Virus record (IMG/VR): IMGVR_UViG_3300025154_000068 | Location: 19,035-83,034 of that record | DNA length: 64,000 nucleotides | Strand: one strand, 5' to 3' | From: a virus | Shown here: positions 1 to 64,000 of the stretch, one piece after another | Layout of the letters: every line of letters starts with the position of its first letter | Numbering within the stretch: position 1 is the first letter of the stretch | Made by a program: the position numbers and the translations under genes | The notes under the pieces: generated by a model | Database searches by the model: none | What the model saw: only the letters and a program-made list of their open reading frames with translations | What the model was told of the DNA's origin: nothing

Positions 1-222
1 TCCGTCGCAGCATCGAAGCATCCCAGACCCCGCTCTTGTCGGCTTCGGGGTGGACGGCTTCGCGGGGGCGGGGACCGCCTTTCCTGCCAAGGGAAGCCTC
101 TCCACTGTCGCTGTTGCGGCCGGTTGCATCGACTTCGTATCGCTCGACTTCGACTTCCCGCAGCAGCAACCGCCAAGGAAGACGGATGCGCCAACAATCG
201 TTACCGCGAGTCGACAAGTCAT
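1..222 (-). CDS. Lipoprotein, 3' part beyond window
   Basis: The frame opens with ATG at 222 and stays open for 74 codons to the left edge, so the C-terminus is missing. The N-terminus is a lipoprotein signal: MTCR, a hydrophobic stretch, then FLGGC with Cys19 as the likely lipidated residue, followed by a Pro/Ala/Lys-rich linker. A GGAGGGGG ribosome site precedes the ATG. It starts 80 bases after the stop of the small gene at 302-472. The function is unknown; the architecture matches the other lipoproteins of this phage. Confidence 0.65.
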   Translation of the reverse strand, partial: MTCRLAVTIVGASVFLGGCCCGKSKSSDTKSMQPAATATVERLPLAGKAVPAPAKPSTPKPTRAGSGMLRCCDG

Positions 223-301
223 CGATACCCCCTCCGCGGCCCAGGTTGACCGTGAGTAGGAGCGTACCAGGATCGGCATCTTCGCGATATCTGGATGTCT
301 C

Positions 302-472
302 TTACGCCTGGCCGGGGCGGGTTCTCCAAGTCGTAGACCCGTCGATCGTCCACAACAGGTCGGTGCCCCGTGGCCCCTGAACAAGCGCGACCATGATGGC
401 GATCTGGCGGTGGGGGAAGTCAACGAGCAGCACGCCGCCGGCGCGGGCGGTATCTTCGAAGGTGATGGTCAT
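302..472 (-). CDS. Small hypothetical protein (56 aa)
   Basis: This 56-residue frame starts MTITFEDTARAGG and ends TTWRTRPGQA. An AGGAGG motif sits just upstream of the ATG, with rather short spacing. The protein looks like a small beta-rich fold (VLLVDFPHRQIAIMV). No family is recognised. It reads in the same direction as the lipoprotein that follows it. Confidence 0.5.
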   Translation of the reverse strand: MTITFEDTARAGGVLLVDFPHRQIAIMVALVQGPRGTDLLWTIDGSTTWRTRPGQA

Positions 473-549
473 GCCCTCCTATCGGACGGCTGCCGGATCG
501 GTTGCGTGAAATCGTCCCAGCGACGATTCTTGCTAGAAGGAGGTGCACC

Positions 550-789
550 GTGCGATTTGATGACGTCGACGACATGCTGTTGCAGAACCTTACGCTGGGA
601 GAACCCGACGAGGCCGCACCAGGCAAGTACTTGGAAAGGGCCCGCGAGATTCTGGACAAGCGCCAGAGGGCGACCGACCGCTACCACATTTTCGTGGACG
701 ATGGAGTTCTCGTCCTGGCTCGTGACCGTGACCGGCTTGGCCAGATTTCCAATCGCTGGCTTCGGAAAGAGATGGCCGCGTTGGGCTAG
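550..789 (+). CDS. Hypothetical protein (79 aa)
   Basis: The GTG start at 550 follows a strong AAGGAGG site at 537-543, which decides the start. The product begins MRFDDVDDML and is a charged alpha/beta protein with no recognised motif. It is an isolated rightward gene between leftward genes, typical of a moron-like insertion. Confidence 0.6.
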   Translation: MRFDDVDDMLLQNLTLGEPDEAAPGKYLERAREILDKRQRATDRYHIFVDDGVLVLARDRDRLGQISNRWLRKEMAALG

Positions 790-906
790 TGACATTCGAC
801 GTGCTCGCTGGCGCCGGCACCGCCCTTCATCGCTCGACAGGAGGTCGAGGATCGGTTGCGTGAAATCGACCGCCCCTGTGCGCCGCGCCAACTTGCACGC
901 TTCGGC

Positions 907-1335
907 TCAGTATCCCCACTTGTCGTCCTTGCGGATGGGCTGGGCGCAGCTCTGCTGTGGACGGGACCTGCAATCCGTGCCGCAACGTCCCACCGGCCGG
1001 TACCATTCGACCCGCGCGCCGTTGATCAAGAACTGGTGATGACAACACGACTCACCCCCGCCGGAGCAGACCGTGTTTGTTCGACCTGTGAATTGATTGG
1101 GTGCTGTTGTCGAGCATTCGACCGATCGCTTCCGGCACTCGTGGTACGTCCACAGTTCGAAGCCGCCCGCAACATCGGCGGTGGAGCGCGGCATCGTCGA
1201 GAACAGGGGATGAACTTGAAGCGATTGGATGTGCGCGCCGCTCCACGCAACGACGTCGCTGTCTCGCACTTCCATGCGCTTGCCGCCGCACCCAGGCATG
1301 GCCATCGTCAGCAGAGTCAACGCGACCCATCTCAT
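907..1335 (-). CDS. Cys-rich lipoprotein (142 aa)
   Basis: The product begins MRWVALTLLTMAMPGCGGK, a lipoprotein signal peptide with Cys16 in the lipobox. The mature part carries many cysteines (CSGGGESCC, CGTDC) that probably form disulfides outside the cytoplasm. It faces the rightward gene at 1500, and the intergenic region holds that gene's promoter. No family is recognised. It could be a surface-exclusion or host-altering lipoprotein, but nothing in the sequence proves this. Confidence 0.65.
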   Translation of the reverse strand: MRWVALTLLTMAMPGCGGKRMEVRDSDVVAWSGAHIQSLQVHPLFSTMPRSTADVAGGFELWTYHECRKRSVECSTTAPNQFTGRTNTVCSGGGESCCHHQFLINGARVEWYRPVGRCGTDCRSRPQQSCAQPIRKDDKWGY

Positions 1336-1397
1336 GGTGCGAGGCTACCACGAGCGCGACACGAAAAATTGACGCCCCACCCCGAACTTTCTTTCCC

Positions 1398-1432
1398 AAA
1401 CTGTTGACACCAACAGTTTCTCGACCTATGTT
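1398..1432 (+). promoter_or_regulatory. Sigma70-type promoter with overlapping inverted repeat
   Basis: TTGACA at 1404-1409 is followed after exactly 17 bases by TATGTT at 1427-1432. A perfect 9-bp inverted repeat, AAACTGTTG at 1398-1406 and CAACAGTTT at 1411-1419, embraces the -35 box. This is a promoter with a repressor-type operator, reading toward the gene at 1500. Confidence 0.7.
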
Positions 1433-1499
1433 TCTTCTCGTCGGGGCAACCTGACACCGACCCGGCGGAACCGGGAGGTCCTTGAAAACGGAGCTAGAC

Positions 1500-1808
1500 A
1501 TGGTCGAGGTAACCATCCTCATCCCGGTCGCTGACAATGACGGCGACCACTTCACCCCCAACCACCATGCGGCCTTCGAGAGCTTCATCCTCGAACGGTT
1601 CGGTGGCCTGAGTCGAGAGGCTCAAACAATCGAGGGGGTCTGGGAAGACCAGGGTCGCACCTACCGCGACACCAACCTGGTCTACCGGATCGCCATCAAC
1701 TCGATAACGGAAGGGGGGCTGCTGAAGGAAGTCGCAGACTTCGCCAAGCAGCACTACCGACAGGAAGCCATCTTCCTGCGGTACCTAGGGGTCGCCGAGA
1801 TTGTCTAG
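1500..1808 (+). CDS. Hypothetical protein (102 aa)
   Basis: The ATG at 1500 follows GGAG with good spacing and gives MVEVTILIPVADNDG; a TTG at 1482 is an alternative start. The protein is a compact alpha/beta domain of about 100 residues containing HFTPNHH and VYRIAI. No family is recognised. It is the first gene behind the promoter at 1404 and is followed directly by a hairpin terminator, so it is probably expressed alone, possibly from the lysogen. Confidence 0.65.
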   Translation: MVEVTILIPVADNDGDHFTPNHHAAFESFILERFGGLSREAQTIEGVWEDQGRTYRDTNLVYRIAINSITEGGLLKEVADFAKQHYRQEAIFLRYLGVAEIV

Positions 1809-1822
1809 CCCCGAGTGAGATG

Positions 1823-1848
1823 GGGGCCCGCTCGGAGGGGCGGGCCCC
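1823..1848 (+). terminator. Intrinsic terminator
   Basis: A perfect 9-bp stem, GGGGCCCGC at 1823-1831 and GCGGGCCCC at 1840-1848, with an 8-base loop is followed by a pyrimidine/T-rich tract. It lies between the stop at 1808 and the ATG at 1888. Confidence 0.7.
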
Positions 1849-1887
1849 TTCTCTCCCCCTTTCCGGACCCGTACGAAGGAGCGCGTC

Positions 1888-2724
1888 ATGGCAACCAAGA
1901 TCGACAAGCACAACACCATCACCGGCGAAACGCTCGAGTACCCGCGCCCGTCGAAGGCCGTTGCGGCGTTCCTCGCCCGCGTCGTCGATGGTGCCAACGA
2001 TCCGAACGTCTCGGAGGCCGAGCTCACCGCGTTGGTCTACGGCAAGGAGAACCCGCTACTCGACCAGACGATGTTCCCCCACCACGGCGCCGTGACGGTG
2101 GCTGTGTTCGCCGATCCGGTCTACCACGTCATGTTGGACCTGCTCGGGCGCAAGCGCGTTCAGGCGGGCACGCTGGACCTGGGGGCGGTGTCCGCGGCGT
2201 CGACGATGACCATCACCGAAGCGGCCGCCGAGCTCGGCGTCACGTCGTCTGCAGTGCGTCAGGCAATCCACGCTCACCGCCTCCCCGCGATCAAGCGCGG
2301 CGGGAGCTACCTGCTGGACCCTCGCGACGTCGCCAGCTTCCGGGTGATGCGGAGGGGGCCGAAGCCTCGAGGCGAGCGCGAGGAGGCCGTGGGGAAGGCG
2401 CCAGCGCCCGAGGAGCGCGAGCCTGACCTACGCCTCCGGATCGGCAACAAGCCCGGCGGAAGCTTTCGTGTGAAGGTCGACGGGTTCGAGGTGACGGGCA
2501 AGGAGGGGAAGGTCGTGGATGGGGTGGTGCGCGAATTCCGCGGGCGCGCCGCGATCGCGTTCAGCGGGAAGGACTCGAACCGGATGATGGTGCTCGAGCC
2601 GGCCGAGGAGGAGGAGAGCTTCGAGATCGGCGGGTTCTATGTGCGGGGGAAGTTCCGGGTCGTCGAGAAGGTGAACAACCCGCGGGAAGCGGCGGAGCGG
2701 TGGAAGGGGTTCAAGGTGGGGTGA
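1888..2724 (+). CDS. Excisionase-type HTH DNA-binding protein (278 aa)
   Basis: A GAAGGAG site precedes the ATG. Residues about 112-155 (MTITEAAAELGVTSSAVRQA, then IKRGGSYLLDPRDV) form a MerR/excisionase-like helix-turn-helix of the kind that binds DNA as an accessory or regulatory factor. The N-terminal 110 residues and the beta-rich C-terminal half (SFRVKVDGFEV, AIAFSGKDSNRMMVLEPAEE) are unassigned. It sits behind the terminator at 1823. The role is likely regulatory, but no target is visible. Confidence 0.65.
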   Translation: MATKIDKHNTITGETLEYPRPSKAVAAFLARVVDGANDPNVSEAELTALVYGKENPLLDQTMFPHHGAVTVAVFADPVYHVMLDLLGRKRVQAGTLDLGAVSAASTMTITEAAAELGVTSSAVRQAIHAHRLPAIKRGGSYLLDPRDVASFRVMRRGPKPRGEREEAVGKAPAPEEREPDLRLRIGNKPGGSFRVKVDGFEVTGKEGKVVDGVVREFRGRAAIAFSGKDSNRMMVLEPAEEEESFEIGGFYVRGKFRVVEKVNNPREAAERWKGFKVG

Positions 2725-2760
2725 TTTCGCGCTGGTCGGGTTTCTGCTATCCGTTGAATC

Positions 2761-3027
2761 ATGGCTACAGCAACGATCAAAGAAGAATACCGGAAGCAGT
2801 ACGGCAAGGCCTCGTTCTTTGGTAGGGTTGCCAACATCGACGAGACAACTTGGGAGGTCGAGTTCTGGCTGATGGAGGATGGGCAGAAGCCGCCCGAGAA
2901 GATGATGCTACCGCTGGCGCACCTTGAGTCCTGCGTTGAGGTTGGGACAGGCGCCACGCTGGAACTCGCTCGGAAGAACAGGGTTGACTACTTCGAGTTG
3001 GCGAAACAGCAAGGCTGGAGAGGGTAA
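2761..3027 (+). CDS. Hypothetical protein (88 aa)
   Basis: This short rightward gene follows the HTH gene by 36 bases and gives MATATIKEEYRKQYG. It is a small acidic and aromatic-rich domain with no signal peptide. No family is recognised. It probably shares a transcript with the gene at 1888. The 130 bases after it hold no gene that can be supported. Confidence 0.55.
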   Translation: MATATIKEEYRKQYGKASFFGRVANIDETTWEVEFWLMEDGQKPPEKMMLPLAHLESCVEVGTGATLELARKNRVDYFELAKQQGWRG

Positions 3028-3159
3028 CAACCCGTCGCCTCACCTGCGAAGCGCCCAAGCCTCAACCCAAGTCGATGGGTTCCACGTCAAAGGCCGTTCC
3101 GCGTCACTGAACGCCTCCCCACCCTGCCGGCACCGTGATCACCCCTCCCCGGCGCATCA

Positions 3160-3354
3160 TCAAATCCACCGCCCCCATCCCAGCACGTGTCGCCAGGCCC
3201 CGCCGTGCTCCGGCCGCAGGTCGACCAGCCGCACGCGCCCCTGATACAGCTCCCACCGCTGGCGCACTTCCTCGATGCACTCTCCAATCCGCGAACACCG
3301 CGACGTGCCGATCCGGCCAATCTGCTGTTGAGTCAGACCTCGACGTTCCGCCAC
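3160..3354 (-). CDS. Small hypothetical protein (64 aa)
   Basis: A GTG at 3354 overlaps the end of the upstream gene by 22 bases. The product contains GECIEEVRQRWELYQGRVRL and ends WRHVLGWGRWI, which looks protein-like. The GGAGGG motif abuts the start codon too closely, so the start is uncertain. A further tiny frame of 16 codons (MRRGGVITVPAGW) follows and was not called. Confidence 0.42.
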   Translation of the reverse strand: MAERRGLTQQQIGRIGTSRCSRIGECIEEVRQRWELYQGRVRLVDLRPEHGGAWRHVLGWGRWI

Positions 3355-4031
3355 CCCTCCGGAACAGTGACGAGCTCGTCACGGTAGCCAAGCATGTCCA
3401 CCTCGATCCAGCCGTCGACCTTGCACGATCCCAGGTAGCACCCGTCCGACCGCACCTCCCACCGTCGGCGCCGCATCGCGCACGCCTGCAGCCCCTTGCG
3501 GCCCGTCTGCCCACCGTCCGCGGTGATGAGGTCGTCTCCGTCCCACCGAATCGCCACGGCCACGTGCATCGGCTTGACGACCTGAATGATGGCACTGGGA
3601 CCAGGGCGAAGTCCGTGCCCGGGCGTCTGCCACGCCCCGCACGTCTTCGCGTAGTCGATTCCAACGCCGAGGCCGGTGCCGATGTCGTCCGCGTACCCGT
3701 CCAGCCAGTCCTCGCAGTCGACCAGCACACGCCTTCCGAGCCCGAGCGCGGTCATGGAGCAAGTGGAGATACCCTCGGTTCGGAGCCTGCCCTCGTCGTC
3801 GCGCCAGCTGTGATAGGGCACGTCGAGGCACCACGCGCCGGGGCCCAGCAGATCCTCGAAGGCACGGCGGGTCTCCAGGCTGCCGGCCTCGAGCCCAACG
3901 CCTGGGTAGAGCTTGGCCCCCATCGTCGACTCGTCGACCGTCGACAGGGCGTTCGCTACCCAGCACCGCCGGACATCGTCGGCGAGTTCCGGGCGAGGGA
4001 TCTGGATGAGGGGGGTGCGCTGGTTGATCAT
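3333..4031 (-). CDS. Putative NlpC/P60- or CHAP-like peptidase (232 aa)
   Basis: The start MINQRTPLIQ follows an AAGGTG site. The segment around Cys91 (GISTCSMTALGLGRRV) followed by His156 (PMHVAVAIRW) and TADGGQTG has the Cys...His order of papain-like cell-wall peptidases. It lies two genes downstream of the GH25 lysozyme in the lysis region. The family assignment is an inference from residue order only. If right, it would cut peptide cross-links in peptidoglycan; otherwise it is a hypothetical protein. Confidence 0.5.
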   Translation of the reverse strand: MINQRTPLIQIPRPELADDVRRCWVANALSTVDESTMGAKLYPGVGLEAGSLETRRAFEDLLGPGAWCLDVPYHSWRDDEGRLRTEGISTCSMTALGLGRRVLVDCEDWLDGYADDIGTGLGVGIDYAKTCGAWQTPGHGLRPGPSAIIQVVKPMHVAVAIRWDGDDLITADGGQTGRKGLQACAMRRRRWEVRSDGCYLGSCKVDGWIEVDMLGYRDELVTVPEGWRNVEV

Positions 4032-4138
4032 CGGACACCTTTCGGCTGTGGAGGGGCCGCCAGAGAGGCGGAGGAAGGGCGAGGCCGGTGGAAGGCTTCG
4101 GCGTTCACCAAGGGCGCTCGGCCGGGTACGATTCGCCG

Positions 4139-4420
4139 ATGACCAAGCACATCAAGCCGATCGCCATCGCCGCAGTCTTCCTGGTGGGGTGCGCCGTGGG
4201 TGGCGCGTCGTCCCATTTCGTTGTGCCGCTGGCGAGCGCGCAGCAGCAGGTGACGATGACGCGGTGGGAGTACCTTTGCGTCAGTACGTCGGCCGAGGAT
4301 GGTGAGGAGGGTGCGCAAGCGAAGGCCAATGCGGCCGGTAGAGAAGGTTGGGAATTGGCTTCGGTGGCATCCATGCACCGCGGCTACCAAATGGTCTGGT
4401 GTTTCAAGCGCCCGCTGTGA
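4139..4420 (+). CDS. Exported DUF4177-like protein (93 aa)
   Basis: The ATG at 4139 opens MTKHIKPIAIAAVFLVGC, a signal anchor or lipoprotein-like signal, then a short linker. The rest (TRWEYLCVSTSAE, then GREGWELASVASM) matches the pattern of the small DUF4177 family, whose hallmark is GxEGWEL. It is a lone rightward gene between two leftward ones, so it is probably an independently expressed moron. The molecular role is unknown. Confidence 0.6.
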   Translation: MTKHIKPIAIAAVFLVGCAVGGASSHFVVPLASAQQQVTMTRWEYLCVSTSAEDGEEGAQAKANAAGREGWELASVASMHRGYQMVWCFKRPL

Positions 4421-4435
4421 ATTCACTCCAATCGG

Positions 4436-5083
4436 TCATGCTGTCCCCAAGTCGCAACTTGCCAAGTCGTGCCTCGCCATCCACCGAAGATCGTCGATGC
4501 TGCCGTTGAACACGTTCGTGTCGACGTCGGTGGTGATGCCCGTTACCAGGCCGTCGTTCGATGCCTGCCAGACGATCCAATCGGTCCAGGGCCTCGGAAT
4601 TGCCGGCTTCTGCACGCCCCAGTGAGCGACCCAGAGTGGGTGCCGCGAAAAACGATCGTCAGCACCGATCGCTGGCGTCCACCATCCCGTCGAGGTGTAG
4701 ATCCACGGGCATAGGCCCGTCACGCCTTCGACGGCCTCGAGCCATTCGAGTAGAGCCTCCGGTCCAGGGGCGCCTTCCTCTGCGTCGAGCACTGGCGGGA
4801 GGCAGGGCGAGTACAGGGGGCCACGCGGAAGCCACACGCTGGCGAGCTGCGCCCAGAAGGTGTGCGCCTGCATGTCTGCCGTAGCGCCCGGGTGCTCGTA
4901 GTAGTGGTAGGCGCCGGGAATGATGCCGGCGTCGACTGCACCGCGCCAATTCTCGATGAAGCGCGGGTCATCGGTGTCGCCGTGGCTCGCACGAATGAAG
5001 GCGAACGAGACGCCATCCCGAGCCACGGCGGGCCAGTCGATCTTGCCCTGCCACTTCGAGACGTCGATGCCGCGGGCGCTCAC
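4436..5083 (-). CDS. GH25 lysozyme endolysin (215 aa)
   Basis: The protein starts MSARGIDVSKWQG, the classic N-terminal strand of glycoside hydrolase family 25 (Chalaropsis-type muramidase). Catalytic-site residues are visible as Asp7, then Asp100 and Glu102 in PPVLDAEEG, and a late acidic strand TTDVDTNVF. It hydrolyses the MurNAc-GlcNAc bond of peptidoglycan for host lysis. The length equals a bare catalytic domain, with no wall-binding domain and no signal peptide, so it needs a holin; one is proposed at 9439-9774. Its ATG overlaps the upstream gene's stop (ATGA). Confidence 0.9.
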   Translation of the reverse strand: MSARGIDVSKWQGKIDWPAVARDGVSFAFIRASHGDTDDPRFIENWRGAVDAGIIPGAYHYYEHPGATADMQAHTFWAQLASVWLPRGPLYSPCLPPVLDAEEGAPGPEALLEWLEAVEGVTGLCPWIYTSTGWWTPAIGADDRFSRHPLWVAHWGVQKPAIPRPWTDWIVWQASNDGLVTGITTDVDTNVFNGSIDDLRWMARHDLASCDLGTA

Positions 5084-5445
5084 TGGTGGACCTCGAAGGT
5101 GAAGCGCTTGAAGATGGATGGGAATGCTTCGCGAGCGGCCGCCATTACTTCGTCGAAACAGTGCTCACCGTCGGCCACGAATGCACTGTTGCTGCCAAAG
5201 CGTCTGTCGCCGCTACGATCCCAGAATGCAACGATGGTCAGGCCAGCTACGCGCGTCACCGTGGCGAAGCCCTCCGGTTGCACCGGGGGACCGGATTGGT
5301 ATGGCCGACGGGGCCGTTCCGGCTGTGGGGCCAGGTTTCCATCGATGAGGCGACTGAGACGACGATCGTCCCGATCCAGCCTCCCATCCGCGGTCCACAG
5401 GTAGTGGCCTGGATGGCCCCAAACGCCGAAGTATCGAATCGTCAT
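5080..5445 (-). CDS. Hypothetical protein (121 aa)
   Basis: The product begins MTIRYFGVWGHPGHYLW and contains an arginine- and aspartate-rich stretch and VTRVAGLTIVAFWDRSGD. It is coupled by ATGA overlaps to the lysozyme downstream and to the zinc-ribbon frame upstream. No family is recognised. Confidence 0.65.
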   Translation of the reverse strand: MTIRYFGVWGHPGHYLWTADGRLDRDDRRLSRLIDGNLAPQPERPRRPYQSGPPVQPEGFATVTRVAGLTIVAFWDRSGDRRFGSNSAFVADGEHCFDEVMAAAREAFPSIFKRFTFEVHQ

Positions 5446-5546
5446 ACGGGCTCCACATGCTCACACGTCGGACATCGACGCTTCGCCAGTACGCTCGAAA
5501 TCCAAGTGCGGCCGCAGCGCGAGCAGACCCACCCAGGCCCAGCGGC
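5442..5546 (-). other. Zinc-ribbon frame without start codon, in frame after a TGA
   Basis: Directly after the TGA of the 5547-5903 gene, the same frame continues for 34 codons, reading AAGPGWVCSRCGRTW then KRRCPTCEHVEPV. This is a CxxC...CxxC zinc ribbon. Its own TGA overlaps the ATG at 5445 (ATGA), as real genes here do. No ATG, GTG or TTG lies in frame. It may be made by TGA readthrough, from an unusual start, or be the tail of a gene broken by a point mutation. Confidence 0.45.
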
Positions 5547-5903
5547 TCAAGTCTGCCTCCTCGGCATCACCGACACGTCGAGGAACAGGTTCCCGTGCGT
5601 GCCGAGATGAATCGTCCAAGCAAGGCGCCCATGCGGCATCTTCGTTGGCGCGTCCCCATGCACCGTTTCCCACTCGCCGTCTTTGCTCCGGCTCCCATCG
5701 GTGAGGTAGCCACCAGTCACGCTTAGCAGGCGCATGATCAGCGCCTCAGCCGACGTGGCCTCCTCGGTCCAGGGGACGGCGATGATGTCGAGGTCACGCG
5801 CCATGCTCCCGTGAGGGGCAATCGCGTAGCCGCAGTCGCGCCCGGCCTGAACGAGGTCCGGGAGGAGGCTGGCGTAGGTTGCTGCGGGAGAGACGTCTTT
5901 CAT
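5547..5903 (-). CDS. Conserved phage hypothetical protein (118 aa)
   Basis: The product starts MKDVSPAATYASLLPDLVQA and contains GYAIAPHGSMARDLDIIAVP, reminiscent of a nucleotidyltransferase-like GS...DxD strand, and a C-terminal WTIHLGTHGNLFLDVSV. I recall similar small proteins in accessory regions of other phages, but no function is known. It overlaps the upstream gene by ATGA. A zinc-ribbon frame follows its stop in the same phase. Confidence 0.65.
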   Translation of the reverse strand: MKDVSPAATYASLLPDLVQAGRDCGYAIAPHGSMARDLDIIAVPWTEEATSAEALIMRLLSVTGGYLTDGSRSKDGEWETVHGDAPTKMPHGRLAWTIHLGTHGNLFLDVSVMPRRQT

Positions 5904-6196
5904 CGAATCTGGCCTCCCTGCACGAATCCGTGCCAGCACCCGGCGACGTTGATCGACGGCGCGAGCGTGAGGTCGTCGATCCCTGTCCCGGAGACGGCCC
6001 ACCGGGGAAGCGGCACTTCTTCTTCCGGAGCTCCGCGGCCCTTGAACCACACGATGACCTGGTGGTTGCCGCATTGCGGGCATTCGAAGCGGATGCCCTG
6101 GGCCTCGGCGAGCGCGTCGACGTACCTGTAGCGCTTCCCCGGTTCCTCGATGCGAAGCAGTTGGGGTTCGAGATCGCGGACCTTCACCATAGGCAC
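5900..6196 (-). CDS. DUF6527-like zinc-binding protein (98 aa)
   Basis: The product reads MPMVKVRDLEPQLLRI, then FECPQCGNHQVIVWFKG, WAVSGTGIDDLTLAPSI and CWHGFVQGGQI. The CPxCG pair plus the distal CWHGF agree with the small phage family sometimes misnamed 'ammonia monooxygenase' (DUF6527, from memory). It probably binds zinc; the role is unknown. It is the first gene of a short leftward run, divergent from the lipoprotein at 6227. Confidence 0.65.
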   Translation of the reverse strand: MPMVKVRDLEPQLLRIEEPGKRYRYVDALAEAQGIRFECPQCGNHQVIVWFKGRGAPEEEVPLPRWAVSGTGIDDLTLAPSINVAGCWHGFVQGGQIR

Positions 6197-6226
6197 TATC
6201 CTTCCAGTGTGTTACATGCGCCGATC

Positions 6227-6568
6227 ATGCGGTTCGCTCACTTCATACTGGTCGCCATAGGAGTGTCGCTCATCGCCTGCTCCAGCGACGACGATCCGGC
6301 AGAGAAGCCAGGTCCCTGGGAATGTGTTATCTGGACTGGTGGCATTAGTCCGGGGGGCTGCAGTTGTGCGGAATCGGTCAATGATATCCGCACCGATTTT
6401 GCAGACATCGTGAAGGACACAACCTCGTGCACCGGGGAGTGTTGCGTCCTCTATCCCGGGCATCCAGACGATCCATCGGACCATGACTACTGCGAGTGCC
6501 AGCCCGAACCGTGTCCAGAAAACCTCACGGGGGAAACAGTCGCTGACTGCAACACTAACCCGTTTTGA
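6227..6568 (+). CDS. Cys-rich lipoprotein (113 aa)
   Basis: The product starts MRFAHFILVAIGVSLIACSS, a lipoprotein signal with the lipidated Cys in LIAC. The mature part carries a dense set of cysteines (GGCSC, CTGECC, CECQPEPC) and is acidic. It lies on the strand opposite the surrounding late genes, so it should have its own promoter. This is typical of a lysogenic-conversion gene. No family is recognised. Confidence 0.65.
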   Translation: MRFAHFILVAIGVSLIACSSDDDPAEKPGPWECVIWTGGISPGGCSCAESVNDIRTDFADIVKDTTSCTGECCVLYPGHPDDPSDHDYCECQPEPCPENLTGETVADCNTNPF

Positions 6569-6569
6569 C

Positions 6570-6887
6570 CTACCGCTCGCACCGCACGTTGCATCCCCTC
6601 ACGCCGTCGACCGTCCCGTCGCTCGCTAGGACGCACTGAGGCCCCGACTCCGGACCGATCCACACGTAGCCCAGCCGGGACAGCCGCTCGCAGTCGGCCG
6701 TGCACTGCTCGACGTCGTTGCCCTCCCGACACTCGAGCTCGTGCATCATCCCGCACGCAGCGGGGCACGCATCGAGGCCTGGGGAAGGGTGGACGACATG
6801 CGAGGAGCACCCCACGATCGACAGGAGCCAGAGCATGGCGCCCGCGACCGCTGCGAGTCCGAGGTAGTCGAGCCAGGTGTTTTTCAT
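6570..6887 (-). CDS. Cys-rich lipoprotein or membrane protein (105 aa)
   Basis: The ATG at 6887 overlaps the upstream stop (ATGA). The N-terminus MKNTWLDYLGL plus a hydrophobic run ending LLSIVGCSS forms a lipobox. The mature part has regularly spaced cysteines (CPAACGMMHELEC, CTADC, CNVRC). It lies directly below the papain-like protease gene and is co-translated with it. The function is unknown; it could be an outer-membrane partner in lysis. Confidence 0.65.
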   Translation of the reverse strand: MKNTWLDYLGLAAVAGAMLWLLSIVGCSSHVVHPSPGLDACPAACGMMHELECREGNDVEQCTADCERLSRLGYVWIGPESGPQCVLASDGTVDGVRGCNVRCER

Positions 6888-7699
6888 CGAAGCGCCCCCA
6901 TGAGTTTGAGGTTGTGCACCAGCGCTTCCACGTCGACGTCCACGATCCACGTCTCGGAGTCGTGGTCCTCGCGCACGTTGCGCCAGGACTCGCGCCGGTC
7001 GTAGGTGTCATTCCAGCTCGACACCTTGCCCAATGATTCCGCGTCGTACGTCGCGCACAACTCCGCGTGCCTGCCCTTGGCGCCGTCTTCGTCGAGCGTC
7101 CACGGCGGGTCCCCGGGCATCCAGTCGAGGTAGGGTTGATCGACACGGATGCCACGGATGACTGGACGCGCAGCCCTGCCCGGCGCGGACAGCGTTGCTT
7201 TGATGATGGCCTCGAGCTCGCCGCCGTACGCAAGCACCCGACGGGGGCGTAGCCAGTCGTTGCGCAAGCCCTTCGTGAGTACGTCCCACGGGGGCTCCAC
7301 ACAGACCTTGCTAACCCGAAACGGCCAGTCCGCGTCGATGGCAAACCCAGCCTCGCGAAGCATCGCGGCCATGTCCGGCATGCGGCACCCGAGGTCCACG
7401 ATCTTGCTCTTGTCGCCGTCGTGCGTCTTGGCGAGCGTGAGATAGTACATCCCGAGCACCGACGCCCACACACGCGGCAGACCGAGGATGCCGAGCAGCG
7501 TCCAGATCGCGCCGGCATACGCCCACGCGACGCAGGTCTCCGTGATGCTCTGGTCGCCTCCGCGCCGAACGAAGTTGGTCAGCTCGGTGCACTCGGTGGG
7601 CACAGAACCAGCGCGGTAGGTCGCGACGCCGTAGGGGGCCACGCCGCGGGGCGTGGGGACGAGACCGTTGCACTTCAGCACGCGGGGTTGGCGGGGCAT
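6884..7699 (-). CDS. Papain-like (C1-type) cysteine peptidase (271 aa)
   Basis: The product starts MPRQPRVLKCNGLV. The segment DQSITETCVAWAYAGAIW matches the active-site helix of papain-fold peptidases with the Gln-Cys arrangement. Later GRHAELCATYD and KVSSWNDTYD supply the His and Asn of a Cys-His-Asn triad in the right order and spacing. Its ATG overlaps the upstream lipoprotein stop (TGATG). No signal peptide is evident. It may be a virion-associated or lysis-linked protease; the substrate is unknown. Confidence 0.65.
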   Translation of the reverse strand: MPRQPRVLKCNGLVPTPRGVAPYGVATYRAGSVPTECTELTNFVRRGGDQSITETCVAWAYAGAIWTLLGILGLPRVWASVLGMYYLTLAKTHDGDKSKIVDLGCRMPDMAAMLREAGFAIDADWPFRVSKVCVEPPWDVLTKGLRNDWLRPRRVLAYGGELEAIIKATLSAPGRAARPVIRGIRVDQPYLDWMPGDPPWTLDEDGAKGRHAELCATYDAESLGKVSSWNDTYDRRESWRNVREDHDSETWIVDVDVEALVHNLKLMGALR

Positions 7700-8115
7700 C
7701 ACTTGCTCATCCCCACCGTGTACGCCTTCGGATCCGGGACGTATCCGCCGGCGCCCCCGGTGTTGCCGACGAACGGCCGCAGCACATCCCACGCCGTCGC
7801 GAAGGCACGGAACACCGCTGCGAGGTCAGGCGTGTTGCACTGCTCCCTGGCGCCGTCGAGCAGCTCTTGGGCAATCCGCAGGCCCATCGACGCATCACGC
7901 AGCGCCTCCAAAGCCCGCGTCTTGGCCGTGCCATCCGGCATGGTCGAGACCATCGCGGACGCCTGGGCGATTGCCGTGTTCGCCTCGGGGAGCATCGCCT
8001 CACCGCGTTCGATGAGTGGCTTTGCGATGTCACACGCGTCCGTGAAGAGCGAGCACGAGGGAAGTGTCACCATCAACGCCAACACCATGAGAATCAGACT
8101 TCGAAACCTCGACAT
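7699..8115 (-). CDS. Lipoprotein with helical domain, possible o-spanin
   Basis: The product starts MSRFRSLILMVLALMVTLPSCS, a lipoprotein signal with lipobox LPSC. The remainder is mostly alpha-helical and alanine-rich with few charges, ending VPDPKAYTVGMSK. It follows the coiled-coil membrane protein at 8118 by 2 bases. The membrane protein plus lipoprotein order resembles spanin pairs, but the protein is larger than a typical Rz1. Confidence 0.6.
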   Translation of the reverse strand: MSRFRSLILMVLALMVTLPSCSLFTDACDIAKPLIERGEAMLPEANTAIAQASAMVSTMPDGTAKTRALEALRDASMGLRIAQELLDGAREQCNTPDLAAVFRAFATAWDVLRPFVGNTGGAGGYVPDPKAYTVGMSK

Positions 8116-8117
8116 GA

Positions 8118-8711
8118 TCAGCCTCCAAACAGTTGAGCGATCCCAGCACCACTACCGAGCGCCGTGATGATCGCGACGATGACGGCGGCAATGATTGCCC
8201 CGATTTTTTCCCACTTCGTCCACTCGCGTTTCGCAGCCTTGTCCACGCGCTCGGAGTTGCGCCGACGCTCGGCCTCCGTCGCGGTGATGGTCGCTCGAGC
8301 AGCTGCGAGCAGGGCCTGCAGCTCCGCTACCTTGTCGTCCCGGTCTATTGCGCGCGCCCTCCACACGGTGGCCGCGGCCTCGGGCTCGCGACCGCTCAAC
8401 GTCGGCTCGTCGGGATCCCAATCGGGCATCGACACGAGCGGGAGTCGCGGAGCGATCCTCATGTCACGCCTGAGCCCGCGGATCTCGCCCACGACTCCCG
8501 CGACCGCGGCCACCTGGTCGAGCATGTCACCTTCCAGGCCGTGGACCGCTTCCTTCAGGCCTCCGATTTCGGAGTTCTGCGCCCGGAACGCTTCTCGCAA
8601 TTCCTCCCACCAGAGACGCTCGCGGCGCTGTTCAGCTTCGAGAGCTTCGAGTCGGTCGTTCTCGACGCAACCCCTTCCACCGTTCTCTGGGATCCCACAC
8701 TCGGATCGCAT
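8118..8711 (-). CDS. Coiled-coil protein with C-terminal membrane anchor (197 aa)
   Basis: The start MRSECGIPENGGRG is fixed by the TAATG overlap with the sigma-factor gene. Residues about 18-60 and 115-165 are long charged heptad-like helices (ENDRLEALEAEQRRERLWWE). The C-terminal 32 residues contain one hydrophobic helix, IGAIIAAVIVAIITALGSG. Possible roles are a spanin-like envelope fusion protein or a tail-anchored holin partner. It lies between the sigma factor and the lipoprotein in the lysis cassette. Confidence 0.6.
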   Translation of the reverse strand: MRSECGIPENGGRGCVENDRLEALEAEQRRERLWWEELREAFRAQNSEIGGLKEAVHGLEGDMLDQVAAVAGVVGEIRGLRRDMRIAPRLPLVSMPDWDPDEPTLSGREPEAAATVWRARAIDRDDKVAELQALLAAARATITATEAERRRNSERVDKAAKREWTKWEKIGAIIAAVIVAIITALGSGAGIAQLFGG

Positions 8712-9442
8712 TATGCAGCCTCGCTCAGCTCTGCGCGCAGACGCTTGAGCGCCCGGTCGCGGATGCGGCTCATACGCATGCGTGCAGCGCGCGGTCCGCA
8801 CGACGTGCGCGAGCCGACGTCAGTTAGGGTCTCGTCGCCAATCACGGTCCGCACGACGACTTCACGCTCATCGGGTGGCAGACGATCCACTGCGGATCGC
8901 ACCAGATGGGCCAGTTCCGCGCGCGCCATCTCGCGCTCCGGATCCGCAGTGCAAGGGATCGGAATGTCGTCGCTGTCGACCGAGGTCATCTTTGCCGCCT
9001 GCACCGCTGCGGTGGCGTGGTCGTGCCGGGGTCGGTGGCCAGTCCTTGCGGCAATGGCGTCCGAGATCGAGCGGTTTGGATCCGGCGTCTGTTGGGCCTC
9101 GTCCCACATCCCAGGCAGCGCCCACCATAACCGTGCAGCGAGCGACGTGCGGCCCACCGTTCCGATTGTGCGCGATGCCCGTACGGCGTCGAGCTGCCGC
9201 AGTCGAATCCAGTACATCGCAGTCGTGGTGTAGGAGGTGTCCCTTTCGGGATCGTGGACCCGGACGGCCTCGAGCAGACCGAGGACACCCTCGGCGACGA
9301 GATCCTCGTGCTCGACTTGGTATCCGGCGAGTCGCGCAGCGCTGCGATGCACCAGGCCGAGGTTGCCCTCGACGAGCTCGGCCGCGGCACGGCGGTCGCC
9401 AGCCTTTGCTCGAGCAACGTGGTCGGCCCAGCGGTCGGTCAT
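8711..9442 (-). CDS. RNA polymerase sigma factor, sigma70 family (243 aa)
   Basis: The ATG at 9442 overlaps the holin stop (ATGA) and gives MTDRWADHVARAKAGDRRAA. Region 2 is recognisable from VEHEDLVAEGVLGLLEAVRV to YTTTAMYWIRLRQL; region 4 is VDRLPPDEREVVVRTV followed by TLTDVGSRTSCGPRAARM. It should direct host RNA polymerase to phage late promoters. Its place inside the lysis cassette is odd, and a second sigma factor is encoded at 41038-41817. Confidence 0.8.
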   Translation of the reverse strand: MTDRWADHVARAKAGDRRAAAELVEGNLGLVHRSAARLAGYQVEHEDLVAEGVLGLLEAVRVHDPERDTSYTTTAMYWIRLRQLDAVRASRTIGTVGRTSLAARLWWALPGMWDEAQQTPDPNRSISDAIAARTGHRPRHDHATAAVQAAKMTSVDSDDIPIPCTADPEREMARAELAHLVRSAVDRLPPDEREVVVRTVIGDETLTDVGSRTSCGPRAARMRMSRIRDRALKRLRAELSEAA

Positions 9443-9774
9443 GGCTTCGTCGGCTCTTTCTTGGTCGGGGACTCCTTCGCGATCCACTCGTCGATCGCCT
9501 TCGCGGTGGGGAGCGCTGCCGGCGTGGTGTCGCGCATCTTGCGCACCGATTCGACGAGCTTGATCGCGAGTTCCAGGCGCTCGTCCACGGTAGTGTTGTC
9601 GGCACCGACGAATGCCACGTAGGCCCTGAGCGAGAAGATGATCAGCCCCGTCGCGAGCGGCACGCACGCCGGAATCCACAGCGGCACAGTGATTCCTACG
9701 CCTGCCAGGAACACGACGAGCGCCGCTGTCAGGACGCCGACGGCGGTGATGGTGGTCAGGTCGGTGGTCTTCAT
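9439..9774 (-). CDS. Putative holin (111 aa)
   Basis: The N-terminal half contains two adjacent hydrophobic helices (TAVGVLTAALVVFLAGVGI, then WIPACVPLATGLIIFSLRAY). The C-terminal half is charged and ends with a lysine/proline tail KESPTKKEPTKP. This two-helix, charged-tail layout fits a small class II-like holin that would release the GH25 lysozyme. The assignment rests on topology and neighbourhood only. Confidence 0.55.
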   Translation of the reverse strand: MKTTDLTTITAVGVLTAALVVFLAGVGITVPLWIPACVPLATGLIIFSLRAYVAFVGADNTTVDERLELAIKLVESVRKMRDTTPAALPTAKAIDEWIAKESPTKKEPTKP

Positions 9775-9777
9775 ATT

Positions 9778-11637
9778 TCACATCTCCGGCTCGTGACCGA
9801 GCCCCATGTAGGTTTGCGTTCCGTTGGCGTTCGTCACCGTCACGACGACGGGCAGTGAGCTGGACCGGATCCGGAGCGGATAGGCCCCCGCTTCCGGCAG
9901 CGTCTCCCCGCATCCCACGGGGCCCTCGAGGGCGAGTTCGGGGAGGATCGAATCGACCCACAAGTCGACGACTGGGCTCGCACCAACGCCGGCTTCCCCG
10001 CCGTCGACGTCCACGCGCAGGCGAGTTGCGGTCTTGAGTCGTCCGAGCCCATCCACCCAGGACTCGGGAAGCGTGGCGCCGGCAAAGCGGGCTTCGTACG
10101 GTCGGTACGTCGGGCAGACCTCGGCGCCAGCATCAGCGGCCGACACGCTGGTCGTGGCGGTCTGTGCGAGGGTCTCGCCGCGGCCTGAGTAGAGCGTCGC
10201 GGTTGAGCCCACGTCTGCGTTCGTGCACGCAACTACCGTGTACTGCGCGCCCGTGGTCCCCAGATCCTCGTCGCGCCGCGGGCCGTTGTTCGCGAGCACG
10301 CGTTTGGCGATGTCTGCGGCCACCTCGAGGCGAGAGCCACCTATCGGATCGATGATCTCAACGCTCGGCCCGGTGACACCCCAGCAGCTCACGGCCTGGA
10401 TCGTCTTGGTGCTGACGTTGCGGACCGCGTCGTACACCGAGACGCGCAGGTCGAACGGTGCAGTCCCCGGGCAGTCGAGCTCGACGCATGCGCCGTTGGG
10501 CGACTGCGTGCTGTCGGTGCACGTCATCTCCGGCGCGCCAGGGCACGGACATGTCAGAGCGCCGTTGCACAGCGAGGTGGCGTCCGGTACCGACGCGTCC
10601 CTGGACGTCCAGTACGCCGACGATCCTCCAGCGGTCATCGCGGCGCACGCTGGAGTGGACGTTCCGAATGCAACGCACAGATTCGACTGAGCGTCTCCGA
10701 GGTCCGCGGAGAGCCCAAGGGCATCGGAGGACGTCGACGACACGCACACGCGGAGCTTGCCGGCGGCCACGTGCACCGTATCTCCAGCCTGGGGCGTCAG
10801 CGTCGTGAGCTGGGGAGGCTTCGTGTCCGTCGCAACGAGGGCGCGCGTCGAGAATCCCACGGAGCCGTCAGTGCCAACGCACTTCAGGTAGACCGTGTGG
10901 TCCCCGTCGTCGGCGCCGATCGGAACGCCGGCGATCTGCATGCGAGTCCCGCCGGTGGGCCGGTAGGCTTCGCCTGTCTTCGTGCCATCGACGTAGACTT
11001 CGACCTTCGACCCCACTCCGACGCCAGTCAAAAGATCAATTTTGTACTGGTAGGGCGACCCCGCCGAGCTCGTCCTGTCTCCACCCTGTGAGGTCCACAC
11101 GGACTCCGGGCTTGCCTCTGCTTCGGCGCCGGCGTCGTAGCCTCGAGGCTGCCCGTTGAGCCCGGGCGTGTCCGGCGACCAGGTCGGGCCAAGCATCCGG
11201 CACGTCGCATGGTCCGCGCAGGCCACGGTGACGACAGACACCGCGCGAGCTCCCGCCACCTTCGCGACGAGCACGTGCTTGCCGCGGGTACCGAGCATCA
11301 CCGACGTGAAGGTGACCGAGCCACCGGAGGCGGAGGCCTCCGCCACGCGCAGACCGTCGGCGGTGAGGATCGCATCGGTGCCGTCTGCAGCGTTGGTGCG
11401 CACGACGACATCGGTGGTGAATCCATTGGAGCACCCGTCGGAATCCGTCGTCTGCGTGCTGTTGTCCGCGGGGCTGGTGATGGACGCCCCGACCGGCCCG
11501 CTGTCCACGCTGGTCACGTAGTACAGGCCAGTGCCAGCGCCCGCCAGGAACAACGTCGCAGCGGCCAACTTGCCGATGTGCTTACCCAGGCGTTGGAACG
11601 GAGTCCGCAGGATACCGTTGAGTCGTGAGCCAAACAT
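9778..11637 (-). CDS. Large Ig-like anchored protein (619 aa)
   Basis: The ATG at 11637 overlaps the upstream stop (TGATG). A short basic N-terminus precedes a hydrophobic segment (about residues 24-45, AAATLFLAGAGTGLYYVTS). A long beta-rich ectodomain with paired cysteines and Ig-like phrases follows (ASITSPADNS, KPPQLTTLTPQAGDTVHVAA, GPSVEIIDPIGGSRL). It lies next to tail-tip genes, so it could be a receptor-binding or surface-displayed protein. The membrane-like N-terminus is unusual for a virion fibre and could instead mark an exported protein. Confidence 0.6.
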   Translation of the reverse strand: MFGSRLNGILRTPFQRLGKHIGKLAAATLFLAGAGTGLYYVTSVDSGPVGASITSPADNSTQTTDSDGCSNGFTTDVVVRTNAADGTDAILTADGLRVAEASASGGSVTFTSVMLGTRGKHVLVAKVAGARAVSVVTVACADHATCRMLGPTWSPDTPGLNGQPRGYDAGAEAEASPESVWTSQGGDRTSSAGSPYQYKIDLLTGVGVGSKVEVYVDGTKTGEAYRPTGGTRMQIAGVPIGADDGDHTVYLKCVGTDGSVGFSTRALVATDTKPPQLTTLTPQAGDTVHVAAGKLRVCVSSTSSDALGLSADLGDAQSNLCVAFGTSTPACAAMTAGGSSAYWTSRDASVPDATSLCNGALTCPCPGAPEMTCTDSTQSPNGACVELDCPGTAPFDLRVSVYDAVRNVSTKTIQAVSCWGVTGPSVEIIDPIGGSRLEVAADIAKRVLANNGPRRDEDLGTTGAQYTVVACTNADVGSTATLYSGRGETLAQTATTSVSAADAGAEVCPTYRPYEARFAGATLPESWVDGLGRLKTATRLRVDVDGGEAGVGASPVVDLWVDSILPELALEGPVGCGETLPEAGAYPLRIRSSSLPVVVTVTNANGTQTYMGLGHEPEM

Positions 11638-11897
11638 CACCAGTACACCGTGATCATTTCGGCGGTGGAGTCGGCCTTGATAACGAATGCCTTGATCGCG
11701 TCGACATCTCCGCTCTGGTAGGTAATCGTGTCCTGAACCTCTCCGGCGTAGACGACGTGCAACGTGCCGCCGGTGCCAATTCGAACCAGGCGCGGGACCT
11801 TGTTTCCGCCTTCTTCGTAGAGGTTGATGTCCTCGGTGAGCGCGCCCGCCGAGGCGAATGTCTTCGAGAATTCCGCAGCGTCAAGCTGAGTGATCAT
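11637..11897 (-). CDS. Small tail-region protein (86 aa)
   Basis: The product starts MITQLDAAEFSKTFASAGAL and is mostly beta-strand (VPRLVRIGTGGTLHVVYAG). It sits in the tail-tip block between two structural candidates and is coupled to the next gene by a TGATG overlap. No family is recognised. A virion component is likely from context. Confidence 0.6.
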   Translation of the reverse strand: MITQLDAAEFSKTFASAGALTEDINLYEEGGNKVPRLVRIGTGGTLHVVYAGEVQDTITYQSGDVDAIKAFVIKADSTAEMITVYW

Positions 11898-11909
11898 GGT
11901 GTCCTCCGA

Positions 11910-12473
11910 TCAGGCGTCGTCGGCCTTACGTCGCTCGACGATGGGCAGAATGGTTGCGCCGGACGCGATGTTCGCCTGAACCGTTGTGTGCGAGTTCTTC
12001 GTCTGAAGCGTGATGGTGACCGTTCCGGTGGCGTTGATCTGCCGTTGCCCAATCAGCGTGAAGTTGGCGAAGCTCGCGCCGGCGGCTGGTGCATCGATCG
12101 CCGCTTCTCGAGACGTGGTCGTCGCCCCGTCCGTGATCTTGATTCGGAAGTAGGCGTATTGGTCGGCGGCATCACCTGCAACAATCGCCTCGAAGCTGGC
12201 CCAGACCGTGAGGATGTCCCCGGCGGTGATGGTGAGCGTGGTCTCGATCGCGGTGTCCTGCCAGGAGTCGGAGCCGGCTCCGTTGTACGTGGTTGCGTCG
12301 GTGTCGTTGACCAGGTCCTTGATCCGCGTCGCACGCTCTTGCAGCCACTTGGCCGCGTTGGCCTGCGCCTGCGCGACAGCTTCGTCATCGGCTGCGTCGT
12401 AGGTCTCGAGGTTCTTGACGGACTTGAACGTCGGCCAAGTTGTACCGACAGGAGTGATGTCTTTGGTCGCCAT
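11910..12473 (-). CDS. Tail-fibre-region structural protein (187 aa)
   Basis: The product begins MATKDITPVGTTWPTFKSVK, then has a helical segment and a beta-rich C-terminal half of small polar residues (TTYNGAGSDSWQDTAIETTL, TGTVTITLQTKN). This composition is typical of phage fibre or baseplate-attached proteins. It lies downstream of the baseplate J/I genes. No specific family is recognised. Confidence 0.6.
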   Translation of the reverse strand: MATKDITPVGTTWPTFKSVKNLETYDAADDEAVAQAQANAAKWLQERATRIKDLVNDTDATTYNGAGSDSWQDTAIETTLTITAGDILTVWASFEAIVAGDAADQYAYFRIKITDGATTTSREAAIDAPAAGASFANFTLIGQRQINATGTVTITLQTKNSHTTVQANIASGATILPIVERRKADDA

Positions 12474-12481
12474 TCAACGCC

Positions 12482-12991
12482 TCACGCCGCGACCACGTAC
12501 TGGTCGGGAATCAGTTGGAGGGTGCCGCCAAGGTTCGCGCGGCCAAGGATGTAGTTGGTGCCTTCCGCTGTACCGCGCAGCGCTGTTGCGTCAGCCGTGT
12601 CGACACGGACGAGCTCGCCCGCGTCGCCGGATCCGAGCCCAGTGATGGTGTACGGGATCAAGCCAGCAATCGCGACTGGCACAACGCTCCCGTCTGCCGT
12701 GCCACACACGATGCCGAGAGGGAGCCCGGCCTGGGCCAGTGCGGCCGCGACGGCGCGGGTCACCACTTCGTTGTTCGACGCCCCCATGCAGACCGCTTCG
12801 CCGAGCTGCGGAGTGTCGCCACTGAAGTAGTACGGCAGCCAGAGGTAGGTGCCGCTCAGTCGCGCCTTCAGATAGCCAGTTCTCCTCGTAAGGTCGCCGG
12901 CTGGGCCATCAATGACGTGCGGCCCGTAGGGGTCCGATGCGGGCTCATAGACGACTACGTCGACCCAGTCCTCGCCAGTGAGGATTCTCAT
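12482..12991 (-). CDS. Tail-tip protein (169 aa)
   Basis: The start MRILTGEDWVDVVVYEPA is fixed by an ATGA overlap with the tail-protein-I-like gene. The sequence is beta-rich with glycine/alanine loops (GLPLGIVCGTADGSVVPVA). Its place right after the gpI-like gene suggests a fibre-linked or baseplate-peripheral part. No domain is recognised. Confidence 0.6.
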   Translation of the reverse strand: MRILTGEDWVDVVVYEPASDPYGPHVIDGPAGDLTRRTGYLKARLSGTYLWLPYYFSGDTPQLGEAVCMGASNNEVVTRAVAAALAQAGLPLGIVCGTADGSVVPVAIAGLIPYTITGLGSGDAGELVRVDTADATALRGTAEGTNYILGRANLGGTLQLIPDQYVVAA

Positions 12992-13770
12992 GATTCGGTG
13001 TATCCTTCCTCGCCGACGGTCCCCCGCACGAGGCGGGCTCCTCGAGTTGGCCCAGCGACTCCCCGGCGCCACCACGGCCCGCGGACGTCGTAGATGCCTC
13101 CATCCGAGCAGATGAAGATGGCCTCGAAACAGGTCTCGCCAGCTCCGCGCCACTTGCGGATCGAGCGCTTCAGAGTCTGCCACTCACCAGCCGACAGCTT
13201 GGTACCCCTCGCCCCCCAGGCAGTCCCGTAGCGGCTGTCTCCGCGGATGAAGGTCGGGTCGTCTCGGACGTGGGCGACATCGCCGCCGGTGTGGGCGTAG
13301 TAGTCGATGATGACCCAGAACCGTGACCACTGCGATGGGTCGCCATCGTCGGGCGGGGTCGCAAAGATTCGGACTGGAGCGAGCCAGACGTGGCCCTCGG
13401 ATGTCTCGGGCCAGTTGGTCGGCCAGTCGTCGAGGTTCCAGCGCGGAGCCGCGAAGCCGCACGAGGCGACGCCAGCCAGGATCCCAGGGCCAGTGCCCGC
13501 CCAGGTCCACGTCACCCAGGCATCGCGGAGGCGCACGGCGTAGAGCACCGAGGACTCGCCTGGGGCACGCTGGATCTGGCGCTCCCAGCCAATCAGCGCC
13601 AGCGCGTCCGACGGGGCGTACTCCGGATATCGCACCAGCACGCTCTGAGTCAGGCGCTTCTTCTGCCAGTCGTACTCGGCCGCAAACGCGGTGACCCACT
13701 TCGTCCCCCACGGGCCGCGGAGCCGGGGAGGGGAGAGCACCTCGGTTGCGTATTCGACGAAGGTCGACAT
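12988..13770 (-). CDS. Baseplate wedge, tail protein I-like (260 aa)
   Basis: The start MSTFVEYATEVLSPPRLRGP overlaps the baseplate J stop. In contractile phages the gene after J (gp47) is I (gp48), which links the baseplate to the fibres. The N-terminal helical part (TKWVTAFAAEYDWQKKRLTQ) and IQRAPGESSVLYAVRLRDAW agree with such a tail-end protein. The assignment rests mainly on gene order. Confidence 0.6.
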   Translation of the reverse strand: MSTFVEYATEVLSPPRLRGPWGTKWVTAFAAEYDWQKKRLTQSVLVRYPEYAPSDALALIGWERQIQRAPGESSVLYAVRLRDAWVTWTWAGTGPGILAGVASCGFAAPRWNLDDWPTNWPETSEGHVWLAPVRIFATPPDDGDPSQWSRFWVIIDYYAHTGGDVAHVRDDPTFIRGDSRYGTAWGARGTKLSAGEWQTLKRSIRKWRGAGETCFEAIFICSDGGIYDVRGPWWRRGVAGPTRGARLVRGTVGEEGYTES

Positions 13771-14897
13771 CAGACCTCGGTGACCGTCAGCCCGGCGGAC
13801 GTGCCAACGACGCAAACGAAGCCGCTGGTGGGCACCACGTCAGCCGCCGGGGCGGTTAGATCGGTATTGCGTACCTTGGCGGTGTTGTACTGCAGAGCGT
13901 CGACGAGCTGGGTGAGGTAGGCCGTTCCGTTGATCGATAGGGTGCGGAGGTACGTTTGGAGCTCCGCGAGGGCTTCGGCCTTCGCGGTGCCGCCGAAGCC
14001 GGCGAACGCGAAGATGGTTCCGGTCAGGTCGATTGTCTGGTTGCCGGCGCTCTGGACGGTGACGCTGGTGCAGAGCGGCTTGCGCGCCTGGATCCAGCTG
14101 TTGACGACGCCCACCACTGTTCCGCTCAGCGCACCGTCCGGACCTGCAATGGTCACAATGACGTTACCGTTGCCGTACGGGTCAGTCTCGACCAGGACGC
14201 GGGTGACTTGGGCGGCGTAAGGATGCTCGTTGCGGCACCAGTATAGGTACCAGTCGGAGTTGGCTCCGATCCCAAGCACTGCCCAGCGCGAGCGACAGCG
14301 CTGCTTGAGTAGGGGGTCGGACTCCTCGTCGGTCCCCTGCGTGGTCGCCCACGTTCCCGACCCGTTGTCGATATTCGTCGCGGTGACGCCAACCAGCGTC
14401 GTGAGCATCGACGTGATGGTGCCGATGGCAACGTTGTAGTCGGCTCCCGGGCTCTCGGCTCGGATGGTCAGGTCGAGCGTGCCACCGGATGCGAGCGTGC
14501 CGCCGGTGGTGTTCCAGTATCTCCGAACGCCGTCCGTGAACCAGAGCTGCCCAGCGAGGATGGTGAACGGGCCCTCTCCGGGCGCGCACGTCAGCCGCTC
14601 CTTGCCCTCGGAGTAGGTCGCGGCGTAGCGGGTCAGGCCGTAGACCTCTCGAGCGTAGAGCGTGAGCCAATCGCCGAGCGCGGTCGAGAGGAAGCCGGAT
14701 TTGGCGACCTCGACCTGGGTCTCGGAGTACATCCGAGACTCCTCCGCATCCATCTCGACCATGGTGCGGGCCACACCGCCATCGTTCCAGTCGGTGACGG
14801 GGAAGCTGGCCGCTCCGAGCCTGGCGAGCAGCCGCGCCTTGGCCTCGTCGTTGGTCGAGGAGGTGATCAGGCTTTCGAGCGTGATTGTGACCGTCAT
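13770..14897 (-). CDS. Baseplate J-like protein (375 aa)
   Basis: Baseplate J / Mu gp47 family features are visible: N-terminal FPVTDWNDGGVARTMVEMDA, middle FTDGVRRYWNTTGGTLASGG and ESPGADYNVAIGTITSML, and C-terminal RVLVETDPYGNGNVIVTIAG. The protein forms the baseplate wedge that holds the tail against the fibres. The length is normal. It sits between the gp25/W-like and gpI-like genes with 1-4 base overlaps, the conserved order in P2/Mu-type phages. Confidence 0.85.
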   Translation of the reverse strand: MTVTITLESLITSSTNDEAKARLLARLGAASFPVTDWNDGGVARTMVEMDAEESRMYSETQVEVAKSGFLSTALGDWLTLYAREVYGLTRYAATYSEGKERLTCAPGEGPFTILAGQLWFTDGVRRYWNTTGGTLASGGTLDLTIRAESPGADYNVAIGTITSMLTTLVGVTATNIDNGSGTWATTQGTDEESDPLLKQRCRSRWAVLGIGANSDWYLYWCRNEHPYAAQVTRVLVETDPYGNGNVIVTIAGPDGALSGTVVGVVNSWIQARKPLCTSVTVQSAGNQTIDLTGTIFAFAGFGGTAKAEALAELQTYLRTLSINGTAYLTQLVDALQYNTAKVRNTDLTAPAADVVPTSGFVCVVGTSAGLTVTEV

Positions 14898-15349
14898 CCT
14901 TGCACCGTGACGAGTTCAGTCGTTGCGCCTGTGACGTTGGTGACGAGCTTCCACGGGCCGGCCGCGCTGCGCCCCTCGAGCTGCGTGCGCAGCGTGCGTG
15001 TGGCGGGTGTCCACTGGACGCTGGCCTTTGCGCTCTTGGCCCGAGGGTCTTTCAGCGCCTCGGACTCGAGCCCGGATCGGCACGAGTGCAGGTCCTGGCG
15101 ATCGATCTCGCTGTGACAGTAGCCGTTCAGGCTTCGACCGTAGTCGAGGCAGTAGAACAACGAACCGCGGGGAGACATCGTTCGCCATGCCAGCGCCCAC
15201 GCTACGTTGCGCGTTCCCGACGTGAGGCGCAGGTAAGGATCGAGATCCTCCTCGCACATGATATCCACGCCGAGGTCGACCTGGGTGGTGGACGCAGCTC
15301 GGCCCGGCGCGACCGGTGTGGGCGCCAGCGGGAACACGAATGTGGGCAT
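14894..15349 (-). CDS. gp25/W-like (Mu gp46-like) baseplate protein (151 aa)
   Basis: The product has an N-terminal DLGVDIMCEEDLDPYLRLTS, then NVAWALAWRTMSPRGSLFYC and LDYGRSLNGY. The pattern of a dispensable N-terminus, a 'one-rule' helix, and T/SPRG...YGxxL is that of the gp25-like/Mu gp46 baseplate wedge family. It directly precedes baseplate J. The start ATG follows the TAG of the propeller gene with no gap. Confidence 0.7.
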   Translation of the reverse strand: MPTFVFPLAPTPVAPGRAASTTQVDLGVDIMCEEDLDPYLRLTSGTRNVAWALAWRTMSPRGSLFYCLDYGRSLNGYCHSEIDRQDLHSCRSGLESEALKDPRAKSAKASVQWTPATRTLRTQLEGRSAAGPWKLVTNVTGATTELVTVQG

Positions 15350-16858
15350 CTAGATGGCCTTGTTTCCTGACGTGTCGATGGCGTCGACTTCAAGGGCGAG
15401 GGCCTGGATCCAGCCGCCGTTGCGCTGAACGGTGAAGCGGTATCCAGTGGCGGTTTCGACGCGGGACGACGAGGTGTACGGGCCGACGAAGCCTGTGCCG
15501 TCCCAGATCGTTTCGACCGCGTCCCCTTGGGGGGCGCGCACTTCGATGTGCCTGAGCGCGGTCGGCCCGCCGTCGTCGTCGACGTCGAAGACAACGGTGT
15601 CCGTAGGGCGAAGCGGAGTGCCCTCTGGCGGGGAAACCACGGTCACGGTTGGAGGGGTGGTGTCACCCGCTGCCGACGTCAGTTGCTCTGGCCCGAACAC
15701 GTACGCGGCTCCGGTGTCGGACGCGCTGTACCGAGGGGCTGCTACGATGAGTGTGGTGCCATCGTACGCTAGGGCTTGGCCGAAATACTCGTTGCCAGCG
15801 ATGGCAGCTGGCAACGCAAACCAATGCTTGTAGCCAGTGGCCCAATCCGGGTCCGGCAGAAAGGCGATGACCATCCCGGCGTTCGCTGCACCAATGTCAA
15901 CGGCTCCAGCGCCAACCACAACAGTATCGCCGACCACTGCGAGTGACCCGTGATACTGCCCAAACTCGTCCGATGTGCTTTGGAACCTAGCCACGTAGCA
16001 CTCGTGCCTAAATGTCCAGGTGCCTCCTACAAGTTCGTACACGTGCACAGTGCCCGCAAAATACGTAGGAGTATTGTCTCCGTAGGAAGCAACTGCGAGT
16101 AGATCTCCATCGATCGCGACTGCGGAACCGAAGTAGCCGCTATTCTGAGCACCAGCGATCTTGACGGTTTGCGACCAAGCGGCCCCGTCGTAATCAAACA
16201 CGTAGGCCGATCCGCTATCGGTGGCGCCAGAGTCGTCCGTGATTGACCCGACTACGATCGTGGTACCGCTGATTGCGACGGCGCGTCCGTAGATGTCGTT
16301 GCCAGACTGACCAACGCCAGCGAGATTCTTGCTCGCTCCCCACGTCGATCCGGTGCGGTGGAAGGCATACGCCCATCCCGAGTTGCCAGACATGCCGCCC
16401 TCGCCACCTGCGGCGATGATGTCGCCGTCGATAGCGACAGCCCAACCGAGGCCCCCAGTATCATGCGGGGTTGCAGAGACTAGCTTTTGCTCAAACCCCC
16501 ATGTGCCCGCGACCTTGCGATAGACGTGCACCGCGCCTTCATAAATGACCGTCGTTGTCTCTTGTGGCGCGCCTACCACAATAGTGTCTCCGCTGATTGC
16601 TACGGAGTAACCGTATCGGCTAAAGGCGATATTGTTGGTCAGCTTGGCGACCTGCGTCCACGTGCCAGCGACGTTCTCGAACACGTACGCGGCACCACTC
16701 TGCGCACCGGCGCCGCTGTTTTGCCACGGCGTCCCGATGACCATGACATCGCCATCGACAGCGCACGACCAACCAAATGCGTCGCTGGCAACGACGTCGG
16801 CGGGCAGCAATAGCTGCGAGTCGTGCGTCGTCTGTCCGTATTCGTAAAGGTCAGTCAT
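15350..16858 (-). CDS. FG-GAP seven-bladed beta-propeller tail protein (502 aa)
   Basis: Seven tandem units of about 55-60 residues follow the pattern FG-x-(A/S)VAI-x-GD-x-(I/V)VVG ... G-(A/S)-AYVF ... TW. Examples are YGYSVAISGDTIVVGAP and YGRAVAISGTTIVVGS. Seven repeats equal one closed propeller. A C-terminal Ig-like domain of about 110 residues follows (PPTVTVVSPPEGTPLRP ... EVDAIDTSGNKAI). The gene is wedged between gp45-like and gp46-like baseplate genes with coupled starts, so it is probably a baseplate-mounted receptor binder. The middle looks less GC-rich than its neighbours, a possible sign of recent gain. Confidence 0.8.
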   Translation of the reverse strand: MTDLYEYGQTTHDSQLLLPADVVASDAFGWSCAVDGDVMVIGTPWQNSGAGAQSGAAYVFENVAGTWTQVAKLTNNIAFSRYGYSVAISGDTIVVGAPQETTTVIYEGAVHVYRKVAGTWGFEQKLVSATPHDTGGLGWAVAIDGDIIAAGGEGGMSGNSGWAYAFHRTGSTWGASKNLAGVGQSGNDIYGRAVAISGTTIVVGSITDDSGATDSGSAYVFDYDGAAWSQTVKIAGAQNSGYFGSAVAIDGDLLAVASYGDNTPTYFAGTVHVYELVGGTWTFRHECYVARFQSTSDEFGQYHGSLAVVGDTVVVGAGAVDIGAANAGMVIAFLPDPDWATGYKHWFALPAAIAGNEYFGQALAYDGTTLIVAAPRYSASDTGAAYVFGPEQLTSAAGDTTPPTVTVVSPPEGTPLRPTDTVVFDVDDDGGPTALRHIEVRAPQGDAVETIWDGTGFVGPYTSSSRVETATGYRFTVQRNGGWIQALALEVDAIDTSGNKAI

Positions 16859-17139
16859 CGGATCGGGATCGTCTGCTCGATGGGCGCGGGTGGAGCCGTT
16901 GGGGATCCGACGGCCGTGGACGTCTGGAGAGCGCCGGTTGTCAGCGAGATGACGGCCTCGGCGTTGGCCTGGATCTCATCGACGACGGCGGTCGCGATTG
17001 CGTAGCAATCGGCCTTGAGCGGGACGTGGCCGTTGGGGTCCGTCGCGATTCCAATGACCTCGGCCATCGCGACGCGAGCGTCGTAGATGCGTTTCGACAG
17101 CCCCTCGGTGCACAGCACGTTCCCGGCCTGGAGTGTCAT
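16855..17139 (-). CDS. Small baseplate-region protein (94 aa)
   Basis: The product starts MTLQAGNVLCTEGLSKRIYD, continues as an alanine-rich helix (AIATAVVDEIQANAEAVISL) and ends in a proline-rich tail. It is coupled by ATGA overlaps to the gp45-like gene before and the propeller gene after. It is likely a virion part; no family is recognised. Confidence 0.6.
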   Translation of the reverse strand: MTLQAGNVLCTEGLSKRIYDARVAMAEVIGIATDPNGHVPLKADCYAIATAVVDEIQANAEAVISLTTGALQTSTAVGSPTAPPAPIEQTIPIR

Positions 17140-17558
17140 TCTGCGAGCACCTTTGTAGAAGCGGAGGTGATGAGGTAGGGGCCTGCGGTGTCGCCGTGCC
17201 TAGCCACGCCCTTCAGCGCGTTCTTACCGAACTTGATCGTGGTCGAGGCGTCGAAGGTGACGGTGATGGGGGTGCCGCTCGCCCAGATCTCAGCGCGGGG
17301 CTCCGACGGGTCGCCGCCCTCGAACATTAGCAGCACACGGGCGCCTGGCGGGACTGTCATCTCGAGACCCGGGACGCCGACCAGGATCGGGACACCTTTG
17401 ATGCCAGGGATGCGCGGGTCGTCGGGGAGTAGCTCAAGCTTGTTGCCGGTCTGCGAGACGACGCGCGCTGGGTAGCGAGCGAGGTAGTCGAGGCGCGCGC
17501 CGACGAGCTGCTCGAGCACGGACTCGATGCTCGCCTTGAATCGGTCCCAGAGGCTCAT
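17136..17558 (-). CDS. Baseplate spike, gpV/Mu gp45-like (140 aa)
   Basis: After a short helix (LWDRFKASIESVLEQLVGAR) comes an OB-fold-like stretch with YPARVVSQTGNKLELLPDD and VPPGARVLLMFEGGDPSEPR. It ends with a beta-strand segment (ITVTFDASTTIKFGKNALKG) like the spike beta-prism. This layout fits the gpV/gp45 central spike that punctures the outer membrane. It lies upstream of the gp46/gp47 homologues as expected. Confidence 0.7.
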   Translation of the reverse strand: MSLWDRFKASIESVLEQLVGARLDYLARYPARVVSQTGNKLELLPDDPRIPGIKGVPILVGVPGLEMTVPPGARVLLMFEGGDPSEPRAEIWASGTPITVTFDASTTIKFGKNALKGVARHGDTAGPYLITSASTKVLAE

Positions 17559-18193
17559 CCGAACCAGACCTTCGCGCGGGACGCGTGGGGGAACGCGGCA
17601 ACTCGTTCGACGTGGCGCCCCTGCAGCGTTGTACCTGGCAGGATGAGGCCGTCGGTGGCAACGAAGACGGCGTCTTGCTCGGGGAACTGTTCCATCACTT
17701 CGTAGGTGACCGTGGACGCAGGCCAGGTCTCATCTCCGAACCAGAACGTCCCATCGGGGAGGAAGCGCCACGCGAATCCGGCCGTGCGCGCCAGCATTCC
17801 GAGGCACTGTGCGGCTGGTCGCTGGGTCCGAATCCAGTGGGTGAGCACGAGGTCGAGCCCGCCCGTCGCGGTATCCGAAAGCTCCTCGCCGGCTTCTTCG
17901 ATGACGTCGCGGATGGGGAGGCGAATCGGGGCGCCCTGGTACGACTTCGCGGGGAGCTCCTCGCCGAGCCGGCCGGCGCCGCCCGCCATGCGCAGGGGGA
18001 TGCGACCGTGCTTCGACTCGCCGCCGTCAGCCACCGTGCCGACGAGCGGCTCTGCCCATCCGGCGTAGGAGAGCGTGGCAGTGCCGACGAGCGACACGTC
18101 GCCGTCGAGCACGATGTCAGCCCACAGCACACCGATCCTCGGCATGTGCAGCGATGTCTCGAGCACGGTAATGCCGTTGAGGGTGCCTGCCAT
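17555..18193 (-). CDS. Baseplate hub, gpD/Mu gp44-like (212 aa)
   Basis: The product starts MAGTLNGITVLETSLHMPRI and contains LAYAGWAEPLVGTV-like strands, CLGMLARTAGFAWRFLPDGT and FWFGDETWPAS. The segment 'LA...G..WRF..DGT...G...W' is typical of phage late control gene D/gp44 hub proteins. It sits immediately upstream of the spike gene with an ATGA overlap. It is shorter than P2 gpD, so the match is partial. Confidence 0.6.
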   Translation of the reverse strand: MAGTLNGITVLETSLHMPRIGVLWADIVLDGDVSLVGTATLSYAGWAEPLVGTVADGGESKHGRIPLRMAGGAGRLGEELPAKSYQGAPIRLPIRDVIEEAGEELSDTATGGLDLVLTHWIRTQRPAAQCLGMLARTAGFAWRFLPDGTFWFGDETWPASTVTYEVMEQFPEQDAVFVATDGLILPGTTLQGRHVERVAAFPHASRAKVWFG

Positions 18194-18196
18194 CTG

Positions 18197-19018
18197 TCAC
18201 TCGTAGGTGCGCTCGTCCTCTTCCCAGTACCCGTCCGTGTCCCAGTTATCGCCAGTGTCTGGCGGGATGGGCGGCGGCGGCCCAGGAGGCTCGAGTCCGT
18301 TCGCTCTCGCGATGTCCTCCCAGGCGACGTCTGCGCCCGCGGCGACGAGAGCCAGCCACGCAGCCTCTGCGTCTGTCCGGGCCTTGCTGGGGGCGGTATC
18401 TTCAGCGCTCTTCGCGCCTGTGGGCGTGCCGGTGCCGACATCTTTGACTTCAGCGGCCCATTCGACCGCTTCGATCTTCACGCTCTTCGTACCCACGATG
18501 CGACCGTCCTCAAGTCCACCGATCCGCTTGACCATGATCGCGCGGATGTTCGAGTCCTCGGTGACTGGATGGATGATCTCCATCGGGTCGGACTCGGCGT
18601 CGTCGTTCGGATCGCGAAGGTCCGCGCGGACCCTGCGCCACTCGCTCAGGTGAGGAGGCGTCCACAGAAGCAGCGTGATTTCGACTTCTGCCGAATCCCA
18701 TCCCTTGACCGTGAGCTTCGCCTTCGCCTTGCCGTCGGGGCTCTTGTCGTCGATCTTCCGCTCTGCCGGCTTCGAAATCGACACGTGCACCAGGCCGGGG
18801 AGTTGGTGCGCACCAAGCGTGCAGCGGTCCCACGGAGCTCGCTCGCCTGTGTCGAGGATGCCAAGCGTACTCGAGACCCAGAACGGGACACTGTCGACAA
18901 CGATCGCCGGTGTCGTCGGCTCGCCGTCTCCTGCCGTGCCGCCTGGCACGTCTTCGGGCGGACGTCCGTTGTCTCCCGGGGGTGTCCAGGGTCCGAAGGT
19001 GTCGTTGTCGTAGGGCAT
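18197..19018 (-). CDS. Baseplate-region protein with LysM-like end (273 aa)
   Basis: A proline/glycine-rich N-terminus is followed by a compact beta domain (LVHVSISKPAERKIDDKS, GWDSAEVEITLLLW). A helical segment ends in VAWEDIARANGLEPPGPPPP, which resembles a LysM half-motif of tail proteins. The C-terminus is acidic. Position between tape measure/antirepressor and hub genes suggests a tail-tube-to-hub connector such as the Mu gp43 position. No firm family match. Confidence 0.55.
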   Translation of the reverse strand: MPYDNDTFGPWTPPGDNGRPPEDVPGGTAGDGEPTTPAIVVDSVPFWVSSTLGILDTGERAPWDRCTLGAHQLPGLVHVSISKPAERKIDDKSPDGKAKAKLTVKGWDSAEVEITLLLWTPPHLSEWRRVRADLRDPNDDAESDPMEIIHPVTEDSNIRAIMVKRIGGLEDGRIVGTKSVKIEAVEWAAEVKDVGTGTPTGAKSAEDTAPSKARTDAEAAWLALVAAGADVAWEDIARANGLEPPGPPPPIPPDTGDNWDTDGYWEEDERTYE

Positions 19019-19027
19019 GGGACTAGC

Positions 19028-19741
19028 TCAATTGAGCTTGAGCAATTCTTGAGTGTGAGTCTTTGCCGCATGACGAGCGAGCGAGCGACGCAAAGACGCG
19101 TCCTCCGCTTCCATCTCATCGAGTGCAAGAAAAACGTCTCCCAACCGATGGCGAGGAAACGACTCCCACCTATGTCCGTTGCCCACCTGAAACTGGACGC
19201 GGCCTCGCAATTCGTTGTCGACCCGGCGGAACGCCACAAGCCTGGACAGACGCTCGTCGGAGTTGCGGACAGCAGCAATGGTATTGACCCGATGTCGGAT
19301 CTTGACCGCCTCGCACTTTCGAAGCTGCGGGCTGTCCAGCTCGACGATTCGCTCCAAGAGCCCGGCGACTTGGGCGCGTAGAAGGTTCTCCGTGCGGTGC
19401 TTCACAACGAGGTAGACGTCGATGACCTCGTTCGTGATCTTGTACGCCGTCTTGGTTCGCGACTTGGCGATGACCTGGAGGGCTTCCCGCTCGGTCAGGT
19501 AGTAGGCCGGCACGACCCGTTCCTGTGGCCCTTTCCCTCGGAGATTCCCCGAGGCGACAGTTCTGTCGGCTCGTAAAACACCGGGCAATTCACCATCCGC
19601 CACGAGCCCCTCGATAACGCGTTGAACCTTCAACGGGTCCGCGTACCCGAGCCGCTCACCAAGTTCCACGTCCAGGATACGCCGCACTTCGGACGCGTCC
19701 ACCTTCACCAGATTCCAGCCGTTGACCGTGATCGATTGCAT
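19028..19741 (-). CDS. Phage antirepressor-like (Bro/Rha-type) protein (237 aa)
   Basis: The start MQSITVNGWNLVKVDASEVR gives an N-terminal domain with DPLKVQRVIEGLVADGELPG. PAYYLTEREALQVIAKSRTK and AYKITNEVIDVYLVVKHR follow. The 'YYLTExEALxLI...S.T..A..I..EVI.VY' pattern is that of phage antirepressor/KilA-N/Bro-type regulators. It probably binds DNA or a repressor. Its position inside the tail module, next to divergent plus-strand membrane genes, is unusual and looks like an inserted regulatory moron. Confidence 0.6.
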   Translation of the reverse strand: MQSITVNGWNLVKVDASEVRRILDVELGERLGYADPLKVQRVIEGLVADGELPGVLRADRTVASGNLRGKGPQERVVPAYYLTEREALQVIAKSRTKTAYKITNEVIDVYLVVKHRTENLLRAQVAGLLERIVELDSPQLRKCEAVKIRHRVNTIAAVRNSDERLSRLVAFRRVDNELRGRVQFQVGNGHRWESFPRHRLGDVFLALDEMEAEDASLRRSLARHAAKTHTQELLKLN

Positions 19742-19877
19742 GGTTCCTCTTTCCGCATGCACAAAACGCCAGCGCGCCACCCAACCCGGAAAGAGGAACG
19801 GGTCAGACAGCGCGCTCGCGCATCGTGCAGATCAGCTTGGCGTTGCGCGGAGGTCCGTTGTCTGCGAAAATCCGGAC

Positions 19878-20384
19878 ATGTACCAAGGTCCGCAAGGAAA
19901 CTGGCAGCCTCCGCAAGCCCCACAGAAGAGATTCAGCGAGACTACTTGGATCATCCTAGCGGTTGCGGCTGTCGCCGTTCTCGGCGTGCTCGCAGGTGGT
20001 GGCTTGGTGTGCGCTGGTTTCGTCGCCAGGGCTGTGAGCCCACCGGCGGCCGCGGCAAAGGCGAAGCCCGCAGCCCCAGCTGCAGCCGAGACAAAGCCAG
20101 AGCCGCGCGCAACATGCACGGTTGGCTCAGACTGTTATCTGCGCTCCGTTGCTGGGGATAGCGGTGTGCCCGTGTTCGCCACGGAAGAAGCTTTCGATCG
20201 GGCCGCGGAGGCCGCGTCAAAAGATGATCCTCTCGGGTTCGCCATGAACACTGCATTCTTTGCGCCTGACAGAACCAAGTGTCGAGTGCTGGAATATGGA
20301 TGGGACAAGCGCAAGGTCCGCATCTACTCGGGTCAGTTCATGGGGCGTACCGGCTGGGTTCTAGCCGAGAGCCTCAAGCCGTAG
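19878..20384 (+). CDS. Membrane-anchored periplasmic protein (168 aa)
   Basis: The ATG at 19878 gives MYQGPQGNWQPPQAPQKRF. A single hydrophobic helix follows (WIILAVAAVAVLGVLAGGGL), then a Pro/Ala linker and a C-terminal beta domain with SDCYLRSVAGDSGVPVF and VRIYSGQFMGRTGWVLAESL. The end is SH3b-like. It is divergent from the antirepressor-like gene and its end overlaps the convergent gene at 20374. It is likely expressed from its own promoter, perhaps in the lysogen. Confidence 0.6.
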   Translation: MYQGPQGNWQPPQAPQKRFSETTWIILAVAAVAVLGVLAGGGLVCAGFVARAVSPPAAAAKAKPAAPAAAETKPEPRATCTVGSDCYLRSVAGDSGVPVFATEEAFDRAAEAASKDDPLGFAMNTAFFAPDRTKCRVLEYGWDKRKVRIYSGQFMGRTGWVLAESLKP

Positions 20385-20757
20385 CCTCCCACGCATCGAG
20401 CGCGGCGAACTTCGACGCAGCCATGTTGCTCGCGAGTGCCACGAGTTCCTCGAGGATGGGATCGCGACCCATCTTGGCGCGGACGTTGTCACCAACGGCC
20501 AGTTTGAGGTACCCGATCGCAAGTTCGATCGACGCCCGCATGCTCGTGGAACCCTGGACGTGAACCGGGTACATCGGCGTTGGCAACGGCGCACCGGACA
20601 CCGGGTCGCTCGCCTTCACAAAGCCCGTGTCGGCGGATGTCACGAGCCGGGCCGTGCCTCCGAGGAAGTCCGCCCCGTCAATGACTACGTCGTAGACGCC
20701 GACCGCCGGCTCCGTCATCGTGAAGCGCGGTCCATTGCTTGTCTGTGAGATTGCCAT
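20374..20757 (-). CDS. Tail-region hypothetical protein (127 aa)
   Basis: The product begins MAISQTSNGPRFTMTEPAVG and has beta-rich segments (VYDVVIDGADFLGGTARLVT) plus a helix-rich end (RDPILEELVALASNMAAS). It lies between tape measure and antirepressor-like genes, reading with the late operon and flanked by two plus-strand lipoprotein/membrane genes. A virion role is possible. No family is recognised. Confidence 0.55.
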   Translation of the reverse strand: MAISQTSNGPRFTMTEPAVGVYDVVIDGADFLGGTARLVTSADTGFVKASDPVSGAPLPTPMYPVHVQGSTSMRASIELAIGYLKLAVGDNVRAKMGRDPILEELVALASNMAASKFAALDAWEATA

Positions 20758-20828
20758 GCTTTATGCCTCAGACCATCCTGGATCCAACTTGGCTTGCGCA
20801 TCCTTCCAGATTCTGCGAACGTCTGGAC

Positions 20829-21365
20829 ATGCGACGGTTGTTGGTCCTGTTGATCTCCGTGGCGTTCGCGGCGGGATGCTGCAAGACGAAGGGTTCGTTA
20901 GGCTCGTCCAAGGCCGTCGCATCCTCCGTCGGGCCAGCGAAAGCGAAGGTATGGGCGCACAACATCGCTCGCGTCGCGAGGACCCCGCTCGCGATCGACC
21001 CGAGCACCATCGACAAAAACGGCGAACGCTCGGTCATCTACTCCTACGACATCAGCAAGATGGGAATGCGCGATGGGATGCCAAGTCTTGCGATCCTGAG
21101 GTCTGACAAGGATGCATGGTCATTCAGAATCGGTTCATCGAAGTACGTGGAGTTGTCTGACTTCGGAGAGACCGAGTTCGTCACGATGGGCTTGGGTAGC
21201 AATAGATGGTTCAAGATCAGGAGCGGCCCGCTTGCGGGTCATTATGTTGAGAAGATATCCCTCTTTGGAGACGATGAACGCGCCACCTGGTTGGTTGTAA
21301 ACAGCGCTTTCGCCTGCACCTCTCTCAATCCACAGGAGCGAAGACTCGAGTGTTGCGGCTACTGA
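20829..21365 (+). CDS. Lipoprotein (178 aa)
   Basis: The ATG at 20829 opens MRRLLVLLISVAFAAGCCK, a lipoprotein signal with the lipobox AAGC. The mature domain is beta-rich and SH3b-like (WFKIRSGPLAGHYVEKISLF), similar in layout to the neighbour at 19878. The end overlaps the convergent tape measure gene by 7 bases. It is a plus-strand insert in the late operon, probably transcribed separately. No family is known. Confidence 0.65.
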   Translation: MRRLLVLLISVAFAAGCCKTKGSLGSSKAVASSVGPAKAKVWAHNIARVARTPLAIDPSTIDKNGERSVIYSYDISKMGMRDGMPSLAILRSDKDAWSFRIGSSKYVELSDFGETEFVTMGLGSNRWFKIRSGPLAGHYVEKISLFGDDERATWLVVNSAFACTSLNPQERRLECCGY

Positions 21366-23449
21366 CCAAACTCGAGCGCAATTTCCTCGAACGCCTCGAG
21401 GATGCCGCTCTTGATCTCCGCACGGTCGCCGGTGCCGTTGATGACGATGGCGTTGCTGCCGAGGTGGAACACCACCGACTTGCCACCGCTCGCCCCGTCA
21501 CCCGAGGACCTGGACCTGGACGACATGCCGGCCGCCGGGAGTTGCCTGGGAGTGGGCGGCGTGACCATGTCGTAGACGGATGCCTTCACCCGAGGAGCGC
21601 TCGCATCCATTCCGCCGGCAAGGCCCTCACCAGCGAACATTCCAAGCTCGTGGAACTTCCTCGATGGTGAGTGCGAATCATGAGCCACTCTTGTCGCGTT
21701 GAGCACAGCGTTCGCCATCTCGGTGGCCGCAGATACAGCCATTCCAATGCCAGCTCGAATGCCGTCGGCTAGCCCTAAGGGGACACTGATACCGGCTGCA
21801 AACATCTGCCCGGCCAAGCCCATGACTACGCCAAGAACCTGGCTTGGCATACCTGTCACGGTGTCGACCAATTCGGAGGCAAACACCGTGATGCGTCCTG
21901 GCAGGTAGGCAATCTGGGCAACCACCGAAACGAACGCGGCGGAGATGGTGGCACCGGCGCCCACAACGAACCCCAGCGCTTCTCCCAAGATCCTGAACGC
22001 CTCGGCGGTCTTTTCAATGTCGCTCGCCTTCTTTCCGTCGATGGAGTCGAAGGCTTTCATGAGCGGCCCGAGGCCCGAGAGCAAGCCTTCCTTGAAGCCT
22101 TTGCCGAAGCTTTCGATGAGAGGAAGAACGGTTTCGACGATGGTCAGAACCCTGTCGAACGACGCGCTCGCTTCTTTCGCGTCGAACTTGCCAAGCATGT
22201 CCGACAGCGCCTTTCCGATGCTGTTGATGATCGCTACCACTCGCTGCCCCGAATCCGACTTTGGATCCAGCGCGTCTCCCAGCCACTTCCCTGCGTCCTT
22301 GAACGCGTTGAAGTAGGTTGCCAGTCCGCCCTTCACGTTCTTGCCAGCGGCCTCGAAAAGCTCCTGCGGACGAGAGGTGGCCGTGGACCAAATACCAGTC
22401 CACATGCTGGAGAACTTCTCCATCGCCATGCCCAAGGTGCCGCCGGAGTACGTGGTGCGAATGACCTCGATGATAGCCTTCTCGGCCATGGCCGAGTCGA
22501 TCTTGCCATCCGACATCGCCTTGCGGACGGCGTCCACGGACTTGCCGCCCATGTCCTTGCCGAGCTGCTCGTAGATCTTGCCTGCGATGCCCTGGAACGA
22601 CTCCATCTCCATGACCCCTCCGGTGAGCTTCCCCATGCCGCGGAGCTTGGCAAAGCCGCGAATCATCTCATCCATCTTGGAGGCGTCGAACCCCTTCATC
22701 GCCGCGACATCGCCCACGGCCTTCATAATCGTCTCGAGCTCGTTGGTCTTGAACCCGCCCACCAGTAGCTTCTGGTAGGCGCCGACGATTTGGTCCGTGC
22801 GAAAGGGCGTCTTCGCGGCAAAGTCCACCGCTTTGCCGTACAGCCGATCGGCCGCGTCGGCCGTGCCCAGCATCGTCTCGAAGGCGACCATGGCGTTCTC
22901 TCGGAATGAGAGAGACTGCATACCAAACTTCGTGAACGCAATCACTGCCTTGGCGCCAAAGTAGACGACCGCCGCTGCCGCTGCGGCGAGAGCAGCTGTG
23001 ACAGCCGCAATGGCGCCCACAAAGGCCATCGCTCCAGCACTGGCGACGCCGCCCAGTTTGGAACCAACTCCGCCGACCGAAGTGCCAAAGATGCCCAGCA
23101 CGCCGTTGGCCTTACCGACCGCGCTGTCGACGGACACCAGCGCGCGCGACAGAGACATTGCCGCGTTGACGGCACTGGGGCCGCCAATGCTTCCAATGCC
23201 CTGAATCATGCGCTGGAACATGCTCAGCTTGGCAACTGCACCACCAGGAACGGTCGGAACGAGGGCGTCCCCACCCTTGACGAACCTTCCGTTAGCATCC
23301 CGAGCTCGCCCCTGTGACGCCTCGAACTTCTTCGTTGCCTTATCGGCCTTCTGCAGAGACGCCGTGACCTTGTCTACGCCCTTGGCCGCGGACGCAGCGG
23401 GGCCGCTCATCCGGTCGCTGATAGCGAATGCCCAGCTGAGAGCGCCCAT
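21359..23449 (-). CDS. Tail tape measure protein (696 aa)
   Basis: This is a long, alanine-rich, mostly helical protein in the correct place after the frameshifted chaperone. The conserved tape measure domain is visible as SFRENAMVAFETMLGTADAA, FAAKTPFRTDQIVGAYQKLL and VGDVAAMKGFD. Hydrophobic segments (AAVTAALAAAAAAVVYFGAK and a GLAGQMFAAGISVPLG region) fit the membrane-inserting parts. It sets tail length and is ejected with DNA. The C-terminus overlaps the convergent lipoprotein gene by 7 bases. Confidence 0.9.
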   Translation of the reverse strand: MGALSWAFAISDRMSGPAASAAKGVDKVTASLQKADKATKKFEASQGRARDANGRFVKGGDALVPTVPGGAVAKLSMFQRMIQGIGSIGGPSAVNAAMSLSRALVSVDSAVGKANGVLGIFGTSVGGVGSKLGGVASAGAMAFVGAIAAVTAALAAAAAAVVYFGAKAVIAFTKFGMQSLSFRENAMVAFETMLGTADAADRLYGKAVDFAAKTPFRTDQIVGAYQKLLVGGFKTNELETIMKAVGDVAAMKGFDASKMDEMIRGFAKLRGMGKLTGGVMEMESFQGIAGKIYEQLGKDMGGKSVDAVRKAMSDGKIDSAMAEKAIIEVIRTTYSGGTLGMAMEKFSSMWTGIWSTATSRPQELFEAAGKNVKGGLATYFNAFKDAGKWLGDALDPKSDSGQRVVAIINSIGKALSDMLGKFDAKEASASFDRVLTIVETVLPLIESFGKGFKEGLLSGLGPLMKAFDSIDGKKASDIEKTAEAFRILGEALGFVVGAGATISAAFVSVVAQIAYLPGRITVFASELVDTVTGMPSQVLGVVMGLAGQMFAAGISVPLGLADGIRAGIGMAVSAATEMANAVLNATRVAHDSHSPSRKFHELGMFAGEGLAGGMDASAPRVKASVYDMVTPPTPRQLPAAGMSSRSRSSGDGASGGKSVVFHLGSNAIVINGTGDRAEIKSGILEAFEEIALEFGQ

Positions 23450-23451
23450 TG

Positions 23452-23924
23452 TCAGTCTTCGAGTAGGTTGATCCGAACGGCGTGAAAGAACTCAGCGACG
23501 AGCAGATATCCGACGTCAGCGTCCATCGTGTCCTCGTCGCGACGTGCGGCGCGCAGACATCGAGCGGCAACTCCCGGCTTCCACCGCGCCTCGTGGAACC
23601 GGTTCAGAGTTTTTTTGCCTTCACCTTCTCGTGGAGCTTGGCGAGCTCGGCGAGCTTGTTGCCGAGGGTGACGACGATGAACGGGTAGTCGACCACGACT
23701 TGATCGAAGTCCTCCGGCCACACGATGCACGTCGCGGCAAGGCCTTTGAAGGCGTCGAGCTTGTTGCCGTCCTTGTTCCCGCCGTCCTGCAGGAACCGCT
23801 CCACCTCCGGCTCGGTGGGCGCCTTGGCGACGTAGTCGTCGCCGTCCTCGTCGGTCAGAAGGTAGAGACGGCCGCCGAACTTCTTCTTCAGCTCAACGAT
23901 GGTTGTTTCTTCGATTTTCGGCAT
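23452..23924 (-). CDS. Tail assembly chaperone, -1 frameshift form (about 157 aa)
   Basis: A -1 slip on A AAA AAA (23616-23610) bypasses the TGA at 23606 and joins 105 residues of the short form to 52 more. The extension reads KTLNRFHEARWKPGVAARC and ends FFHAVRINLLED before the stop at 23452, 2 bases from the tape measure ATG. The second frame has no good start of its own. This gpG-gpGT type of programmed frameshift is conserved in most long-tailed phages. Confidence 0.8.
23604..23924 (-). CDS. Tail assembly chaperone, short form (106 aa)
   Basis: The product begins MPKIEETTIVELKKKFGGRL and ends KLHEKVKAKKL. It lies between the tube gene and the tape measure gene, where lambda gpG or Mu gp41 analogues lie. 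Its last codons GCA AAA AAA CTC TGA contain the heptamer A AAA AAA in frame at 23616-23610. It would hold the tape measure protein for tube assembly. The longer form is listed separately. Confidence 0.8.
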   Translation of the reverse strand: MPKIEETTIVELKKKFGGRLYLLTDEDGDDYVAKAPTEPEVERFLQDGGNKDGNKLDAFKGLAATCIVWPEDFDQVVVDYPFIVVTLGNKLAELAKLHEKVKAKKL

Positions 23925-23931
23925 GGTTTCC

Positions 23932-24381
23932 TCAGACCCGCTTGCTGACGCCGGGCTTTCCGTTCCAGAGAATGACGCCGGCAACGAGGAGCTCGACCTT
24001 GACCGGGATTGCCTCGTTGCTGCCCTTTGCCGCGCTCACGGAGGGCTTCTTGATGCGGCACCGGGGGATGGTGTCAGTGATGACAGGCGAGACGTTCTTT
24101 TCGCTGTACGAGTTGGTGAGCGTGAAGAACTGCTCGTACGGGGCATCGCCAAGTGAATCGAAGAACTCCTGGTAGTGGGAGCGAGTGTGGAACTCGATCG
24201 AGCACGTGCCTTCGTACTCCCCCTTCGTTGCCCCGACCGGGTTGCCATCGCTGTCCTTGATGACGGCACCATCCAGGCCGTCGTCGTAGTCGATGCTGGA
24301 AATGTAGTCGCCGCGCAGCTTGCCTACCGAGGTCCGGAGCGACGAGAAGCTGTACTCGTGACCGTTGGTGTTGAATCCCAT
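23932..24381 (-). CDS. Tail tube protein (149 aa)
   Basis: The product begins MGFNTNGHEYSFSSLRTSVG and has typical tube features: IDYDDGLDGAVIKDSDGNPV, YEGTCSIEFHTRSHYQEFFD and a beta-rich core. It follows the sheath gene directly, the universal sheath-tube order. It forms the inner tube through which DNA passes. The length is normal. Confidence 0.85.
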   Translation of the reverse strand: MGFNTNGHEYSFSSLRTSVGKLRGDYISSIDYDDGLDGAVIKDSDGNPVGATKGEYEGTCSIEFHTRSHYQEFFDSLGDAPYEQFFTLTNSYSEKNVSPVITDTIPRCRIKKPSVSAAKGSNEAIPVKVELLVAGVILWNGKPGVSKRV

Positions 24382-24393
24382 GGTGTCCTCCGA

Positions 24394-25782
24394 TCACTCG
24401 CTCACGGTGCGGGTGAAGCCGATATCGTGCTCGATCCACTTCGCATCGGGCTTGATCTGGATGCGCGTCTTGCAGCGGAGCGTGCGGTTCGTGTAGACGC
24501 GGTTCACCACGAACGCGACGGCGCTGGCGTTCTTGTCCGCGACGACGCCGTCCTCGAGCATCTGCTTGATGAACTCCTCGATGCCCTTCGCCTCGTGCTC
24601 AGCAAGGGCGCCGGATGCCGCGAGTTCGAAGTCGTCGTGGAGATACTCCCAGAGGCCGGCATCGGAGATGCGCAGAGCCTTGTCCATCACCCGACCGTTT
24701 CGGAGCTGGGAGAAGTCCGAACCCTGCGCGGCAAGCGTGTAGTCGTCCTCGACGAAGTACCCGGCACCCGCCTTCTCGACGTAGGTCCGAAGGACGCAGA
24801 ATCGGCCAGTGTCGGTGCCGAGTCCGGGCGTCTTGCGCTCGTCCCGATGCAGGCTCGTGATGCCGAGAAGCGTCCCGTCCTTGGTGCGACCGATGTGGGT
24901 GTTCGGCTTTGTCTGGAGCGCCCGCCGAGCCATCACCCACGCCGCACTGCGCTTGTAGTAGCGTCCGTCGACGTCGCTGAACAGCTCGACGAATCCTGCG
25001 CCGCACACAACGCGCTTCGCGTCGGTGTTGATCGTGGCGGTGAGCAAGTTCGTGTCGGTGTCGTCCGCCGCCTCGATGAAGAACCGCATGTAGCGCTTCG
25101 ATGTTTCGGCGGAGGCAAGCTTGACCTGCAATGCCGCGGCGAGGGCTGCAGTCGCAGCCCCGTCGGCGGGGGTCCCGACGACCAGGCCAAGCGATGCCTG
25201 GTGGGGAGTGAGCAGGAACGCGTCGATGGCATCGTTGAGCTCAGAGGTGGAGAAGCCAGGCGCGGTGCACGGCCAGGTGTAAGTCTCGTCGAGAACGTAC
25301 GTGCCGGCCGAGAATGTGAGCGTCATGTTGCTGTCCGGGATCGCGTAGGTCCCTCCGACCGGCACCTGAATGACGCCCGACCAGGTGTCGCCTCCGTCGA
25401 GGGTAACCTGGAATTCCGCCACCCCGAGTGCGCCGGCCTTCGTGATCTTCGCCGTCGGCTGGTAGGCGTCATACGGAGCGCCTGCCACCGTGACCGCTGG
25501 GCCAGTTCCGGACTGCGTCACGGCCCCCACTGTCCCCACTACGTCCTTGTTGACCGGCACGAGGAGAATCGGGCCGGAGCCGAGCAAGTACGACGCAGCG
25601 TGCACAAGCGGGCCGAAGCCCTGCGCAGCCTTCATGTCGTCCTTGTCGGAGTACGAGTAGACCTCGTCGTCAGTGCCGCCGGAGCATGCCCCGAACACCA
25701 CCATCACGTTTTCGACGCTGGCCGGGACAGTGCCCAGCGCACCGTCGCGAACCGTATTGCGCACGCCTGTCTGCTGTGTCAT
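24394..25782 (-). CDS. Contractile tail sheath protein (462 aa)
   Basis: The N-terminus MTQQTGVRNTVRDGALGTVP and YSYSDKDDMKAAQGFGPLVH match a sheath subunit. The C-terminal part contains the conserved KPNTHIGRTKDGTLLG, GFVELFSDVDGRYYKRSAAW and CKTRIQIKPDAKWIEHDIGF strands. It makes the sheath of a myovirus tail, whose contraction drives the tube into the host. The length is in the Mu-like range. It lies directly upstream of the tube gene. Confidence 0.9.
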   Translation of the reverse strand: MTQQTGVRNTVRDGALGTVPASVENVMVVFGACSGGTDDEVYSYSDKDDMKAAQGFGPLVHAASYLLGSGPILLVPVNKDVVGTVGAVTQSGTGPAVTVAGAPYDAYQPTAKITKAGALGVAEFQVTLDGGDTWSGVIQVPVGGTYAIPDSNMTLTFSAGTYVLDETYTWPCTAPGFSTSELNDAIDAFLLTPHQASLGLVVGTPADGAATAALAAALQVKLASAETSKRYMRFFIEAADDTDTNLLTATINTDAKRVVCGAGFVELFSDVDGRYYKRSAAWVMARRALQTKPNTHIGRTKDGTLLGITSLHRDERKTPGLGTDTGRFCVLRTYVEKAGAGYFVEDDYTLAAQGSDFSQLRNGRVMDKALRISDAGLWEYLHDDFELAASGALAEHEAKGIEEFIKQMLEDGVVADKNASAVAFVVNRVYTNRTLRCKTRIQIKPDAKWIEHDIGFTRTVSE

Positions 25783-25790
25783 CGGTTACC

Positions 25791-26003
25791 TCAACGGATC
25801 GGCATGGATTTGGCGGCATTGATCGCCTTGTCGTATTCGGCTTCAGTGAGCTGGACACCGGATCGGATCCAGCGGTGGAGAGCCTCGGCCGCGGCGAAGA
25901 GCCAGGCCGGGGTCGGCTTCGTGTTGCGCCATTCCTCTGGCGACTTGCGCACTGGTGCCTTCGCGTCACGCTCGGCGACGCGCGTCTCGGTCTTCTCTTC
26001 CAT
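25791..26003 (-). CDS. Small hypothetical protein (70 aa)
   Basis: The product starts MEEKTETRVAERDAKAPVRK and contains SPEEWRNTKPTPAWLFAAAE and LTEAEYDKAINAAKSM. It resembles the small helical proteins often found before Mu-like sheath genes. It starts 2 bases after the upstream stop. The function is unknown. Confidence 0.65.
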   Translation of the reverse strand: MEEKTETRVAERDAKAPVRKSPEEWRNTKPTPAWLFAAAEALHRWIRSGVQLTEAEYDKAINAAKSMPIR

Positions 26004-26005
26004 GA

Positions 26006-26494
26006 TCAGGGTTCTCCGTGCTCGATCCAGCCGTCGCCGGAGGTCGAGTCGCTTTCGTACACCCAGCCGTCGAGCGTCGTTGTCTCGACGAGCTCGTCGC
26101 GGATGGGCCAGTTGATCGTTATCGTCAGCACCGTGGCCTCGCCGCGACTGAGCCATTCCTGGGACTCGGCGACAGGCATGCTCCGCCGCGGGGTCATCGA
26201 CGTAGACGCGTGCCGCTGCAGCGCGACCATCTCGTTGTTCCGAATCGCCCGGAGCGTCTCTTCGTCTTTCGCCCAGCAGTGAATCTCGACGAGCTGGCTC
26301 TCGACCCACAGCTTGCGCGGATTGCCCCCCGCGATGTCCGGCCCAGTGAACTCGGAATCGGCCGCGATCCAGCAGACGTAGGGCGGCGACTTGTGCTTGT
26401 TCAGCTCCTTGCGCCCGAAGCCGTGTGGCGGGGCATTCACGCCCAACTCGACCACGACAGCGTCCATAAGCTGCTCGAGTTCGCACTTGGCCAT
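26006..26494 (-). CDS. Neck/tail terminator-like protein (162 aa)
   Basis: The product starts MAKCELEQLMDAVVVELGVN and contains WVESQLVEIHCWAKDEETLR, AIRNNEMVALQRHAS and VLTITINWPIRDELVET. The mixed alpha/beta pattern with a beta-strand pair near VEIHCWA fits tail terminator or Mu gp37-like proteins that join head and tail. It sits between gpG-like and sheath genes, the expected position. Assignment is by context plus pattern. Confidence 0.6.
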   Translation of the reverse strand: MAKCELEQLMDAVVVELGVNAPPHGFGRKELNKHKSPPYVCWIAADSEFTGPDIAGGNPRKLWVESQLVEIHCWAKDEETLRAIRNNEMVALQRHASTSMTPRRSMPVAESQEWLSRGEATVLTITINWPIRDELVETTTLDGWVYESDSTSGDGWIEHGEP

Positions 26495-26497
26495 TGC

Positions 26498-26746
26498 TCA
26501 CGCCTGCTTCAGCCACATGTACACGCCTGCAGCCAGCATCCCCAGCGCCAGCATGCCCCAGAGCGCCTCCCGCGTCGGATGCAAGTAGACGATGACCCAG
26601 CCGACGATGATAAGCAGCAGTCTGGCAACACGCCAAGCCCAAGTGTGCCACGGCTGAGGCACCTTCGGAGGCGGCTCGTAGGGCGGCTCTCCGAGCTTGC
26701 GATATCGCGTTCGCCCGTGGCTGTAGTACTCGATTTCGACGCCCAT
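26498..26746 (-). CDS. Small membrane protein (82 aa)
   Basis: A charged/proline-rich N-terminus (YYSHGRTRYRKLGEPPYEPP) is followed by two hydrophobic helices (ARLLLIIVGWVIVYL, WGMLALGMLAAGVYMWL). It lies unexpectedly inside the head-tail joining block. It could be an inner-membrane protein used late, such as a pinholin-like protein. No family is recognised. Confidence 0.6.
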   Translation of the reverse strand: MGVEIEYYSHGRTRYRKLGEPPYEPPPKVPQPWHTWAWRVARLLLIIVGWVIVYLHPTREALWGMLALGMLAAGVYMWLKQA

Positions 26747-26749
26747 ATG

Positions 26750-27313
26750 TCACTCCCCGAAGTGTGCACGCATGAAGTCGTCGGCCGCCTCGAGCGCACG
26801 GGCGTCGAGCTCGGCAGGCATGCCATTGAGGGGAGCGAACGGGCGAGCGGGGATGACCACCTTCTTGACGAAGACGAATCCGCCGCCCTTGCGACTGGCG
26901 CCTTGCCGTCGCGTTCCCCTGCCGCTCTGCTTGAACGACACGCCCTGGAACCGCAGGGCCTTGGCCTTCTTCGGACGGATCGTCGCACCGTACTGGTGAG
27001 TCGTGGCGTACTTGACCCCGACGCTGACGCTGAATCCGGTGGCCGAGACGCCAATCGGCGTGATCGCGCCGCGCATGATGCCGGAGTTGAGCAGCGGCTT
27101 CTGACCCCGGCCGTTCGCGGAGCTCCGGAACTTCAGCGGTGCCCACCGATCGCCGTAGGGGCTCTCTCCTCGGCGAAAGCAGTCGGTCATGAAGTCGCGG
27201 TATTCCTCAGCGAGGTTCTGAACGAAGGCCTTCTTCCACGACGCGGTGCTCAGCTTGGAGAACTGGGCGCTGAGCTTCCGTGCCTTGCCGAAGTCTCCGA
27301 CTACGCCGCCCAT
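26750..27313 (-). CDS. Virion morphogenesis protein, Mu gpG-like (187 aa)
   Basis: The ATG at 27313 overlaps the upstream stop (TGATG). The product shows YGDRWAPLKFRSSANGRGQK, LLNSGIMRGAITPIGV and GVKYATTHQYGATIRPKKAK. These are the conserved strands of the phage virion morphogenesis (gpG/gpS tail completion) family, plus a C-terminal PARPFAPLN. It probably completes the head-tail connector. Position after the gp36-like gene is as in Mu. Confidence 0.8.
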   Translation of the reverse strand: MGGVVGDFGKARKLSAQFSKLSTASWKKAFVQNLAEEYRDFMTDCFRRGESPYGDRWAPLKFRSSANGRGQKPLLNSGIMRGAITPIGVSATGFSVSVGVKYATTHQYGATIRPKKAKALRFQGVSFKQSGRGTRRQGASRKGGGFVFVKKVVIPARPFAPLNGMPAELDARALEAADDFMRAHFGE

Positions 27314-28020
27314 CACCAGCCTCGCAGTGGTTTTGTGACAACGAACGCACCACCGTCCTCAACTGTTGGAGTCGAGTCCACGATGTCATCGGGTTTGATC
27401 TTGCCCTGACTCACCTTCTCGAACCAACGAATGGCATCCTCGTAGTTCATTCGGATGAGTTCGTCTTTGCCTTCCGGGGCATATCCGGTGGACACCATGA
27501 ACCGATACGCCGCGATCGAGGCGGTGTGGCTGGTGACGTCTTCGCCCCAGCTCACCAGGGGCAGCTCGTATTGGTTGCTGAGATAGCCGGTGGCCGTCCC
27601 GCTCGCCGCAATCAGAGCACGGTTGAGCTTCTGCGTGTCGGCGCCGTCCAGCGCGTCGCCGAGAGACAGCGCCTCGAGGTCGGCTTCCGTGGCGAAGAGC
27701 TGCTGTGCGGCACCGGTCACCAGCAGCGTCGCCGATGTGCCGACGAGCGTGTAGGTGACTCGCACGTAGCGGTCGAGGCCGACCAGCGCGAGTTCCTCGG
27801 TGCCAGCGGCGACCGACGTGGTGAAGGAAACGACCGTGCGCCAGGACGTCTCGTTCGGAGACGTCTGGACAGCGACACCCACGGACGTGCCGACGAGTGC
27901 TGCCACGACCAGCATGAGCTTCGCCGCGGATCGGTGCTCGCCGATGTCGGCGGACGCACCTTCCCCGCTCGCGTCGATCGTCGTCAGAGCGAGCGGGGTG
28001 ATGGCAAGCTTATTGGCCAT
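27313..28020 (-). CDS. Mu gp36-like head completion protein with extra N-terminal domain (235 aa)
   Basis: Residues about 108-225 (FATEADLEALSLGDALDGAD, AYRFMVSTGYAPEGKDELIR, YEDAIRWFEKVSQGKI) match the DUF1320/Mu gp36 family of head-tail connectors. The first about 105 residues are an additional beta domain not usual in that family. It closely resembles the separate protein at 29046-29408 (shared VQTS...TWRT, AGTE, DRY, and the distal TAT/TG strands). This looks like a gene fusion after duplication of a capsid-associated domain. Confidence 0.75.
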   Translation of the reverse strand: MANKLAITPLALTTIDASGEGASADIGEHRSAAKLMLVVAALVGTSVGVAVQTSPNETSWRTVVSFTTSVAAGTEELALVGLDRYVRVTYTLVGTSATLLVTGAAQQLFATEADLEALSLGDALDGADTQKLNRALIAASGTATGYLSNQYELPLVSWGEDVTSHTASIAAYRFMVSTGYAPEGKDELIRMNYEDAIRWFEKVSQGKIKPDDIVDSTPTVEDGGAFVVTKPLRGW

Positions 28021-28032
28021 GATCGGCTATGG

Positions 28033-28986
28033 TCACGGGCTGACGTAGGCGTTCGCGTACCAGGCCGTGCCGACCTTGAGACAGAACACGCACAGCCGCT
28101 TGGACGCCGTAAGCGCCGTGGTCAGGTTGGTCGGTCCCGTCGCGTCGCGCACGGTCACGGCCTGATCGTTGAGGGTCCCATCGCCGATGATCCAGCAGTA
28201 GGTCCCCGACAATGCATCCGCGGGAAGCGTGATGGTCGACCCAGCGTCGAGCGCGGGAATCGTGTAGATGCCACCGCTCACGATTGCCGGCGGAATGACA
28301 TCGTTTGCAGCGTGTGCGGGAAGGGCCGCTACGGGACCTCCCATCGCGGCGCCCCACTCGGGCAACGTCGCGCCCGCGTTCATTCGCAGGAGCTGGTACG
28401 CGGTGCCCTTGGCGAGGTCGTCGATCGTGTCGTCGGCGCTCGCGATGAGTACGCCGCCAGCATCCACGGTCGCGAGGCCCGTGCCGCCGTTGACGACGGG
28501 AACGGCGCCAGTCAGCGCCACGGTTGCGTCGATGTCGCCACCGTTCGCCGCGTCAGAGTGGTCGTGGTCGGCGTTGGAGAAGTCTTCGATCGTGGGCGCG
28601 GACGAGATCTGACTGACCGCTGCGAACGTGAGACTCGTCGTTCCGATCACGATCGAGCCGGTGGTCGTCAGCTGGTACTCCAGGTTCGCACTGACGCTGC
28701 CCTTGCGAACGGAGACACGCAGTCCGCCGCCGTTGCTCATGACGTTGTCGGGCTTCTCGACGCGGGTGAGAGGTGCCTCGGACGAAGCCACCTTCCCAAC
28801 CCTGTACACGCCGTTCTCGGCGCCCGTGGTCTGGTTCTTGAGCAGGACAAGGTCACCCTCGACGAGGGTGATGCCGTCCATGGTCGTAGAGCACGCGGTC
28901 AGGTCCGCGACGTTGGCCGTGCTGGCCGCCGCGACGGCGAGGACCAGCAGCGCCCCGGGCATGGGGAGTCCATACGGAGAGAACAT
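28033..28986 (-). CDS. Head-fibre or decoration-type protein (317 aa)
   Basis: The N-terminus MFSPYGLPMPGALLVLAVAA is hydrophobic. A domain with DLTACSTTMDGITLVEGDLV, LLKNQTTGAENGVYRVG and TRVEKPDNVMSNGG follows; it is common in phage fibres and decoration proteins. A collagen/fibre-like stretch NADHDHSDAANGGDIDATV and NGGTGLATVDAGGVLIA leads to a C-terminal head domain. Lying in the capsid block, it may project from the head. The hydrophobic start is unexplained. Confidence 0.6.
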   Translation of the reverse strand: MFSPYGLPMPGALLVLAVAAASTANVADLTACSTTMDGITLVEGDLVLLKNQTTGAENGVYRVGKVASSEAPLTRVEKPDNVMSNGGGLRVSVRKGSVSANLEYQLTTTGSIVIGTTSLTFAAVSQISSAPTIEDFSNADHDHSDAANGGDIDATVALTGAVPVVNGGTGLATVDAGGVLIASADDTIDDLAKGTAYQLLRMNAGATLPEWGAAMGGPVAALPAHAANDVIPPAIVSGGIYTIPALDAGSTITLPADALSGTYCWIIGDGTLNDQAVTVRDATGPTNLTTALTASKRLCVFCLKVGTAWYANAYVSP

Positions 28987-29045
28987 GTTTCTGTGCCTTT
29001 CAGCCGCGAGGCGGCCGTGAATTGTCGATGTGCTTCAGCGTACGG

Positions 29046-29408
29046 TCAGACGGCTTCGCCGCTGACGGAGTAAGTGGCAGTCGTGGTGCCGCCAGCGAGT
29101 GCCCAGTTGGCCCGGGCGTACCGGTCGCAGCCGGGGAACGACTTGCGCTCGGTGCCGGCTTCGGTCTGGGCTGTGAAGGCGGCAAGCGTTCGCCAGGTCG
29201 TCCCGTCTTTCGACGTCTGGACCGTGACGGTGAGCGCGGTATTGGCTCCCACCGCGGTGGAGGTGAGGTCGAGCAGCAGGGTGCCCTTCGTGCCCACCTC
29301 GACGGTGTCTCCGTTGCCACTGGCCCCGCTCACGGACTTGGCGGACGCCAGGGCGATTTCGTCGTAGTGCTCCATGCGGTGGAGCCGTTCGTTCTTGTAC
29401 GAGCCCAT
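29046..29408 (-). CDS. Capsid-region beta protein (120 aa)
   Basis: The product starts MGSYKNERLHRMEHYDEIAL and forms a beta-sandwich-like domain (GTLLLDLTSTAVGANTALTV, VQTSKDGTTWRTLAAF, FPGCDRYARANWAL). The same domain is found fused to the gp36-like protein at 27313-28020. Its place just after the capsid gene suggests a decoration or capsid-stabilising role, which is inference. Confidence 0.65.
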   Translation of the reverse strand: MGSYKNERLHRMEHYDEIALASAKSVSGASGNGDTVEVGTKGTLLLDLTSTAVGANTALTVTVQTSKDGTTWRTLAAFTAQTEAGTERKSFPGCDRYARANWALAGGTTTATYSVSGEAV

Positions 29409-29410
29409 GA

Positions 29411-29698
29411 TCAGGTCTCCAGTGCCGCAAGGGCGGTGAGAACGGCGCGTGCCGCCCGGCGCGACAATCCGCGCCCGGCGAGCTCGGCCTCGGTGACGTC
29501 CTGCAGGTCCTCGACCGCGCCGTAGCCGGCCGTGATGAGGTCCGCACGACGGGGGAAGTCGTCGGGGATGGGAGTGCCGGAGATGTCGTCGCGCACCTTA
29601 CGGTACACGCCGCCGAGCTCCGACTCCTCCTCATCCGCGGCCAGCGCCTGCATCGTCAGCACCCGCCGGTGATGCAGGATCATCGATTCGTTGCCCAT
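29411..29698 (-). CDS. Small capsid-region protein with HhH-like end (95 aa)
   Basis: The product starts MGNESMILHHRRVLTMQALA. The C-terminal half (LITAGYGAVEDLQDVTEAEL, AGRGLSRRAARAVLTAL) looks like a helix-hairpin-helix unit of the FluMu gp35-type proteins next to the capsid gene. It starts 12 bases after the capsid stop. A structural or connector role is likely. Confidence 0.6.
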   Translation of the reverse strand: MGNESMILHHRRVLTMQALAADEEESELGGVYRKVRDDISGTPIPDDFPRRADLITAGYGAVEDLQDVTEAELAGRGLSRRAARAVLTALAALET

Positions 29699-29710
29699 GT
29701 GACGACGGAC

Positions 29711-30574
29711 TCAGTTGTGGGTGAGCAGAGCGATGCCGGGCTTGGTCTTCCCGGGCATACGCTTGTAGCGATGCACAACCGCGTAGGTCGAGACCACCAC
29801 GATGTCAGAAGTGCCGAGGATGTCGCGCCCCACCTCGACAACGGGTTTGCCGTTGTACCAGAGCGCGATGGCGTTCTTCTTGGCGATGATCGTGGTGTAC
29901 TTCGGAGGGGTCGCGCTCGATGCGGAGACGCGGTCGCTCTTGCCCCACGGGATGCCGGCGAACTTCGACAGACCGCCGTTGGCGGCGTCGGTGACGAGCG
30001 GGCGCCCCGTCGCGTCCTTGAGCTTGAGCACGTCGGACTCGACCTTGGAGTGCGAAACCATGAGCGCAATATCGTCGCTCTCGTCGCCCCACTTGGCGCG
30101 AGCATCGACAACCGCGTCGTAGTCGAGCGTGCGAGGAGTCGTCGCGCTGTAGATGTCCGTCAGCATCGCGGGCAGCGACGCCACGCCGCCAGTGATGGCG
30201 AGCCGATCGACGGCCGCGCCGAAGCCACCCAGCAGCTGCTTGGCCGCCTCGACGTAGGGGTCGCCAGCGCCGGCGAAGCGGGCCCAGTCCGTGGACGAGA
30301 ACGCCTTGCCGATCTTGACGACGGTCCCCTTCTCGTCTTCCTGCGTGATCTTCTGCGGGGTGAAGGCGGCTCCGTCGGAGATGGTCTCCCACTCGCCGAT
30401 GCTCCCGAAGTACGGCACGGTCACTTCCGTGCCGACTTCGTTGATTCCCCCTGGGAACGTGTTGTTGACGGCCACCGCCCCGGTTCCCCAGAGCGCATTA
30501 AGCCCGCCGGCGAACGTGGCCTCAACGGCTTCCACGAGCACCTCGGGCACGACGAGATCAATAAGCTTCGTCAT
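29711..30574 (-). CDS. Major capsid protein (287 aa)
   Basis: The product follows the protease/scaffold gene by 17 bases, the invariant capsid position. It has HK97-fold-like phrases: VGTEVTVPYFGSIGEWETIS, SSTDWARFAGAGDPYVEAAK, DAVVDARAKWGDESDDIALM and the closing strand VVVSTYAVVHRYKRMPGK. No delta domain is evident, in line with a separately encoded scaffold. It is the main shell subunit. The identification is by position, size and pattern. Confidence 0.8.
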   Translation of the reverse strand: MTKLIDLVVPEVLVEAVEATFAGGLNALWGTGAVAVNNTFPGGINEVGTEVTVPYFGSIGEWETISDGAAFTPQKITQEDEKGTVVKIGKAFSSTDWARFAGAGDPYVEAAKQLLGGFGAAVDRLAITGGVASLPAMLTDIYSATTPRTLDYDAVVDARAKWGDESDDIALMVSHSKVESDVLKLKDATGRPLVTDAANGGLSKFAGIPWGKSDRVSASSATPPKYTTIIAKKNAIALWYNGKPVVEVGRDILGTSDIVVVSTYAVVHRYKRMPGKTKPGIALLTHN

Positions 30575-30591
30575 CTGTCTTCAATCCCTTC

Positions 30592-32025
30592 TCAGGCCGT
30601 GTGCGCCTGGTGTTCGGCCTTGAGAGCCTCGTAGGTCTTCCGATCGGTCCGGTAGAGATCGGCCTTCTGCTTGTAGGTGAGCTCCGCCCACTTCTTGCCC
30701 GCGATCGTGGCGGCGACGCTCTGACCGGTGGCGCTCTCGTCGGTGTTGTTGGTCTTGGAGGCGAGAGCCTGTTGGACGGGCATGGTCTCGATGTGACCCT
30801 TCAGCCACTCAGGATCGCCCAGCCCCTTGTCGCGAAGGGAATTCTCCATCGCCGGGGTGATCTTCTTGTCGGCGATTCCCTTGGCGATGAGACCGGCGAC
30901 CTTCGACTCGTTCACGGCCGCCTCGAGCTTGACGATGTCCTTCTGGGCTTCCTCGAGCTTCTTGGCGGACTCGCTCCAGCCTTCGAGCTTGCCAATGGCC
31001 TCGCTGTCGGTCTTGGCTCCGGTCGCATCGAGCACACGCTTGCGCGTCTGCAGTGCGAGGGAGACCTCGGACACTGCCTCGTCGAGCGAGGCGGTATGGG
31101 TCATCGTCTCGAGCGTCTTGAGCACGCTCAACCGGGAGTTGAGCGCGTCGGACACGTCCTTGTCGGTGGCAGTGGCCATGAGGCCGAGTGCCAAGATGAG
31201 AGCGGTGCGTTCCATGGTGGAACCGGCTTTCTCCGTCGCTTGGACGGTGTTGTCTTCCGTGGCACTCCGCACACGGATCGAATGCGTTCGTTCGTCGCGT
31301 GGAGCTGGCCGGCGCGACATGGTGATTGGCTCGTAGGTGCGGTGGACTTCCTCCACCTCGTCAGCGAGCGTGGCTTCGAGTCCGGTGAGCGAGTAGCCCC
31401 GCCGGTACATCTTGCCGTTGAGCTCGTACACGAATACGTCGTCGTAGACCGCCTCGATGTACGGCCACTCGTCCGCCACCTTGATCGAGAGCGCCTTGCG
31501 GATCGCTCGGCTGATGTCCTCAAAGGACAGACTGGCCTGCAGCTTCACCGAGCGCCGGTCGGCCACCAGCGGTTCGATGCCCAGCATTGCCGGGTCATTC
31601 GTCAGCGCGATGTTCCGGAGCTCGACGACGCGGCCCGTCTCGACCTCGGCCATGCACCATGGGGAGAAGTAGCCCCACTCCTTGTCTTCGATTGCCTTGT
31701 AAGCAGCAGGTGTCCACTCGATGTTGACGGCCCAGAGTTCGGGCCCGTCGTCGGTTTCGCGAACCTCGAGGTCGAACCATCCCGCCGCCTTCTGGTGCTG
31801 CGGATCCGGGTCCTCGACATCCAACGCGTGCGGCCGAGCGTGGGCGTAGTCGAAGTGCAGCCGAATCCCTCGCGCGGTGAATTCCGACATCACCGCTTCG
31901 GCCGCCTCGGCGTCGAACACAATGGGGCCGGTATACGATGGATTCACGCCGGCCTTGAAGATGCGAATCTCCGAGGGCGGCTTGCCTGCCAGCTTCTTCG
32001 CCAGCAAGTAGCGTCGCTTTAGCAT
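30592..32025 (-). CDS. Mu I-like prohead protease with C-terminal scaffold (477 aa)
   Basis: ATG at 32025 has GGAG six bases upstream, so it is preferred over the ATG at 32040. The N-terminal part matches the Mu I-like protease family: GIRLHFDYAHARPHALD with the catalytic-site His, then HQKAAGWFDLEVRE, WAVNIEWTPAAYKAIEDKEW, YFSPW and IALTNDPAM. The C-terminal 200 residues are charged helix, typical of a scaffold. An in-frame ATG at 31215 (MERTALILAL) could give a separate Z-like scaffold. The protein shapes and matures the procapsid. Confidence 0.85.
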   Translation of the reverse strand: MLKRRYLLAKKLAGKPPSEIRIFKAGVNPSYTGPIVFDAEAAEAVMSEFTARGIRLHFDYAHARPHALDVEDPDPQHQKAAGWFDLEVRETDDGPELWAVNIEWTPAAYKAIEDKEWGYFSPWCMAEVETGRVVELRNIALTNDPAMLGIEPLVADRRSVKLQASLSFEDISRAIRKALSIKVADEWPYIEAVYDDVFVYELNGKMYRRGYSLTGLEATLADEVEEVHRTYEPITMSRRPAPRDERTHSIRVRSATEDNTVQATEKAGSTMERTALILALGLMATATDKDVSDALNSRLSVLKTLETMTHTASLDEAVSEVSLALQTRKRVLDATGAKTDSEAIGKLEGWSESAKKLEEAQKDIVKLEAAVNESKVAGLIAKGIADKKITPAMENSLRDKGLGDPEWLKGHIETMPVQQALASKTNNTDESATGQSVAATIAGKKWAELTYKQKADLYRTDRKTYEALKAEHQAHTA

Positions 32026-32045
32026 TGCAACTCCGGGCATGAAAA

Positions 32046-32068
32046 AGCCCGCCGGGTCGGGGCGGGCT
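32046..32068 (-). terminator. Intrinsic terminator in the head operon
   Basis: On the minus strand AGCCCGCC (32068-32061), a 7-base loop and GGCGGGCT (32053-32046) are followed by TTTTC. The hairpin lies between the stop at 32092 and the protease gene, so it should lower or gate transcription of protease and capsid genes. Confidence 0.65.
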
Positions 32069-32091
32069 CTCAGCGTCAGTTCGTCAGGTGG

Positions 32092-32439
32092 TCAGTAGAT
32101 GGCGTCGGGGTCGGGCTCTTCTTCAGCCCAGGCCGCGTCTCTCGCGATGATCGCTACGGCATCCGCAGGGATGTCGGCGTCGGTCGGAGCGTATGTCGAG
32201 GTTTCGAGCTGGACTCCGACTCGCCGGGCATGCTGGTCGAGGAAGCGGTGCATGAGCCATGCGCTCAGCAGGTCGAGTGGGACATCGCCACCGGGCGCCA
32301 TTCCGACGTCGACCGGAGAGCCGAGCTCCACGCCCGCCCTGACCCGCTCAGCGAGAGGAGTCCGGCCGGTCACGAGGACGGAACCCTTGTCCGTCCAGCG
32401 CACCGTCGTGCCGTCCTCGAACTCCCACTTGTGGATCAC
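32092..32439 (-). CDS. Hypothetical protein (115 aa)
   Basis: GTG at 32439 overlaps the MuF stop (GTGA) and decides the start, giving VIHKWEFEDGTTVRWTDKG. The rest contains VELGSPVDVGMAPGGDVPL and WLMHRFLDQHARRVGVQL. The protein is small and acidic with no recognised domain. It is followed by a transcription terminator. A role in head assembly is possible from position. Confidence 0.6.
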   Translation of the reverse strand: MIHKWEFEDGTTVRWTDKGSVLVTGRTPLAERVRAGVELGSPVDVGMAPGGDVPLDLLSAWLMHRFLDQHARRVGVQLETSTYAPTDADIPADAVAIIARDAAWAEEEPDPDAIY

Positions 32440-34940
32440 GCGTAGCCTCCAAGACAACCGAGCACCCACCAGAAGTGCTCGCTGTCTTCACGGTAAGTCC
32501 AGAACGGGTCGGTCGCCACTTTTTCTGCTCCCATCGAGAGCAGTTCGGTCGCGTCGGCCTGGTAGATCTTCCCGCAGTAGGCGGAGAAGAACTTGTCGGG
32601 CTTGGCAACTTCGCTCCACCCGTACGGGATCCCCGTGAGCGCGCTCAGCGGCTTGGCAACCTCGCCGGCGGTCCGCTTTCCGAGGAATGCAACTGCGGCC
32701 TTATGCACCGAAGCGTTGAGCGTCTCGATGGCGTGCCCCCATTCGTGAATCAGGGACCGCAGGTCGTTGGCGTTGACCCGAGGCGGGGACATCCGGATAT
32801 CGCAGTAGGCCCGTCCGTTGACGAACCGGATCTGGGCCCGGCCGTCGAGCTTCTTGCTCATCATCGCGTCGTAGAACGCCTTGGCTCGATCGAGTCCAGG
32901 CATCTTGCGGGGCCGATTCGTGACCTTGGCTGTGCCCTTTGCTGAGTCGATGTTCGCGATGTGCCCAAGGATCGATGCGACTGCGTTGCCATCGTCGCCC
33001 TTGAGAAGCTCGCGCACGGACTTGTCCGGGTGGGTCTTGGCCGCTTCGACTACCGCTCTGACGCGATCGACGAGAGCCCCGGTCATCGGGCCGTCGTACT
33101 TGTCGAGGGCGTGCTTCTTGGCGATTGCCCCGACTTGCTTCGCGGTCATGTCGAGGCCCCGTTCCTGGGCCGCTCTCCCCCACGCCATCGCACGCGCAGC
33201 GTCGCCGTACTTCGAGAATTCCTTCTCCCAGTGCTCGACGGTGTGCTCAGGCTTCGGCCCCGCGCCCGACTTGGGCTTCGGCCTGGCTTCCGCCTTCTCG
33301 GGCTTCGGTGTCCGCTGAACCGGGCGCTTGTCGAGTCGCTTGAGCCTCGCCTCCAGCTCCTTGCGAATTTCCGGCGGATACTTCTTCGTGTCCGGCTTCC
33401 ACTCTGCAGCATCCGGAGTCAGACCGAACCCATCTTGCGACGGTTCCGTCGAGGGAGTCTTGGTGATGCCCTTGCGCTCGGCCTGTGACTTGCGGATCGA
33501 GCGAACTACACTGCGGCACCCAAAATGCCGAGGGGGGTAGTTCGTCTGCCACCAAGGGTGTTCGGCCGGAAGGATCGTTCCGTCGGCCTGCTCGCACATC
33601 AGCGTCACGCGATTGTCGAGGATCGCGTCGAATTGCCAGAAGGGCCGGACCTTCAGGAGCGCTGGCTCCGTCATCTGCTGGTGCCGACCTGCGTTGTACG
33701 CGAGTTGCACGTTCGTCCGGTAGATGGTATTACCTGTGTACAGACCGTTGATGGTGAAGTAGCCGTGCGCGGTAGAGAGGTTGAACACATGTCCGCGAAA
33801 TGGAACGAAGCGACGCGAGGCAACGTGATCGAACTCTATATTTCTGGCCTCAGCATCAAGCGCGTTGCATTGGAGGTTGGCGCCTCCACTGGATGGGTAG
33901 CCTCCGTGATCTCCTCCGAGGGGCTCACACGATCGCTGCGCGATGCCAGAAGACTGCACTTCGCGCGAGGTGGCAGGCCCTCGCGAGAACGAACCGACCT
34001 GCCTAGAGAACAGATCGTTCAGCGATACGTCTCCGGCGAAAGCGCCAACAGTCTTTGCGGCGCGTTCGGTGTTCACCAGGATACCATCCGGCGCATCGTT
34101 GTGTCTACGGGACTCCACTGGCGCAGCGTCGCAGAAGCCGCAACGCTTCGTGACCACGATCAGATGGCCGCACGCGGCGCAGAATCTAGGAGTCGTAAGG
34201 TTGGCCGGTTCGAAGACGTGATCGCTGATTGGATCTCGCAGCGCGGCGAATTGCCCGAAGCTCAGGTTCCTTGCAGGACGCGCAACATCGACATCGCAAT
34301 TCCCCCCGTCGCCGTGGAAGTCGTCACTGCGTCCGTGAATCCGTTCAACGTTGCCTACCTGCGCAATCGCACCGAAGATCTGCGAGATGGTGGATGGTGG
34401 TGCTGTTACGTGATTATCTCCCAGCGTACCAAGGTGCTGTTGCCCACGGTAGCCGATCAGATCGTCGCCCTCGCGAAGTTGGCCCGCGGCAACCCATCCA
34501 CGGCGCGTGAGCATTGGGTGATTCGGGGTTGCGGAGAACTTGCGGCCCGACGCGGTGACGACCTCGACAAGGGCCCCCTCGAACCACCGTCGATGAGCTG
34601 CCCTTATCACCCCTCCGCTCACAAGGGTGTCCCCGGGTAGGCACTCCACCCGCCACGCCGGATTCACGACGCTCCCAGCCCAGGCATCGAGGAGCTGCTG
34701 ACCCACACGTTTCTTGAAGTCGTCCAGCGTCTCGCCGTTGGCAACGGCCCGGTCGAGAGCGAGCAGGACATCTCGAATCACGTCGGCTTGGGCCACGCCG
34801 GCCACGGTGAACGCCTTGCGCTGAGCCCGTTCGTCGAGCAGGTCCCAAACCTTCTTTCGGACCGGAGTTCGACCGAGCAGCCAAGACGCCGCGGGAGTGA
34901 ACTCCTCGACGTCGGTGGGTGCGGCCCAGGGTGCGTTCAC
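32436..34940 (-). CDS. MuF-type head morphogenesis protein interrupted by an intein (834 aa)
   Basis: GTG at 34940 overlaps the portal stop (GTGA) and decides the start: VNAPWAAPTDVEEFTP. The exteins form a MuF protein: N-terminal LLGRTPVRKKVWDLLDERAQ, then TIYRTNVQLAYNAGRHQQMT, HPWWQTNYPPRHFGCRSVV, and a long C-terminal region with a zincin-like LRSLIHEWGHAIETLN (HExxH-like) helix. A 305-residue intein lies between Glu99 and Thr405. After splicing a 529-residue head protein would remain. MuF binds the portal vestibule and can be injected. The HEWGH motif suggests a metallopeptidase/toxin-like tail domain. Confidence 0.8.
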   Translation of the reverse strand: MNAPWAAPTDVEEFTPAASWLLGRTPVRKKVWDLLDERAQRKAFTVAGVAQADVIRDVLLALDRAVANGETLDDFKKRVGQQLLDAWAGSVVNPAWRVECLPGDTLVSGGVIRAAHRRWFEGALVEVVTASGRKFSATPNHPMLTRRGWVAAGQLREGDDLIGYRGQQHLGTLGDNHVTAPPSTISQIFGAIAQVGNVERIHGRSDDFHGDGGNCDVDVARPARNLSFGQFAALRDPISDHVFEPANLTTPRFCAACGHLIVVTKRCGFCDAAPVESRRHNDAPDGILVNTERAAKTVGAFAGDVSLNDLFSRQVGSFSRGPATSREVQSSGIAQRSCEPLGGDHGGYPSSGGANLQCNALDAEARNIEFDHVASRRFVPFRGHVFNLSTAHGYFTINGLYTGNTIYRTNVQLAYNAGRHQQMTEPALLKVRPFWQFDAILDNRVTLMCEQADGTILPAEHPWWQTNYPPRHFGCRSVVRSIRKSQAERKGITKTPSTEPSQDGFGLTPDAAEWKPDTKKYPPEIRKELEARLKRLDKRPVQRTPKPEKAEARPKPKSGAGPKPEHTVEHWEKEFSKYGDAARAMAWGRAAQERGLDMTAKQVGAIAKKHALDKYDGPMTGALVDRVRAVVEAAKTHPDKSVRELLKGDDGNAVASILGHIANIDSAKGTAKVTNRPRKMPGLDRAKAFYDAMMSKKLDGRAQIRFVNGRAYCDIRMSPPRVNANDLRSLIHEWGHAIETLNASVHKAAVAFLGKRTAGEVAKPLSALTGIPYGWSEVAKPDKFFSAYCGKIYQADATELLSMGAEKVATDPFWTYREDSEHFWWVLGCLGGYA
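33729..34643 (-). other. Intein in the MuF protein (305 aa)
   Basis: Block A begins at Cys100 (CLPGDTLVSGGVI). Block B is SATPNHPMLT with the TxxH residues Thr138 and His141. Blocks F/G are GHVFNLSTAHGYFTINGLYT ending Gly-Asn404, and the +1 extein residue is Thr405. All splicing residues are present, except that the penultimate residue is Gly, not the usual His. The middle has two CxxC pairs and no LAGLIDADG motif. A separate nuclease-like gene lies antisense within it at 33789-34640. Confidence 0.85.
33789..34640 (+). CDS. Antisense homing-endonuclease-like gene nested in the MuF intein (283 aa)
   Basis: ATG at 33789 follows a GAGAGG site; the TAG at 34638-34640 stops one base short of the intein's first codon (34641-34643 complement). 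Two helix-turn-helix units are visible: residues 11-48 (NVIELYISGLSIKRVALEVG) and 71-112 (LPREQIVQRYVSGESANSLC). Residues about 140-250 form a nuclease-like domain (RNIDIAIPPVAVEVVTASV with Asp168 and Glu177, WWCCYVIISQRTK, EHWVIRGCGEL) resembling PD-(D/E)xK/Vsr-type homing enzymes. Its codons are exact reverse complements, in register, of intein codons. It probably makes the cut that spreads the intein. Confidence 0.7.
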   Translation: MSAKWNEATRGNVIELYISGLSIKRVALEVGASTGWVASVISSEGLTRSLRDARRLHFARGGRPSRERTDLPREQIVQRYVSGESANSLCGAFGVHQDTIRRIVVSTGLHWRSVAEAATLRDHDQMAARGAESRSRKVGRFEDVIADWISQRGELPEAQVPCRTRNIDIAIPPVAVEVVTASVNPFNVAYLRNRTEDLRDGGWWCCYVIISQRTKVLLPTVADQIVALAKLARGNPSTAREHWVIRGCGELAARRGDDLDKGPLEPPSMSCPYHPSAHKGVPG

Positions 34941-36799
34941 AGGTCCTCGACGACAGCGACGCGTCCCGCGAGCTCCGCCAAGATGGTCGCCTTGTGGGCG
35001 AGTTGCTCGAATGCGGCGTTGTCCTTGACCTGCCCATAGTGCTCGGCGAGCTGCGTCCGAAGACGCTCCGGCCAATCGTCCCCGTCCTCGAGGTCGTCGA
35101 TGAGCTCGAGCAGCTTCGCCACGTCGGGCTCGATGGCGCGGGCGGTCACCTGGGCAGCGTCGGTTGCGATGTCGTCAACGAACTGCTGGCCGTTGATGAC
35201 GCCGGACGCCTTGGCTGGGTCGTCGCCAGAGGCGAGGGTGATAGAGCGCGCCGACAGCTTCGCCTCAATGATGGGTCCGACGATGCGTGGCACTTCGGCT
35301 TGCAGCACCTGGTGGAGCCTTCGCTCAGTTTCCGCCATAGCGTCAGCGACAACCGCGTCCCAGACGGGACGCCGACGGCTCGCCTTGACGTCTTCCGCAT
35401 CGTCCTGTGGCTCTGCGTCGTCCCCTTCGTTCGACGCATCCTCGTCACCTCCGAACTGCGGCGGAACCGGCGCTGGCTCCGACTCCTCCCACTCTGCCCC
35501 TTCCTCAAGAGGCATCCCGAACGTCCGTGCGTACTCGTTCTTGTCCACCGGAGCGCCCAACCCGAGCCACTTCTTCAGCGCGTCAGCGGCCTTGTCCCAC
35601 GTGGTGGCGAGTGCTGCAGTGTCCGCCGGCGGTGTCGTGTCGCGCTTCGGCCAAGGGGCCTTGCGTCCATCGCCGAAGTTGAACGCCGCCCACCACCAGA
35701 TGAGCTGCGACCGAATCGTCGTGGCGCTGGTCTCGTCGTCGGCGCGGATGATGGCCGCCGCCACCGCCGAGTGCACCTGCGCAGCGGCGTAGCTCCCGCC
35801 CTGAACCTCGGTGGAGAGGTTCTGTCCGAGGATGCGAATCGCGATGGCCGCGTTGGCCATGTTGATCTGCGCCTGGAACGTCTCCCAGGTGTCGGCGACA
35901 GCTTCGACGAGCTTCAGATCGTAGCCTGGCGGCGTAACGATCGTTGTGTCCCGCCCGAGGTCGGAGATGTCGCTCGCGAGCTCGTCGCGGTGCTCCCTGG
36001 TCGACCCCTCGTCGGTCGGGAATCCGACGAGCGTGCCCTGCCCGTGGCGCTCCGAATAGCGCCCCCAGTCGTCCCGGCCGTACTCCTTCAGGAGCCACCA
36101 GCGCGATACTGACCGCCACGCTCCTCGCGCCCACGGACGCTTGCTGCCGTACGGCGTGTACAGCAGCCACGTTCCGTCACCGGGGGTGACCTCGAGCTCG
36201 GAGCCGTCCTTCTGCCGAGCGAACCACTTGCGCTTGTCCTGGTCGTACCGAAGCGACGATGGGTGGATGACGTCGAAGCCGGGAGTCCCGTCCTCCCGGT
36301 GGGGGATGAGTCGGATTCCGCTCGGCTGCTCGACGCGCTCCCACGACGCAATCCGACCGACGCCCACACCGAGGATGATGCCCCACTCCATCCACTCGGA
36401 GAGGACGTCCTCGGGGACCATGTCCCACCAGTCCTCCTCGAGCTCCTCGAGCGGGGCGTTGGTATCCTGCTTCGGCGGCTGGAACTCGAGAGGCAGCCCC
36501 AGCAAGCCCCGGACGCGCACCTCGCGCAGACACCCGCTCACTCGGTCGTCGGCGAGAATCTCATCGCACAGCAGAGCGGCAAGCCGGAGGTTGCCGGTGT
36601 CCGCCATCGCCTCCGCACGCTTGATGAGCGTGGGCGACCACTCGATTGACGACGAACGGACGGACGACTCGATGAACGGCGCAGGTTTCGGGATGCGCGG
36701 CACAACAGTCGCAGCGAGCGACACGGCACTGGCGATAGCGAGCACACGCCTCCCCACTTGCGTGAGAGTCGTCGATGCTCTGGTTCGCCAGTGGGTCAT
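34937..36799 (-). CDS. Portal protein, DUF935/Mu gp29-like (620 aa)
   Basis: The family is recognisable from SGCLREVRVRGLLGLPLEFQ, WGIILGVGVGRIASWERVEQ, DGTPGFDVIHPSSLRYDQD, LLYTPYGSKRPWARGAWRS and DDWGRYSERHGQGTLVGFPT, all typical of DUF935 portals. The portal ring is the DNA gate and the docking site for terminase and neck. The C-terminal third adds an acidic linker and a helical domain (RRLHQVLQAEVPRIVGPII). The gene is 4 bases after terminase and overlaps MuF by GTGA. Confidence 0.85.
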   Translation of the reverse strand: MTHWRTRASTTLTQVGRRVLAIASAVSLAATVVPRIPKPAPFIESSVRSSSIEWSPTLIKRAEAMADTGNLRLAALLCDEILADDRVSGCLREVRVRGLLGLPLEFQPPKQDTNAPLEELEEDWWDMVPEDVLSEWMEWGIILGVGVGRIASWERVEQPSGIRLIPHREDGTPGFDVIHPSSLRYDQDKRKWFARQKDGSELEVTPGDGTWLLYTPYGSKRPWARGAWRSVSRWWLLKEYGRDDWGRYSERHGQGTLVGFPTDEGSTREHRDELASDISDLGRDTTIVTPPGYDLKLVEAVADTWETFQAQINMANAAIAIRILGQNLSTEVQGGSYAAAQVHSAVAAAIIRADDETSATTIRSQLIWWWAAFNFGDGRKAPWPKRDTTPPADTAALATTWDKAADALKKWLGLGAPVDKNEYARTFGMPLEEGAEWEESEPAPVPPQFGGDEDASNEGDDAEPQDDAEDVKASRRRPVWDAVVADAMAETERRLHQVLQAEVPRIVGPIIEAKLSARSITLASGDDPAKASGVINGQQFVDDIATDAAQVTARAIEPDVAKLLELIDDLEDGDDWPERLRTQLAEHYGQVKDNAAFEQLAHKATILAELAGRVAVVEDL

Positions 36800-36803
36800 T
36801 CGG

Positions 36804-38933
36804 TTACCGTCTGCTTCCGCCTCGCGCTGACCTGCTCGATGGTCGGCCCCGCCGGAGTCCGTCGTAGTCCTGGAGCTTCTTGTTCAGGTCGAGGGCAGTG
36901 ATGCCCCACACGAGAGCGTCGACCCTGTCTGGCGATGTCTCATCGTTCGCTGGGTCCCATCCGCACTGCTGGTCCTCGAGCTTCGGCAGCGTTCCCACGT
37001 GGTGGACTCTTCCCTTCTCGTAAAGGGTCGAGATCGGGTCTGCCCGGGTTGCCTTGCCCCGCGACGCGTGAACGGCCTTGAACGGCACACCCTGGCGCTC
37101 GGCTTGGACGTTGCGCTCGACAAGGTCTCCACCGTTGTTGACCTCGCCGATGATGTAGTCCGCTTCCCAGCGGTCGAAGGCCTCGAGAGCTCGCGCTGCC
37201 CATTGCGCTGGCGAGAAGACCCCGGAGAGGTCATCGAGAACGTAGGCGTGCCCGTCCTCGCCCAGGCCGACGACGATGATGCCGGTCTCGTTGCTCTTCG
37301 GGTTGGTCGATACCGCCGGGTCGATGGCGACGACCACCCGCCGCATGGGCGGGAGCGCGGGCGAGTACGACCCATCGTCATTGACCCTGAGTCGAAGGTC
37401 ATCAATCCGAGTGCGCTGCCAGAGCGCGTTCGGGTTGTCCTCGAGAATCTCGGCATCGATTTCCTGCCTGCCGAGCCTCGTCCCCTCGTACTCGGTGAGG
37501 ATGGAGGCGAAGAACGGCTTAGCGAGGTTCGACCGATTCTCGTAGGTCGAGCCCTTCGTAAGGGCGACATCCGCGCCTGCACGCTTGACGAGCTTCTTGA
37601 TCGTCGCGATCGGCCTGGGCGTCGTCGTGACGATGCCTTGCGGATTCGTTCCGAGCCGGAACCCGAACTGCAGCTGCGTCCACGCTTCCTGGAAGCGCCA
37701 GGCCGCAACTTCGTCCGCCCAAAACGTGTCGCAGTTGTGAACGAGAATCCCGTTGGCGAAGTACTCCGGCAGGCCCTCAACCGTGAGGTTGAACACCCGT
37801 CGAACGCCAACGTGCTCCCAGGTTGACGCAACGCTGACTGCAGTACCGTCCGCGCCTTGACACGAACTCTCGCCCGCAGTGCTCGCACTTCCGGGTGCTC
37901 CTTCTGGCCTCGTCCGCGCGCTTCTGTTGGCACGCAGGGCACGCCGATGTGAAGCCGCCCCGCTTCCTGGGGAATGGCTTGCCGCAGTCCGAACAATCGA
38001 TGTCGAACACCTCTCGTGACTCGACGTGCCTGTCGTAGTGCGTTCTGGGTGGCACGCACTCGAGGTTCTCGATCGCGTTGTTCGCCCGGTTGCCGTCCTT
38101 GTGATGGATGTGCCAACCAGGCGGGATCGGCCCGAGTTCCTGCTCCCAGATGACCCGGTGTTGGATGTAGTGGCGACCGTTCGCGTAGCCGATGACGTAT
38201 CCGTTCGCTCCAACGCGCCAACGAATACCCTCAAGCCCTTCGTCAGCTTGCCGAGTGGTACCCATTGTTCGCAAGATAAGACCGGATGATCGGCTGTGCC
38301 AGTGAGAGAAGCCCCGTTTGAGAAGCTGACGACGCCTACCTCGGCATCGTTCGAACCCGTTGCTACAACCGGTCGAAGACCATGTCTCGTTACGACCAAA
38401 TCGCCAACGGCAATGGCCTCGATCGGTCTGGGCCCCGCCTCGGTCTCGACAAGCGTTCCAGCGACGAAGCACTGCGGACCGCGCAGTCGATCGGGTCGGT
38501 CGGCCGACAGGATGGTGGCAACAGCCCCGTTGGGCCATGTCAGCCGCCGCTTCGATGGCTCGTAGTGCGGCTTGAACCACGGAGGCGAGATCGTCAGAAG
38601 TCCCGACTCGCCCTCGAGCATGACGTCGCGCGCATCCGCGGACGTCGCTGCGATCAGGGTGATTCGCTTGGACTCACCTGATTCAACCTTGCCTCGGATC
38701 CACTCGGCGCCAGTGCGGGTTTTCCCGAACCCGCGGCCCGCGAGGATGACCCAGATGACCCACGCCCACACGGGCGGGAGCTGCTTGTCGCGAGCCCAGA
38801 GACCTTGCCAGTCATACAGAAGCGTCCGAGCCGCTTCGTCCGGCAGCGTCGCTATCGCTTGCCGTACCTGGCTCGGACTCATCTGGCGGAGCAAGCTTCG
38901 CAATCGCTTCTGCGAGCTGGCTCCTTGCATCAT
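36804..38933 (-). CDS. Terminase large subunit interrupted by an intein (709 aa)
   Basis: The ATPase domain has Walker A GRGFGKT (residues 66-72). The Walker B/DE box DTFWADEVAAW comes directly after the intein. The C-terminal RNase H-like nuclease shows VVVAIDPAVSTNPKSNETG (Asp538), YIIGEVNNGGDLVERNV and SPDRVDALVWGI. It drives DNA packaging and cuts the genome. A 246-residue intein separates GPQ from CDTFWADE at the ATPase centre; the spliced protein would have 463 residues. The start overlaps TerS by about 120 bases; ATGs at 38933 and 38930 are both possible. Confidence 0.9.
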   Translation of the reverse strand: MMQGASSQKRLRSLLRQMSPSQVRQAIATLPDEAARTLLYDWQGLWARDKQLPPVWAWVIWVILAGRGFGKTRTGAEWIRGKVESGESKRITLIAATSADARDVMLEGESGLLTISPPWFKPHYEPSKRRLTWPNGAVATILSADRPDRLRGPQCFVAGTLVETEAGPRPIEAIAVGDLVVTRHGLRPVVATGSNDAEVGVVSFSNGASLTGTADHPVLSCEQWVPLGKLTKGLRVFVGALERTDTSSATRTVATTSNTGSSGSRNSGRSRLVGTSITRTATGRTTRSRTSSACHPERTTTGTSSHERCSTSIVRTAASHSPGSGAASHRRALRANRSARTRPEGAPGSASTAGESSCQGADGTAVSVASTWEHVGVRRVFNLTVEGLPEYFANGILVHNCDTFWADEVAAWRFQEAWTQLQFGFRLGTNPQGIVTTTPRPIATIKKLVKRAGADVALTKGSTYENRSNLAKPFFASILTEYEGTRLGRQEIDAEILEDNPNALWQRTRIDDLRLRVNDDGSYSPALPPMRRVVVAIDPAVSTNPKSNETGIIVVGLGEDGHAYVLDDLSGVFSPAQWAARALEAFDRWEADYIIGEVNNGGDLVERNVQAERQGVPFKAVHASRGKATRADPISTLYEKGRVHHVGTLPKLEDQQCGWDPANDETSPDRVDALVWGITALDLNKKLQDYDGLRRGRPSSRSARGGSRR
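37734..38471 (-). other. Intein in TerL (246 aa)
   Basis: Block A starts at Cys155 (CFVAGTLVETEAGPRPIEAI). Block B is SLTGTADHPVLS (Thr213, His216). Blocks F/G are VFNLTVEGLPEYFANGILVH plus Asn400, followed by Cys401 as the +1 nucleophile. All canonical residues, including penultimate His, are present, so splicing should work. The linker between B and F (about residues 242-370) is Ser/Thr/Arg-rich and looks like an out-of-frame reading of the HNH gene nested there. Confidence 0.9.
37777..38265 (-). CDS. HNH homing endonuclease nested out of frame in the TerL intein (162 aa)
   Basis: ATG at 38265 gives MGTTRQADEGLEGIRWRVGA. The HNH core is GWHIHHKDGNRANNAIENLE (residues 50-69) with the usual His-His, Asn and Asn-x-x-x-N pattern. 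Two zinc-finger pairs follow (C91/C94 with C109/C112, and C127/C130 with C142/C146), as in I-HmuI-like enzymes. It reads in the -1 frame relative to the intein, ends inside intein block F, and cannot be part of the intein protein. No clear ribosome site is seen, so translation may be by reinitiation. Confidence 0.75.
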   Translation of the reverse strand: MGTTRQADEGLEGIRWRVGANGYVIGYANGRHYIQHRVIWEQELGPIPPGWHIHHKDGNRANNAIENLECVPPRTHYDRHVESREVFDIDCSDCGKPFPRKRGGFTSACPACQQKRADEARRSTRKCEHCGREFVSRRGRYCSQRCVNLGARWRSTGVQPHG

Positions 38934-39342
38934 CAATCTCGATTGCTCCGCCGTCTGGACCGCTCACCTCGGAGCGGGATGGCGCATCCGTGCCGAGCAG
39001 TCGAGCTCGCCGCTCCTCGATCCGGAGGGCTGTGTCGATGGCCCTCGGGTCTCCACGCCTCACCTTGCCGCGCAGTGCCCAGAGCATTCCGTCGAGGCGG
39101 ATGAGCATCAGGTCCCGGACGTCCTCTGCGGACTCCTCCGTCTGCTCCCGAAGCTCAGCGAACTGCTTCTGGACAAGCTTCCAGGCCGCTTGCTTGGAGA
39201 TGCCGAGCGCCTTGCCGATCGCGGGATAACTCGCGCCAGTGCGCTTCAAGTCGAGTGCCTTGGCGGCTCGGTCGATCGTGCGCACCTTCCGCGGCGTGAC
39301 CTTGGTCGTCTTCGCCTTGGCCTTCGCCGTCTTCTTCTGCAT
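38812..39342 (-). CDS. Terminase small subunit (176 aa)
   Basis: The ATG at 39342 gives a Lys-rich N-terminus followed by a helix-turn-helix (YPAIGKALGISKQAAWKLVQ) and an oligomerisation helix (TEESAEDVRDLMLIRLDGML). Such proteins bind the packaging site and feed DNA to TerL. The acidic C-terminal tail overlaps the TerL start. The pac site usually lies in or near this gene. Confidence 0.75.
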   Translation of the reverse strand: MQKKTAKAKAKTTKVTPRKVRTIDRAAKALDLKRTGASYPAIGKALGISKQAAWKLVQKQFAELREQTEESAEDVRDLMLIRLDGMLWALRGKVRRGDPRAIDTALRIEERRARLLGTDAPSRSEVSGPDGGAIEIDDARSQLAEAIAKLAPPDESEPGTASDSDAAGRSGSDASV

Positions 39343-39360
39343 CGTCAACCAGTCCGTACG

Positions 39361-39579
39361 TCAACCCCACGACCACCGAAACGAGAACCGGCGGCTCCCA
39401 CACTTGCACGCTGCCAAGGGGTCGGGCACCTCGAGCTCGAACACCGTTCGGCCGTCCACCTTCACCTCGCGCGAGATCTTCGCGCCGGCTTCCTTGAGCC
39501 GGTCGAGGTCGGCCTCAGCTCCGCAACGAATGCACCGGCACCCGATGTCCACGCCGATTCCGTGCTCGAGCTCGGCCAT
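39361..39579 (-). CDS. Zinc-ribbon protein (72 aa)
   Basis: The product starts MAELEHGIGVDIGCRCIRCG and ends with ACKCGSRRFSFRWSW. CRCIRCG and CKCG form a four-Cys zinc ribbon around a short beta/helix linker. It ends 19 bases before TerS. A role in DNA or protein binding during late expression is possible. The start is uncertain, since a GTG further upstream is also open. Confidence 0.55.
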   Translation of the reverse strand: MAELEHGIGVDIGCRCIRCGAEADLDRLKEAGAKISREVKVDGRTVFELEVPDPLAACKCGSRRFSFRWSWG

Positions 39580-39827
39580 CTGGTGATGGTAGCTCCGGAT
39601 AAGTGCGCTCGCCAGGTCCCACACGAAGGAGGCACATGTGAGACCTGGCTCGCGCTGGGGAGGAAGGAGGCGATGGCCCGACACGAGGTCGGGGCAGGCG
39701 TCCGACTCAAGCGCCGCACCCACGAAGTGGTGAAGCTCGTCGTTCGTCTGCCTCGGCCCCGCCTCGCGCGTCTATCGTCTGTGGAAGAGGTTGACGCCGT
39801 TCCGCTCTCGGCTGCGCCGGTCGCGAG

Positions 39828-40283
39828 TTACTCGGTTCGGGCTTCGCCCTCCCGTCCCACCCCCTGTTGTCCCCCTCCCAGAGACAACTCCTCCCTCTGT
39901 TCGTAGTGCGAACGAATTATCCCGGACTTCTGTCGCCTCCTGTTCCGTTTTCTCGCTGCATCCTCGCACCTCTTGCAGCAGAATCGCTTGGGCTGCCCGC
40001 CGGCTGGCACAAGGACGACAAACACCTTCCGGAACCCATCTTCTCCGCAACAGCACCTCGGGTTTTGGCAGATCCGTTTTTCAGCGCGCCGCTCTTTCAC
40101 CCGATCCTCAGCGCGGCGCGCCTCCATTCTGTGCCTTGCCTTCTCCCTTCTCTGATCGATTCGCACTTCGAGATACATTGCCTCAATGAAGTCGACGTCA
40201 GAGTCGAATCCGCCCGCCTCGTCGACGAAGTTCTCTGCAAGCTGTACAAACATCGGCACGGTTTCATCCCAAGCCATGGTCAC
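39828..40283 (-). CDS. Cys-rich DNA-binding-like protein (151 aa)
   Basis: An acidic N-terminus (MAWDETVPMFVQLAENFVDE) leads to a basic helix (RRAEDRVKERRAEKR). A Cys cluster CQNPRCCCGEDGF ... FCCKRCEDAARKRNRRRQKS follows, like a zinc finger of the type seen in phage transcription factors. It overlaps the upstream gene by ATGA. The region between its stop and 39579 (about 250 bases) holds no supported gene. Confidence 0.55.
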   Translation of the reverse strand: MTMAWDETVPMFVQLAENFVDEAGGFDSDVDFIEAMYLEVRIDQRREKARHRMEARRAEDRVKERRAEKRICQNPRCCCGEDGFRKVFVVLVPAGGQPKRFCCKRCEDAARKRNRRRQKSGIIRSHYEQREELSLGGGQQGVGREGEARTE

Positions 40284-40501
40284 TCACCAGCCTTTGGTAC
40301 CGGGCGTCGACCAGATCGCCACCTGCGACGAACGACCGGCACACCACATAGATTCGCATCACAACCGGCGCGTACGGCACCGTGTACATCGACGACAGCA
40401 AGCACCACGGAAGGGCCTACGTCGAGCAGCACTTCCGGCGATATCACACCGATGTACACCCAAGGGCCCCGCCACAGCATCATTGCCCCAATCGCACCCA
40501 T
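40280..40501 (-). CDS. Small hypothetical protein (73 aa)
   Basis: GGGAGG precedes the ATG at 40501 with good spacing. The product starts MGAIGAMMLWRGPWVYIGVI and continues VLLDVGPSVVLAVVDVHGAV, then a basic tail. It may associate with membranes. Its stop overlaps the next ATG. No family is recognised. Confidence 0.5.
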   Translation of the reverse strand: MGAIGAMMLWRGPWVYIGVISPEVLLDVGPSVVLAVVDVHGAVRAGCDANLCGVPVVRRRWRSGRRPVPKAGE

Positions 40502-40514
40502 TGTTCCTCCCACG

Positions 40515-41048
40515 TCATCGACTCGCCTCGTAGTCGGCGTGCGCGGCATTCAGCGCCGCGATTGCCTCGTTCAGCACCTTGTCGAGAATCGCTTGTGCAG
40601 CCTCGCCATCCCGCTTCTGGGCCTGCATCGAGATCCAGAGCAACCACATCCGGCTCGTGGCGAGCGCGCGTGATCGCGCCGTGTCGCTCTTGCGTCCCCG
40701 CATTGCCGAGGACGCGGCCTTGTACCCACTCCGCGCGGTCGGCGTCCAGCATGCGAGCGCCAGCGACACTCCGGCCGACCCGAGTTGCCCATCAACTCCG
40801 TGGTGCAGTTCGAGCACCAATTGGCTTCGCTCCGAGCACCGTCGCAGGCGAGCGGCAACCTTGTTCGCGCGATCGCCCGCCATGGCGACGTATTCGTTGA
40901 TGTCCGCGCTCACCCGTCGCTCGTTCTTACCGGGCAGCGTGCCTTGCCTGAGCATCTCGAGTTGGGGGCCAAGGCACGAGCGAACCCCGCAGTCGCCTCG
41001 AGCTTCCACGAAGTACCATCGCAGGTCGGCCTCGTCGTCAGGTAGCAT
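40515..41048 (-). CDS. Hypothetical protein (177 aa)
   Basis: The product starts MLPDDEADLRWYFVEARGDC and contains SADINEYVAMAGDRANKVAA. A helical segment (DTARSRALATSRMWLLWISM) and a C-terminal alanine-rich helix follow. It overlaps the sigma factor end by 11 bases, so it belongs to the same transcript. No recognised domain. Confidence 0.6.
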   Translation of the reverse strand: MLPDDEADLRWYFVEARGDCGVRSCLGPQLEMLRQGTLPGKNERRVSADINEYVAMAGDRANKVAARLRRCSERSQLVLELHHGVDGQLGSAGVSLALACWTPTARSGYKAASSAMRGRKSDTARSRALATSRMWLLWISMQAQKRDGEAAQAILDKVLNEAIAALNAAHADYEASR

Positions 41049-41817
41049 TCACGCCTCCAAGCCTCACCCGGAGCTTGCCGAGTGCTTCAATCTCGAGTTG
41101 CTGCGCGCGTTGCCGCGTCACGCCGAACTGCTGCCCGATCGCCTCAAACGACATCGGGTGGCGAGACATGTGACGCCAGATGATGGTCAGGCGCATCTTC
41201 TCTGGCAGGCTGTCCACCGCGATGCGTACGGCCTTGTCCCGGGCCCTCCGGCCCAGCGCTTGATCGACGGGTTCGCGAGGATCTGCCAGGACGTTCTCCA
41301 GCGTTCGCCCATCCTCGTCCGAAGCAGCTGCGTCCAGCGATGCAATCCTGTGGTGCATGGCAATGAACGCCTCCGCAACATCGCGCCGGGAGTTCGACCG
41401 CCTCATCAGCCCTTCAACGGGATCGTCATCCGCCAGCGCAGCCTCCATGTGCCTTCGCATGGTGTAGTATCGGGTGAACAGAATCGATTTGACCCCGCTG
41501 CGCCCCGCGGCGAACTGGAGCTTTGACTCGCGCCGGATGTGCTGCGTCCACCAGTGTTGTGCGTACGTCGAGAACCGGACTCCGACGGCGGGATCGAACT
41601 TTCCGATCGCATGGACGGTGCCCATCAGCGCGAGCTGCATCAGGTCCTCAGCGTCCTGTTCGGTCGCCTGCCCCCGGCTCCATCGCTTCACGTCGATGTT
41701 GATCAGCCTCACGAGCGAGGACAAGATCCGAACGATCGCAGCATCGTCGCCGGCCTTCGCCCGGACGAGAAGGTCAAGCTCCTCGGCTGGCGTCATTGGC
41801 GGGGTTGGCAAAATCAT
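41038..41817 (-). CDS. RNA polymerase sigma factor, sigma70 family (259 aa)
   Basis: The ATG at 41817 overlaps the upstream stop (ATGA). Region 2 is DAEDLMQLALMGTVHAIGKF with the -10-binding FSTYAQHWWTQHIRRE. Region 3 follows, and region 4 is FEAIGQQFGVTRQRAQQLEI with KLRVRL. The complete 2-3-4 set resembles RpoH/primary-like sigma factors. It should redirect host polymerase to a phage promoter class. Placed just before terminase, it is the likely activator of the late head/tail operon. Confidence 0.85.
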   Translation of the reverse strand: MILPTPPMTPAEELDLLVRAKAGDDAAIVRILSSLVRLINIDVKRWSRGQATEQDAEDLMQLALMGTVHAIGKFDPAVGVRFSTYAQHWWTQHIRRESKLQFAAGRSGVKSILFTRYYTMRRHMEAALADDDPVEGLMRRSNSRRDVAEAFIAMHHRIASLDAAASDEDGRTLENVLADPREPVDQALGRRARDKAVRIAVDSLPEKMRLTIIWRHMSRHPMSFEAIGQQFGVTRQRAQQLEIEALGKLRVRLGGVNAT

Positions 41818-42116
41818 CGCATGGCTCCCAACAGCTTCAGGCCCCTTTTGCGAGCCTTGCCCCGCCAGTACCGGCGGATGTGCAGCGTCTTCCTGGGAGC
41901 CCACCATGCCGTGGACATGCGCACCCAATCCAGGTACCGCCGAATGGCTCGATTGGACATCTTCAGCGTGAACGTGCACTCGTAGGTTCGTGGCGCGTAC
42001 CTTCGAATCGGGTCGCTTTGCGGGGTAGCTGTTTCCCAGGTCACGCCTTTTACTGGGTATTCGACCCCATCGATCCACATCTGCGTTATGCGCGCGCCCT
42101 GGATCTCACCCGGCAT
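41814..42116 (-). CDS. Hypothetical protein (100 aa)
   Basis: The product starts MPGEIQGARITQMWIDGVEY and contains a central Tyr-Glu-Cys strand and a strongly basic C-terminal half (APRKTLHIRRYWRGKARKRG). It could bind nucleic acid. It is coupled to the sigma factor gene by ATGA and overlaps the upstream gene by 11 bases. No family is recognised. Confidence 0.6.
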   Translation of the reverse strand: MPGEIQGARITQMWIDGVEYPVKGVTWETATPQSDPIRRYAPRTYECTFTLKMSNRAIRRYLDWVRMSTAWWAPRKTLHIRRYWRGKARKRGLKLLGAMR

Positions 42117-42348
42117 TCGACACCTCCGCGCTTTCCTGTTCGAGCAGCTCGACAATCGCCCCCGCCTCCCGTTCCAGCTTGGCGAGACGCTTCTCGGTCA
42201 ACACGCCCTTCGTCGCCCGGACGACAAGCGCCCCATCCTTTGCGACAGAGAGCGCACATCCCGCGTTACGAGCTCGCTGCAGGAGAGTCCGGGTGGCCTC
42301 GGTTACCGATGCCGCTCTGCGAACATGGATGAAGACCGTCTCCGTCAC
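42106..42348 (-). CDS. TubC N-terminal-domain-like protein (80 aa)
   Basis: GTG at 42348 has GGAGGTG upstream and overlaps the previous stop. The product reads VTETVFIHVRRAASVTEATR, then GCALSVAKDGALVVRATKGV and EREAGAIVELLEQ. The 'LL..A...G..L....D.L.V..PKG.L......L......I..LL' pattern is that of the TubC N-terminal docking fold, which also occurs in phage proteins. The role is unknown. Confidence 0.6.
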   Translation of the reverse strand: MTETVFIHVRRAASVTEATRTLLQRARNAGCALSVAKDGALVVRATKGVLTEKRLAKLEREAGAIVELLEQESAEVSNAG

Positions 42349-42491
42349 CCGCACCTCCGGTGCTCTTCGATCCACTCCCAGGGGTAACCGCACAGCCCCC
42401 ACCAGATCGCTCCGCAAACCGCGCAGCCCCATCCCCAGGATCGCGCCATGATGTTCGGCAGCGGTTCCACGATCGAATCCTCCCGCTTCAC
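42345..42491 (-). CDS. Small Trp/Cys-rich protein (48 aa)
   Basis: GTG at 42491 overlaps the VRR-NUC stop (GTGA) and its own stop overlaps the next GTG, the same coupling as its neighbours. The product contains MARSWGWGCAVCGAIWWGLC, a hydrophobic segment with cysteines, then a charged end. It may be a tiny membrane protein. The double overlap is the main evidence. Confidence 0.5.
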   Translation of the reverse strand: MKREDSIVEPLPNIMARSWGWGCAVCGAIWWGLCGYPWEWIEEHRRCG

Positions 42492-42943
42492 GCTGCCATC
42501 CTTTCTCGAACGCTTCGCTCCACCGCCTTGGCGTCACCCACGCTGCGGACTACGGCGTAGACACCACCCGCCGCCTCGTGCATGGCCTGCCACTCTCGCT
42601 GCTCCGGGGTCTGGTCCTCGTCGTCGTCGCGCTTCACCTCTAGCGCGACCGACACCCCGCACACCACGCCGAGGATGTCCGCGGTGCCCTTCGGTGCGGC
42701 CTTGAACAACCCGCGGCCGGCCTCCCCGGCCTTCGTCGTGTACTCGTATACGCGCCTGCCGCTATTCGCGCGCCACCAGTACGCCTTGCCGTCGCGCGAG
42801 ACGTACAGACCTGTCCGGACCCACTTGCCCTTGCCGGTCTTCTTCGAGATCTCGTAACGGCGCCTTTCGACGCCGAGCGATGCCAGGATCCAATCCTGCA
42901 CGCTGTGCTCGAGCGGGCCTCGGAGTTGGAATCTACGCGGCAT
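42488..42943 (-). CDS. VRR-NUC domain nuclease (151 aa)
   Basis: The start MPRRFQLRGPLEHSVQDWIL overlaps the DnaB stop (TGATG). The core GTADILGVVCGVSVALEVKR has the D...ExK catalytic arrangement of VRR-NUC nucleases. It is followed by DQTPEQREWQAMHEAAGGVY and VRSVGDA, the family's C-terminal helix. The fold cuts branched DNA, a Holliday-junction-resolvase-like role in replication or packaging. The length is that of a lone phage VRR-NUC. Confidence 0.85.
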   Translation of the reverse strand: MPRRFQLRGPLEHSVQDWILASLGVERRRYEISKKTGKGKWVRTGLYVSRDGKAYWWRANSGRRVYEYTTKAGEAGRGLFKAAPKGTADILGVVCGVSVALEVKRDDDEDQTPEQREWQAMHEAAGGVYAVVRSVGDAKAVERSVRERMAA

Positions 42944-44283
42944 CACCACCCTCCTCCGCGCGGACCGGGTTCGTCGTAGTCCGCCAGATCGTCGAACCGG
43001 GTGTAGACCTTCTGCCACGCAACCTTCGTCGAGCCGGTTGCGCCGTTCCGGTTTTTCGCGACGATGATGTGCTGGACTGTTTCGCTGTCCGAGCTCGGGT
43101 GAATGAAGATCACCTCGTCGGCGTCCTGTTCGATGTTTCCGCTCTCGCGAAGGTCGGAGAGCTGCGGGCGCGCGGACTTGCCGCGCTTCTCGACGTCCCG
43201 GTTGAGCTGCGAAAGGCACAGCACGACCACCCCGAGGTCCTTCGCCAGCGCTTTCAGTCCCTTGGAGTTCTCGCCCACCTTCTCGTCCCGACTCTTGAGC
43301 TTCGGGTCGGTCGCCATCAGCTGCAGGTAGTCGATGACCACGAGACCAAGCGGCGTTCCCTGGCGCTTGAACCCGGCCGCCATCCGCCGTGCCTTGGCCC
43401 GAAGTGACGCGAGGGAGATCGAGGACTCGTCGTCAACATCGATCGGGAGCTTCCCGAGCCGCTGGCATTCGGTGGACAACCTGGACCACCCCTCTGCGTC
43501 CAGCTTGTTGGTGCGCAGGAGTTGCGAATCCACGCGGGCTCCGGAGCACGTCACACGGTCAACGAGCTGCTCTCGCGGCATCTCGAGCGAGAACACGCCA
43601 ACGCCGATGTTTCTCTCGGCCGTGCTCACCGCCATGTTGTTGAGCGCGAGCGATGTCTTGCCCTTCCCCGGGCGAGCAGCGAGGTAGCACAGGTCTCCCG
43701 GTTGCAGCCCGGCCAGGATGGCGTCCACGTCGAGCAGCCCGGTGCGCACCGCGGATGTTTGCGCGAGGCCGGATTGCAGCGCCTTGAAACGCTCCCGAAT
43801 CACGTCCTTGAGCCGAGCCGGCTTGATAACCTCGTAGCGCTGGGTCGCCGCCAGAATTTCACGCTCCGCCCCGTCGATGAACTCGTCCGGGTCGCTCACG
43901 TTCTCGTTCTGCGCTTCCACTGCGACTTTGCGACACGTGGTAATGATCTGGCGAAGCCGCCACTTGTCGCGAACGCGCAGCGCGAGCTGCTCGACGTTGG
44001 CCTGCATCGGCACCTCGTTCACGAACTCGGCGATGGTCTTCGCTCCGCCAATCCGCTGGAGCTTACCGCGGTCCTCCAGCCATCCTTTCACGACCACCGC
44101 GTCGTACTCCACTCCAGCCTCCCGGAGCGAACGCAATGCCTCATAGACCTGTTTCGTCACGTCGCTGTAAAACTGCTCCGGCGTGACGATGGGAATGACC
44201 CGATCGAGGAAGTCGACCGATATCAGCGCTGCGCCCACGATGGCCTGCTCCGCGCTCACGTCGCGTGGAAACAGCTCGTTCAC
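42943..44283 (-). CDS. DnaB-like replicative helicase (446 aa)
   Basis: GTG at 44283 with GGAGGTG upstream overlaps the initiator stop. The DnaB N-terminal domain is visible (AEQAIVGAALISVDFLDRVI), then the RecA-like core with Walker A RPGKGKTS (residues 204-211), GVFSLEMPREQLVDRV, Walker B LGLVVIDYLQLM and LSQLNRDVEKRGKSARPQLS. It unwinds the fork 5'-3' as a hexamer. It follows the initiator gene, a typical initiator-helicase pair. Confidence 0.93.
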   Translation of the reverse strand: MNELFPRDVSAEQAIVGAALISVDFLDRVIPIVTPEQFYSDVTKQVYEALRSLREAGVEYDAVVVKGWLEDRGKLQRIGGAKTIAEFVNEVPMQANVEQLALRVRDKWRLRQIITTCRKVAVEAQNENVSDPDEFIDGAEREILAATQRYEVIKPARLKDVIRERFKALQSGLAQTSAVRTGLLDVDAILAGLQPGDLCYLAARPGKGKTSLALNNMAVSTAERNIGVGVFSLEMPREQLVDRVTCSGARVDSQLLRTNKLDAEGWSRLSTECQRLGKLPIDVDDESSISLASLRAKARRMAAGFKRQGTPLGLVVIDYLQLMATDPKLKSRDEKVGENSKGLKALAKDLGVVVLCLSQLNRDVEKRGKSARPQLSDLRESGNIEQDADEVIFIHPSSDSETVQHIIVAKNRNGATGSTKVAWQKVYTRFDDLADYDEPGPRGGGW

Positions 44284-45428
44284 GACGCACCTCCAAACAT
44301 GGCTTGACGCTGCCGCTGGTAGTCCGCCTGAGCCTTCGCTGGATCAACGGCCGCATCACGCGACCACGGCGTGCCGTACGTCGAGAGACTCTTGAGAATG
44401 AACCGGATCGGGTGACGGGCATCCACGAGAAATCCATCTCGCCCGTCGTCCCGTAGGTACGCCGCGAACCAGTGCTCAAGCACCTCCTGCACAACCGGCT
44501 CGACCGGATCGCCCGGCTTGCCGCGTGCCTGCAGCTCCGAGATCGCCTCGGACAGCGCTCGCTCAGCGACCTTGCCCATCGTGCCCCTACAGTCGCCGTT
44601 CTCGACGTACTTGCCGTACTTGCGCCGACTGGTCGCGTACATCTTGCGCCAGATCGAGAACGCTTGGCCCACCGGGGCCTTGGGCTTCAGTTCAGGTTGC
44701 TTGGCCTTCCGGCGCTTCGACTCTGGGGGCGAGTCCGGGACAAGGGCCAACAGCTCAGGCTTCAGGTCCGGGTCCGGGTCCGGCAACGCCACCGGCGCTT
44801 GGGGCGGGACCGGATCGGTCTCGCCCGTACCGTAGGTACGTATCTCTTCTCTCTCTTCTCTTCTCTTCTCTTCTCTACGTGACGCCGTGTGACCGCGCGT
44901 GACGGTGGCATCACAGTTTGTGACTGTTGAGTCACGTGGCGTGACGGCGCCGTCACGTGGCGTGATGACGCTGGATTGTCTGGACCCATCACACGGCGTT
45001 GCGTCTACTGTGGGCCCATTGGGGGGGTCGAATGAGCCTCGTGACGAGGTGTCACGTGGCGTGACAGGCTCATCGAACGCTCGGGCCCGGGCGCGTCGCT
45101 TCTGTTGGCGCACTCTGTCGCTCTGCTTCGACTCCTGGGCCTCCACAAAGTTCGGGACTTGCAACAGGGTCTCGTCACTGAGGAAGTGAATGGCGCCGTC
45201 TTCCTCGAGAACCCCGACCATCTCCGCGAGGTCAGCGTCCCAGGTTGCAGAGAGCGCCGCGGCGATGGCCTTGCGACCAGCTTTCCCAAGACGCATCACC
45301 CCAGCGGGGTCCAAGCGCTTCAGAATCTCGTCGAACAATCCCCGCGCCTTCCACGGGAGCACGAGCCATTCCGGCTCGTCGCGCGTGTAGAGCTTGATCC
45401 ATCGCTCATCTTGCCAGTCACGCGACAT
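44280..45428 (-). CDS. DnaD/O-like replication initiator (382 aa)
   Basis: The ATG at 45428 gives MSRDWQDERWIKLYTRDEPE. The first about 115 residues (WLVLPWKARGLFDEILKRLD ... FLSDETLLQVPNFVEAQESK) form the winged-helix domain of phage replication initiators. A low-complexity linker (VTPRDGAVTPRDSTVTNCD, then RREEKRREEREEI) is encoded by DNA carrying iterons. The C-terminal domain (PVGQAFSIWRKMYATSRRKY) may load the helicase encoded next. The layout mirrors lambda O, where the origin lies inside the gene. Confidence 0.75.
   Translation of the reverse strand: MSRDWQDERWIKLYTRDEPEWLVLPWKARGLFDEILKRLDPAGVMRLGKAGRKAIAAALSATWDADLAEMVGVLEEDGAIHFLSDETLLQVPNFVEAQESKQSDRVRQQKRRARARAFDEPVTPRDTSSRGSFDPPNGPTVDATPCDGSRQSSVITPRDGAVTPRDSTVTNCDATVTRGHTASRREEKRREEREEIRTYGTGETDPVPPQAPVALPDPDPDLKPELLALVPDSPPESKRRKAKQPELKPKAPVGQAFSIWRKMYATSRRKYGKYVENGDCRGTMGKVAERALSEAISELQARGKPGDPVEPVVQEVLEHWFAAYLRDDGRDGFLVDARHPIRFILKSLSTYGTPWSRDAAVDPAKAQADYQRQRQAMFGGAS
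44842..45064. other. Candidate replication origin: TCAC-N5-GTGA iterons plus polypyrimidine tract
   Basis: Iterons TCAC-N5-GTGA start at 44911, 44932 and 44953, exactly 21 bases (two helical turns) apart. A degenerate copy lies 21 bases before the first (44890). Further copies start at 44989 (imperfect) and 45052, 63 bases apart. Three are the identical 13-mer TCACGTGGCGTGA. Next to them, 44842-44875 is an uninterrupted C/T tract on the plus strand. All lie within the initiator gene. Confidence 0.65.
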
Positions 45429-45999
45429 CTCGGCTCCATGCTTCTGCGATTTCGATTGCCTCAAACGCGCACATCTCGGGCGATTCGAAGACCTCGGTCG
45501 CCATGAATCGAAGCGTCAGGATTCCAAGCGCTGCCATCGATCGGTCGCGTCGCCGGTCCGTGACCATCCGTTCGAATGTGCTGTGGTGGCGAATACTGTC
45601 CACTTCGACCACCACGCGAGACCTGCCCCCACCGTTCAGAATGAAGTCCGCTCGGTAGGCGGCACGGCCGGTCTTGATGACTACCTGCTGCTCGAGGGTC
45701 ATGCCGCGAGGAAGCAACGCAGTCAGCGCGGCGAGAAGGAGCTCTTCTGGCGGACTCTCGGACCGGTCCTCGACCGGCTTGGGAGGAGCGACGGCGCGAA
45801 CGGCGATGGCCTCTTCGGTGATGATGTGCCCGCCTTCCGTCGATTCCCACAGGCCGAGCTCCTTGAACCGGTCGTGGAACCGATCTGCCAGGTCGAACTG
45901 GACCGTCCGGCTGCGACTGAACCTGGCGCGCGCCGCCACCGCCGCCCAAACGAGGCGCTCGTCATCAGAGAGCTTCGCGAGCTTCTCGTCGTACGTCAC
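45418..45999 (-). CDS. DUF559/Vsr-like endonuclease-domain protein (193 aa)
   Basis: GTG at 45999 with GGAGGTG upstream overlaps the preceding stop. The N-terminal half is helical (KLAKLSDDERLVWAAVAARA). The C-terminal half has RAAYRADFILNGGGRSRVVV followed by EVDSIRHHSTFERMVTDRRR and MAALGILTLRFMATEV. This is the D...ExD/RR pattern of the DUF559/Vsr-like PD-(D/E)xK fold. It may nick or process DNA in replication. It sits between the DUF5131 gene and the initiator. Confidence 0.65.
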   Translation of the reverse strand: MTYDEKLAKLSDDERLVWAAVAARARFSRSRTVQFDLADRFHDRFKELGLWESTEGGHIITEEAIAVRAVAPPKPVEDRSESPPEELLLAALTALLPRGMTLEQQVVIKTGRAAYRADFILNGGGRSRVVVEVDSIRHHSTFERMVTDRRRDRSMAALGILTLRFMATEVFESPEMCAFEAIEIAEAWSRDVA

Positions 46000-46832
46000 T
46001 CGCACACCTCCGGCACTTCGGCCCACACGCGCCCATCCAGCTCCGGGAGCTCCACGAGCCGACCGTCCACCGGGCCTTGCTTGTACAGAAACGGCACTCC
46101 AGCCTCTGCGCATTGGTCCCGAAGGCTCCGCACCCAATCGAGCTCAAGAGGACGCCCGAGGCGTTTTCCTGGGGCGCTCTCGCAGCCGCAGATGACCCAA
46201 CCAACGGGCCACTCCCACGTCCCACCCGTCGACGGGACGCGAGGGTCAGGGTGCTGTAGCCGCTCTCCGCTATTCGATATCAGAGTCGGCCTCAAATGAC
46301 GTCGAAAGTCAATCGCCCCCAACATCGGCTCGACGGACACCATCGTCTTGCACCTCAGTGCGAGCAGCTTCACCACATCGCGATCGGCCGCACCCTGGTC
46401 TTCGACCGTGATGCCCACACGGACGTGATCCGGGAATTCGCCGGGCTTCCACGGCAACAAGTGCGCGTTCTCGATCCTCTTCGTGAGAATCAACCACTCA
46501 AGATTCGTGGTCTCCTCGATGATGGAGCACGCCCGCTTGCGGGGCTCCACGAGCTCCGGTCGGTCCTCGAGGAAGTCGCCCATCGACATGCAGAACACCC
46601 GTGGCCGAACCCCAGAATCCGCGGCCTGCCGATTCCACACCAGCGGGTCAGACCAAACCTTGGGGGAGGCAATGCGCCGCTGGACGCCGTGCCCGAAGAC
46701 GTTCTTCCCCACTCGCTTTGCGAAGGCGTGGGCATAACACGCATCGCACGCTCGCCGGTCGGGAAGCTTCGCGCAACCCCACCAGAAGTTTTGCGTGGAA
46801 TCACACCAAGCTATGCCGGTTTTCGCTCCCAT
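45996..46832 (-). CDS. DUF5131 (phage Gp37/Gp68-like) protein (278 aa)
   Basis: The product starts MGAKTGIAWCDSTQNFWWGC and has a Cys cluster (WGCAKLPDRRACDACYAHAF) then VFCMSMGDFLEDRPELVEPR, TNLEWLILTKRIENA and HVRVGITVEDQGAADRDVVK. This is the signature of the DUF5131/Gp37-Gp68 phage family, whose Cys triad suggests a radical-SAM-like iron-sulfur centre. Grouped with three DNA methyltransferases, it may take part in DNA base modification, which is inference. Confidence 0.8.
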   Translation of the reverse strand: MGAKTGIAWCDSTQNFWWGCAKLPDRRACDACYAHAFAKRVGKNVFGHGVQRRIASPKVWSDPLVWNRQAADSGVRPRVFCMSMGDFLEDRPELVEPRKRACSIIEETTNLEWLILTKRIENAHLLPWKPGEFPDHVRVGITVEDQGAADRDVVKLLALRCKTMVSVEPMLGAIDFRRHLRPTLISNSGERLQHPDPRVPSTGGTWEWPVGWVICGCESAPGKRLGRPLELDWVRSLRDQCAEAGVPFLYKQGPVDGRLVELPELDGRVWAEVPEVCE

Positions 46833-47407
46833 CACATTGCCTCACTTCCAAACAGTCCAAACCCAATCTCCACCCCAAGCTCGTTGCCCCAGCACTCCCA
46901 CCCAGGCCGGTGACGCCTGGCGAAGAGCTCGACGCGTGGCCCCGCTCCGCCCGTCAGTCGCTCGATCAACTCGTATGTGGCCGCCGGCTTCTCCGAATGG
47001 GAGAGGCGAGGCGCACACACGACCGATCGAACAGCGTGGTCAACAACGAGCTTGAGCCCGTGGCCCCGCGATCCGATCAAACACACCTCGTGCTCGTGCC
47101 GCACGTACCGGCCCATCCCGAGGCGTCGAGGGGGTTCGCGGTCGCTACCCGTTTTCACCCACACAAATTCACTCTTCGGTTCGAATCCCCAGCACCGCAT
47201 GATGTCGAGAGCGTCCTGCTGCATTGCCGACACGCGCCACATGAACAGCAGCGCATCGGTCGCGATCGGCGGGAGTCGCAGAATGCGAAGGTCCGAAGAC
47301 GACATCACCCGGTAGTTTTTCGCCGCACCCCGCTTCTTGCCGGGGAGTCGATCGGAGAAGCGCCACGGGGGGTCGGCGAGGACGATGCGGGCGGGTTGGG
47401 ACAACAT
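46832..47407 (-). CDS. MT-A70-like adenine methyltransferase (191 aa)
   Basis: The product starts MLSQPARIVLADPPWRFSDR with the catalytic DPPW. It continues LLFMWRVSAMQQDALDIMRC, FEPKSEFVWVKTG, MGRYVRHEHEVCLIGSRG and SEKPAATYELIERL, the typical order of the MT-A70 phage family. It should methylate adenine N6 in DNA, perhaps against host restriction. Overlaps with both neighbours (TGATG) show one transcript. Confidence 0.88.
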   Translation of the reverse strand: MLSQPARIVLADPPWRFSDRLPGKKRGAAKNYRVMSSSDLRILRLPPIATDALLFMWRVSAMQQDALDIMRCWGFEPKSEFVWVKTGSDREPPRRLGMGRYVRHEHEVCLIGSRGHGLKLVVDHAVRSVVCAPRLSHSEKPAATYELIERLTGGAGPRVELFARRHRPGWECWGNELGVEIGFGLFGSEAM

Positions 47408-48465
47408 CACCCGACCCCCGCGAAGAGCGTCCGTTGCTCGTCAATTGGCAGGCAGTGGGGCGAAAACCAGATCCGCTCGAGCTCGCGATTCGTGTTGGCC
47501 TCCGCGGCGTACCCTCGTGCCGCCTTCCACGCATGCTCGGCCCAGCTCGTCGGCATCTCGTGCTCGCCGGCATACCCACACAGCGCGATTCGGAGGTCCG
47601 GATCATCTCCGTGTTCGAGCGCCCACTCACGAACCAACGCGGAGATATTCGCGTCATCCTCAGAGTACATACCAGGGTCACGGAACTCGTGGCTGTATGG
47701 CGGGTCCAGGAACACGGCGCACGGGCGGCGTCCACCAACGTTCTTGCCCTTTCCCAGGACCGATGGGCTGACCACGCGCTTCCAGTCGCCGCACGCCACT
47801 CGCACCCGTCGGAGTCGGGCTTGGAGTTCGAGAAACCAGTCGGTGCATGGCGGAGCAGACACGCCGTGGAGTCCTCGGTCATTGCCTAGCGATGGAAGAT
47901 GGGTGCCTTGGGCAAGGCGTTGATGGCTGTGCACCCCGCGACCGGCGCAGGAGTCGGTGACGGACAGGTGAGGCAGTTGCTGGCTGAGGTGCGCCGCGTT
48001 CGCATGCACGCCCTTGCCGATGCCATCAAACTTTGGATGCTTGTGGTTGTTTGGTTCGACGCACCACCCGTCACCGATCCACTGGCAGATACCCCACACC
48101 CAGAACCCCGCGATTTTCACATCAAAGAAGTCGGGGTCGACGTGCATCTGCTCTCGGAGGTACGGGAGTTGGTCCACGAGCCACCTGTGACGGGCGTGTA
48201 GATCGGCTTCGTTCACCGGCCAGTCCGCATGACGGGCGACATCGGCTGGATCGGCGGATACCGCGCGCCAGAAGTTGGCGAGGTAGCGATCACGATCGTT
48301 GACCGTTTCGATCTTGCCCGGACCGCCTGGACGACCAAGGAGCACGGCAAGGCTTCCTGCGAATGGCTCGACGTAGTTTGGAACGTCGGGCCCAAACGCT
48401 CGCCAGACGACGTCAGCAACGCGGCGCTTGCCACCGAACCAGGGGAACGGAGCCTTGACGGTCAT
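47407..48465 (-). CDS. D12-class (Dam-type) adenine methyltransferase (352 aa)
   Basis: The start MTVKAPFPWFGGKRRVADVV carries the PFxWxGGK SAM-binding motif, followed by YVEPFAGSLAVLLGRPG and, late, CAVFLDPPYSHEFRD with the DPPY catalytic motif. The protein is larger than Dam because of a long middle segment with WCVEPNNHKHPKF. It methylates adenine N6 at a specific site. It overlaps the DUF1643 gene by ATGA. Confidence 0.88.
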   Translation of the reverse strand: MTVKAPFPWFGGKRRVADVVWRAFGPDVPNYVEPFAGSLAVLLGRPGGPGKIETVNDRDRYLANFWRAVSADPADVARHADWPVNEADLHARHRWLVDQLPYLREQMHVDPDFFDVKIAGFWVWGICQWIGDGWCVEPNNHKHPKFDGIGKGVHANAAHLSQQLPHLSVTDSCAGRGVHSHQRLAQGTHLPSLGNDRGLHGVSAPPCTDWFLELQARLRRVRVACGDWKRVVSPSVLGKGKNVGGRRPCAVFLDPPYSHEFRDPGMYSEDDANISALVREWALEHGDDPDLRIALCGYAGEHEMPTSWAEHAWKAARGYAAEANTNRELERIWFSPHCLPIDEQRTLFAGVG

Positions 48466-48962
48466 GGCGCCTCCCAAGGAACCAGCTCCGCGGTCTTCCG
48501 CAGGTAGAGCGGGTGGCGTGGATGGCCGCACACTGTGGTCCCTAGGCACATTGGAGGACGGCCGCCGCATCCGAGCACTGCCGCAACCGCCCTCGCTCGT
48601 TCCCGCGCCTCTGGAAATGCGCCCCACCCAACAACGAGCACATTCGCGCGATCCGCCGCCGCGAATATCGCCTCGTCGTTACCCTCACCAACTGGGTCCG
48701 GATCGGTCAGCAACACCTTCGGATCCGGCGACACGATCGCGAAGAGATTGACGACCTCGAGGCCACCGCATCCCCACGCACGCGCAAACCCAACGCACCT
48801 GCGCAACGTCGGATCGAGCTCCGTCTCATTCGCGGTTGACGGGTTCAACATGCAGAAGCACGCGGGCTTCGCGTCGCTCCACCGTCGCCAGAGTCGGTAC
48901 CGGTACCGGCGATCGGCGGAGAAGTCAGCGCCAGCGTCTGTGCCGAACAGGGGGAGCGTCAT
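48462..48962 (-). CDS. DUF1643 protein (166 aa)
   Basis: The product starts MTLPLFGTDAGADFSADRRY and shows ACFCMLNPSTANETELDPTL, RRCVGFARAWGCGGLEVVNL, FAIVSPDPKVLL and VVGWGAFPEARERA. This is the signature 'MLNPSTAD...DPT' of DUF1643, found in phages and near DNA-modification genes. No activity is established. It lies between two methyltransferase genes with ATGA overlaps. Confidence 0.85.
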   Translation of the reverse strand: MTLPLFGTDAGADFSADRRYRYRLWRRWSDAKPACFCMLNPSTANETELDPTLRRCVGFARAWGCGGLEVVNLFAIVSPDPKVLLTDPDPVGEGNDEAIFAAADRANVLVVGWGAFPEARERARAVAAVLGCGGRPPMCLGTTVCGHPRHPLYLRKTAELVPWEAP

Positions 48963-50572
48963 CGTTCCCCCAACGACGCGACGACTTCGGCCGGAGCAAC
49001 CCAGACCTGTCCGGTCCCGGATAGTGCCCACGTCTCAAGCGACGCCTGCGTCAGCGCGACGAGCATCTGCTCCGCGATCGCGCGCGCAGCTCCGACCGGC
49101 ACAGCATTCCCGATGCGCTCACGCCACGCGCTGGTCTTCGATCCCGCGAGCTGCAGCGGCCGGCCCTTCCATTCGGCGGGGAGGCCTTGGAGCACGGCGA
49201 GCTCGAGCGTGGTGAGCGGCCGATGCCACGTGCCGTCCGCAGCCACGATGAGAGGGGGCGGCGGTGGCTTGCGAGCGTCCTCAACCTTGAGCGAGAGCGC
49301 CTCCTGCCAGGTCATCACCCCACGGCGACGGGGGTCGGCCACGGAGTAGGCGCCCTGCCCTGGATGCGACCCGCCCGCAACCGTCGGACTCGATTCGTTC
49401 CAGCGAAGAACGCCGTAGCCGTGGTCGTACGCGGTACGGACTCGGGGGTCGGCCACGGCGCCAGCGGAGCAATGCCCCACCCGGCCCGACTGCCCCGTCA
49501 CGGCTGGGCTTGGGTCGGACCAGCGCACCACGCCCATCGTTCCGCGCCGCGGCGTGTGGTCGAGGGTGACGCGTGGATCGGCAACCGCGAACCTGCCGTT
49601 GTCCACGCATGCACTGCCCGTTACCGTTCCCGCGGGCTCATCCCATAACGAGACGCCGTACGATCCGCTCCGCGGTTCACACCCCAACCGAGGATCGGCG
49701 ACCGCGGTCGGGCCGTTGCTACCGCTCCCGGCGACTGTCGCTGAGGGTTCGTCCCACCGGCCCACATGGTGGCGGCGGAAGACCTCGCGGCGTGGTTGCC
49801 CGTCCTCCAGCACTCCCTCGAGGTCGCGCCAGTCTCCACCGGCTGGGATGAGCGCAAGGCGGAGCCAGTTCAACCACGAGAGTCGTGGCAGCTTGTGCAT
49901 CGGACCGCCTTCGTCGCCGCCTGGAATGGGGAGCTGCTCGAGCACCTCGCCGCATGCGCGCACCCGCAGCTTCGGAGGTTGGTAGAGCAGCGGGGGTACC
50001 TTCCCCGGGTGTCGCGCGACGAGCAGGTACCGACGACGATGTTGGGCGAGGCCGCCGAGCTCGCCGCAGTCATGCGACCCGGCGTGGAAGACGTAACCCG
50101 CGGCCCGTAGCATCTTGCGAACGCGACGGAGAAGGCCAGCGCCCCGGGTGGCGATGCGGGGGACGTTCTCGAGCAGGACGAGTCCCGGGGGATCGGCGCC
50201 CCACGCGTCGAGCATGAGCTTGACGAACTGGACCACCAGCCGGTTCATCGCCTGGTACTTCGACGACCGAGCCGCGGCCTTCGACAGAAGCCCCGAGAAG
50301 CCCTTGCACGGCGGACTCATGAACACGACGTCGGGCGCGCGCTCCCCCGCGAAGTCGCGGAGCTGCTCGACGGTCATGGTCGCGATGTCCGTGCACAGCG
50401 CTGGCGAATCGGTGAGGTAGACGAAGTCCTTGCAGCTCGAAGGGTCGTTGTCGATCCCGCCGATGGCTCGGAACTGGGCATCGACACCGAGCAGCTTGAC
50501 TTGCGCATCGAGGAACCCGCGGGCGCCACCACCCAACCCGCAGAACGGAAACAGCGCGGTGAAGGTCAGCAT
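48959..50572 (-). CDS. DNA cytosine-5 methyltransferase with repeated recognition region (537 aa)
   Basis: Motif I is FPFCGLGGGARGF. Motif IV is SPPCKGFSG with catalytic Cys89. Motif VI is LLENVPRI and motif VIII is AQHRRRYLLVARH; motifs IX/X are in the C-terminal TTLELAVLQGLPAEWKG and IGNAVPVGAARAIAEQM. The region between VIII and IX (about residues 255-405) has four related units of about 40 residues: W-(D/S/N)-(E/D)-P/S-S-x-T/A-V ... VADPR. It makes 5-methylcytosine. The repeats could give several recognition specificities. Confidence 0.9.
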   Translation of the reverse strand: MLTFTALFPFCGLGGGARGFLDAQVKLLGVDAQFRAIGGIDNDPSSCKDFVYLTDSPALCTDIATMTVEQLRDFAGERAPDVVFMSPPCKGFSGLLSKAAARSSKYQAMNRLVVQFVKLMLDAWGADPPGLVLLENVPRIATRGAGLLRRVRKMLRAAGYVFHAGSHDCGELGGLAQHRRRYLLVARHPGKVPPLLYQPPKLRVRACGEVLEQLPIPGGDEGGPMHKLPRLSWLNWLRLALIPAGGDWRDLEGVLEDGQPRREVFRRHHVGRWDEPSATVAGSGSNGPTAVADPRLGCEPRSGSYGVSLWDEPAGTVTGSACVDNGRFAVADPRVTLDHTPRRGTMGVVRWSDPSPAVTGQSGRVGHCSAGAVADPRVRTAYDHGYGVLRWNESSPTVAGGSHPGQGAYSVADPRRRGVMTWQEALSLKVEDARKPPPPPLIVAADGTWHRPLTTLELAVLQGLPAEWKGRPLQLAGSKTSAWRERIGNAVPVGAARAIAEQMLVALTQASLETWALSGTGQVWVAPAEVVASLGER

Positions 50573-51945
50573 CGCCCCTCCGCCGCCCTGAGCTGCTCGG
50601 ACATGTTCCGCGGGTCGCCGATGAGCTGAGGCATGCGCGGCCCCCAGGGCGTCCAGGCCCTGGCTATCTCCAGATCCAGAAGCGCATCGTGGCCCACGTG
50701 AGTGGGCCGGACGTCGTCGAAATCATCAACGATGACAACCGCATACAAGTCGTGGCAATCTATGCCGCCCTTGCATTGCCGATCGTCGGATACGCCGGCC
50801 AGTAAAGCGGATTCGTTCGCGGCTTGAACCACGAGCGGCAGGAGTTGACCCAACGTGTCCACGCTCTCCAGGGCCATGCGATCGAGATGCCCTTCGGCGA
50901 GGTGGGCGTAGCGCTCCGTCTGCTTCAACGACGAGTGCCCGAGAAAGTCCCGGACCTCGATCATGGTGGGCGGCTTGCCGAAGTACCCGCTAACGAGCGC
51001 CGACGCCGCGGTGTGCCTCAGGTCATGCGGGCGAACGCGTCGGGTGATGCCGGCCTTCTCGAGCACCGTACGCCACACGCGGTCAAACCACTTGCCGTAG
51101 TAGCCGCCGAATGGGCCTGGGAAGGCGAGACCCTTGGGGTTGCGGCTAGTGTGCTCGGGCATCACCAAAGTCGTCCACACCTCCCATCCACGCGCCGCAA
51201 GCGGCATCCACGGCAGGATGCGCACCTTCTTGTTCTTCGTGGGCCCGTCGTTCTCCGACCCGAAGCGGATGACGATCCCGTCTGGCCTGACATCGGCCAG
51301 GTGGAGCGCCAGCCATTCCCATCGACGCAGGCCGGTGCCGACGAGAAAGGCTACGATCGCACGGTCGCGCGCCATGATGCTGTCGTTGCCGATGATGGAT
51401 CGCAGCTCGCCCATCGTGAGAAACGTCCACGCGTCGTCAGCCTTCCACCCTCGAGGCATGCTGACACGATGGGTCGGGTCGACCTGAATCATCTCGCGGT
51501 CGAGCGCGTACCGAAACACCTGCGTTACGACGGACAGATCAAGAGCTGTGGTGTTGCGCGAATACCCGTCGCCGTCGCTCCACTGCGCAAAGCGCGTATC
51601 CAGCCACAGCAGCAGATCGCGGCGAGCGATGGTGTCGATGGGCAGACGCGTCCACCGTTCCTTCGACACGCGCCCCACTGCTCCGCCGTAGGACCGAGAG
51701 AGACGGTCCTTGTTTGGGAGCGAATCGAACCACCGGTGCGCCACGGTCGACCACGTGTCACCGTCGATGGGCAGGATGCCGTCCTGCTGGTGGACGGCAA
51801 TTGCGGCGTCCAGGATGCGCTCTGCGGCCTCGTAGGTCGGCTGCGGGTCGAGGGGCTTTCGCCCCATGCAACGAGGCATCCTGGGGCGATAGACTCCGCG
51901 GTCCAGTACGATCGTTCCGGTCCCCGGCTTCCTCCTGCTGGTCAT
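50566..51945 (-). CDS. Tyrosine recombinase/integrase (459 aa)
   Basis: The catalytic set is visible: Arg207 (VGTGLRRWEW), Lys near 239, His307 and Arg310 (RPHDLRHTAASAL), His337 (FLGHSSLKQ) and Tyr346 (TERYAHLA). The N-terminal arm/core-binding domain fills residues 1-170. It should integrate and excise the phage. Beyond residue 360 there is an extra tail of about 100 residues (SALLAGVSDDRQCKGGIDC ...). It is unusual for an integrase to sit inside the leftward early operon and overlap the methyltransferase start. Confidence 0.92.
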   Translation of the reverse strand: MTSRRKPGTGTIVLDRGVYRPRMPRCMGRKPLDPQPTYEAAERILDAAIAVHQQDGILPIDGDTWSTVAHRWFDSLPNKDRLSRSYGGAVGRVSKERWTRLPIDTIARRDLLLWLDTRFAQWSDGDGYSRNTTALDLSVVTQVFRYALDREMIQVDPTHRVSMPRGWKADDAWTFLTMGELRSIIGNDSIMARDRAIVAFLVGTGLRRWEWLALHLADVRPDGIVIRFGSENDGPTKNKKVRILPWMPLAARGWEVWTTLVMPEHTSRNPKGLAFPGPFGGYYGKWFDRVWRTVLEKAGITRRVRPHDLRHTAASALVSGYFGKPPTMIEVRDFLGHSSLKQTERYAHLAEGHLDRMALESVDTLGQLLPLVVQAANESALLAGVSDDRQCKGGIDCHDLYAVVIVDDFDDVRPTHVGHDALLDLEIARAWTPWGPRMPQLIGDPRNMSEQLRAAEGRC

Positions 51946-52130
51946 CCGAGCTTCCTCCTTCGCATCATGCTGCGGGCTTCCTGCATCGCCTCTTCCGACG
52001 CTTCGACCTTCGCCGAACGCGGCTTGCGGGGGCCAGGCGCCTTGGCCGACTCCTCGATGATGTCGGCGAGCTCGTCGGCGAATGCGGCCGCGGCACGACG
52101 AATCCTGGTCCTCATCTCCTGGCGGTTCAC
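51942..52130 (-). CDS. Small basic protein (62 aa)
   Basis: GTG at 52130 overlaps the DUF1937 stop (GTGA). The product reads VNRQEMRTRIRRAAAAFADE, LADIIEESAKAPGPRKPRSA and MQEARSMMRRRKLG. It is helical and basic, possibly DNA binding and perhaps an excisionase-type helper from its place next to the integrase. No motif proves that. Confidence 0.6.
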   Translation of the reverse strand: MNRQEMRTRIRRAAAAFADELADIIEESAKAPGPRKPRSAKVEASEEAMQEARSMMRRRKLG

Positions 52131-52507
52131 CACATCACCTCGTCCGGGCCGTCCGGGTCGTGGTCTACGACCTCGAGCGTCTCTGGAAACACCCACCGCA
52201 CAGGCTTGCCGCACTTACGAGCGTAGGCGACCTCCTTCGTGACGCCATCGGACCCGCGCCATCCGTCGAGCATGCACACCCAGACCTCAGCGCATCCGTC
52301 GATGAGCGCGTGGTCGTACGCTTGCCACCATCCGAAGCCGCCTGGCAATCCGCCGCGGACCGCGATCGGGTGGGTGTGAGCGATCGGTGACAGCACGTGA
52401 TGCCCTGCCAGCAGAAGGCGGCCGGCCACGTCGCAGACGGCTTCGAAGCGTTGCACTTCGACGGCGGGATCGTCGTGCGTGTAGGGGCTTGCGAGGTAGG
52501 CTAACAC
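52127..52507 (-). CDS. DUF1937 nucleoside-deoxyribosyltransferase-like protein (126 aa)
   Basis: The product reads MLAYLASPYTHDDPAVEVQR, LSPIAHTHPIAVRGG, DHALIDGCAEVWVCMLDGWR and SDGVTKEVAYARKCGKPVRW. This is the DUF1937 family, related to nucleoside 2-deoxyribosyltransferases. It may act in nucleotide metabolism. Overlaps with neighbours show operon membership. Confidence 0.85.
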   Translation of the reverse strand: MLAYLASPYTHDDPAVEVQRFEAVCDVAGRLLLAGHHVLSPIAHTHPIAVRGGLPGGFGWWQAYDHALIDGCAEVWVCMLDGWRGSDGVTKEVAYARKCGKPVRWVFPETLEVVDHDPDGPDEVMW

Positions 52508-52791
52508 TGGGTCGCCTCCGCAATTGCAGCCTTGAGCCCACGAATCTCTCGCACCACATCGGTGAGCGTCATCGAGCCTTCAAGCCCAGCGACGTGGTGG
52601 TCGACGGCGCGGTGCAGCGCGGACTCCAGCGAACCGAAGTATCCGACCGCGCGCCACACCTCTTCCCCGGCGCGAACCGAAGGCTTGCCAGAAACGCTGG
52701 TCTCGCCGATGGTGTGTAGACGCTGCAGGATAAACTCAGCCTTGCCCGGGCTGGTCTCGACCCGCAGGTCCTTGGTGAGCGTCAGTATCAC
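52501..52791 (-). CDS. Hypothetical early protein (96 aa)
   Basis: GTG at 52791 overlaps the previous stop. The product reads VILTLTKDLRVETSPGKAEF, ILQRLHTIGETSVSGKP and a C-terminal helix (MTLTDVVREIRGLKAAIAEA). It resembles small phage early proteins of about 90 residues carrying a beta-hairpin. No function is known. Confidence 0.65.
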   Translation of the reverse strand: MILTLTKDLRVETSPGKAEFILQRLHTIGETSVSGKPSVRAGEEVWRAVGYFGSLESALHRAVDHHVAGLEGSMTLTDVVREIRGLKAAIAEATQC

Positions 52792-53048
52792 TTCGCCCTC
52801 CGAATCTTCGTAACGACGCCGCTTGAATCCGTGGCAGCGGCAACCGCGCGCTCGACGTCCTCGTCTCCGAGGTCCGCAACCATCGAGGCGATTTCATCGT
52901 CGATCGTGTCGATCGCTTCCTTCTCCTCGGTCATGACGCGCTTGCGCTCGGACTTGTGCCAGGCGCGGAGCTGGAGCTTCTGCACGAGCTGAGCGAACCG
53001 ATCGGCACGCTCTTCGTCGGTGAGGTGGAATAGTCGCATTTGTGCCAT
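52788..53048 (-). CDS. Hypothetical helical protein (86 aa)
   Basis: The product starts MAQMRLFHLTDEERADRFAQ and is strongly helical and charged (EEKEAIDTIDDEIASMVADL). It ends with a basic tail. It is coupled to the following gene by GTGA. No family is recognised. Confidence 0.6.
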   Translation of the reverse strand: MAQMRLFHLTDEERADRFAQLVQKLQLRAWHKSERKRVMTEEKEAIDTIDDEIASMVADLGDEDVERAVAAATDSSGVVTKIRRAK

Positions 53049-53059
53049 CTAGATAAGCC

Positions 53060-53227
53060 TCATGCATGGTCGAGAATGCGGAAAATGCTGAACTCGGTGA
53101 GCGTCGCGAGCAGGGCGCCGTCGCTCACTCGGCGCATCTCCGAACCGACCGGGCACTGACGCAGCCTGGAGAACCCGTCGCGGCCGCAGATCGCGAGGCG
53201 CTTGCCTTCGTGGACGATGATGTACAT
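53060..53227 (-). CDS. Small beta protein (55 aa)
   Basis: The ATG at 53227 overlaps the HTH gene stop (TGATG). The product reads MYIIVHEGKRLAICGRDGFS and ends LLATLTEFSIFRILDHA. It is a compact beta-rich domain. No family is recognised. Confidence 0.6.
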   Translation of the reverse strand: MYIIVHEGKRLAICGRDGFSRLRQCPVGSEMRRVSDGALLATLTEFSIFRILDHA

Positions 53228-53793
53228 CAGCCTTCCTCCCTGGCAAGCTCGTGGCGAAGCGATGCCAGCGCCATCTCGACGTCCGCCAGCTTCTCGGAGA
53301 GGGACTTGCGTTCTTCGGCATCGATGGACCCATCGAGCATGGCAGTGCGCCACTCGGCGGCAACGTCGCCAACCTCCGCGTGCAGGTCGTCCATTAGGTC
53401 ACGCAGCGAGCGAGACCGGTCCGTGATGTGCGAGGCGTACTGAACATGGGACAGGGCCGCCGTCAGCGTTGCCAAGGCCACGTCACGTCCCCTGCGGCTG
53501 GACTCGGCCATGGTCAGCAATCGCCCAAGCGGCACGGTGCGCGGGTGGTCAGCGTCACTCCACCAGGTGGCGAGGTTGCGCGACACGCCAGCAGCGTCAG
53601 CAGCTGCACGCTGGCTCATTCCAGCTGCGCCCAGGGCGATCGCAAACGCCCTCGACGCAACGCCTTTGCACTGGGCTACCGCGTAGTCAGACGCACGCCT
53701 CGGCTTGGCCACTGACGGGCCTGGCGCCTGGGTCGTATCCTTTCCAGCATGGTTGGCGTTGCATTCATCCCGAATCGTTGCTACGTTCTGCAT
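53227..53793 (-). CDS. HTH regulator (188 aa)
   Basis: The ATG at 53793 lies 9 bases after GGAGG. The helix-turn-helix is MSQRAAADAAGVSRNLATWW (about residues 59-80), preceded by an N-terminal Ala-rich segment and followed by a long helical C-terminal region (ERKSLSEKLADVEMALASLR). It is probably a regulator or accessory factor of early genes. It heads a run of small genes toward the integrase. Confidence 0.65.
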   Translation of the reverse strand: MQNVATIRDECNANHAGKDTTQAPGPSVAKPRRASDYAVAQCKGVASRAFAIALGAAGMSQRAAADAAGVSRNLATWWSDADHPRTVPLGRLLTMAESSRRGRDVALATLTAALSHVQYASHITDRSRSLRDLMDDLHAEVGDVAAEWRTAMLDGSIDAEERKSLSEKLADVEMALASLRHELAREEG

Positions 53794-53844
53794 TGCAATC
53801 AACCTCCGTGTGTGCCCGGGTACCAGCCGGGCACATTCGTTTTG

Positions 53845-54216
53845 TCAGGCGACCTCGGTCGGCGTGATCCAGAGCCTCGCTGGTCCGAAGTCGAAGCCTC
53901 GATCCGATGCGAAGGTTGCGAACTCCGCCCATGTCTTTTCGGCGTGCGCGATGCTCGACTTGAACGGCTCCGACGACTCGATCTCATCGAGAGGCATGGC
54001 CGTCTCGAGGAAGTCAGGGCACCCCAGCGCGTAGAACCCTACAAGGAAGCGCCCGTCCTCGTAGGGGAACTCAACACATTCGGCCTGCCCCCATCCTCGA
54101 TTCTTGCCCGACTTTCGCCACGCCTCGGAGAGGTCTTCCATCTTCTCCCATGCGGCTTCGGGGTCGGCATCCGCGTACTCAACCCCAACCAACAACGCCA
54201 ACGTCATCTGTCCCAT
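53845..54216 (-). CDS. Hypothetical protein (123 aa)
   Basis: GGGAGG precedes the ATG at 54216. The product reads MGQMTLALLVGVEYADADPE, CVEFPYEDGRFLVGFYALG and FDFGPARLWITPTEVA. It is a soluble acidic alpha/beta protein, possibly ligand-binding. No family is recognised. Confidence 0.65.
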   Translation of the reverse strand: MGQMTLALLVGVEYADADPEAAWEKMEDLSEAWRKSGKNRGWGQAECVEFPYEDGRFLVGFYALGCPDFLETAMPLDEIESSEPFKSSIAHAEKTWAEFATFASDRGFDFGPARLWITPTEVA

Positions 54217-54228
54217 CGTGTTCCTCCC

Positions 54229-54396
54229 TCAGTTCTCGCGGCCAGCCAGCGGCCTACGCAGCTCCCACTGCACCAGAGTCATCGCGAGCACCAAGCCCCA
54301 CCGAGTGACCGGGATGCGGCCGTGGTAGAGGATGTTCTGCGACATCACGAGCACGACCTCAGCGTGGGTGGGCAGGTGGCGATCGGTGGCGAGCAT
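54229..54396 (-). CDS. Small hypothetical protein (55 aa)
   Basis: The ATG at 54396 follows GGAGGACACG. The product reads MLATDRHLPTHAEVVLVMSQ, NILYHGRIPVTRWGLVLAMT and ends RRPLAGREN. It contains a moderately hydrophobic middle. Its stop lies 12 bases before the next ATG. No family is recognised. Confidence 0.55.
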   Translation of the reverse strand: MLATDRHLPTHAEVVLVMSQNILYHGRIPVTRWGLVLAMTLVQWELRRPLAGREN

Positions 54397-54477
54397 TCAG
54401 ACGTGTCCTCCGAATGCCGTCTCTCCGGCTGTCACGCCTGGTCTGTTGCCCCGGCGTTCGGGATTCTCTGTAGAGCC

Positions 54478-54618
54478 TGCGGGGTGCCCAGGAGTCGAAC
54501 CTGGCTTGCTCCGCCGTCGGCACTGACTCCCTGGGGTCAGAGAGCCGAGCAGCATGCTGTGAGCCTCCCGTCCGGTGTCTTGCGGCAACGCCCATGTTCC
54601 ACCGGGTGGTTGCACCCC
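54478..54618 (-). other. tRNA-like element: T-arm and acceptor stem, possible attP core
   Basis: On the minus strand CCAGG-TTCGACT-CCTGG forms a perfect T-arm with a 7-base loop, followed by GCACCCC and GCA. A matching 5' acceptor strand GGGGTGC lies at 54618-54612. The 141-base span is too long for a normal tRNA and I find no convincing anticodon arm. It may be the 3' end of a host tRNA carried as attP for the integrase, or a degenerate phage tRNA. The surrounding 54400-54864 region has no supported protein gene. Confidence 0.4.
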
Positions 54619-54864
54619 TACCGTGCTTCCCAGGCAACATTGGGCGGTGTCAGCCGTCGTCCTGGGCCCGTCGTTCAGTCTGGCCGACGGGAAGCGCGTA
54701 GGGTCTACACGCGTCGCGGGCTGTGCTGTGCGACACTGATCACCTCCGTTCTGGTAGATTGTGGATGGCATCGTTGTTTCGCGGTTGATCTCATCGGCCG
54801 TGTGGCCGGCACCTCGAAAGCCCCGGGCCTGGTGGCTGCGGGGCTGGTACGGACGCTGGGGAGG

Positions 54865-55104
54865 TTAGGGAGGACTCTTTCTCATCTCCGCATGCGCGGG
54901 GCAGTAGTCACGGTCGGGGCCCACGTTCGTTGCGCATCGCGAGCACATCGGGCGGTCGCAAGTCTGGCCCTCCTTTGGCCCGCGCAACGGCCAGTCACAC
55001 AGCAGGGTTGCGACTCGGCCGCACTTGCATCGCGTCTTGGGGCCTCGACTGCACGCGATACCAATCACGGAACCATCAGCGGACTTGAATGGGACACAGG
55101 GCAT
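54865..55104 (-). CDS. Cys-rich zinc-finger protein (79 aa)
   Basis: The product starts MPCVPFKSADGSVIGIACSR. It carries CKCGRVATLLCDWPL, then CDRPMCSRCATNVGPDRDYC with a final PAHAE. The CxC...C...C..C..C...CxxH set should bind one or two zinc ions. I recall this pattern from small phage proteins of unknown role. It follows the membrane protein gene without a gap. Confidence 0.7.
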   Translation of the reverse strand: MPCVPFKSADGSVIGIACSRGPKTRCKCGRVATLLCDWPLRGPKEGQTCDRPMCSRCATNVGPDRDYCPAHAEMRKSPP

Positions 55105-55290
55105 CTACTTGTCCTCCGCGCACACGATCGACCAGCCGCACGACTGGACGGGGTTCGGATCACACGCGGCCTTGCAGTCGCTGGCGCGGTAGGTGCCAAC
55201 AACCACTGCCGCAACGGCAGCCACTACGACGATAAGCACCACGCCGATGAGTCCGGGCCCAACGTCAAACTGGGTATCCCGAAGATGCAT
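55105..55290 (-). CDS. Small membrane protein (61 aa)
   Basis: The product starts MHLRDTQFDVGPGLIGVVLI, with one hydrophobic helix (LIGVVLIVVVAAVAAVVVG). A short domain with four cysteines (CKAACDPNPVQSCGWSIVC) follows. It is probably an inner-membrane protein with a disulfide-bonded outer part. The function is unknown. Confidence 0.65.
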   Translation of the reverse strand: MHLRDTQFDVGPGLIGVVLIVVVAAVAAVVVGTYRASDCKAACDPNPVQSCGWSIVCAEDK

Positions 55291-55401
55291 CTACACAGCC
55301 CTCCGAAGCCAGAACAGGCGCCCCACAAGGCGGCACCAATCGCCTCGAGCGTCGAGAAAGACCGGGTGGCGGTAGCCCTTGGGCATGAGGCGGAGTCGCA
55401 T
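55291..55401 (-). CDS. Small hypothetical protein (36 aa)
   Basis: ATG at 55401 follows the upstream TGA directly (TGAATG), and the TAG at 55293-55291 is followed at once by the next ATG. The product reads MRLRLMPKGYRHPVFLDARG and ends VGRLFWLRRAV. Gapless coupling on both sides is the main evidence. The role is unknown. Confidence 0.55.
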   Translation of the reverse strand: MRLRLMPKGYRHPVFLDARGDWCRLVGRLFWLRRAV

Positions 55402-55731
55402 TCAGGCACCTACCGATCGGATTGGTCTGTCCAGCCATGCCAACAGGTCATCGGTTTTCACGGTGTACCGGCTTCCAGGCTTCCGTTCGCCAGCCTCAAG
55501 CGGTCCTGGTCCCCACGCGTCAGAGAGGATCTGGCCCACGGTACGACCGGAGGTTGCGGACTCGACGGCGAGCACGCGCTGTGCGCGACGCTGGAAGCGC
55601 TCGATGGTGCCGCGCGCTACCGGGTTGCCCACTTCATCGAGGTCCAGTTCCGCGAACCAACTGAGCATCGCCGAGATGTTCATGCACAGCTCGCCCTCGA
55701 CCTCGAAGATTTTCTCTGGTTCGGATGGCAT
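55402..55731 (-). CDS. Hypothetical protein (109 aa)
   Basis: The product reads MPSEPEKIFEVEGELCMNIS, AMLSWFAELDLDEVGNPVAR, GRTVGQILSDAWGPGPLEAG and a C-terminal KTDDLLAWLDRPI. The layout (two helical parts and a small beta segment) is unassigned. It follows the GHKL ATPase by 3 bases, so a joint function is possible. Confidence 0.6.
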   Translation of the reverse strand: MPSEPEKIFEVEGELCMNISAMLSWFAELDLDEVGNPVARGTIERFQRRAQRVLAVESATSGRTVGQILSDAWGPGPLEAGERKPGSRYTVKTDDLLAWLDRPIRSVGA

Positions 55732-55734
55732 GGT

Positions 55735-57252
55735 TCAGCCTTCTGTTCCTGCACTGGCCGCAACGACAGCCTTGGCAGCCTCAAGAATCGACTTGCCATC
55801 GACCACCGCCGACAAGAGAGCGCGCCCGTAGAAGAGCGCAAACTGCTCGACCATGTCGCCGTTTCGATCCATACGAAGCAGTCCTTGCCCTCGGTTGTCC
55901 AATGGGTGAACGGCGTGCCACGAGCCGACCAACGCAAGAACAACCTGCACGAGTCCCATATCGTTCTGAGCGTCGAGAATCCCTTGAATGGCTGGGTGCG
56001 ACTTGTTGACGAGAACGGACCCGCCGAGTTCGTAGTGCCCGATGCGCTCGTCGTTGGGCCATTCGATCAGTTCGATGCGAACGTTCCCGCGAAGTCCCTT
56101 CGTGAACGTGTGACCGGGCTGCGTCTGTTTTGCATTCTTGTGCTTGGCACCGTCTCCAGTGGGCCGCTTGGTCCCGTGTGTGCTGCCCTTGTCTCGCTTT
56201 GCCTTGGTGTTCGGCGGGGCAAGTACATTGTTCACGAACGACTCAGCCCGATTCAGGAGCGCTGCCGATTCGAGTTGCTGCGTCCTGCATTCAGCCCGTT
56301 CAAGAACCGACTTGCAAGCGTCGAACACAGCTCCGTACAACGCGTTCTCGTCCTTGGCGACACCGTCCTTGTTCTTGTTCAGCGTCCACTCTCGACTGAG
56401 CCTCACGGAACCAGAAATGCGGCGGACGCCATACGGGGCACAACCTCGACTCGACGCCGCTTGGATGACGCGGAACCCGTGAAAGTAGGTGATGCCTGGC
56501 CGTTCGTTGGGAACGCCGTCTGCGACGATGCCAACGCAGACTTGAGCGCGCTTGCCGTTGACATCGATCGTTTCGTTGACGTACCCCGGCTCGAGTTCCG
56601 GTCTGTGCCACTGCGTCAGAGGGGTTGGGAGCTGCCCACGCCTTCCGTTGACCAACACGATCTGCTTGCCATCGTTGATCGCTGGTGTGTAGATGTACCC
56701 GAGCAATTCGAGCAACTTGTCCCACTCTTTGCCTTCCGGAACGCGGCGAATCACCGGTTTGACCATAACGTGCGTTCCGATGTCTCCAGGCGCCGACGGC
56801 TTGTCTGGCCGGAGAATGTCCGAAGCCTTGACGGTCCAAGAACTGGACTTGCACAAGTCTGCCCATCTGAGGTTGAGGCGTCTGACCACACCCCCATGTA
56901 CGCTCTTGACAGATGCGCAAGAATCGACGCCGCCGAGCCAAAGCATCGCATCCTTTGCGCCAATACCGTAACGGCCGAGAATGTTCCGCTTCTTATCGTG
57001 CGGCTCATGGCTGCCGAAGCGCACAAGCGGCACGAGAGACTTGCACCCTTCGCCGTTGTCGGACACGAGGATGTGTTGCGCTCCGTCCTTGCGAGGCTTC
57101 CCAAATTCGATCGTGACCGTCGTTGCGCCAGCGTCGAGAGAATTGTCAATCATCTCGCACAGTGCCTTGCTGTAGGTGAGACTTTGCGTCGCAAGGCTCT
57201 GAATCAGATGGGTGCTAGGACTGATATCAAGCGTTTCCAACTCGTCGCTCAT
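55735..57252 (-). CDS. GHKL (MORC/MutL/Hsp90-type) ATPase (505 aa)
   Basis: The start is ATG at 57252, overlapping the ParB-like gene by 26 bases. The Bergerat ATP-binding motifs are clear: ALCEMIDNSLDAGA (N-box), LVSDNGEGC and GRYGIGAKDAMLWLG. A later S5-like domain follows (GKQIVLVNGRRGQLPTPLTQ). The layout agrees with phage para-MORC/MutL-like ATPases that clamp DNA. It sits next to a ParB-like protein, suggesting a joint DNA-handling or anti-defence function. Confidence 0.8.
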   Translation of the reverse strand: MSDELETLDISPSTHLIQSLATQSLTYSKALCEMIDNSLDAGATTVTIEFGKPRKDGAQHILVSDNGEGCKSLVPLVRFGSHEPHDKKRNILGRYGIGAKDAMLWLGGVDSCASVKSVHGGVVRRLNLRWADLCKSSSWTVKASDILRPDKPSAPGDIGTHVMVKPVIRRVPEGKEWDKLLELLGYIYTPAINDGKQIVLVNGRRGQLPTPLTQWHRPELEPGYVNETIDVNGKRAQVCVGIVADGVPNERPGITYFHGFRVIQAASSRGCAPYGVRRISGSVRLSREWTLNKNKDGVAKDENALYGAVFDACKSVLERAECRTQQLESAALLNRAESFVNNVLAPPNTKAKRDKGSTHGTKRPTGDGAKHKNAKQTQPGHTFTKGLRGNVRIELIEWPNDERIGHYELGGSVLVNKSHPAIQGILDAQNDMGLVQVVLALVGSWHAVHPLDNRGQGLLRMDRNGDMVEQFALFYGRALLSAVVDGKSILEAAKAVVAASAGTEG

Positions 57253-58063
57253 TGCACATGTTCTCCAATCGTGTGGCCCATCCGCCAACCATTGCTTCCA
57301 GTTCATCAAGTTGCGACAGCGGGAAGTCGGCCAGCGTCTTTCGAATGCAGTCGTCGACTTCCCAGATCAGCCGCATCGACTTTGCGATGTCGGTTTCCTC
57401 TTCGTCCTCTTCGTCATCGGCAGGGGGCTCTTCGATGACTTCCTCATCGTCTTCCACCAGCGCCAGCTTGGGGCGCTTCTCGCTGGCAGGCTCGGTCGCT
57501 TCGACCGGCTCTGTCTCCGGCTCCGCTTCGCTCGGCTCCGGTGCAGGCTTGCGCGACTTGGGCTTGCGCTTGGCGGGGTATTCCCGCCCGTCGCTCGTGG
57601 TGCGGGTGGGCTCCGTTGGGCATTGCGGAAGTTCCGCAATGATTGACTTGCGCACTGATGCGACGGTCTTGTCCGACACGCCGCACTGCGTAGCAATCCA
57701 GCGGTCGGAACGGTGGGACCATTCCTCATCGGTCAACAGGACAGTGACCGCGCGGCGCATGTCAGCCCGTGTGCGCTTGAGTCCGTGCGCCGCGTTGGCC
57801 CCTACCGAAAACAGGATAGCGTCACGACGAGTCCCCTGCCGGACGTCCACCTGTATCGACTTCTTGCCGACGGACACCGCAGCATCAACACGATGGAAGC
57901 CATCAGCAAGCCAATGGTCCGTCCCATCGTGGAAGACGACGACGGGTGGGAACGTCGCATTGCCGCGCATCGCCTCCGCGTACTCCGCGACTGTTTCTTC
58001 GTCGCGTGACTCGCGTGTTTGCGTTCCGCCGTCGAGGCGAATCTTCGCAATGGACAGTTGCAT
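57227..58063 (-). CDS. ParB/Srx-like nuclease-domain protein (278 aa)
   Basis: The product starts MQLSIAKIRLDGGTQTRESR and shows the ParB-Srx fold: VAEYAEAMRGNATFPPVVVF, DHWLADGFHRVDAAVSVGKK with the GxHR box, then an HTH (DRWIATQCGVSDKTVASVRK). A long Lys/Pro/Glu-rich linker leads to a C-terminal helix. It may bind DNA and CTP/ATP as ParB-type regulators do. It lies behind the XRE gene in the leftward early operon. Confidence 0.8.
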   Translation of the reverse strand: MQLSIAKIRLDGGTQTRESRDEETVAEYAEAMRGNATFPPVVVFHDGTDHWLADGFHRVDAAVSVGKKSIQVDVRQGTRRDAILFSVGANAAHGLKRTRADMRRAVTVLLTDEEWSHRSDRWIATQCGVSDKTVASVRKSIIAELPQCPTEPTRTTSDGREYPAKRKPKSRKPAPEPSEAEPETEPVEATEPASEKRPKLALVEDDEEVIEEPPADDEEDEEETDIAKSMRLIWEVDDCIRKTLADFPLSQLDELEAMVGGWATRLENMCNERRVGNA

Positions 58064-58064
58064 C

Positions 58065-58373
58065 TCAGCCCTCCGTCCCGCTCTTCGCCTTCTCGCAGTC
58101 GCACCGGTGGAAGGTGCCCGTGTCGTCGGGTTTGGCAGCCACCGCAATCTGATCGATGCGCGCCTGCTCTTCCTCGGTCCGCCACCACTCGCGAGGGATG
58201 CTCAGGACCAAGGCGAGAATGTCGCGCTGTTCCGTGTCCGGTCGACTATCCCCGCTCAGCCAAGCGGACACCGACGGTTGTTTCACCCCAACCAAATCGG
58301 CCAAACCGCCCTGCGACAACTCGAGGGCCCTCATATGGTCTTGCAAAGCCTCTCGGCCCTTCGTGTTCACCAT
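58065..58373 (-). CDS. XRE-family HTH regulator (102 aa)
   Basis: The product starts MVNTKGREALQDHMRALELS. The helix-turn-helix is GGLADLVGVKQPSVSAWLSG. A C-terminal segment with FHRCDCEKAKSG may bind a metal. It is the first gene of the leftward early operon, and its promoter contains the operators described next. It is probably the Cro-like partner of the divergent regulator at 58469, though the roles could be reversed. Confidence 0.75.
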   Translation of the reverse strand: MVNTKGREALQDHMRALELSQGGLADLVGVKQPSVSAWLSGDSRPDTEQRDILALVLSIPREWWRTEEEQARIDQIAVAAKPDDTGTFHRCDCEKAKSGTEG

Positions 58374-58378
58374 GGCCC

Positions 58379-58443
58379 ATAGGTATAGGGATAGCTATGC
58401 CAGAGTCAAGAGCAAATCGTGTCTCGAACATAACCTTCCCTAT
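58379..58443. promoter_or_regulatory. Switch region: leftward promoter with ATAG-N6-CTAT operators
   Basis: On the minus strand TTGACT (58409-58404) and TATACC (58387-58382) are 16 bases apart. An operator ATAGGGATAGCTAT at 58385-58398 overlaps the -10 box. A second one with a single mismatch, ATAACCTTCCCTAT, lies at 58430-58443 toward the divergent gene. The same dyad is found in the promoter at 60144-60188. Confidence 0.7.
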
Positions 58444-58468
58444 CGGCACTCGTTCTACCATCAGGTCC

Positions 58469-59005
58469 ATGGCGGACTTGGCGCATGACGAAAACGAGCG
58501 GCTCCGGGATGCGATGCGCTTGGCGAAGGACGAGTTGTTCGGCGGAAACGTCACCAGCATGGCCAAGGCTATCGGCCGGTCGCAGCCGTCGATTTCGGAC
58601 TTCCTGAACGGCGTGGGCGGCGCGAGCCTCGAGACCGCCCGCCGGTTCGCCAAGGTGACGGGGCAGCCGCTCTGGAAGATTCTCGGCGCTGAGACCTCGA
58701 CGGTGCCAACGCGCCCAGTTCGAGACAGTCTTCACTTCCTTCCAGACACGATTCACCTCGACGAGTCCGAGCGTGCACACGTGGTCGCCGCGATGACGCG
58801 CGGAGTCTCCGAGGGCACCGTACTGGATGTGGTGTCGACGCTCGCGAGCGGAGCGGAGCGGCCTACGCCAGAGGAGCTCTACCAGATGCTTCGAGGGACG
58901 CAGCAGCTCAAGCGCGGCGCGGCAGTTGGCGCCACCATGGAAGAGGAAACGCTTCCGTCTGTTGAATCGGTCAAGCGTGGCCCAAAGCGGAAGGGGGCTC
59001 GATGA
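58469..59005 (+). CDS. XRE-family regulator, candidate prophage repressor (178 aa)
   Basis: The ATG at 58469 gives MADLAHDENERLRDAMRLAK. The helix-turn-helix is GNVTSMAKAIGRSQPSISDF with GASLETARRFAKVTGQPL as the third and fourth helices. The C-terminal domain (DESERAHVVAAMTRGVSEGT) is not a LexA-type peptidase, so cleavage-based induction is not expected; the ImmA-like peptidase nearby could instead act on it. An in-frame ATG at 58397 lies inside the operator and is less likely as start. Confidence 0.75.
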   Translation: MADLAHDENERLRDAMRLAKDELFGGNVTSMAKAIGRSQPSISDFLNGVGGASLETARRFAKVTGQPLWKILGAETSTVPTRPVRDSLHFLPDTIHLDESERAHVVAAMTRGVSEGTVLDVVSTLASGAERPTPEELYQMLRGTQQLKRGAAVGATMEEETLPSVESVKRGPKRKGAR

Positions 59006-59419
59006 CAGGCGAGGAGACGGACCTGTTCGTGGATCGCTCCGTTCGCGTGACAACCCATCGCATCGTGATCAACAGCACCACTTATGCGCTGGCCAACGTG
59101 ACGAGCGTGTCATCGTACGTCCAGCCAAGGCCACTCCTCATCGTTCTTTGGTCTGCTGCTGGCGCTCGCCGCCGGCTCTTGCATCTTGGTCGATTGCTCA
59201 AGCAGCCGGGTTATCGGATTCGTCGAGCTGTTCGTTGCGGTATTTTTGGTCGCGATGTACGTGAAGTGGCCCAGGTCGTACTGGGTTCGTATAGGCACAG
59301 CCGGCGCTGAGACCAATGCCGTGTCTGGACCGAGGGAATGGGTAGGGCGTCGTTCTGGCCATCAACACGGCCATCACCAGAAGGTGAGGCTACGCCACAG
59401 CTTCGTCGTCCAGCAGTAG
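59002..59419 (+). pseudogene. DUF6232-like membrane protein, split by a frameshift
   Basis: ATG at 59002 overlaps the repressor stop. The first frame reads RSVRVTTHRIVINSTTYALA, then NVTSVSSYVQPR, the N-terminal part of DUF6232-type proteins. About 50 codons in, the match moves to the +1 frame, with FFGLLLALAAGSCILVDC, a second hydrophobic helix, and YWVRIGTAGAETNAVSG. Neither frame alone gives the whole protein. It is a broken gene, a sequence error, or a programmed shift near 59140-59160. The second frame ends at 59419, overlapping the convergent peptidase gene. Confidence 0.6.
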
Positions 59420-60145
59420 CGCCACCCGCTGCCGATCGTCCGTGAGTCTTGCGCGTCGGACCCCTGGGCCGGCTACCCGACGCACGTCGCGGATTCGAGC
59501 CGTCGCCAGGCGTCGGATGTCTGACTCTGGCGGCAACGAGACCTCCGAGAGCGACCGCACGCGGACCAACTGTGGTGAGACGACGATGACGGCAGGAAGA
59601 GCCCCCGCTTCCCCGAGTCGAAGAGCCACCGCGGTCTGTGAGGCTTGGAACACTTCGGCCAGCCCGGCGATATCGTCCCCGAGTTCCCGCCTCGCGTCTC
59701 GTAGTGCTCGATGAGGGATGACGAGACACGCCGCGACGTAGTCCGCCTCGAGCTCCAGCAAGGGCGACCGTTCCTCCCGGTGATGGTCGAGGATGTGGTG
59801 CCCGAGTTCGTGAGCGATGGCGAAGCGCTCCTCGATGGGTGACAACCCGCGCCGAAGGTAGATGCGCACCTGCCCATCGAGCCTCGAAAGCGTGGCCGAT
59901 GCTCCGCGTGGCAGAGCTGAGGCTGGCACCCTTCGAACAGCGTCCGAGCCGAGCACCCGGCGCGCCACCATCAGCATCGACACGGCTGATGTTCCGTCGA
60001 CCCCAGCCGATCGGAGCGCATGTTCCGCGGCTCCCTCCAGGTTCGATTGGTCCACAGGCGAACGGTAGCTCCATTCCCGGAGCGCGTCTCGACGTATCGA
60101 TGTCGCACACGTAACCACCCGAATCAGAAAAACGACATGGGTCAT
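59390..60145 (-). CDS. ImmA/IrrE-type metallopeptidase (251 aa)
   Basis: The zinc motif is FAIAHELGHHILDHHREE with His112, Glu113 and His116, and a third ligand in LLELEADYVAACLVIP. This is the ImmA/IrrE family (COG2856), whose members cleave phage or ICE repressors to trigger induction. ATG 60145 lies within an operator, and a TTG at 60151 is also possible, so the start is unsure. It is convergent with the DUF6232 gene and divergent from the 60207 operon. It probably antagonises the XRE repressor at 58469. Confidence 0.82.
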   Translation of the reverse strand: MTHVVFLIRVVTCATSIRRDALREWSYRSPVDQSNLEGAAEHALRSAGVDGTSAVSMLMVARRVLGSDAVRRVPASALPRGASATLSRLDGQVRIYLRRGLSPIEERFAIAHELGHHILDHHREERSPLLELEADYVAACLVIPHRALRDARRELGDDIAGLAEVFQASQTAVALRLGEAGALPAVIVVSPQLVRVRSLSEVSLPPESDIRRLATARIRDVRRVAGPGVRRARLTDDRQRVALLLDDEAVA

Positions 60146-60188
60146 AGCCAAGCCTATTGACTCCGCACATAGGAATAGCTATATCTAT
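60144..60188. promoter_or_regulatory. Divergent promoter region with three ATAG-N6-CTAT operators
   Basis: TTGACT at 60157-60162 and TATATC at 60180-60185 are 17 bases apart and read rightward to the gene at 60207. Operators start at 60144 (ATAGCCAAGCCTAT), 60169 (ATAGGAATAGCTAT) and 60175 (ATAGCTATATCTAT); the last two overlap the -10 box. The 60169 site matches the one at 58385 in 13 of 14 bases. Confidence 0.72.
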
Positions 60189-60206
60189 CAAACCACGGAG
60201 GAACCC

Positions 60207-60419
60207 ATGCTCGACCAAACCGCCACCCTCGATTCCCTGGACTTCTCCTGCGAAGGCATGCGCCCCACTGAGAAGCGCACCGGGCGCCTGGCCCGCGCTG
60301 GCGAGAAGACCTTCCTGGTCCGCCTCCCCCGCGGCAAGGTCATCGGCAAGGCTCACACGGAGGCTCTCGCCGTGTCGCTGGCGGAGTCCGTGGGCGGAAC
60401 GGTCGAGGTGGCAGCGTGA
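60207..60419 (+). CDS. Small early protein (70 aa)
   Basis: ACGGAGG precedes the ATG. The product reads MLDQTATLDSLDFSCEGMRP, KTFLVRLPRGKVIGKAHTEA and LAVSLAESVGGTVEVAA. It is the first gene of the rightward early operon behind the operator-controlled promoter. No family is recognised. Confidence 0.65.
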   Translation: MLDQTATLDSLDFSCEGMRPTEKRTGRLARAGEKTFLVRLPRGKVIGKAHTEALAVSLAESVGGTVEVAA

Positions 60420-60640
60420 GCCCGCAGAAGGCAGTCGAGCGGCTGGCCGCCGTCGGCCTGGACGCCCACGTGACGGTCGGCCGCGTCTTCTCGTCGGACC
60501 GCGGCGTCCGATTCGAGGCCTGCGTGTACCGGCGCACCGAGGGGCGACTCGGCGCTCCGCTGGCGACTGGCTCGCATCCCACGAGCCGGGCGAAGGCGGT
60601 GGATGCCGCGGTGGCCGATATGGCGTGGTGGCAGTCGTGA
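60416..60640 (+). CDS. Small early protein (74 aa)
   Basis: GTG overlaps the previous stop (GTGA). The product reads VSPQKAVERLAAVGLDAHVT, FEACVYRRTEGRLGAPLATG and ends AVADMAWWQS. It is a small alpha/beta protein resembling other phage proteins that follow a short first gene. No function is known. Confidence 0.6.
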   Translation: MSPQKAVERLAAVGLDAHVTVGRVFSSDRGVRFEACVYRRTEGRLGAPLATGSHPTSRAKAVDAAVADMAWWQS

Positions 60641-60909
60641 GGCCCATCTGCTGTCAGTGTCATGACCTCGGCTGCCCAGCCTGCGGCATGGCCGTCCAGA
60701 ACCCCACGGTCGCGGCCTGGGAAGCGGCCCATGCCGAGCTCGAGACGGCGCTCCAGGGCGTCGCTGTCGGGCTGGCCTACGGCGAGACGTGGGCCCGCGT
60801 CACGGTCGGCGGCAGGCGGATTGCGATGGTCGAGGCGGTCGATGCCATCACCGCCATCCGCGAAGTCACCGCTCTGGTGCTTCGGTACGCGGCGGAGGAT
60901 GCAGCATGA
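60637..60909 (+). CDS. Zinc-finger-like early protein (90 aa)
   Basis: GTG at 60637 overlaps the previous stop. The N-terminus VRPICCQCHDLGCPACGMAV holds a CxxC...CxxC zinc-binding set. The rest is a helix-strand domain with RVTVGGRRIAMVEAVDAITA. No family is recognised. It is coupled to the DUF4942 gene by overlap. Confidence 0.6.
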   Translation: MRPICCQCHDLGCPACGMAVQNPTVAAWEAAHAELETALQGVAVGLAYGETWARVTVGGRRIAMVEAVDAITAIREVTALVLRYAAEDAA

Positions 60910-61709
60910 CCACCGACCTCGCCCGCCGGGCCACTGTCGTGGAACTCGTCCGCGTCTACCAGCAGGCCGTGGATGACATCCAAGCAGCGTTCCTCGTGAT
61001 CGATGCCGCGGAGAAGCGTCTGAGCACGGCGTTCACGTTCAACGGCGAGTACCGGCACATCAATATCCGTGACCGCCAATTCCACTGCATGAGCTTCGAC
61101 GACCCGACGTCAACGCTCGAAGCCCTCAAGCGGGACACGTGGAAGGCGTTCGTGGAGCGCCTTGAGATCCGGGCCATGCTCTCGGTGGCCAGGGCCAAGG
61201 AACTGGACACCCAGCTCGAGCGCGGTGAGCTACCCGAGATCACTGAGGCCAGCGTGTTCGCCTTCGCCCGGGGCTACGCCGAGCAGTTGGACACGATGCT
61301 GCGAGAGGCGGTGGAAGAGGTGTTCGACTTCCTGCGGCCCCGCGGGTCGCAGTACAAGACCAACACGGAGTTCGCGCTCGGCAAGAAGTGCATCCTCGAA
61401 TACAGGGTCGACTCGGACTGGCTCACATGCTTTCGCGTAAACCACTACCGAGAGGCGGAGTTGACCGCGCTTGAGAATGTGTTCAGCGCACTCGACGGCA
61501 AGGGTCAGGTCCACAAGAACCACAGGGCCGACATCGTCAACGCGATCAACGCCACGCGGCTTGATAGCGATGGGCGATGGTCGACCGACTACTTCGAAGG
61601 CCGATGCTTCCGCAATCGCAATCTGCATCTGTCCTTCAAACGTCCTGATCTGGTCGCCAGGCTGAACCGAATTGCTGGCGGCAAGCGCCTCGGGAAGGCG
61701 GCAGCATGA
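60906..61709 (+). CDS. DUF4942 protein (267 aa)
   Basis: The product reads MTTDLARRATVVELVRVYQQ, then HINIRDRQFHCMSFDDPTST, and at the C-terminus STDYFEGRCFRNRNLHLSFK followed by RPDLVARLNRIAGG. The 'YF...RCFRNRNLHL.FKRPDL...LN.I' end is the DUF4942 signature, common in mobile elements and anti-restriction islands. The activity is unknown. Confidence 0.8.
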   Translation: MTTDLARRATVVELVRVYQQAVDDIQAAFLVIDAAEKRLSTAFTFNGEYRHINIRDRQFHCMSFDDPTSTLEALKRDTWKAFVERLEIRAMLSVARAKELDTQLERGELPEITEASVFAFARGYAEQLDTMLREAVEEVFDFLRPRGSQYKTNTEFALGKKCILEYRVDSDWLTCFRVNHYREAELTALENVFSALDGKGQVHKNHRADIVNAINATRLDSDGRWSTDYFEGRCFRNRNLHLSFKRPDLVARLNRIAGGKRLGKAAA

Positions 61710-61945
61710 GCACCAAGCCAACGCGGTGTGTCCGCCTGACAATGAACCTGGTCATTCAGCTTGAGGCTGCGGTGGATTCGGTGCCCAGCGTCGACTTCGA
61801 CGCGCTGCAAGAGGCCGTACTTGAGGAGGTGGATTCGCAATGGGATGGCGTCGAGGCCATCCTGCCGGGTGCCAGGATGAAGGTGTCCTTGGCCTACCCC
61901 AAGTGTGAATTGCTTGTCATCGAGCACTCGTTGGGGGAGCCATGA
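61706..61945 (+). CDS. Small early protein (79 aa)
   Basis: ATGA overlap fixes the start. The product reads MSTKPTRCVRLTMNLVIQLE, FDALQEAVLEEVDSQWDGVE and VSLAYPKCELLVIEHSLG. It is an alpha/beta domain without recognised motif. Confidence 0.6.
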   Translation: MSTKPTRCVRLTMNLVIQLEAAVDSVPSVDFDALQEAVLEEVDSQWDGVEAILPGARMKVSLAYPKCELLVIEHSLGEP

Positions 61946-62175
61946 ATCCCATCTGCGTCTGCTCATGCGGCCGTGTCTACACCGCTCTTACGTGGGCTCT
62001 GCTCCCGCTCGCTGGCACGCAGGAGATGCCGTGGGCCGAGATATTGGAGCTTCGGACGTGCGTCTGCGGGTCAACTCGGGCGGTTACGATCCAGCCTGGC
62101 GAATGGGATGAGAGCGAGCTTGACCCGAGAGACCCGGACCTGGCGGTGCGGGCTTTGATGCGGAGGGTGGCGTGA
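61942..62175 (+). CDS. Zinc-ribbon-like early protein (77 aa)
   Basis: ATGA overlap fixes the start. MNPICVCSCGRVYTALTWAL and LRTCVCGSTRAVTIQPG supply paired CxCxC/CxC cysteines of a zinc ribbon. An acidic end follows. The role is unknown. Confidence 0.62.
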   Translation: MNPICVCSCGRVYTALTWALLPLAGTQEMPWAEILELRTCVCGSTRAVTIQPGEWDESELDPRDPDLAVRALMRRVA

Positions 62176-62585
62176 GCCTACACGTTTTCAAGAGCGAGTG
62201 TGATTGGGTCGTTGCCGAAAGCCCAGACGACGCGTGGGCGGCGTGGCGCGAGTTCACCGGGGAGAGTCGGGAGGACTACGAAGACGAGATCGAATTCGAG
62301 GCCGAACCCGACGACAATTTGCTCACGATCTGGAACGACGATACCGACTTCAACCACTGCGAGTGTAGGGCAAAGATCGAAGCCCACAAGGCGACCGTCG
62401 ACAAACAGGTAAAGGCTATTGAGGCACAGCCTGCGGTTGCTAGGGCGGTGCTGTGGGGGGTCGAGAAGTCTCCACCCGCTCACCCAAACGGGCACCTGGT
62501 GGGCTGCGACGTCGGCCAAGAGCGAAAGACATGCGGGCAGTGGGCCGCTGAAGGGCGTGGATTCCTGTGCTCCACGGAGTATTGA
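62172..62585 (+). CDS. Hypothetical early protein (137 aa)
   Basis: GTG overlaps the previous stop. The product reads VSLHVFKSECDWVVAESPDD, AWAAWREFTGESREDYEDEI and LLTIWNDDTDFNHCECRAKI. A central helix and a distal HLVGCDVGQERKTCGQWAAE follow. The first part resembles a small domain recurrent in phage accessory proteins. No function is known. Confidence 0.6.
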   Translation: MSLHVFKSECDWVVAESPDDAWAAWREFTGESREDYEDEIEFEAEPDDNLLTIWNDDTDFNHCECRAKIEAHKATVDKQVKAIEAQPAVARAVLWGVEKSPPAHPNGHLVGCDVGQERKTCGQWAAEGRGFLCSTEY

Positions 62586-62586
62586 C

Positions 62587-62694
62587 ATGAGCAAGAATAC
62601 GGTGCACGCAGGCTTCCGCCGCAAGCGGGACGCGGAAGCGTTCCTGCTCCGTCTGCCCGTTGAGGCTCGGGGGATACTTCGGAGGATGCCGTGA
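62587..62694 (+). CDS. Small hypothetical protein (35 aa)
   Basis: The ATG lies one base after the previous stop and the TGA overlaps the next GTG (GTGA). The product reads MSKNTVHAGFRRKRDAEAFL and ends EARGILRRMP. It is small and basic. Coupling on both sides is the evidence. Confidence 0.5.
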   Translation: MSKNTVHAGFRRKRDAEAFLLRLPVEARGILRRMP

Positions 62695-63083
62695 AAATTA
62701 TCCAAGTGACGCCCAGTTGGCACACCACGATTCAGCTTGGCGGAGGCTTGCCATCCGGGATTGCACCAGTGTTCTATCTGTCGGAAACGATCCTCGTGTC
62801 AGTCCGCGAGTTGCCAGATGGCACCAAAGCCTACCTGCCAAGGTTCGTTGCCCGCTTTGCGCTGTCGCACACCGAGGCTCACCAGGCGGTGCTCGACAAG
62901 CTTTGGACGTGGAACGATCGAGAATGGGGAGGAGAGGCCATCGAACTCCCGTCTCGGATTGCCGAACGTTGGATGATGGCATGGGTCAGTGACCTGCACA
63001 TCCTCAGTGCCCAGGGACTGTTGGAGTACCGATACTATACGTCGGTCACAGAGGGATGGCGTGCGGAGTCTTACCCGTCATGA
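62691..63083 (+). CDS. Hypothetical early protein (130 aa)
   Basis: GTG at 62691 overlaps the previous stop. The product reads VKIIQVTPSWHTTIQLGGGL, LVSVRELPDGTKAYLPRFVA and a helical middle with WTWNDREWGGEAIELPSRIA. It is an alpha/beta protein with no recognised domain. Confidence 0.6.
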   Translation: MKIIQVTPSWHTTIQLGGGLPSGIAPVFYLSETILVSVRELPDGTKAYLPRFVARFALSHTEAHQAVLDKLWTWNDREWGGEAIELPSRIAERWMMAWVSDLHILSAQGLLEYRYYTSVTEGWRAESYPS

Positions 63084-63337
63084 CCCGCGAAGAGTGGCTG
63101 ATGGCGCTGTCCTTCCTCGCCTCGTGCGAGGCAGACGCGGCGGCGCTCCGGGGCGAGTCGGAGCTTCAGCAGTACATGTTCGCGCTGTCGGATGAGGCGT
63201 CGAGCATGGCCGGCCCCGACCCGGACTCTGCATGGGAAGGCATGCGCCGATGGATCGAGTCTCGACCACCGCGTGCGACTGGGGTGCTCGACGGGTGTCC
63301 GCCCGTTCCTCAGACACACGCGGTGTTGGGGATTTGA
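63080..63337 (+). CDS. Hypothetical early protein (85 aa)
   Basis: ATGA overlap fixes the start. The product reads MTREEWLMALSFLASCEADA and ends VPQTHAVLGI. It is acidic and helical in the first half. No family is recognised. Confidence 0.58.
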   Translation: MTREEWLMALSFLASCEADAAALRGESELQQYMFALSDEASSMAGPDPDSAWEGMRRWIESRPPRATGVLDGCPPVPQTHAVLGI

Positions 63338-63350
63338 GAAGGAGGTATTT

Positions 63351-63821
63351 GTGGAAGCTAAGGCAATGCCAAGGAATGCAGAAGTCGACCGGGTAGCCAA
63401 GGTAATCAAACGCGCCCGAAGCGAGGGAGAAGCCTGGCCTCTCCTCGTGTGCGATGAGGTTTTGATACTTTGGGACAGGTGGCCGATGCTGCGAAACTCG
63501 GTTGATGGTCGGCCCACGTTCGCCGCGTGGCTGCGAAAGCACTGCACTGGACGCTCGTGGACGCCTGGCAAGTTCAAGAGCGTCAAGGCTGTCGTGGAGC
63601 GCCTCGGGGAGTCGTGCCGTCGAACGTGGACCTGGCCTGCGGCGCAGTGGGCCAACAACGCCTTGTCCGATGAGGAGTTGTTCCTCGTTCGAAGGCGATA
63701 CCCCGATTGGCTGGCAGGCAACGACGGGCACCCTTTGAGCAAGGGGCAAGTGCAGGCTCGCGTGAAGGCGATGCGTGGTGATGACAACGGAAGAACGAAA
63801 GCGAGTGAGGAGCTTGGATGA
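63351..63821 (+). CDS. Hypothetical early protein (156 aa)
   Basis: GTG at 63351 follows a near-perfect AAGGAGG site with 5-6 base spacing, so it is preferred to the ATG at 63366. The product reads VEAKAMPRNAEVDRVAKVIK, VCDEVLILWDRWPMLRNSVD, LSDEELFLVRRRYPDWLAGN and a basic end. It is helical with a possible nucleic-acid-binding character. No family is recognised. Confidence 0.65.
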   Translation: MEAKAMPRNAEVDRVAKVIKRARSEGEAWPLLVCDEVLILWDRWPMLRNSVDGRPTFAAWLRKHCTGRSWTPGKFKSVKAVVERLGESCRRTWTWPAAQWANNALSDEELFLVRRRYPDWLAGNDGHPLSKGQVQARVKAMRGDDNGRTKASEELG

Positions 63822-64000
63822 CAACGAAGGGCCCCGAGCGCGACGCGATGGAGAATGGCAACGATAACGATCAAGCGATTGCAGCGGATGCCAACGACCT
63901 GGACAGAGCGAGCGATTGCAGCGGATGCCAACGACCTGGACAGAGCGAGCGACGACGGGGAATGACAACGAGGCTCCGGAAGCGAGCGTTACAGCGCAAT
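63818..64000 (+). CDS. Partial gene running off the right edge (at least 61 aa)
   Basis: ATG at 63818 overlaps the previous stop (ATGA), and the frame is open to the end of the window. The product is Asp/Asn- then Arg-rich (MTTKGPERDAMENGNDNDQA) and is dominated by a 37-base tandem repeat that changes its phase. Short ATGACAACG phrases recur at 63781, 63818 and 63962. It may be a low-complexity gene or a repeat-expanded, partly broken one. Confidence 0.35.
   Translation, partial: MTTKGPERDAMENGNDNDQAIAADANDLDRASDCSGCQRPGQSERRRGMTTRLRKRALQRN
63874..63947 (+). repeat. Tandem repeat, 2 x 37 bp
   Basis: The unit starting at 63874 is repeated directly at 63911 without visible change over 37 bases. 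The unit is not a multiple of three, so the second copy is read in a different frame by the gene at 63818. Confidence 0.8.

Follow-up and report, generated by a model that had tools for sequence, protein, structure and literature searches.

The terminase large subunit (TerL) gene of a virus with an 83-kb record in IMG/VR (IMGVR_UViG_3300025154_000068) very probably carries a homing intein with its endonuclease in an overlapping gene, which lies in another reading frame and is translated from its own start. The window analyzed here is a 64,000-nt stretch of that record. As we picture the system, ribosomes starting at TerL would read straight through to give a TerL-intein protein, from which the HINT domain would excise itself to leave intact TerL, and the in-frame linker would be translated filler that need only be free of stop codons. 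Other ribosomes would initiate inside the intein, at an embedded ribosome binding site (RBS) and a start codon in the −1 frame, and produce a free HNH/zinc-ribbon nuclease (a step suggested by the enrichment of Shine-Dalgarno [SD] sites across the family). The nuclease would then cleave intein-free copies of TerL in related phages, where repair would copy the whole element in. In such a system, the splicing and invasion functions of a homing intein are split into two proteins encoded in the same DNA, and thus each could be regulated, lost, or swapped on its own.

The TerL ORF is on the minus strand at 36804-38936 (Pfam Terminase_6N, E = 1.4e-22; Terminase_6C, E = 2.9e-12), with candidate starts at TTG 38936, ATG 38933, and ATG 38930. 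The intein (738 nt, 246 aa; 37734-38471, minus strand) is recognized by Hint_2 (E = 1.5e-9), Intein_splicing, and TIGR01443 intein_Cterm, and its junction was placed using the empty site of a relative (L181, see below). It is inserted between GPQ and CDTFWADEVAAW, immediately ahead of the Walker B region of TerL. A prior sequence-only reading of this DNA had credited the intein with complete splicing blocks, and these are indeed present, with all coordinates holding: Cys1, the block B motif TADH (a T-x-x-H, with H62), and the terminal His245-Asn246 followed by Cys+1. The catalytic residues C1, H62, and N246 are invariant in 54 aligned nested inteins. In an AlphaFold model run on the intein alignment, the HINT N-terminal splicing domain (residues 1-85, with Cys1 of block A and TADH of block B; 38217-38471, minus strand) has block pLDDT values of 96-98 over residues 1-80, and the C-terminal splicing domain (residues 209-246, blocks F and G; 37734-37847, minus strand; TIGR01443, E = 4.7e-6) has values of 95-98 from residue 211. 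The linker that joins them in frame (about residues 86-208; 37848-38216, minus strand) occupies the slot of an in-frame homing endonuclease. It is Ser/Thr/Arg-rich, as had been noted, with a pLDDT of about 45-59 and no predicted secondary structure. The best solved match of the intein is gp41-1, both by fold (6qaz, E = 3.5e-7) and by profile (E = 1.5e-22). Given the intact motifs and predicted fold, the HINT domain probably splices itself out and leaves intact TerL.

The same DNA encodes an HNH endonuclease of 162 aa in the −1 frame (37777-38265, minus strand), running from ATG 38265 to a TGA at 37777-37779 (Pfam HNH_3, E = 2e-18). Where the sequence-only reading saw two zinc-finger pairs, the protein has a zinc-ribbon region with two Cys4 clusters (residues 91-146; 37828-37995, minus strand). 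In the 40-row alignment A3, C91, C94, C109, and C112 of this region are invariant, and C146 is nearly so. The catalytic core (residues 36-75, HIHHKDGNRANNAIENLE; 38041-38160, minus strand) has H54, H55, N63, N67, and L68 invariant in the same alignment. The predicted fold is confident (AlphaFold mean pLDDT 88.6), and the best solved match, distant but consistent, is I-HmuI (1u3e; fold E = 2e-3, profile E = 1.9e-4). With its HNH core and DNA-binding module, the protein has the composition of an HNH_3/I-HmuI-type enzyme. The coordinates of the two frames give a dual-coding overlap of about 17 codons between the HNH N-terminus and the HINT N-domain (38217-38265, minus strand) and another of about 23 codons between the HNH C-terminus (the last Cys cluster and the stop) and the HINT C-domain (37777-37847, minus strand). 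The HNH gene does end inside block F, its TGA falling at the V-E of intein residues ~231-232, and the TerL frame is open through the whole of it, both as originally read.

To place this arrangement among its relatives, viral contigs were scanned with the HNH, which gave 80 loci; later viral, bacterial, and phage loci were added, and clustering of the HNHs at 85% identity yielded 111 non-redundant clusters. In 73 of these, including that of the window phage (L001), the HNH is nested at −1 between complete intein halves within one ORF. The remaining clusters comprise one in the other same-strand register (L077), four at −1 with a single intein half detected, one disrupted locus (L092), and 32 in which an intein was not detected. 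In-frame HNH-intein fusions, named in the sequence-only reading as the kind of relative that would speak against it, were found in none of the 111 clusters (two viral scans and one genome scan). Among the first 80 loci, the HNH is out of frame wherever an intein half was found, at −1 in all cases except L077. Pfam searches of host ORFs found terminase domains in many and an intein domain in 39 of 43. By inspection, there are two insertion sites in TerL, one just before Walker B, as in the window, and one at the Asp motif of the C-terminal nuclease (DH|CxDALRY-like). Because the search started from the TerL intein, the absence of other host genes may be a matter of ascertainment. The layout also occurs in the named phages Tetrasphaera phage TJE1, Acinetobacter phage Highwayman, and Rhodobacteraceae phage LS06-2018-MD07, in whose records TerL is annotated and the nested gene is missing, and it is shared by the archaeal plasmid Halobacterium pGSL19_54.9. 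Because this layout recurs in so many phages, it can be taken as genuine and as a scarcely documented design for a mobile intein.

Some individual loci deserve mention. The single HNH in the other same-strand register (L077:1917-2421) has no host-frame stops, compared with about 12 expected. In Megasphaera cerevisiae DSM 20462 (L092:3104-4128), the N-terminal intein half (IntN) stops, the HNH comes next, and the C-terminal half (IntC) is in another frame, thus this is either a split or a broken copy. A 1146-aa TerL ORF (L031:4720-6726) apparently contains two tandem inteins, the first with a nested HNH. The TerL genes of L231-L234 have another insertion of ~750 bp (about 3788-4548 in L231), to which the intein and HNH profiles give no match.

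Evidence for mobility comes from close relatives. A TerL protein 97% identical to that of the window (L181) has no intein and is empty exactly at GPQ|C, with an ungapped alignment; an HNH match is absent from its 13-kb contig. Two further relatives (L182 and L199, TerL 76% identical) also have an empty site, with a marginal HNH match, and two others (L004 and L005, 65% identical) have a diverged intein copy at the same TerL site, so the relatives with the same overlap that the sequence-only reading had proposed to look for do exist. Divergence between L181 and the window is 13%-14% in the 300 bp upstream of the insertion (38472-38771) and 1%-4% in the 300 bp downstream (37434-37733). Such unevenness beside the junction would fit recombination near the site, although it is not proof. 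Overall, we infer homing from one very close and exact empty site, scattered presence, and membership of a homing-endonuclease family.

Not all members of the HNH family are nested. Full-length HNH relatives without an intein lie directly downstream from TerL in six loci (L071, L086-L088, L142, and L270). These genes are near the C-terminal intein site, an arrangement that resembles collaborative homing. In a quick tree, nested and intein-free HNHs are mixed, and the best-supported branches force at least three changes, most branches being weak; a single origin of nesting would have to accommodate this interleaving, in a tree with few well-supported branches. In Vibrio phages 1.245.O and 1.238.A (L085 and L239; 2459-3449), the host frame has 14 stops across the HNH, and there are three ORFs: TerL-IntN; the HNH, which is at −1, overlaps IntN, and starts at an ATG with an SD energy of −5.8 kcal/mol; and IntC-TerL-C, with its own SD (−9.3 kcal/mol). 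The arrangement resembles a fractured TerL gene in which the HNH separates the two halves of a split intein. The coexistence of freestanding, nested, and fractured states in one HNH family suggests a possible pathway, in which a freestanding homing gene beside its target would become a nested gene in an intein and then give rise to fractured genes and gp41-1-type split inteins, which are widely used in protein engineering.

The freestanding relatives also bear on the alternative that the HNH is a packaging nuclease working with the terminase, or an independent homing gene that came to lie inside a mini-intein by chance. Some HNH proteins encoded close to terminase genes have a part in packaging (Kala et al. 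2014, as cited in PMC12613952), HK97 being one such case (PMC10448857). The intein-free genes directly downstream from TerL, and their interleaving with nested ones in the tree, are in keeping with this idea. The same is true of the weak correlation between intein and HNH distances (Mantel rho 0.10, p = 0.037; the distances may be saturated), which shows no strong co-divergence and means that intein and HNH may have been reshuffled instead of persisting together as a single old unit. However, the nearly identical, element-free L181 has no HNH match in its contig, the match in L182 and L199 is marginal, and the best solved relative of the HNH is a homing endonuclease. We therefore regard a packaging or chance-inserted nuclease as unlikely, though it is the strongest of the competing explanations.

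The sequence-only reading held that the HNH must be translated separately. Logically this goes too far, since a −1 frameshift would be another way into the HNH frame; the part that stands is that start sites favor separate translation. An HNH-frame ATG is present upstream of the HNH in 40 of 44 representatives. The first such ATG has a mean SD energy of −5.70 kcal/mol, compared with −1.66 for other-frame ATGs and −2.10 for the hosts' internal Met codons (p = 5e-8 and 5e-9, respectively), and energies of −8 kcal/mol or below occur at 27.5% of these first ATGs vs. 0% and 0.9% in the two controls. The enrichment was replicated in 30 clusters from later searches (p = 1e-4). Under the frameshifting alternative, ribosomes would undergo a programmed −1 shift at a slippery sequence within the N-terminal HINT domain and so produce a fusion of the N-terminal intein portion and the HNH. 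The register is nearly always −1, the frame that a −1 shift reaches, and X XXY YYZ heptamers in the correct register occur in 12 of 44 loci; but heptamers are equally frequent in wrong registers (12/44), strong SD sites are found at HNH-frame ATGs, and L077 uses the other same-strand frame. Programmed frameshifting was thus rejected, and we consider it very unlikely. Internal initiation is the best-supported route for the family, given the SD sites and the lack of heptamer enrichment. For the window copy it is reasonable but less certain: ATG 38265 has a weak SD (−2.2 kcal/mol), although the aligned position in the 65%-identical relative L004 is a TTG with GGGAGG ahead of it.

The weak SD in the window could also be taken as a sign that the HNH frame is an unexpressed relic, the intein persisting as a mini-intein with a junk linker. 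This must be weighed against the composition of, and selection on, the two frames. In the overlap core, GC content by codon position is 0.60/0.49/0.81 in the HNH frame vs. 0.50/0.81/0.60 in the TerL frame; the former resembles the TerL C-extein (0.65/0.48/0.81), which is the usual pattern of the phage. The catalytic and zinc residues are intact in the window, and substitutions between L001 and L004 number 21, 11, and 37 at the three HNH codon positions. It should be noted that for the window sequence alone, the open TerL frame across the HNH is not significant (P = 0.20, synonymous shuffling) and could be luck, hence the case rests on the relatives. There, the signal is plain. With expected numbers obtained by shuffling synonymous codons within each HNH, the intein frame in the 73 nested clusters contains 0 stops over the length of the HNH domains vs. 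161.7 expected, whereas the third frame is near expectation (1098 vs. 1147.5), and stop avoidance is absent in the 32 clusters without a detected intein (130 vs. 135.2). A Poisson figure (about 1e-70) overstates independence, because the clusters are related, yet the contrast is still evident. Across 175 pairs, substitutions by HNH codon position are 9336/7920/14,285, highest at the third position, and identity over the same bases is 0.50 in the HNH frame vs. 0.26 in the intein frame, with HNH identity the higher in 175 of 175 pairs. These codon-position and identity data point to the HNH as the protein under constraint in the overlap core, the linker being held mainly to remaining open. The overlap is also kept across very diverged phages. 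We give the relic explanation slightly less credence than frameshifting. As for why the −1 register recurs, it is presumably because few codon changes are needed to keep the intein frame open, the expected number of stops per gene being about two in the −1 frame vs. about 16 in the other same-strand frame. Finally, indels that split an ordinary in-frame HNH intein are possible in metagenome assemblies, but we found no specific support for them, and sequencing error can be dismissed as practically negligible because the arrangement persists in isolate genomes as well as in dozens of relatives that have diverged, and two separate contigs (L002 and L003) carry an identical copy. On the available evidence, the refutation by corrected reads named in the sequence-only reading fails.

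An intein with a separately initiated, overlapping endonuclease gene, the reading we prefer, shares features with several known systems. As in classical homing inteins, the endonuclease coding region lies between the HINT halves, and the insertion is close to conserved motifs of the active site in an essential gene; there, however, the endonuclease is part of the intein polypeptide, whereas here it is separate, with the HNH at −1 and the linker disordered. Fractured genes with split inteins and a free endonuclease between the halves were reportedly described by Dassa and coworkers in 2009, the endonucleases being said to belong to a Vsr-like family, and gp41-1, the nearest solved intein by profile and fold, is presumably one of these split inteins. 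A free endonuclease between intein halves is common to both systems, and Vibrio phages 1.245.O and 1.238.A are fractured with this very HNH family, but TerL and its intein in the window form one continuous ORF. The likeness to I-HmuI is in the HNH core. I-HmuI is encoded in a group I intron, and its DNA-binding part differs from the zinc ribbons of the nested HNH.

The closest precedent is ShiLan, in which a zinc-finger HNH is hidden out of frame within an insertion in a phage methylase (Arsenault, Gosselin, Gogarten 2025, PMC11855218). The TerL element is like it in having an out-of-frame HNH, an insertion open in the host frame, and a scattered, homing-like distribution. The systems differ in that splicing motifs and fold are not detectable in the ShiLan insertion, which sits in methylases, whereas here there is a complete intein in TerL. 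Also, an RBS was not found in ShiLan and leaderless initiation was proposed (PMC11855218), in contrast to the SD sites enriched across the TerL-intein HNH family. In passages of Kelley et al. 2016 (PMC5050341), mycobacteriophage TerL figures as a hotspot for inteins, which insert into its ATPase domain, and those passages report no out-of-frame HNH. In the full-text literature searched, we found no intein with an out-of-frame endonuclease, although doi 10.1101/2025.01.02.630785 or Dassa et al. 2009 may anticipate it. Judged from the sequences, these are familiar parts in an unusual arrangement, the idea of a hidden HNH being combined with a complete intein and, in the family, an apparent embedded RBS. 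In practical terms, mini-inteins with disordered linkers may hide active endonucleases, given that the isolate annotations checked miss the nested gene, and cultured phages, Tetrasphaera phage TJE1 among them, offer a direct way to test how hidden endonucleases are translated.

It is about an even bet, in our view, that homing endonucleases translated independently from an overlapping frame make up a third, widespread architecture of mobile inteins, alongside in-frame fusions and fractured or split genes, and that they are a likely step between freestanding endonuclease genes beside TerL and fractured split-intein genes. This architecture would have two forms, same-strand −1 (TerL) and antisense (MuF), both in the phage studied here. 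The second form would be represented by a MuF-like head gene (32436-35075, minus strand) that carries a second intein (about 33732-34643, minus strand). Opposite nearly the full length of this intein is an antisense ORF for an HTH protein (33789-34640, plus strand; HTH_28, E = 4e-7), in which a motif resembles, by eye, a possible PD-(D/E)xK/Vsr-type nuclease. The intein halves opposite the ORF were inspected in the window and in L243. Relatives that keep the antisense ORF opposite head genes include Gordonia phages Vivi2, Fosterous, and Angelicage and a Vibrio phage (H2), where the gene is annotated as hypothetical. Synonymous shuffling is uninformative for this ORF, since reordering its own codons can never place a stop in the frame opposite; we relied instead on substitutions by codon position, comparing 12 pairs (the near-identical L250/L251 were left out). 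In all 12, substitutions are highest at the antisense third position (the first position in the MuF frame), and identity is higher for the antisense than for the sense protein (e.g., 0.88 vs. 0.80), which suggests that the antisense ORF is a real gene.

Follow-up and report, generated by a model that had tools for sequence, protein, structure and literature searches.

A probable replication origin in the linker of a phage initiator gene, where DNA repeats constrain the protein sequence

The virus DNA analysed here (the window: the whole stretch of 64,000 nucleotides, part of an 83-kb IMG/VR virus record) carries a cluster of short repeats inside the gene of its replication initiator, which raises the question of whether these repeats form a replication origin embedded in the gene or are a protein repeat seen through its codons. 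An earlier note on this DNA had described three TCAC-N5-GTGA iterons spaced 21 bp within the linker of the initiator. All three are exact and lie in the linker, with cores at 44911, 44932 and 44953. The "degenerate fourth" iteron of the same note is present as a sequence at 44890, but it is more convincingly assigned to a set of three direct GTGAC half-sites with a pitch of exactly 10 bp (44879, 44889 and 44899). Of the copies said to lie 63 bases apart downstream, that at 45052 is exact, while that at 44989 is a half-site only (TCACACGGCGTTG). The pure polypyrimidine tract of 34 bases beside the iterons was found as described, and it consists of TCTCT pentamers plus one 4-mer, being purine on the coding (-) strand; the note had missed the tract's 5-nt period as well as the run of half-sites at 10-bp pitch. 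All features are listed in Table 1.

Table 1. Coordinates of the initiator locus and of the repeats within it (window positions)
Feature	Position	Strand	Basis or remark
Replication initiator ORF, 394 aa counted from TTG	44280..45464	-	relatives' alignment
N-terminal winged-helix domain and basic stretch, presumed iteron-binding domain	45080..45428	-	AlphaFold model and structural matches
Linker carrying the predicted origin array	44840..45079	-	
DnaB-like replicative helicase, gene after the initiator	42943..44283	-	DnaB_C E=2.5e-80
Distal iteron GTCAC-N5-GTGAC	45051..45065	.	core TCAC-N5-GTGA at 45052
Half-site GTGAC, 10 bp from the distal iteron	45041..45045	+	
Degenerate iteron ATCAC-N5-GTTGC, one good half-site	44988..45002	.	
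Iteron GTCACGTGGCGTGAT	44952..44966	.	core TCAC-N5-GTGA at 44953
Iteron GTCACGTGGCGTGAC	44931..44945	.	core TCAC-N5-GTGA at 44932
Iteron ATCACAGTTTGTGAC	44910..44924	.	core TCAC-N5-GTGA at 44911
Direct half-site 1 of the 10-bp run, GTGAC (coding strand GTCAC)	44899..44903	+	
Direct half-site 2 of the 10-bp run	44889..44893	+	
Direct half-site 3 of the 10-bp run	44879..44883	+	
34-nt polypyrimidine tract, 5-nt period (TCTCT), presumed unwinding/loading tract	44843..44876	+	

Exact TCAC-N5-GTGA occurs five times in the 64-kb window, four times in the linker and once at 36177. In 100 dinucleotide shuffles of the window, the motif averaged 1.17 copies and never reached five; synonymous resampling from the initiator gene's own codons gave a mean of 0.87, with 5 of 5000 draws reaching the observed four. 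Chance is no explanation for the cluster. In the window phage, the repeated DNA also encodes, in one frame, a repeated heptapeptide (VTPRDGA, VTPRDST, VTNCDAT), so that constraint on the DNA and constraint on the protein are indistinguishable from this one genome, and the VTPRD heptapeptide might have been kept for the protein's sake, with the DNA repeat as a by-product.

A first scan for viral contigs with two tandem iterons yielded 19 stretches, about a dozen of which belong to linkers of initiators of this kind, and the motif was read as VTxRD in some of these linkers and as S(R/Q)xVT in others. Because this set had been selected for its iterons, the family was collected anew with a profile of the N-terminal domain only, which found 58 viral loci and three loci in metagenome-assembled genomes (Burkholderiales, Deltaproteobacteria and Chloroflexi bins). 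Once near-duplicates and the window's own sequence were removed, the relatives numbered 50 genes (51 with the window). Exact TCAC-N5-GTGA is found in 40 of the 50 relatives and the motif with at most one mismatch in 49, and none of the 50 combines an intact initiator with the absence of an array. Together they hold 74 exact iterons compared with 10.2 expected under synonymous codon resampling (n=50), a conservative null since the amino acids are kept.

The same iterons are read as S-x-x-V-T in 38 cases and as V-T-x-R-D in 36, and never in the third frame, which would put TGA in frame. At spacings of 20, 21, 23, 31 and 42 bp, the iterons preserve their face of the helix and not their codon position. 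Codon choice is similarly biased: serine is encoded by TCA in 75 of 80 S[RQH]xVT motifs versus 51 of 537 serines elsewhere, and arginine by CGT in 32 of 34 VTxRD motifs versus 81 of 1018 elsewhere. The frame of the first iteron switches at least 10 times on the N-terminal-domain tree, which has weak support (stars on 3 of 48 inner branches), and both frames are used within 13 of 41 linkers. Since the same DNA signals are read in different frames, it is the DNA repeats, not the protein, that dictate the linker sequence. A heptapeptide kept for its own sake, suggested by the single frame in the window phage, is refuted by the frame switches and retains virtually no probability: relatives encode the same DNA as S[RQ]xVT in another frame, pitches of 20 and 10 bp are no multiples of three, and the codons are forced to suit the DNA. 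In the linker, DNA constrains protein, and selection acts at the DNA level independently of frame. The suggestion that DNA function had shaped the linker protein, together with the proposed comparison with relatives whose linker protein varies, has thus held up strongly.

The half-sites form a ladder of their own. Distances from GTCAC to GTCAC peak at 10 (109), 20 (100) and 30 (54) bp, and also at 40 bp, and runs of at least three GTCAC at exactly 10 bp are found in 31 of the 51 genes versus 0.63 expected. A step of 10 bp is not divisible by three, so successive half-sites of a run fall in each of the three frames in turn, and this accounts for the family consensus VTxxHxxSxxVT. The 10 relatives without an exact palindrome have 10-bp half-site runs, mixed half-sites or a GTTAC/GTAAC variant instead. 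In one relative (L036) there is no GTCAC or GTGAC at all, and all eight half-sites are GTTAC or GTAAC at the usual pitch; in another (L048) the half-sites are partly changed. Such a concerted change of scattered sites in L036 fits the effect that a changed binder would be expected to have. These two genes also bear on the possibility that the array is an origin whose GTCAC sites are bound by a host protein or another phage protein instead of the initiator. The same half-site does occur in several sequence-divergent groups of initiators, as such a binder might predict, but the joint change in L036 and the partial one in L048 fit a co-evolving, phage-borne binder, and the conserved partner of the array is the N-terminal winged helix; we therefore regard binding by another protein as improbable. 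In a control scan, GTTAC at 10 bp gave 116 matches, of which 20 were in ORFs of at least 150 aa and one was initiator-like, compared with 71 of 93 GTCAC matches in such ORFs.

Beyond the half-sites lies the periodic tract. When 38 genes were aligned on the last GTCAC, C was found at +6, +11, +16 and so on to +46, with G one base ahead of each later C. The tract is about 45 nt long in the family and repeats five bases at a time (CCTAG or CCGTG, for example), with five-base purine units instead in the window and in L031. Its self-match at lag 5 is 0.518, versus 0.378 under synonymous resampling and 0.293 sixty bases on, and 28 of the 38 genes match themselves best at lag 5. The first 40 nt of the tract are the least stable stretch of the region, with 1.35 and 1.11 TA steps per 20 nt versus about 0.2 (about five-fold), and at 57% GC on family average the tract is weak relative to the region, not AT-rich in absolute terms. 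A TA-rich weak tract of this sort is what an unwinding element would be predicted to look like in GC-rich phages. DnaT binds 2 nt per subunit (PMC4132743), which was considered as the source of the 5-nt period and is insufficient alone.

The family alignment favours the ATG at 45428 as the start of the window initiator, the relatives' alignment beginning with M-x-W-x-[DN]ER. Its N-terminal domain is modelled by AlphaFold as a winged helix (pLDDT 86.8). Foldseek alone found no confident structural match for this model. In a second-look structural alignment, ranks 1, 2, 3 and 5 (Z 8.2, 8.1, 8.0 and 7.6; rmsd 5.4-6.4 A) went to entries that, judging by their titles and by the pSK41 and pTZ2162 structures, we take to be RepA_N initiator domains. 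The match is suggestive but does not prove kinship with RepA_N. The RepA_N profile PF06970 matched neither the window protein nor the 50 relatives (E 0.01), and Phage_rep_org_N (PF09681) matched four of the 51 family members at E<0.01 (best 1.8e-5), the window protein not among them. The window initiator has no PHROG or Pfam match and no match to an O-like profile; the C-termini of some relatives match O-like PHROGs. Among relatives, the C-terminal domains are exchanged (DnaT, Phg_2220_C, DnaD-like, O-like), and the N-terminus and the array remain together. The initiator ORF overlaps the DnaB helicase gene downstream of it by 4 nt, and a DnaB or IstB/DnaC-like ATPase gene comes directly after the initiator in 16 of 20 relatives tested. 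The gene upstream of the initiator (45418-46137, minus strand) overlaps the initiator start and has weak similarity to DUF559/MTES_1575 nucleases, and in one relative (L046:2501-3841) a T5orf172/MUG113 domain is inserted in the initiator directly ahead of the array.

Arrays of this type are not confined to the family. When four GTCAC at 10-bp pitch were searched for, at least 120 stretches were found, and among the matches listed many are linkers of other phage initiators, including a type that E. coli prophage annotations call primosomal protein I, DnaT-like or replisome organiser. Pseudomonas phage phi1 (its initiator gene is without annotation), Escherichia phage Tritos and Aeromonas phage pAEv1818 are cultured phages in which the linker has one GTCAC run and a loop of the N-terminal domain another, and their runs are accompanied by a periodic tract. 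The loci with two GTCAC 10-bp runs in one initiator gene, one of them in the N-terminal loop, are L207:2501-3397, L208, L210 and L211, from phages of Pseudomonas, Escherichia and Aeromonas. The presence of the array in cultured phages of these three hosts makes it testable. No origin annotation was found at the arrays in the phage records examined, no description of GTCAC arrays in the open-access literature, and no named phage akin to the window family by tblastn with two queries. E. coli K-12 ydaU has no GTCAC, so that oriJ, an active origin of the Rac prophage, is not usable as functional support; the linker of ydaU (L205:6120-6977) contains repeats resembling TGTTCAA and a GATACA/GATAAA tract, which may be another type of site in the same layout.

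Several further matches were seen. A small ORF with an SSB-like tail (L006:5953-6357, minus strand; ending DDEDLPF) has three VTPREN/TCAC-N5-GTGA repeats at 21 bp near a RecT-like gene, and appears to be an array in another replication gene. Another small ORF (L008:486-1001), zinc-ribbon-like and no initiator of this kind, contains four copies of GTCAC-N5-GTGAC. In Pseudomonas phage PACT201 (L212:2470-3400), the initiator region has several frame breaks and the GTCAC runs are intact. Five prophage contigs (L111, L140, L177, L109, L130) have GTCAC 10-bp runs without a long ORF over them, and two AT-rich phage contigs (L007, L018) have GTCACATTTTGTGAT palindromes at 21-bp pitch, with no ORF of at least 80 aa over them, which resemble a regulator's operators. 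Tail-protein-like matches with LTVTAGD repeats (L010, L013, L024) were rejected as chance pattern matches.

The order of the elements is fixed in the family: palindromes, then 10-bp direct half-sites, then the weak tract of 5-nt period, at one- and two-turn pitches and placed between the conserved winged-helix domain and the C-terminal domain, which is exchangeable; the gene that follows encodes DnaB or a DnaC-like protein. The array is very probably a phage replication origin inside the linker of its own initiator gene; we infer both initiator binding and origin activity. GC skew, offered earlier as a check, gives no support, as there is no turn at 45 kb in the 64-kb window, which counts against an origin, as do similar arrays in a few non-initiator genes and between genes. 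Intragenic operators, through which the initiator or another phage regulator would control transcription at a site that is no origin, are an unlikely alternative even though palindromes are usual for repressors and some prophage contigs have GTCAC arrays without a long ORF over them: the array is found some 350-450 bp into the gene and almost always within the linker, a weak periodic tract comes after it and a helicase gene lies beside it, and a regulator has no need of such a placement or tract. For an origin, we propose that the N-terminal domain may bind the palindromes as dimers, that further initiator molecules may align on the direct half-sites along one helix face, that this assembly could open the adjacent tract, and that the C-terminal domain would then recruit the helicase encoded next door.

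A broader proposal, which we hold only tentatively and consider less probable than not, is that palindromes, 10-bp half-site ladder and 5-nt tract are a widespread phage module in which the tract is a register for initiators on the opened strand, a pentanucleotide counterpart of the DnaA-trio, and that the whole module slides between frames. Half-site spacing and frame account for the linker amino acids VTxRD, SxxVT, VTxxHxxSxxVT and AVPSRAVPSR, an unusually clean example of DNA function writing protein sequence. The array also offers a route to origins in phages known from sequence alone, and raises a testable question on the role of the 5-nt tract.

Origins in the linker have been shown experimentally for lambda O and for RepA_N plasmid initiators (PMC7466680, PMC6022878, PMC5703833). 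The likeness to lambda O drawn in the earlier note fits in architecture: lambda ori in gene O, and that of lambdoid Stx phages, has palindromic iterons in the linker between a DNA-binding N-terminus and a helicase-loader-binding C-terminus, with an easily opened tract adjoining and the helicase-loading gene next (PMC7466680, PMC6022878). Lambda, however, has its own iteron sequence, 18-bp iterons and a 39-bp AT-rich tract, whereas the family has the additional 10-bp half-site run and the 5-nt-periodic tract, and the window protein has no O family match. The pSK41 Rep of the RepA_N type binds, through a winged-helix N-terminus, Rep boxes placed centrally in rep, where the ori-encoded stretch is the linker, and its C-terminus is host-specific (PMC5703833); it differs in belonging to a plasmid and in its boxes, and the window protein has no PF06970 match and an rmsd of about 6 A. 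The Phage_rep_org_N replisome organisers and the Rac/YdaU-like (DnaT-like) initiators of enteric and Pseudomonas phages share a helical or winged-helix N-terminus, a basic stretch and linker GTCAC runs at 10 bp followed by a purine-rich periodic tract, but are weakly similar in sequence, often have a second GTCAC run in an N-terminal loop and have few or no palindromes. The DnaA-trio of bacterial oriC is likewise a short-period tract beside double-stranded initiator boxes (PMC10797057), with a period of 3 as opposed to 5, and a functional analogy between the two tracts would be speculative. Compared with these systems, the array is best read as an intragenic origin of the lambda O/RepA_N plasmid kind, whose internal layout appears to be new.
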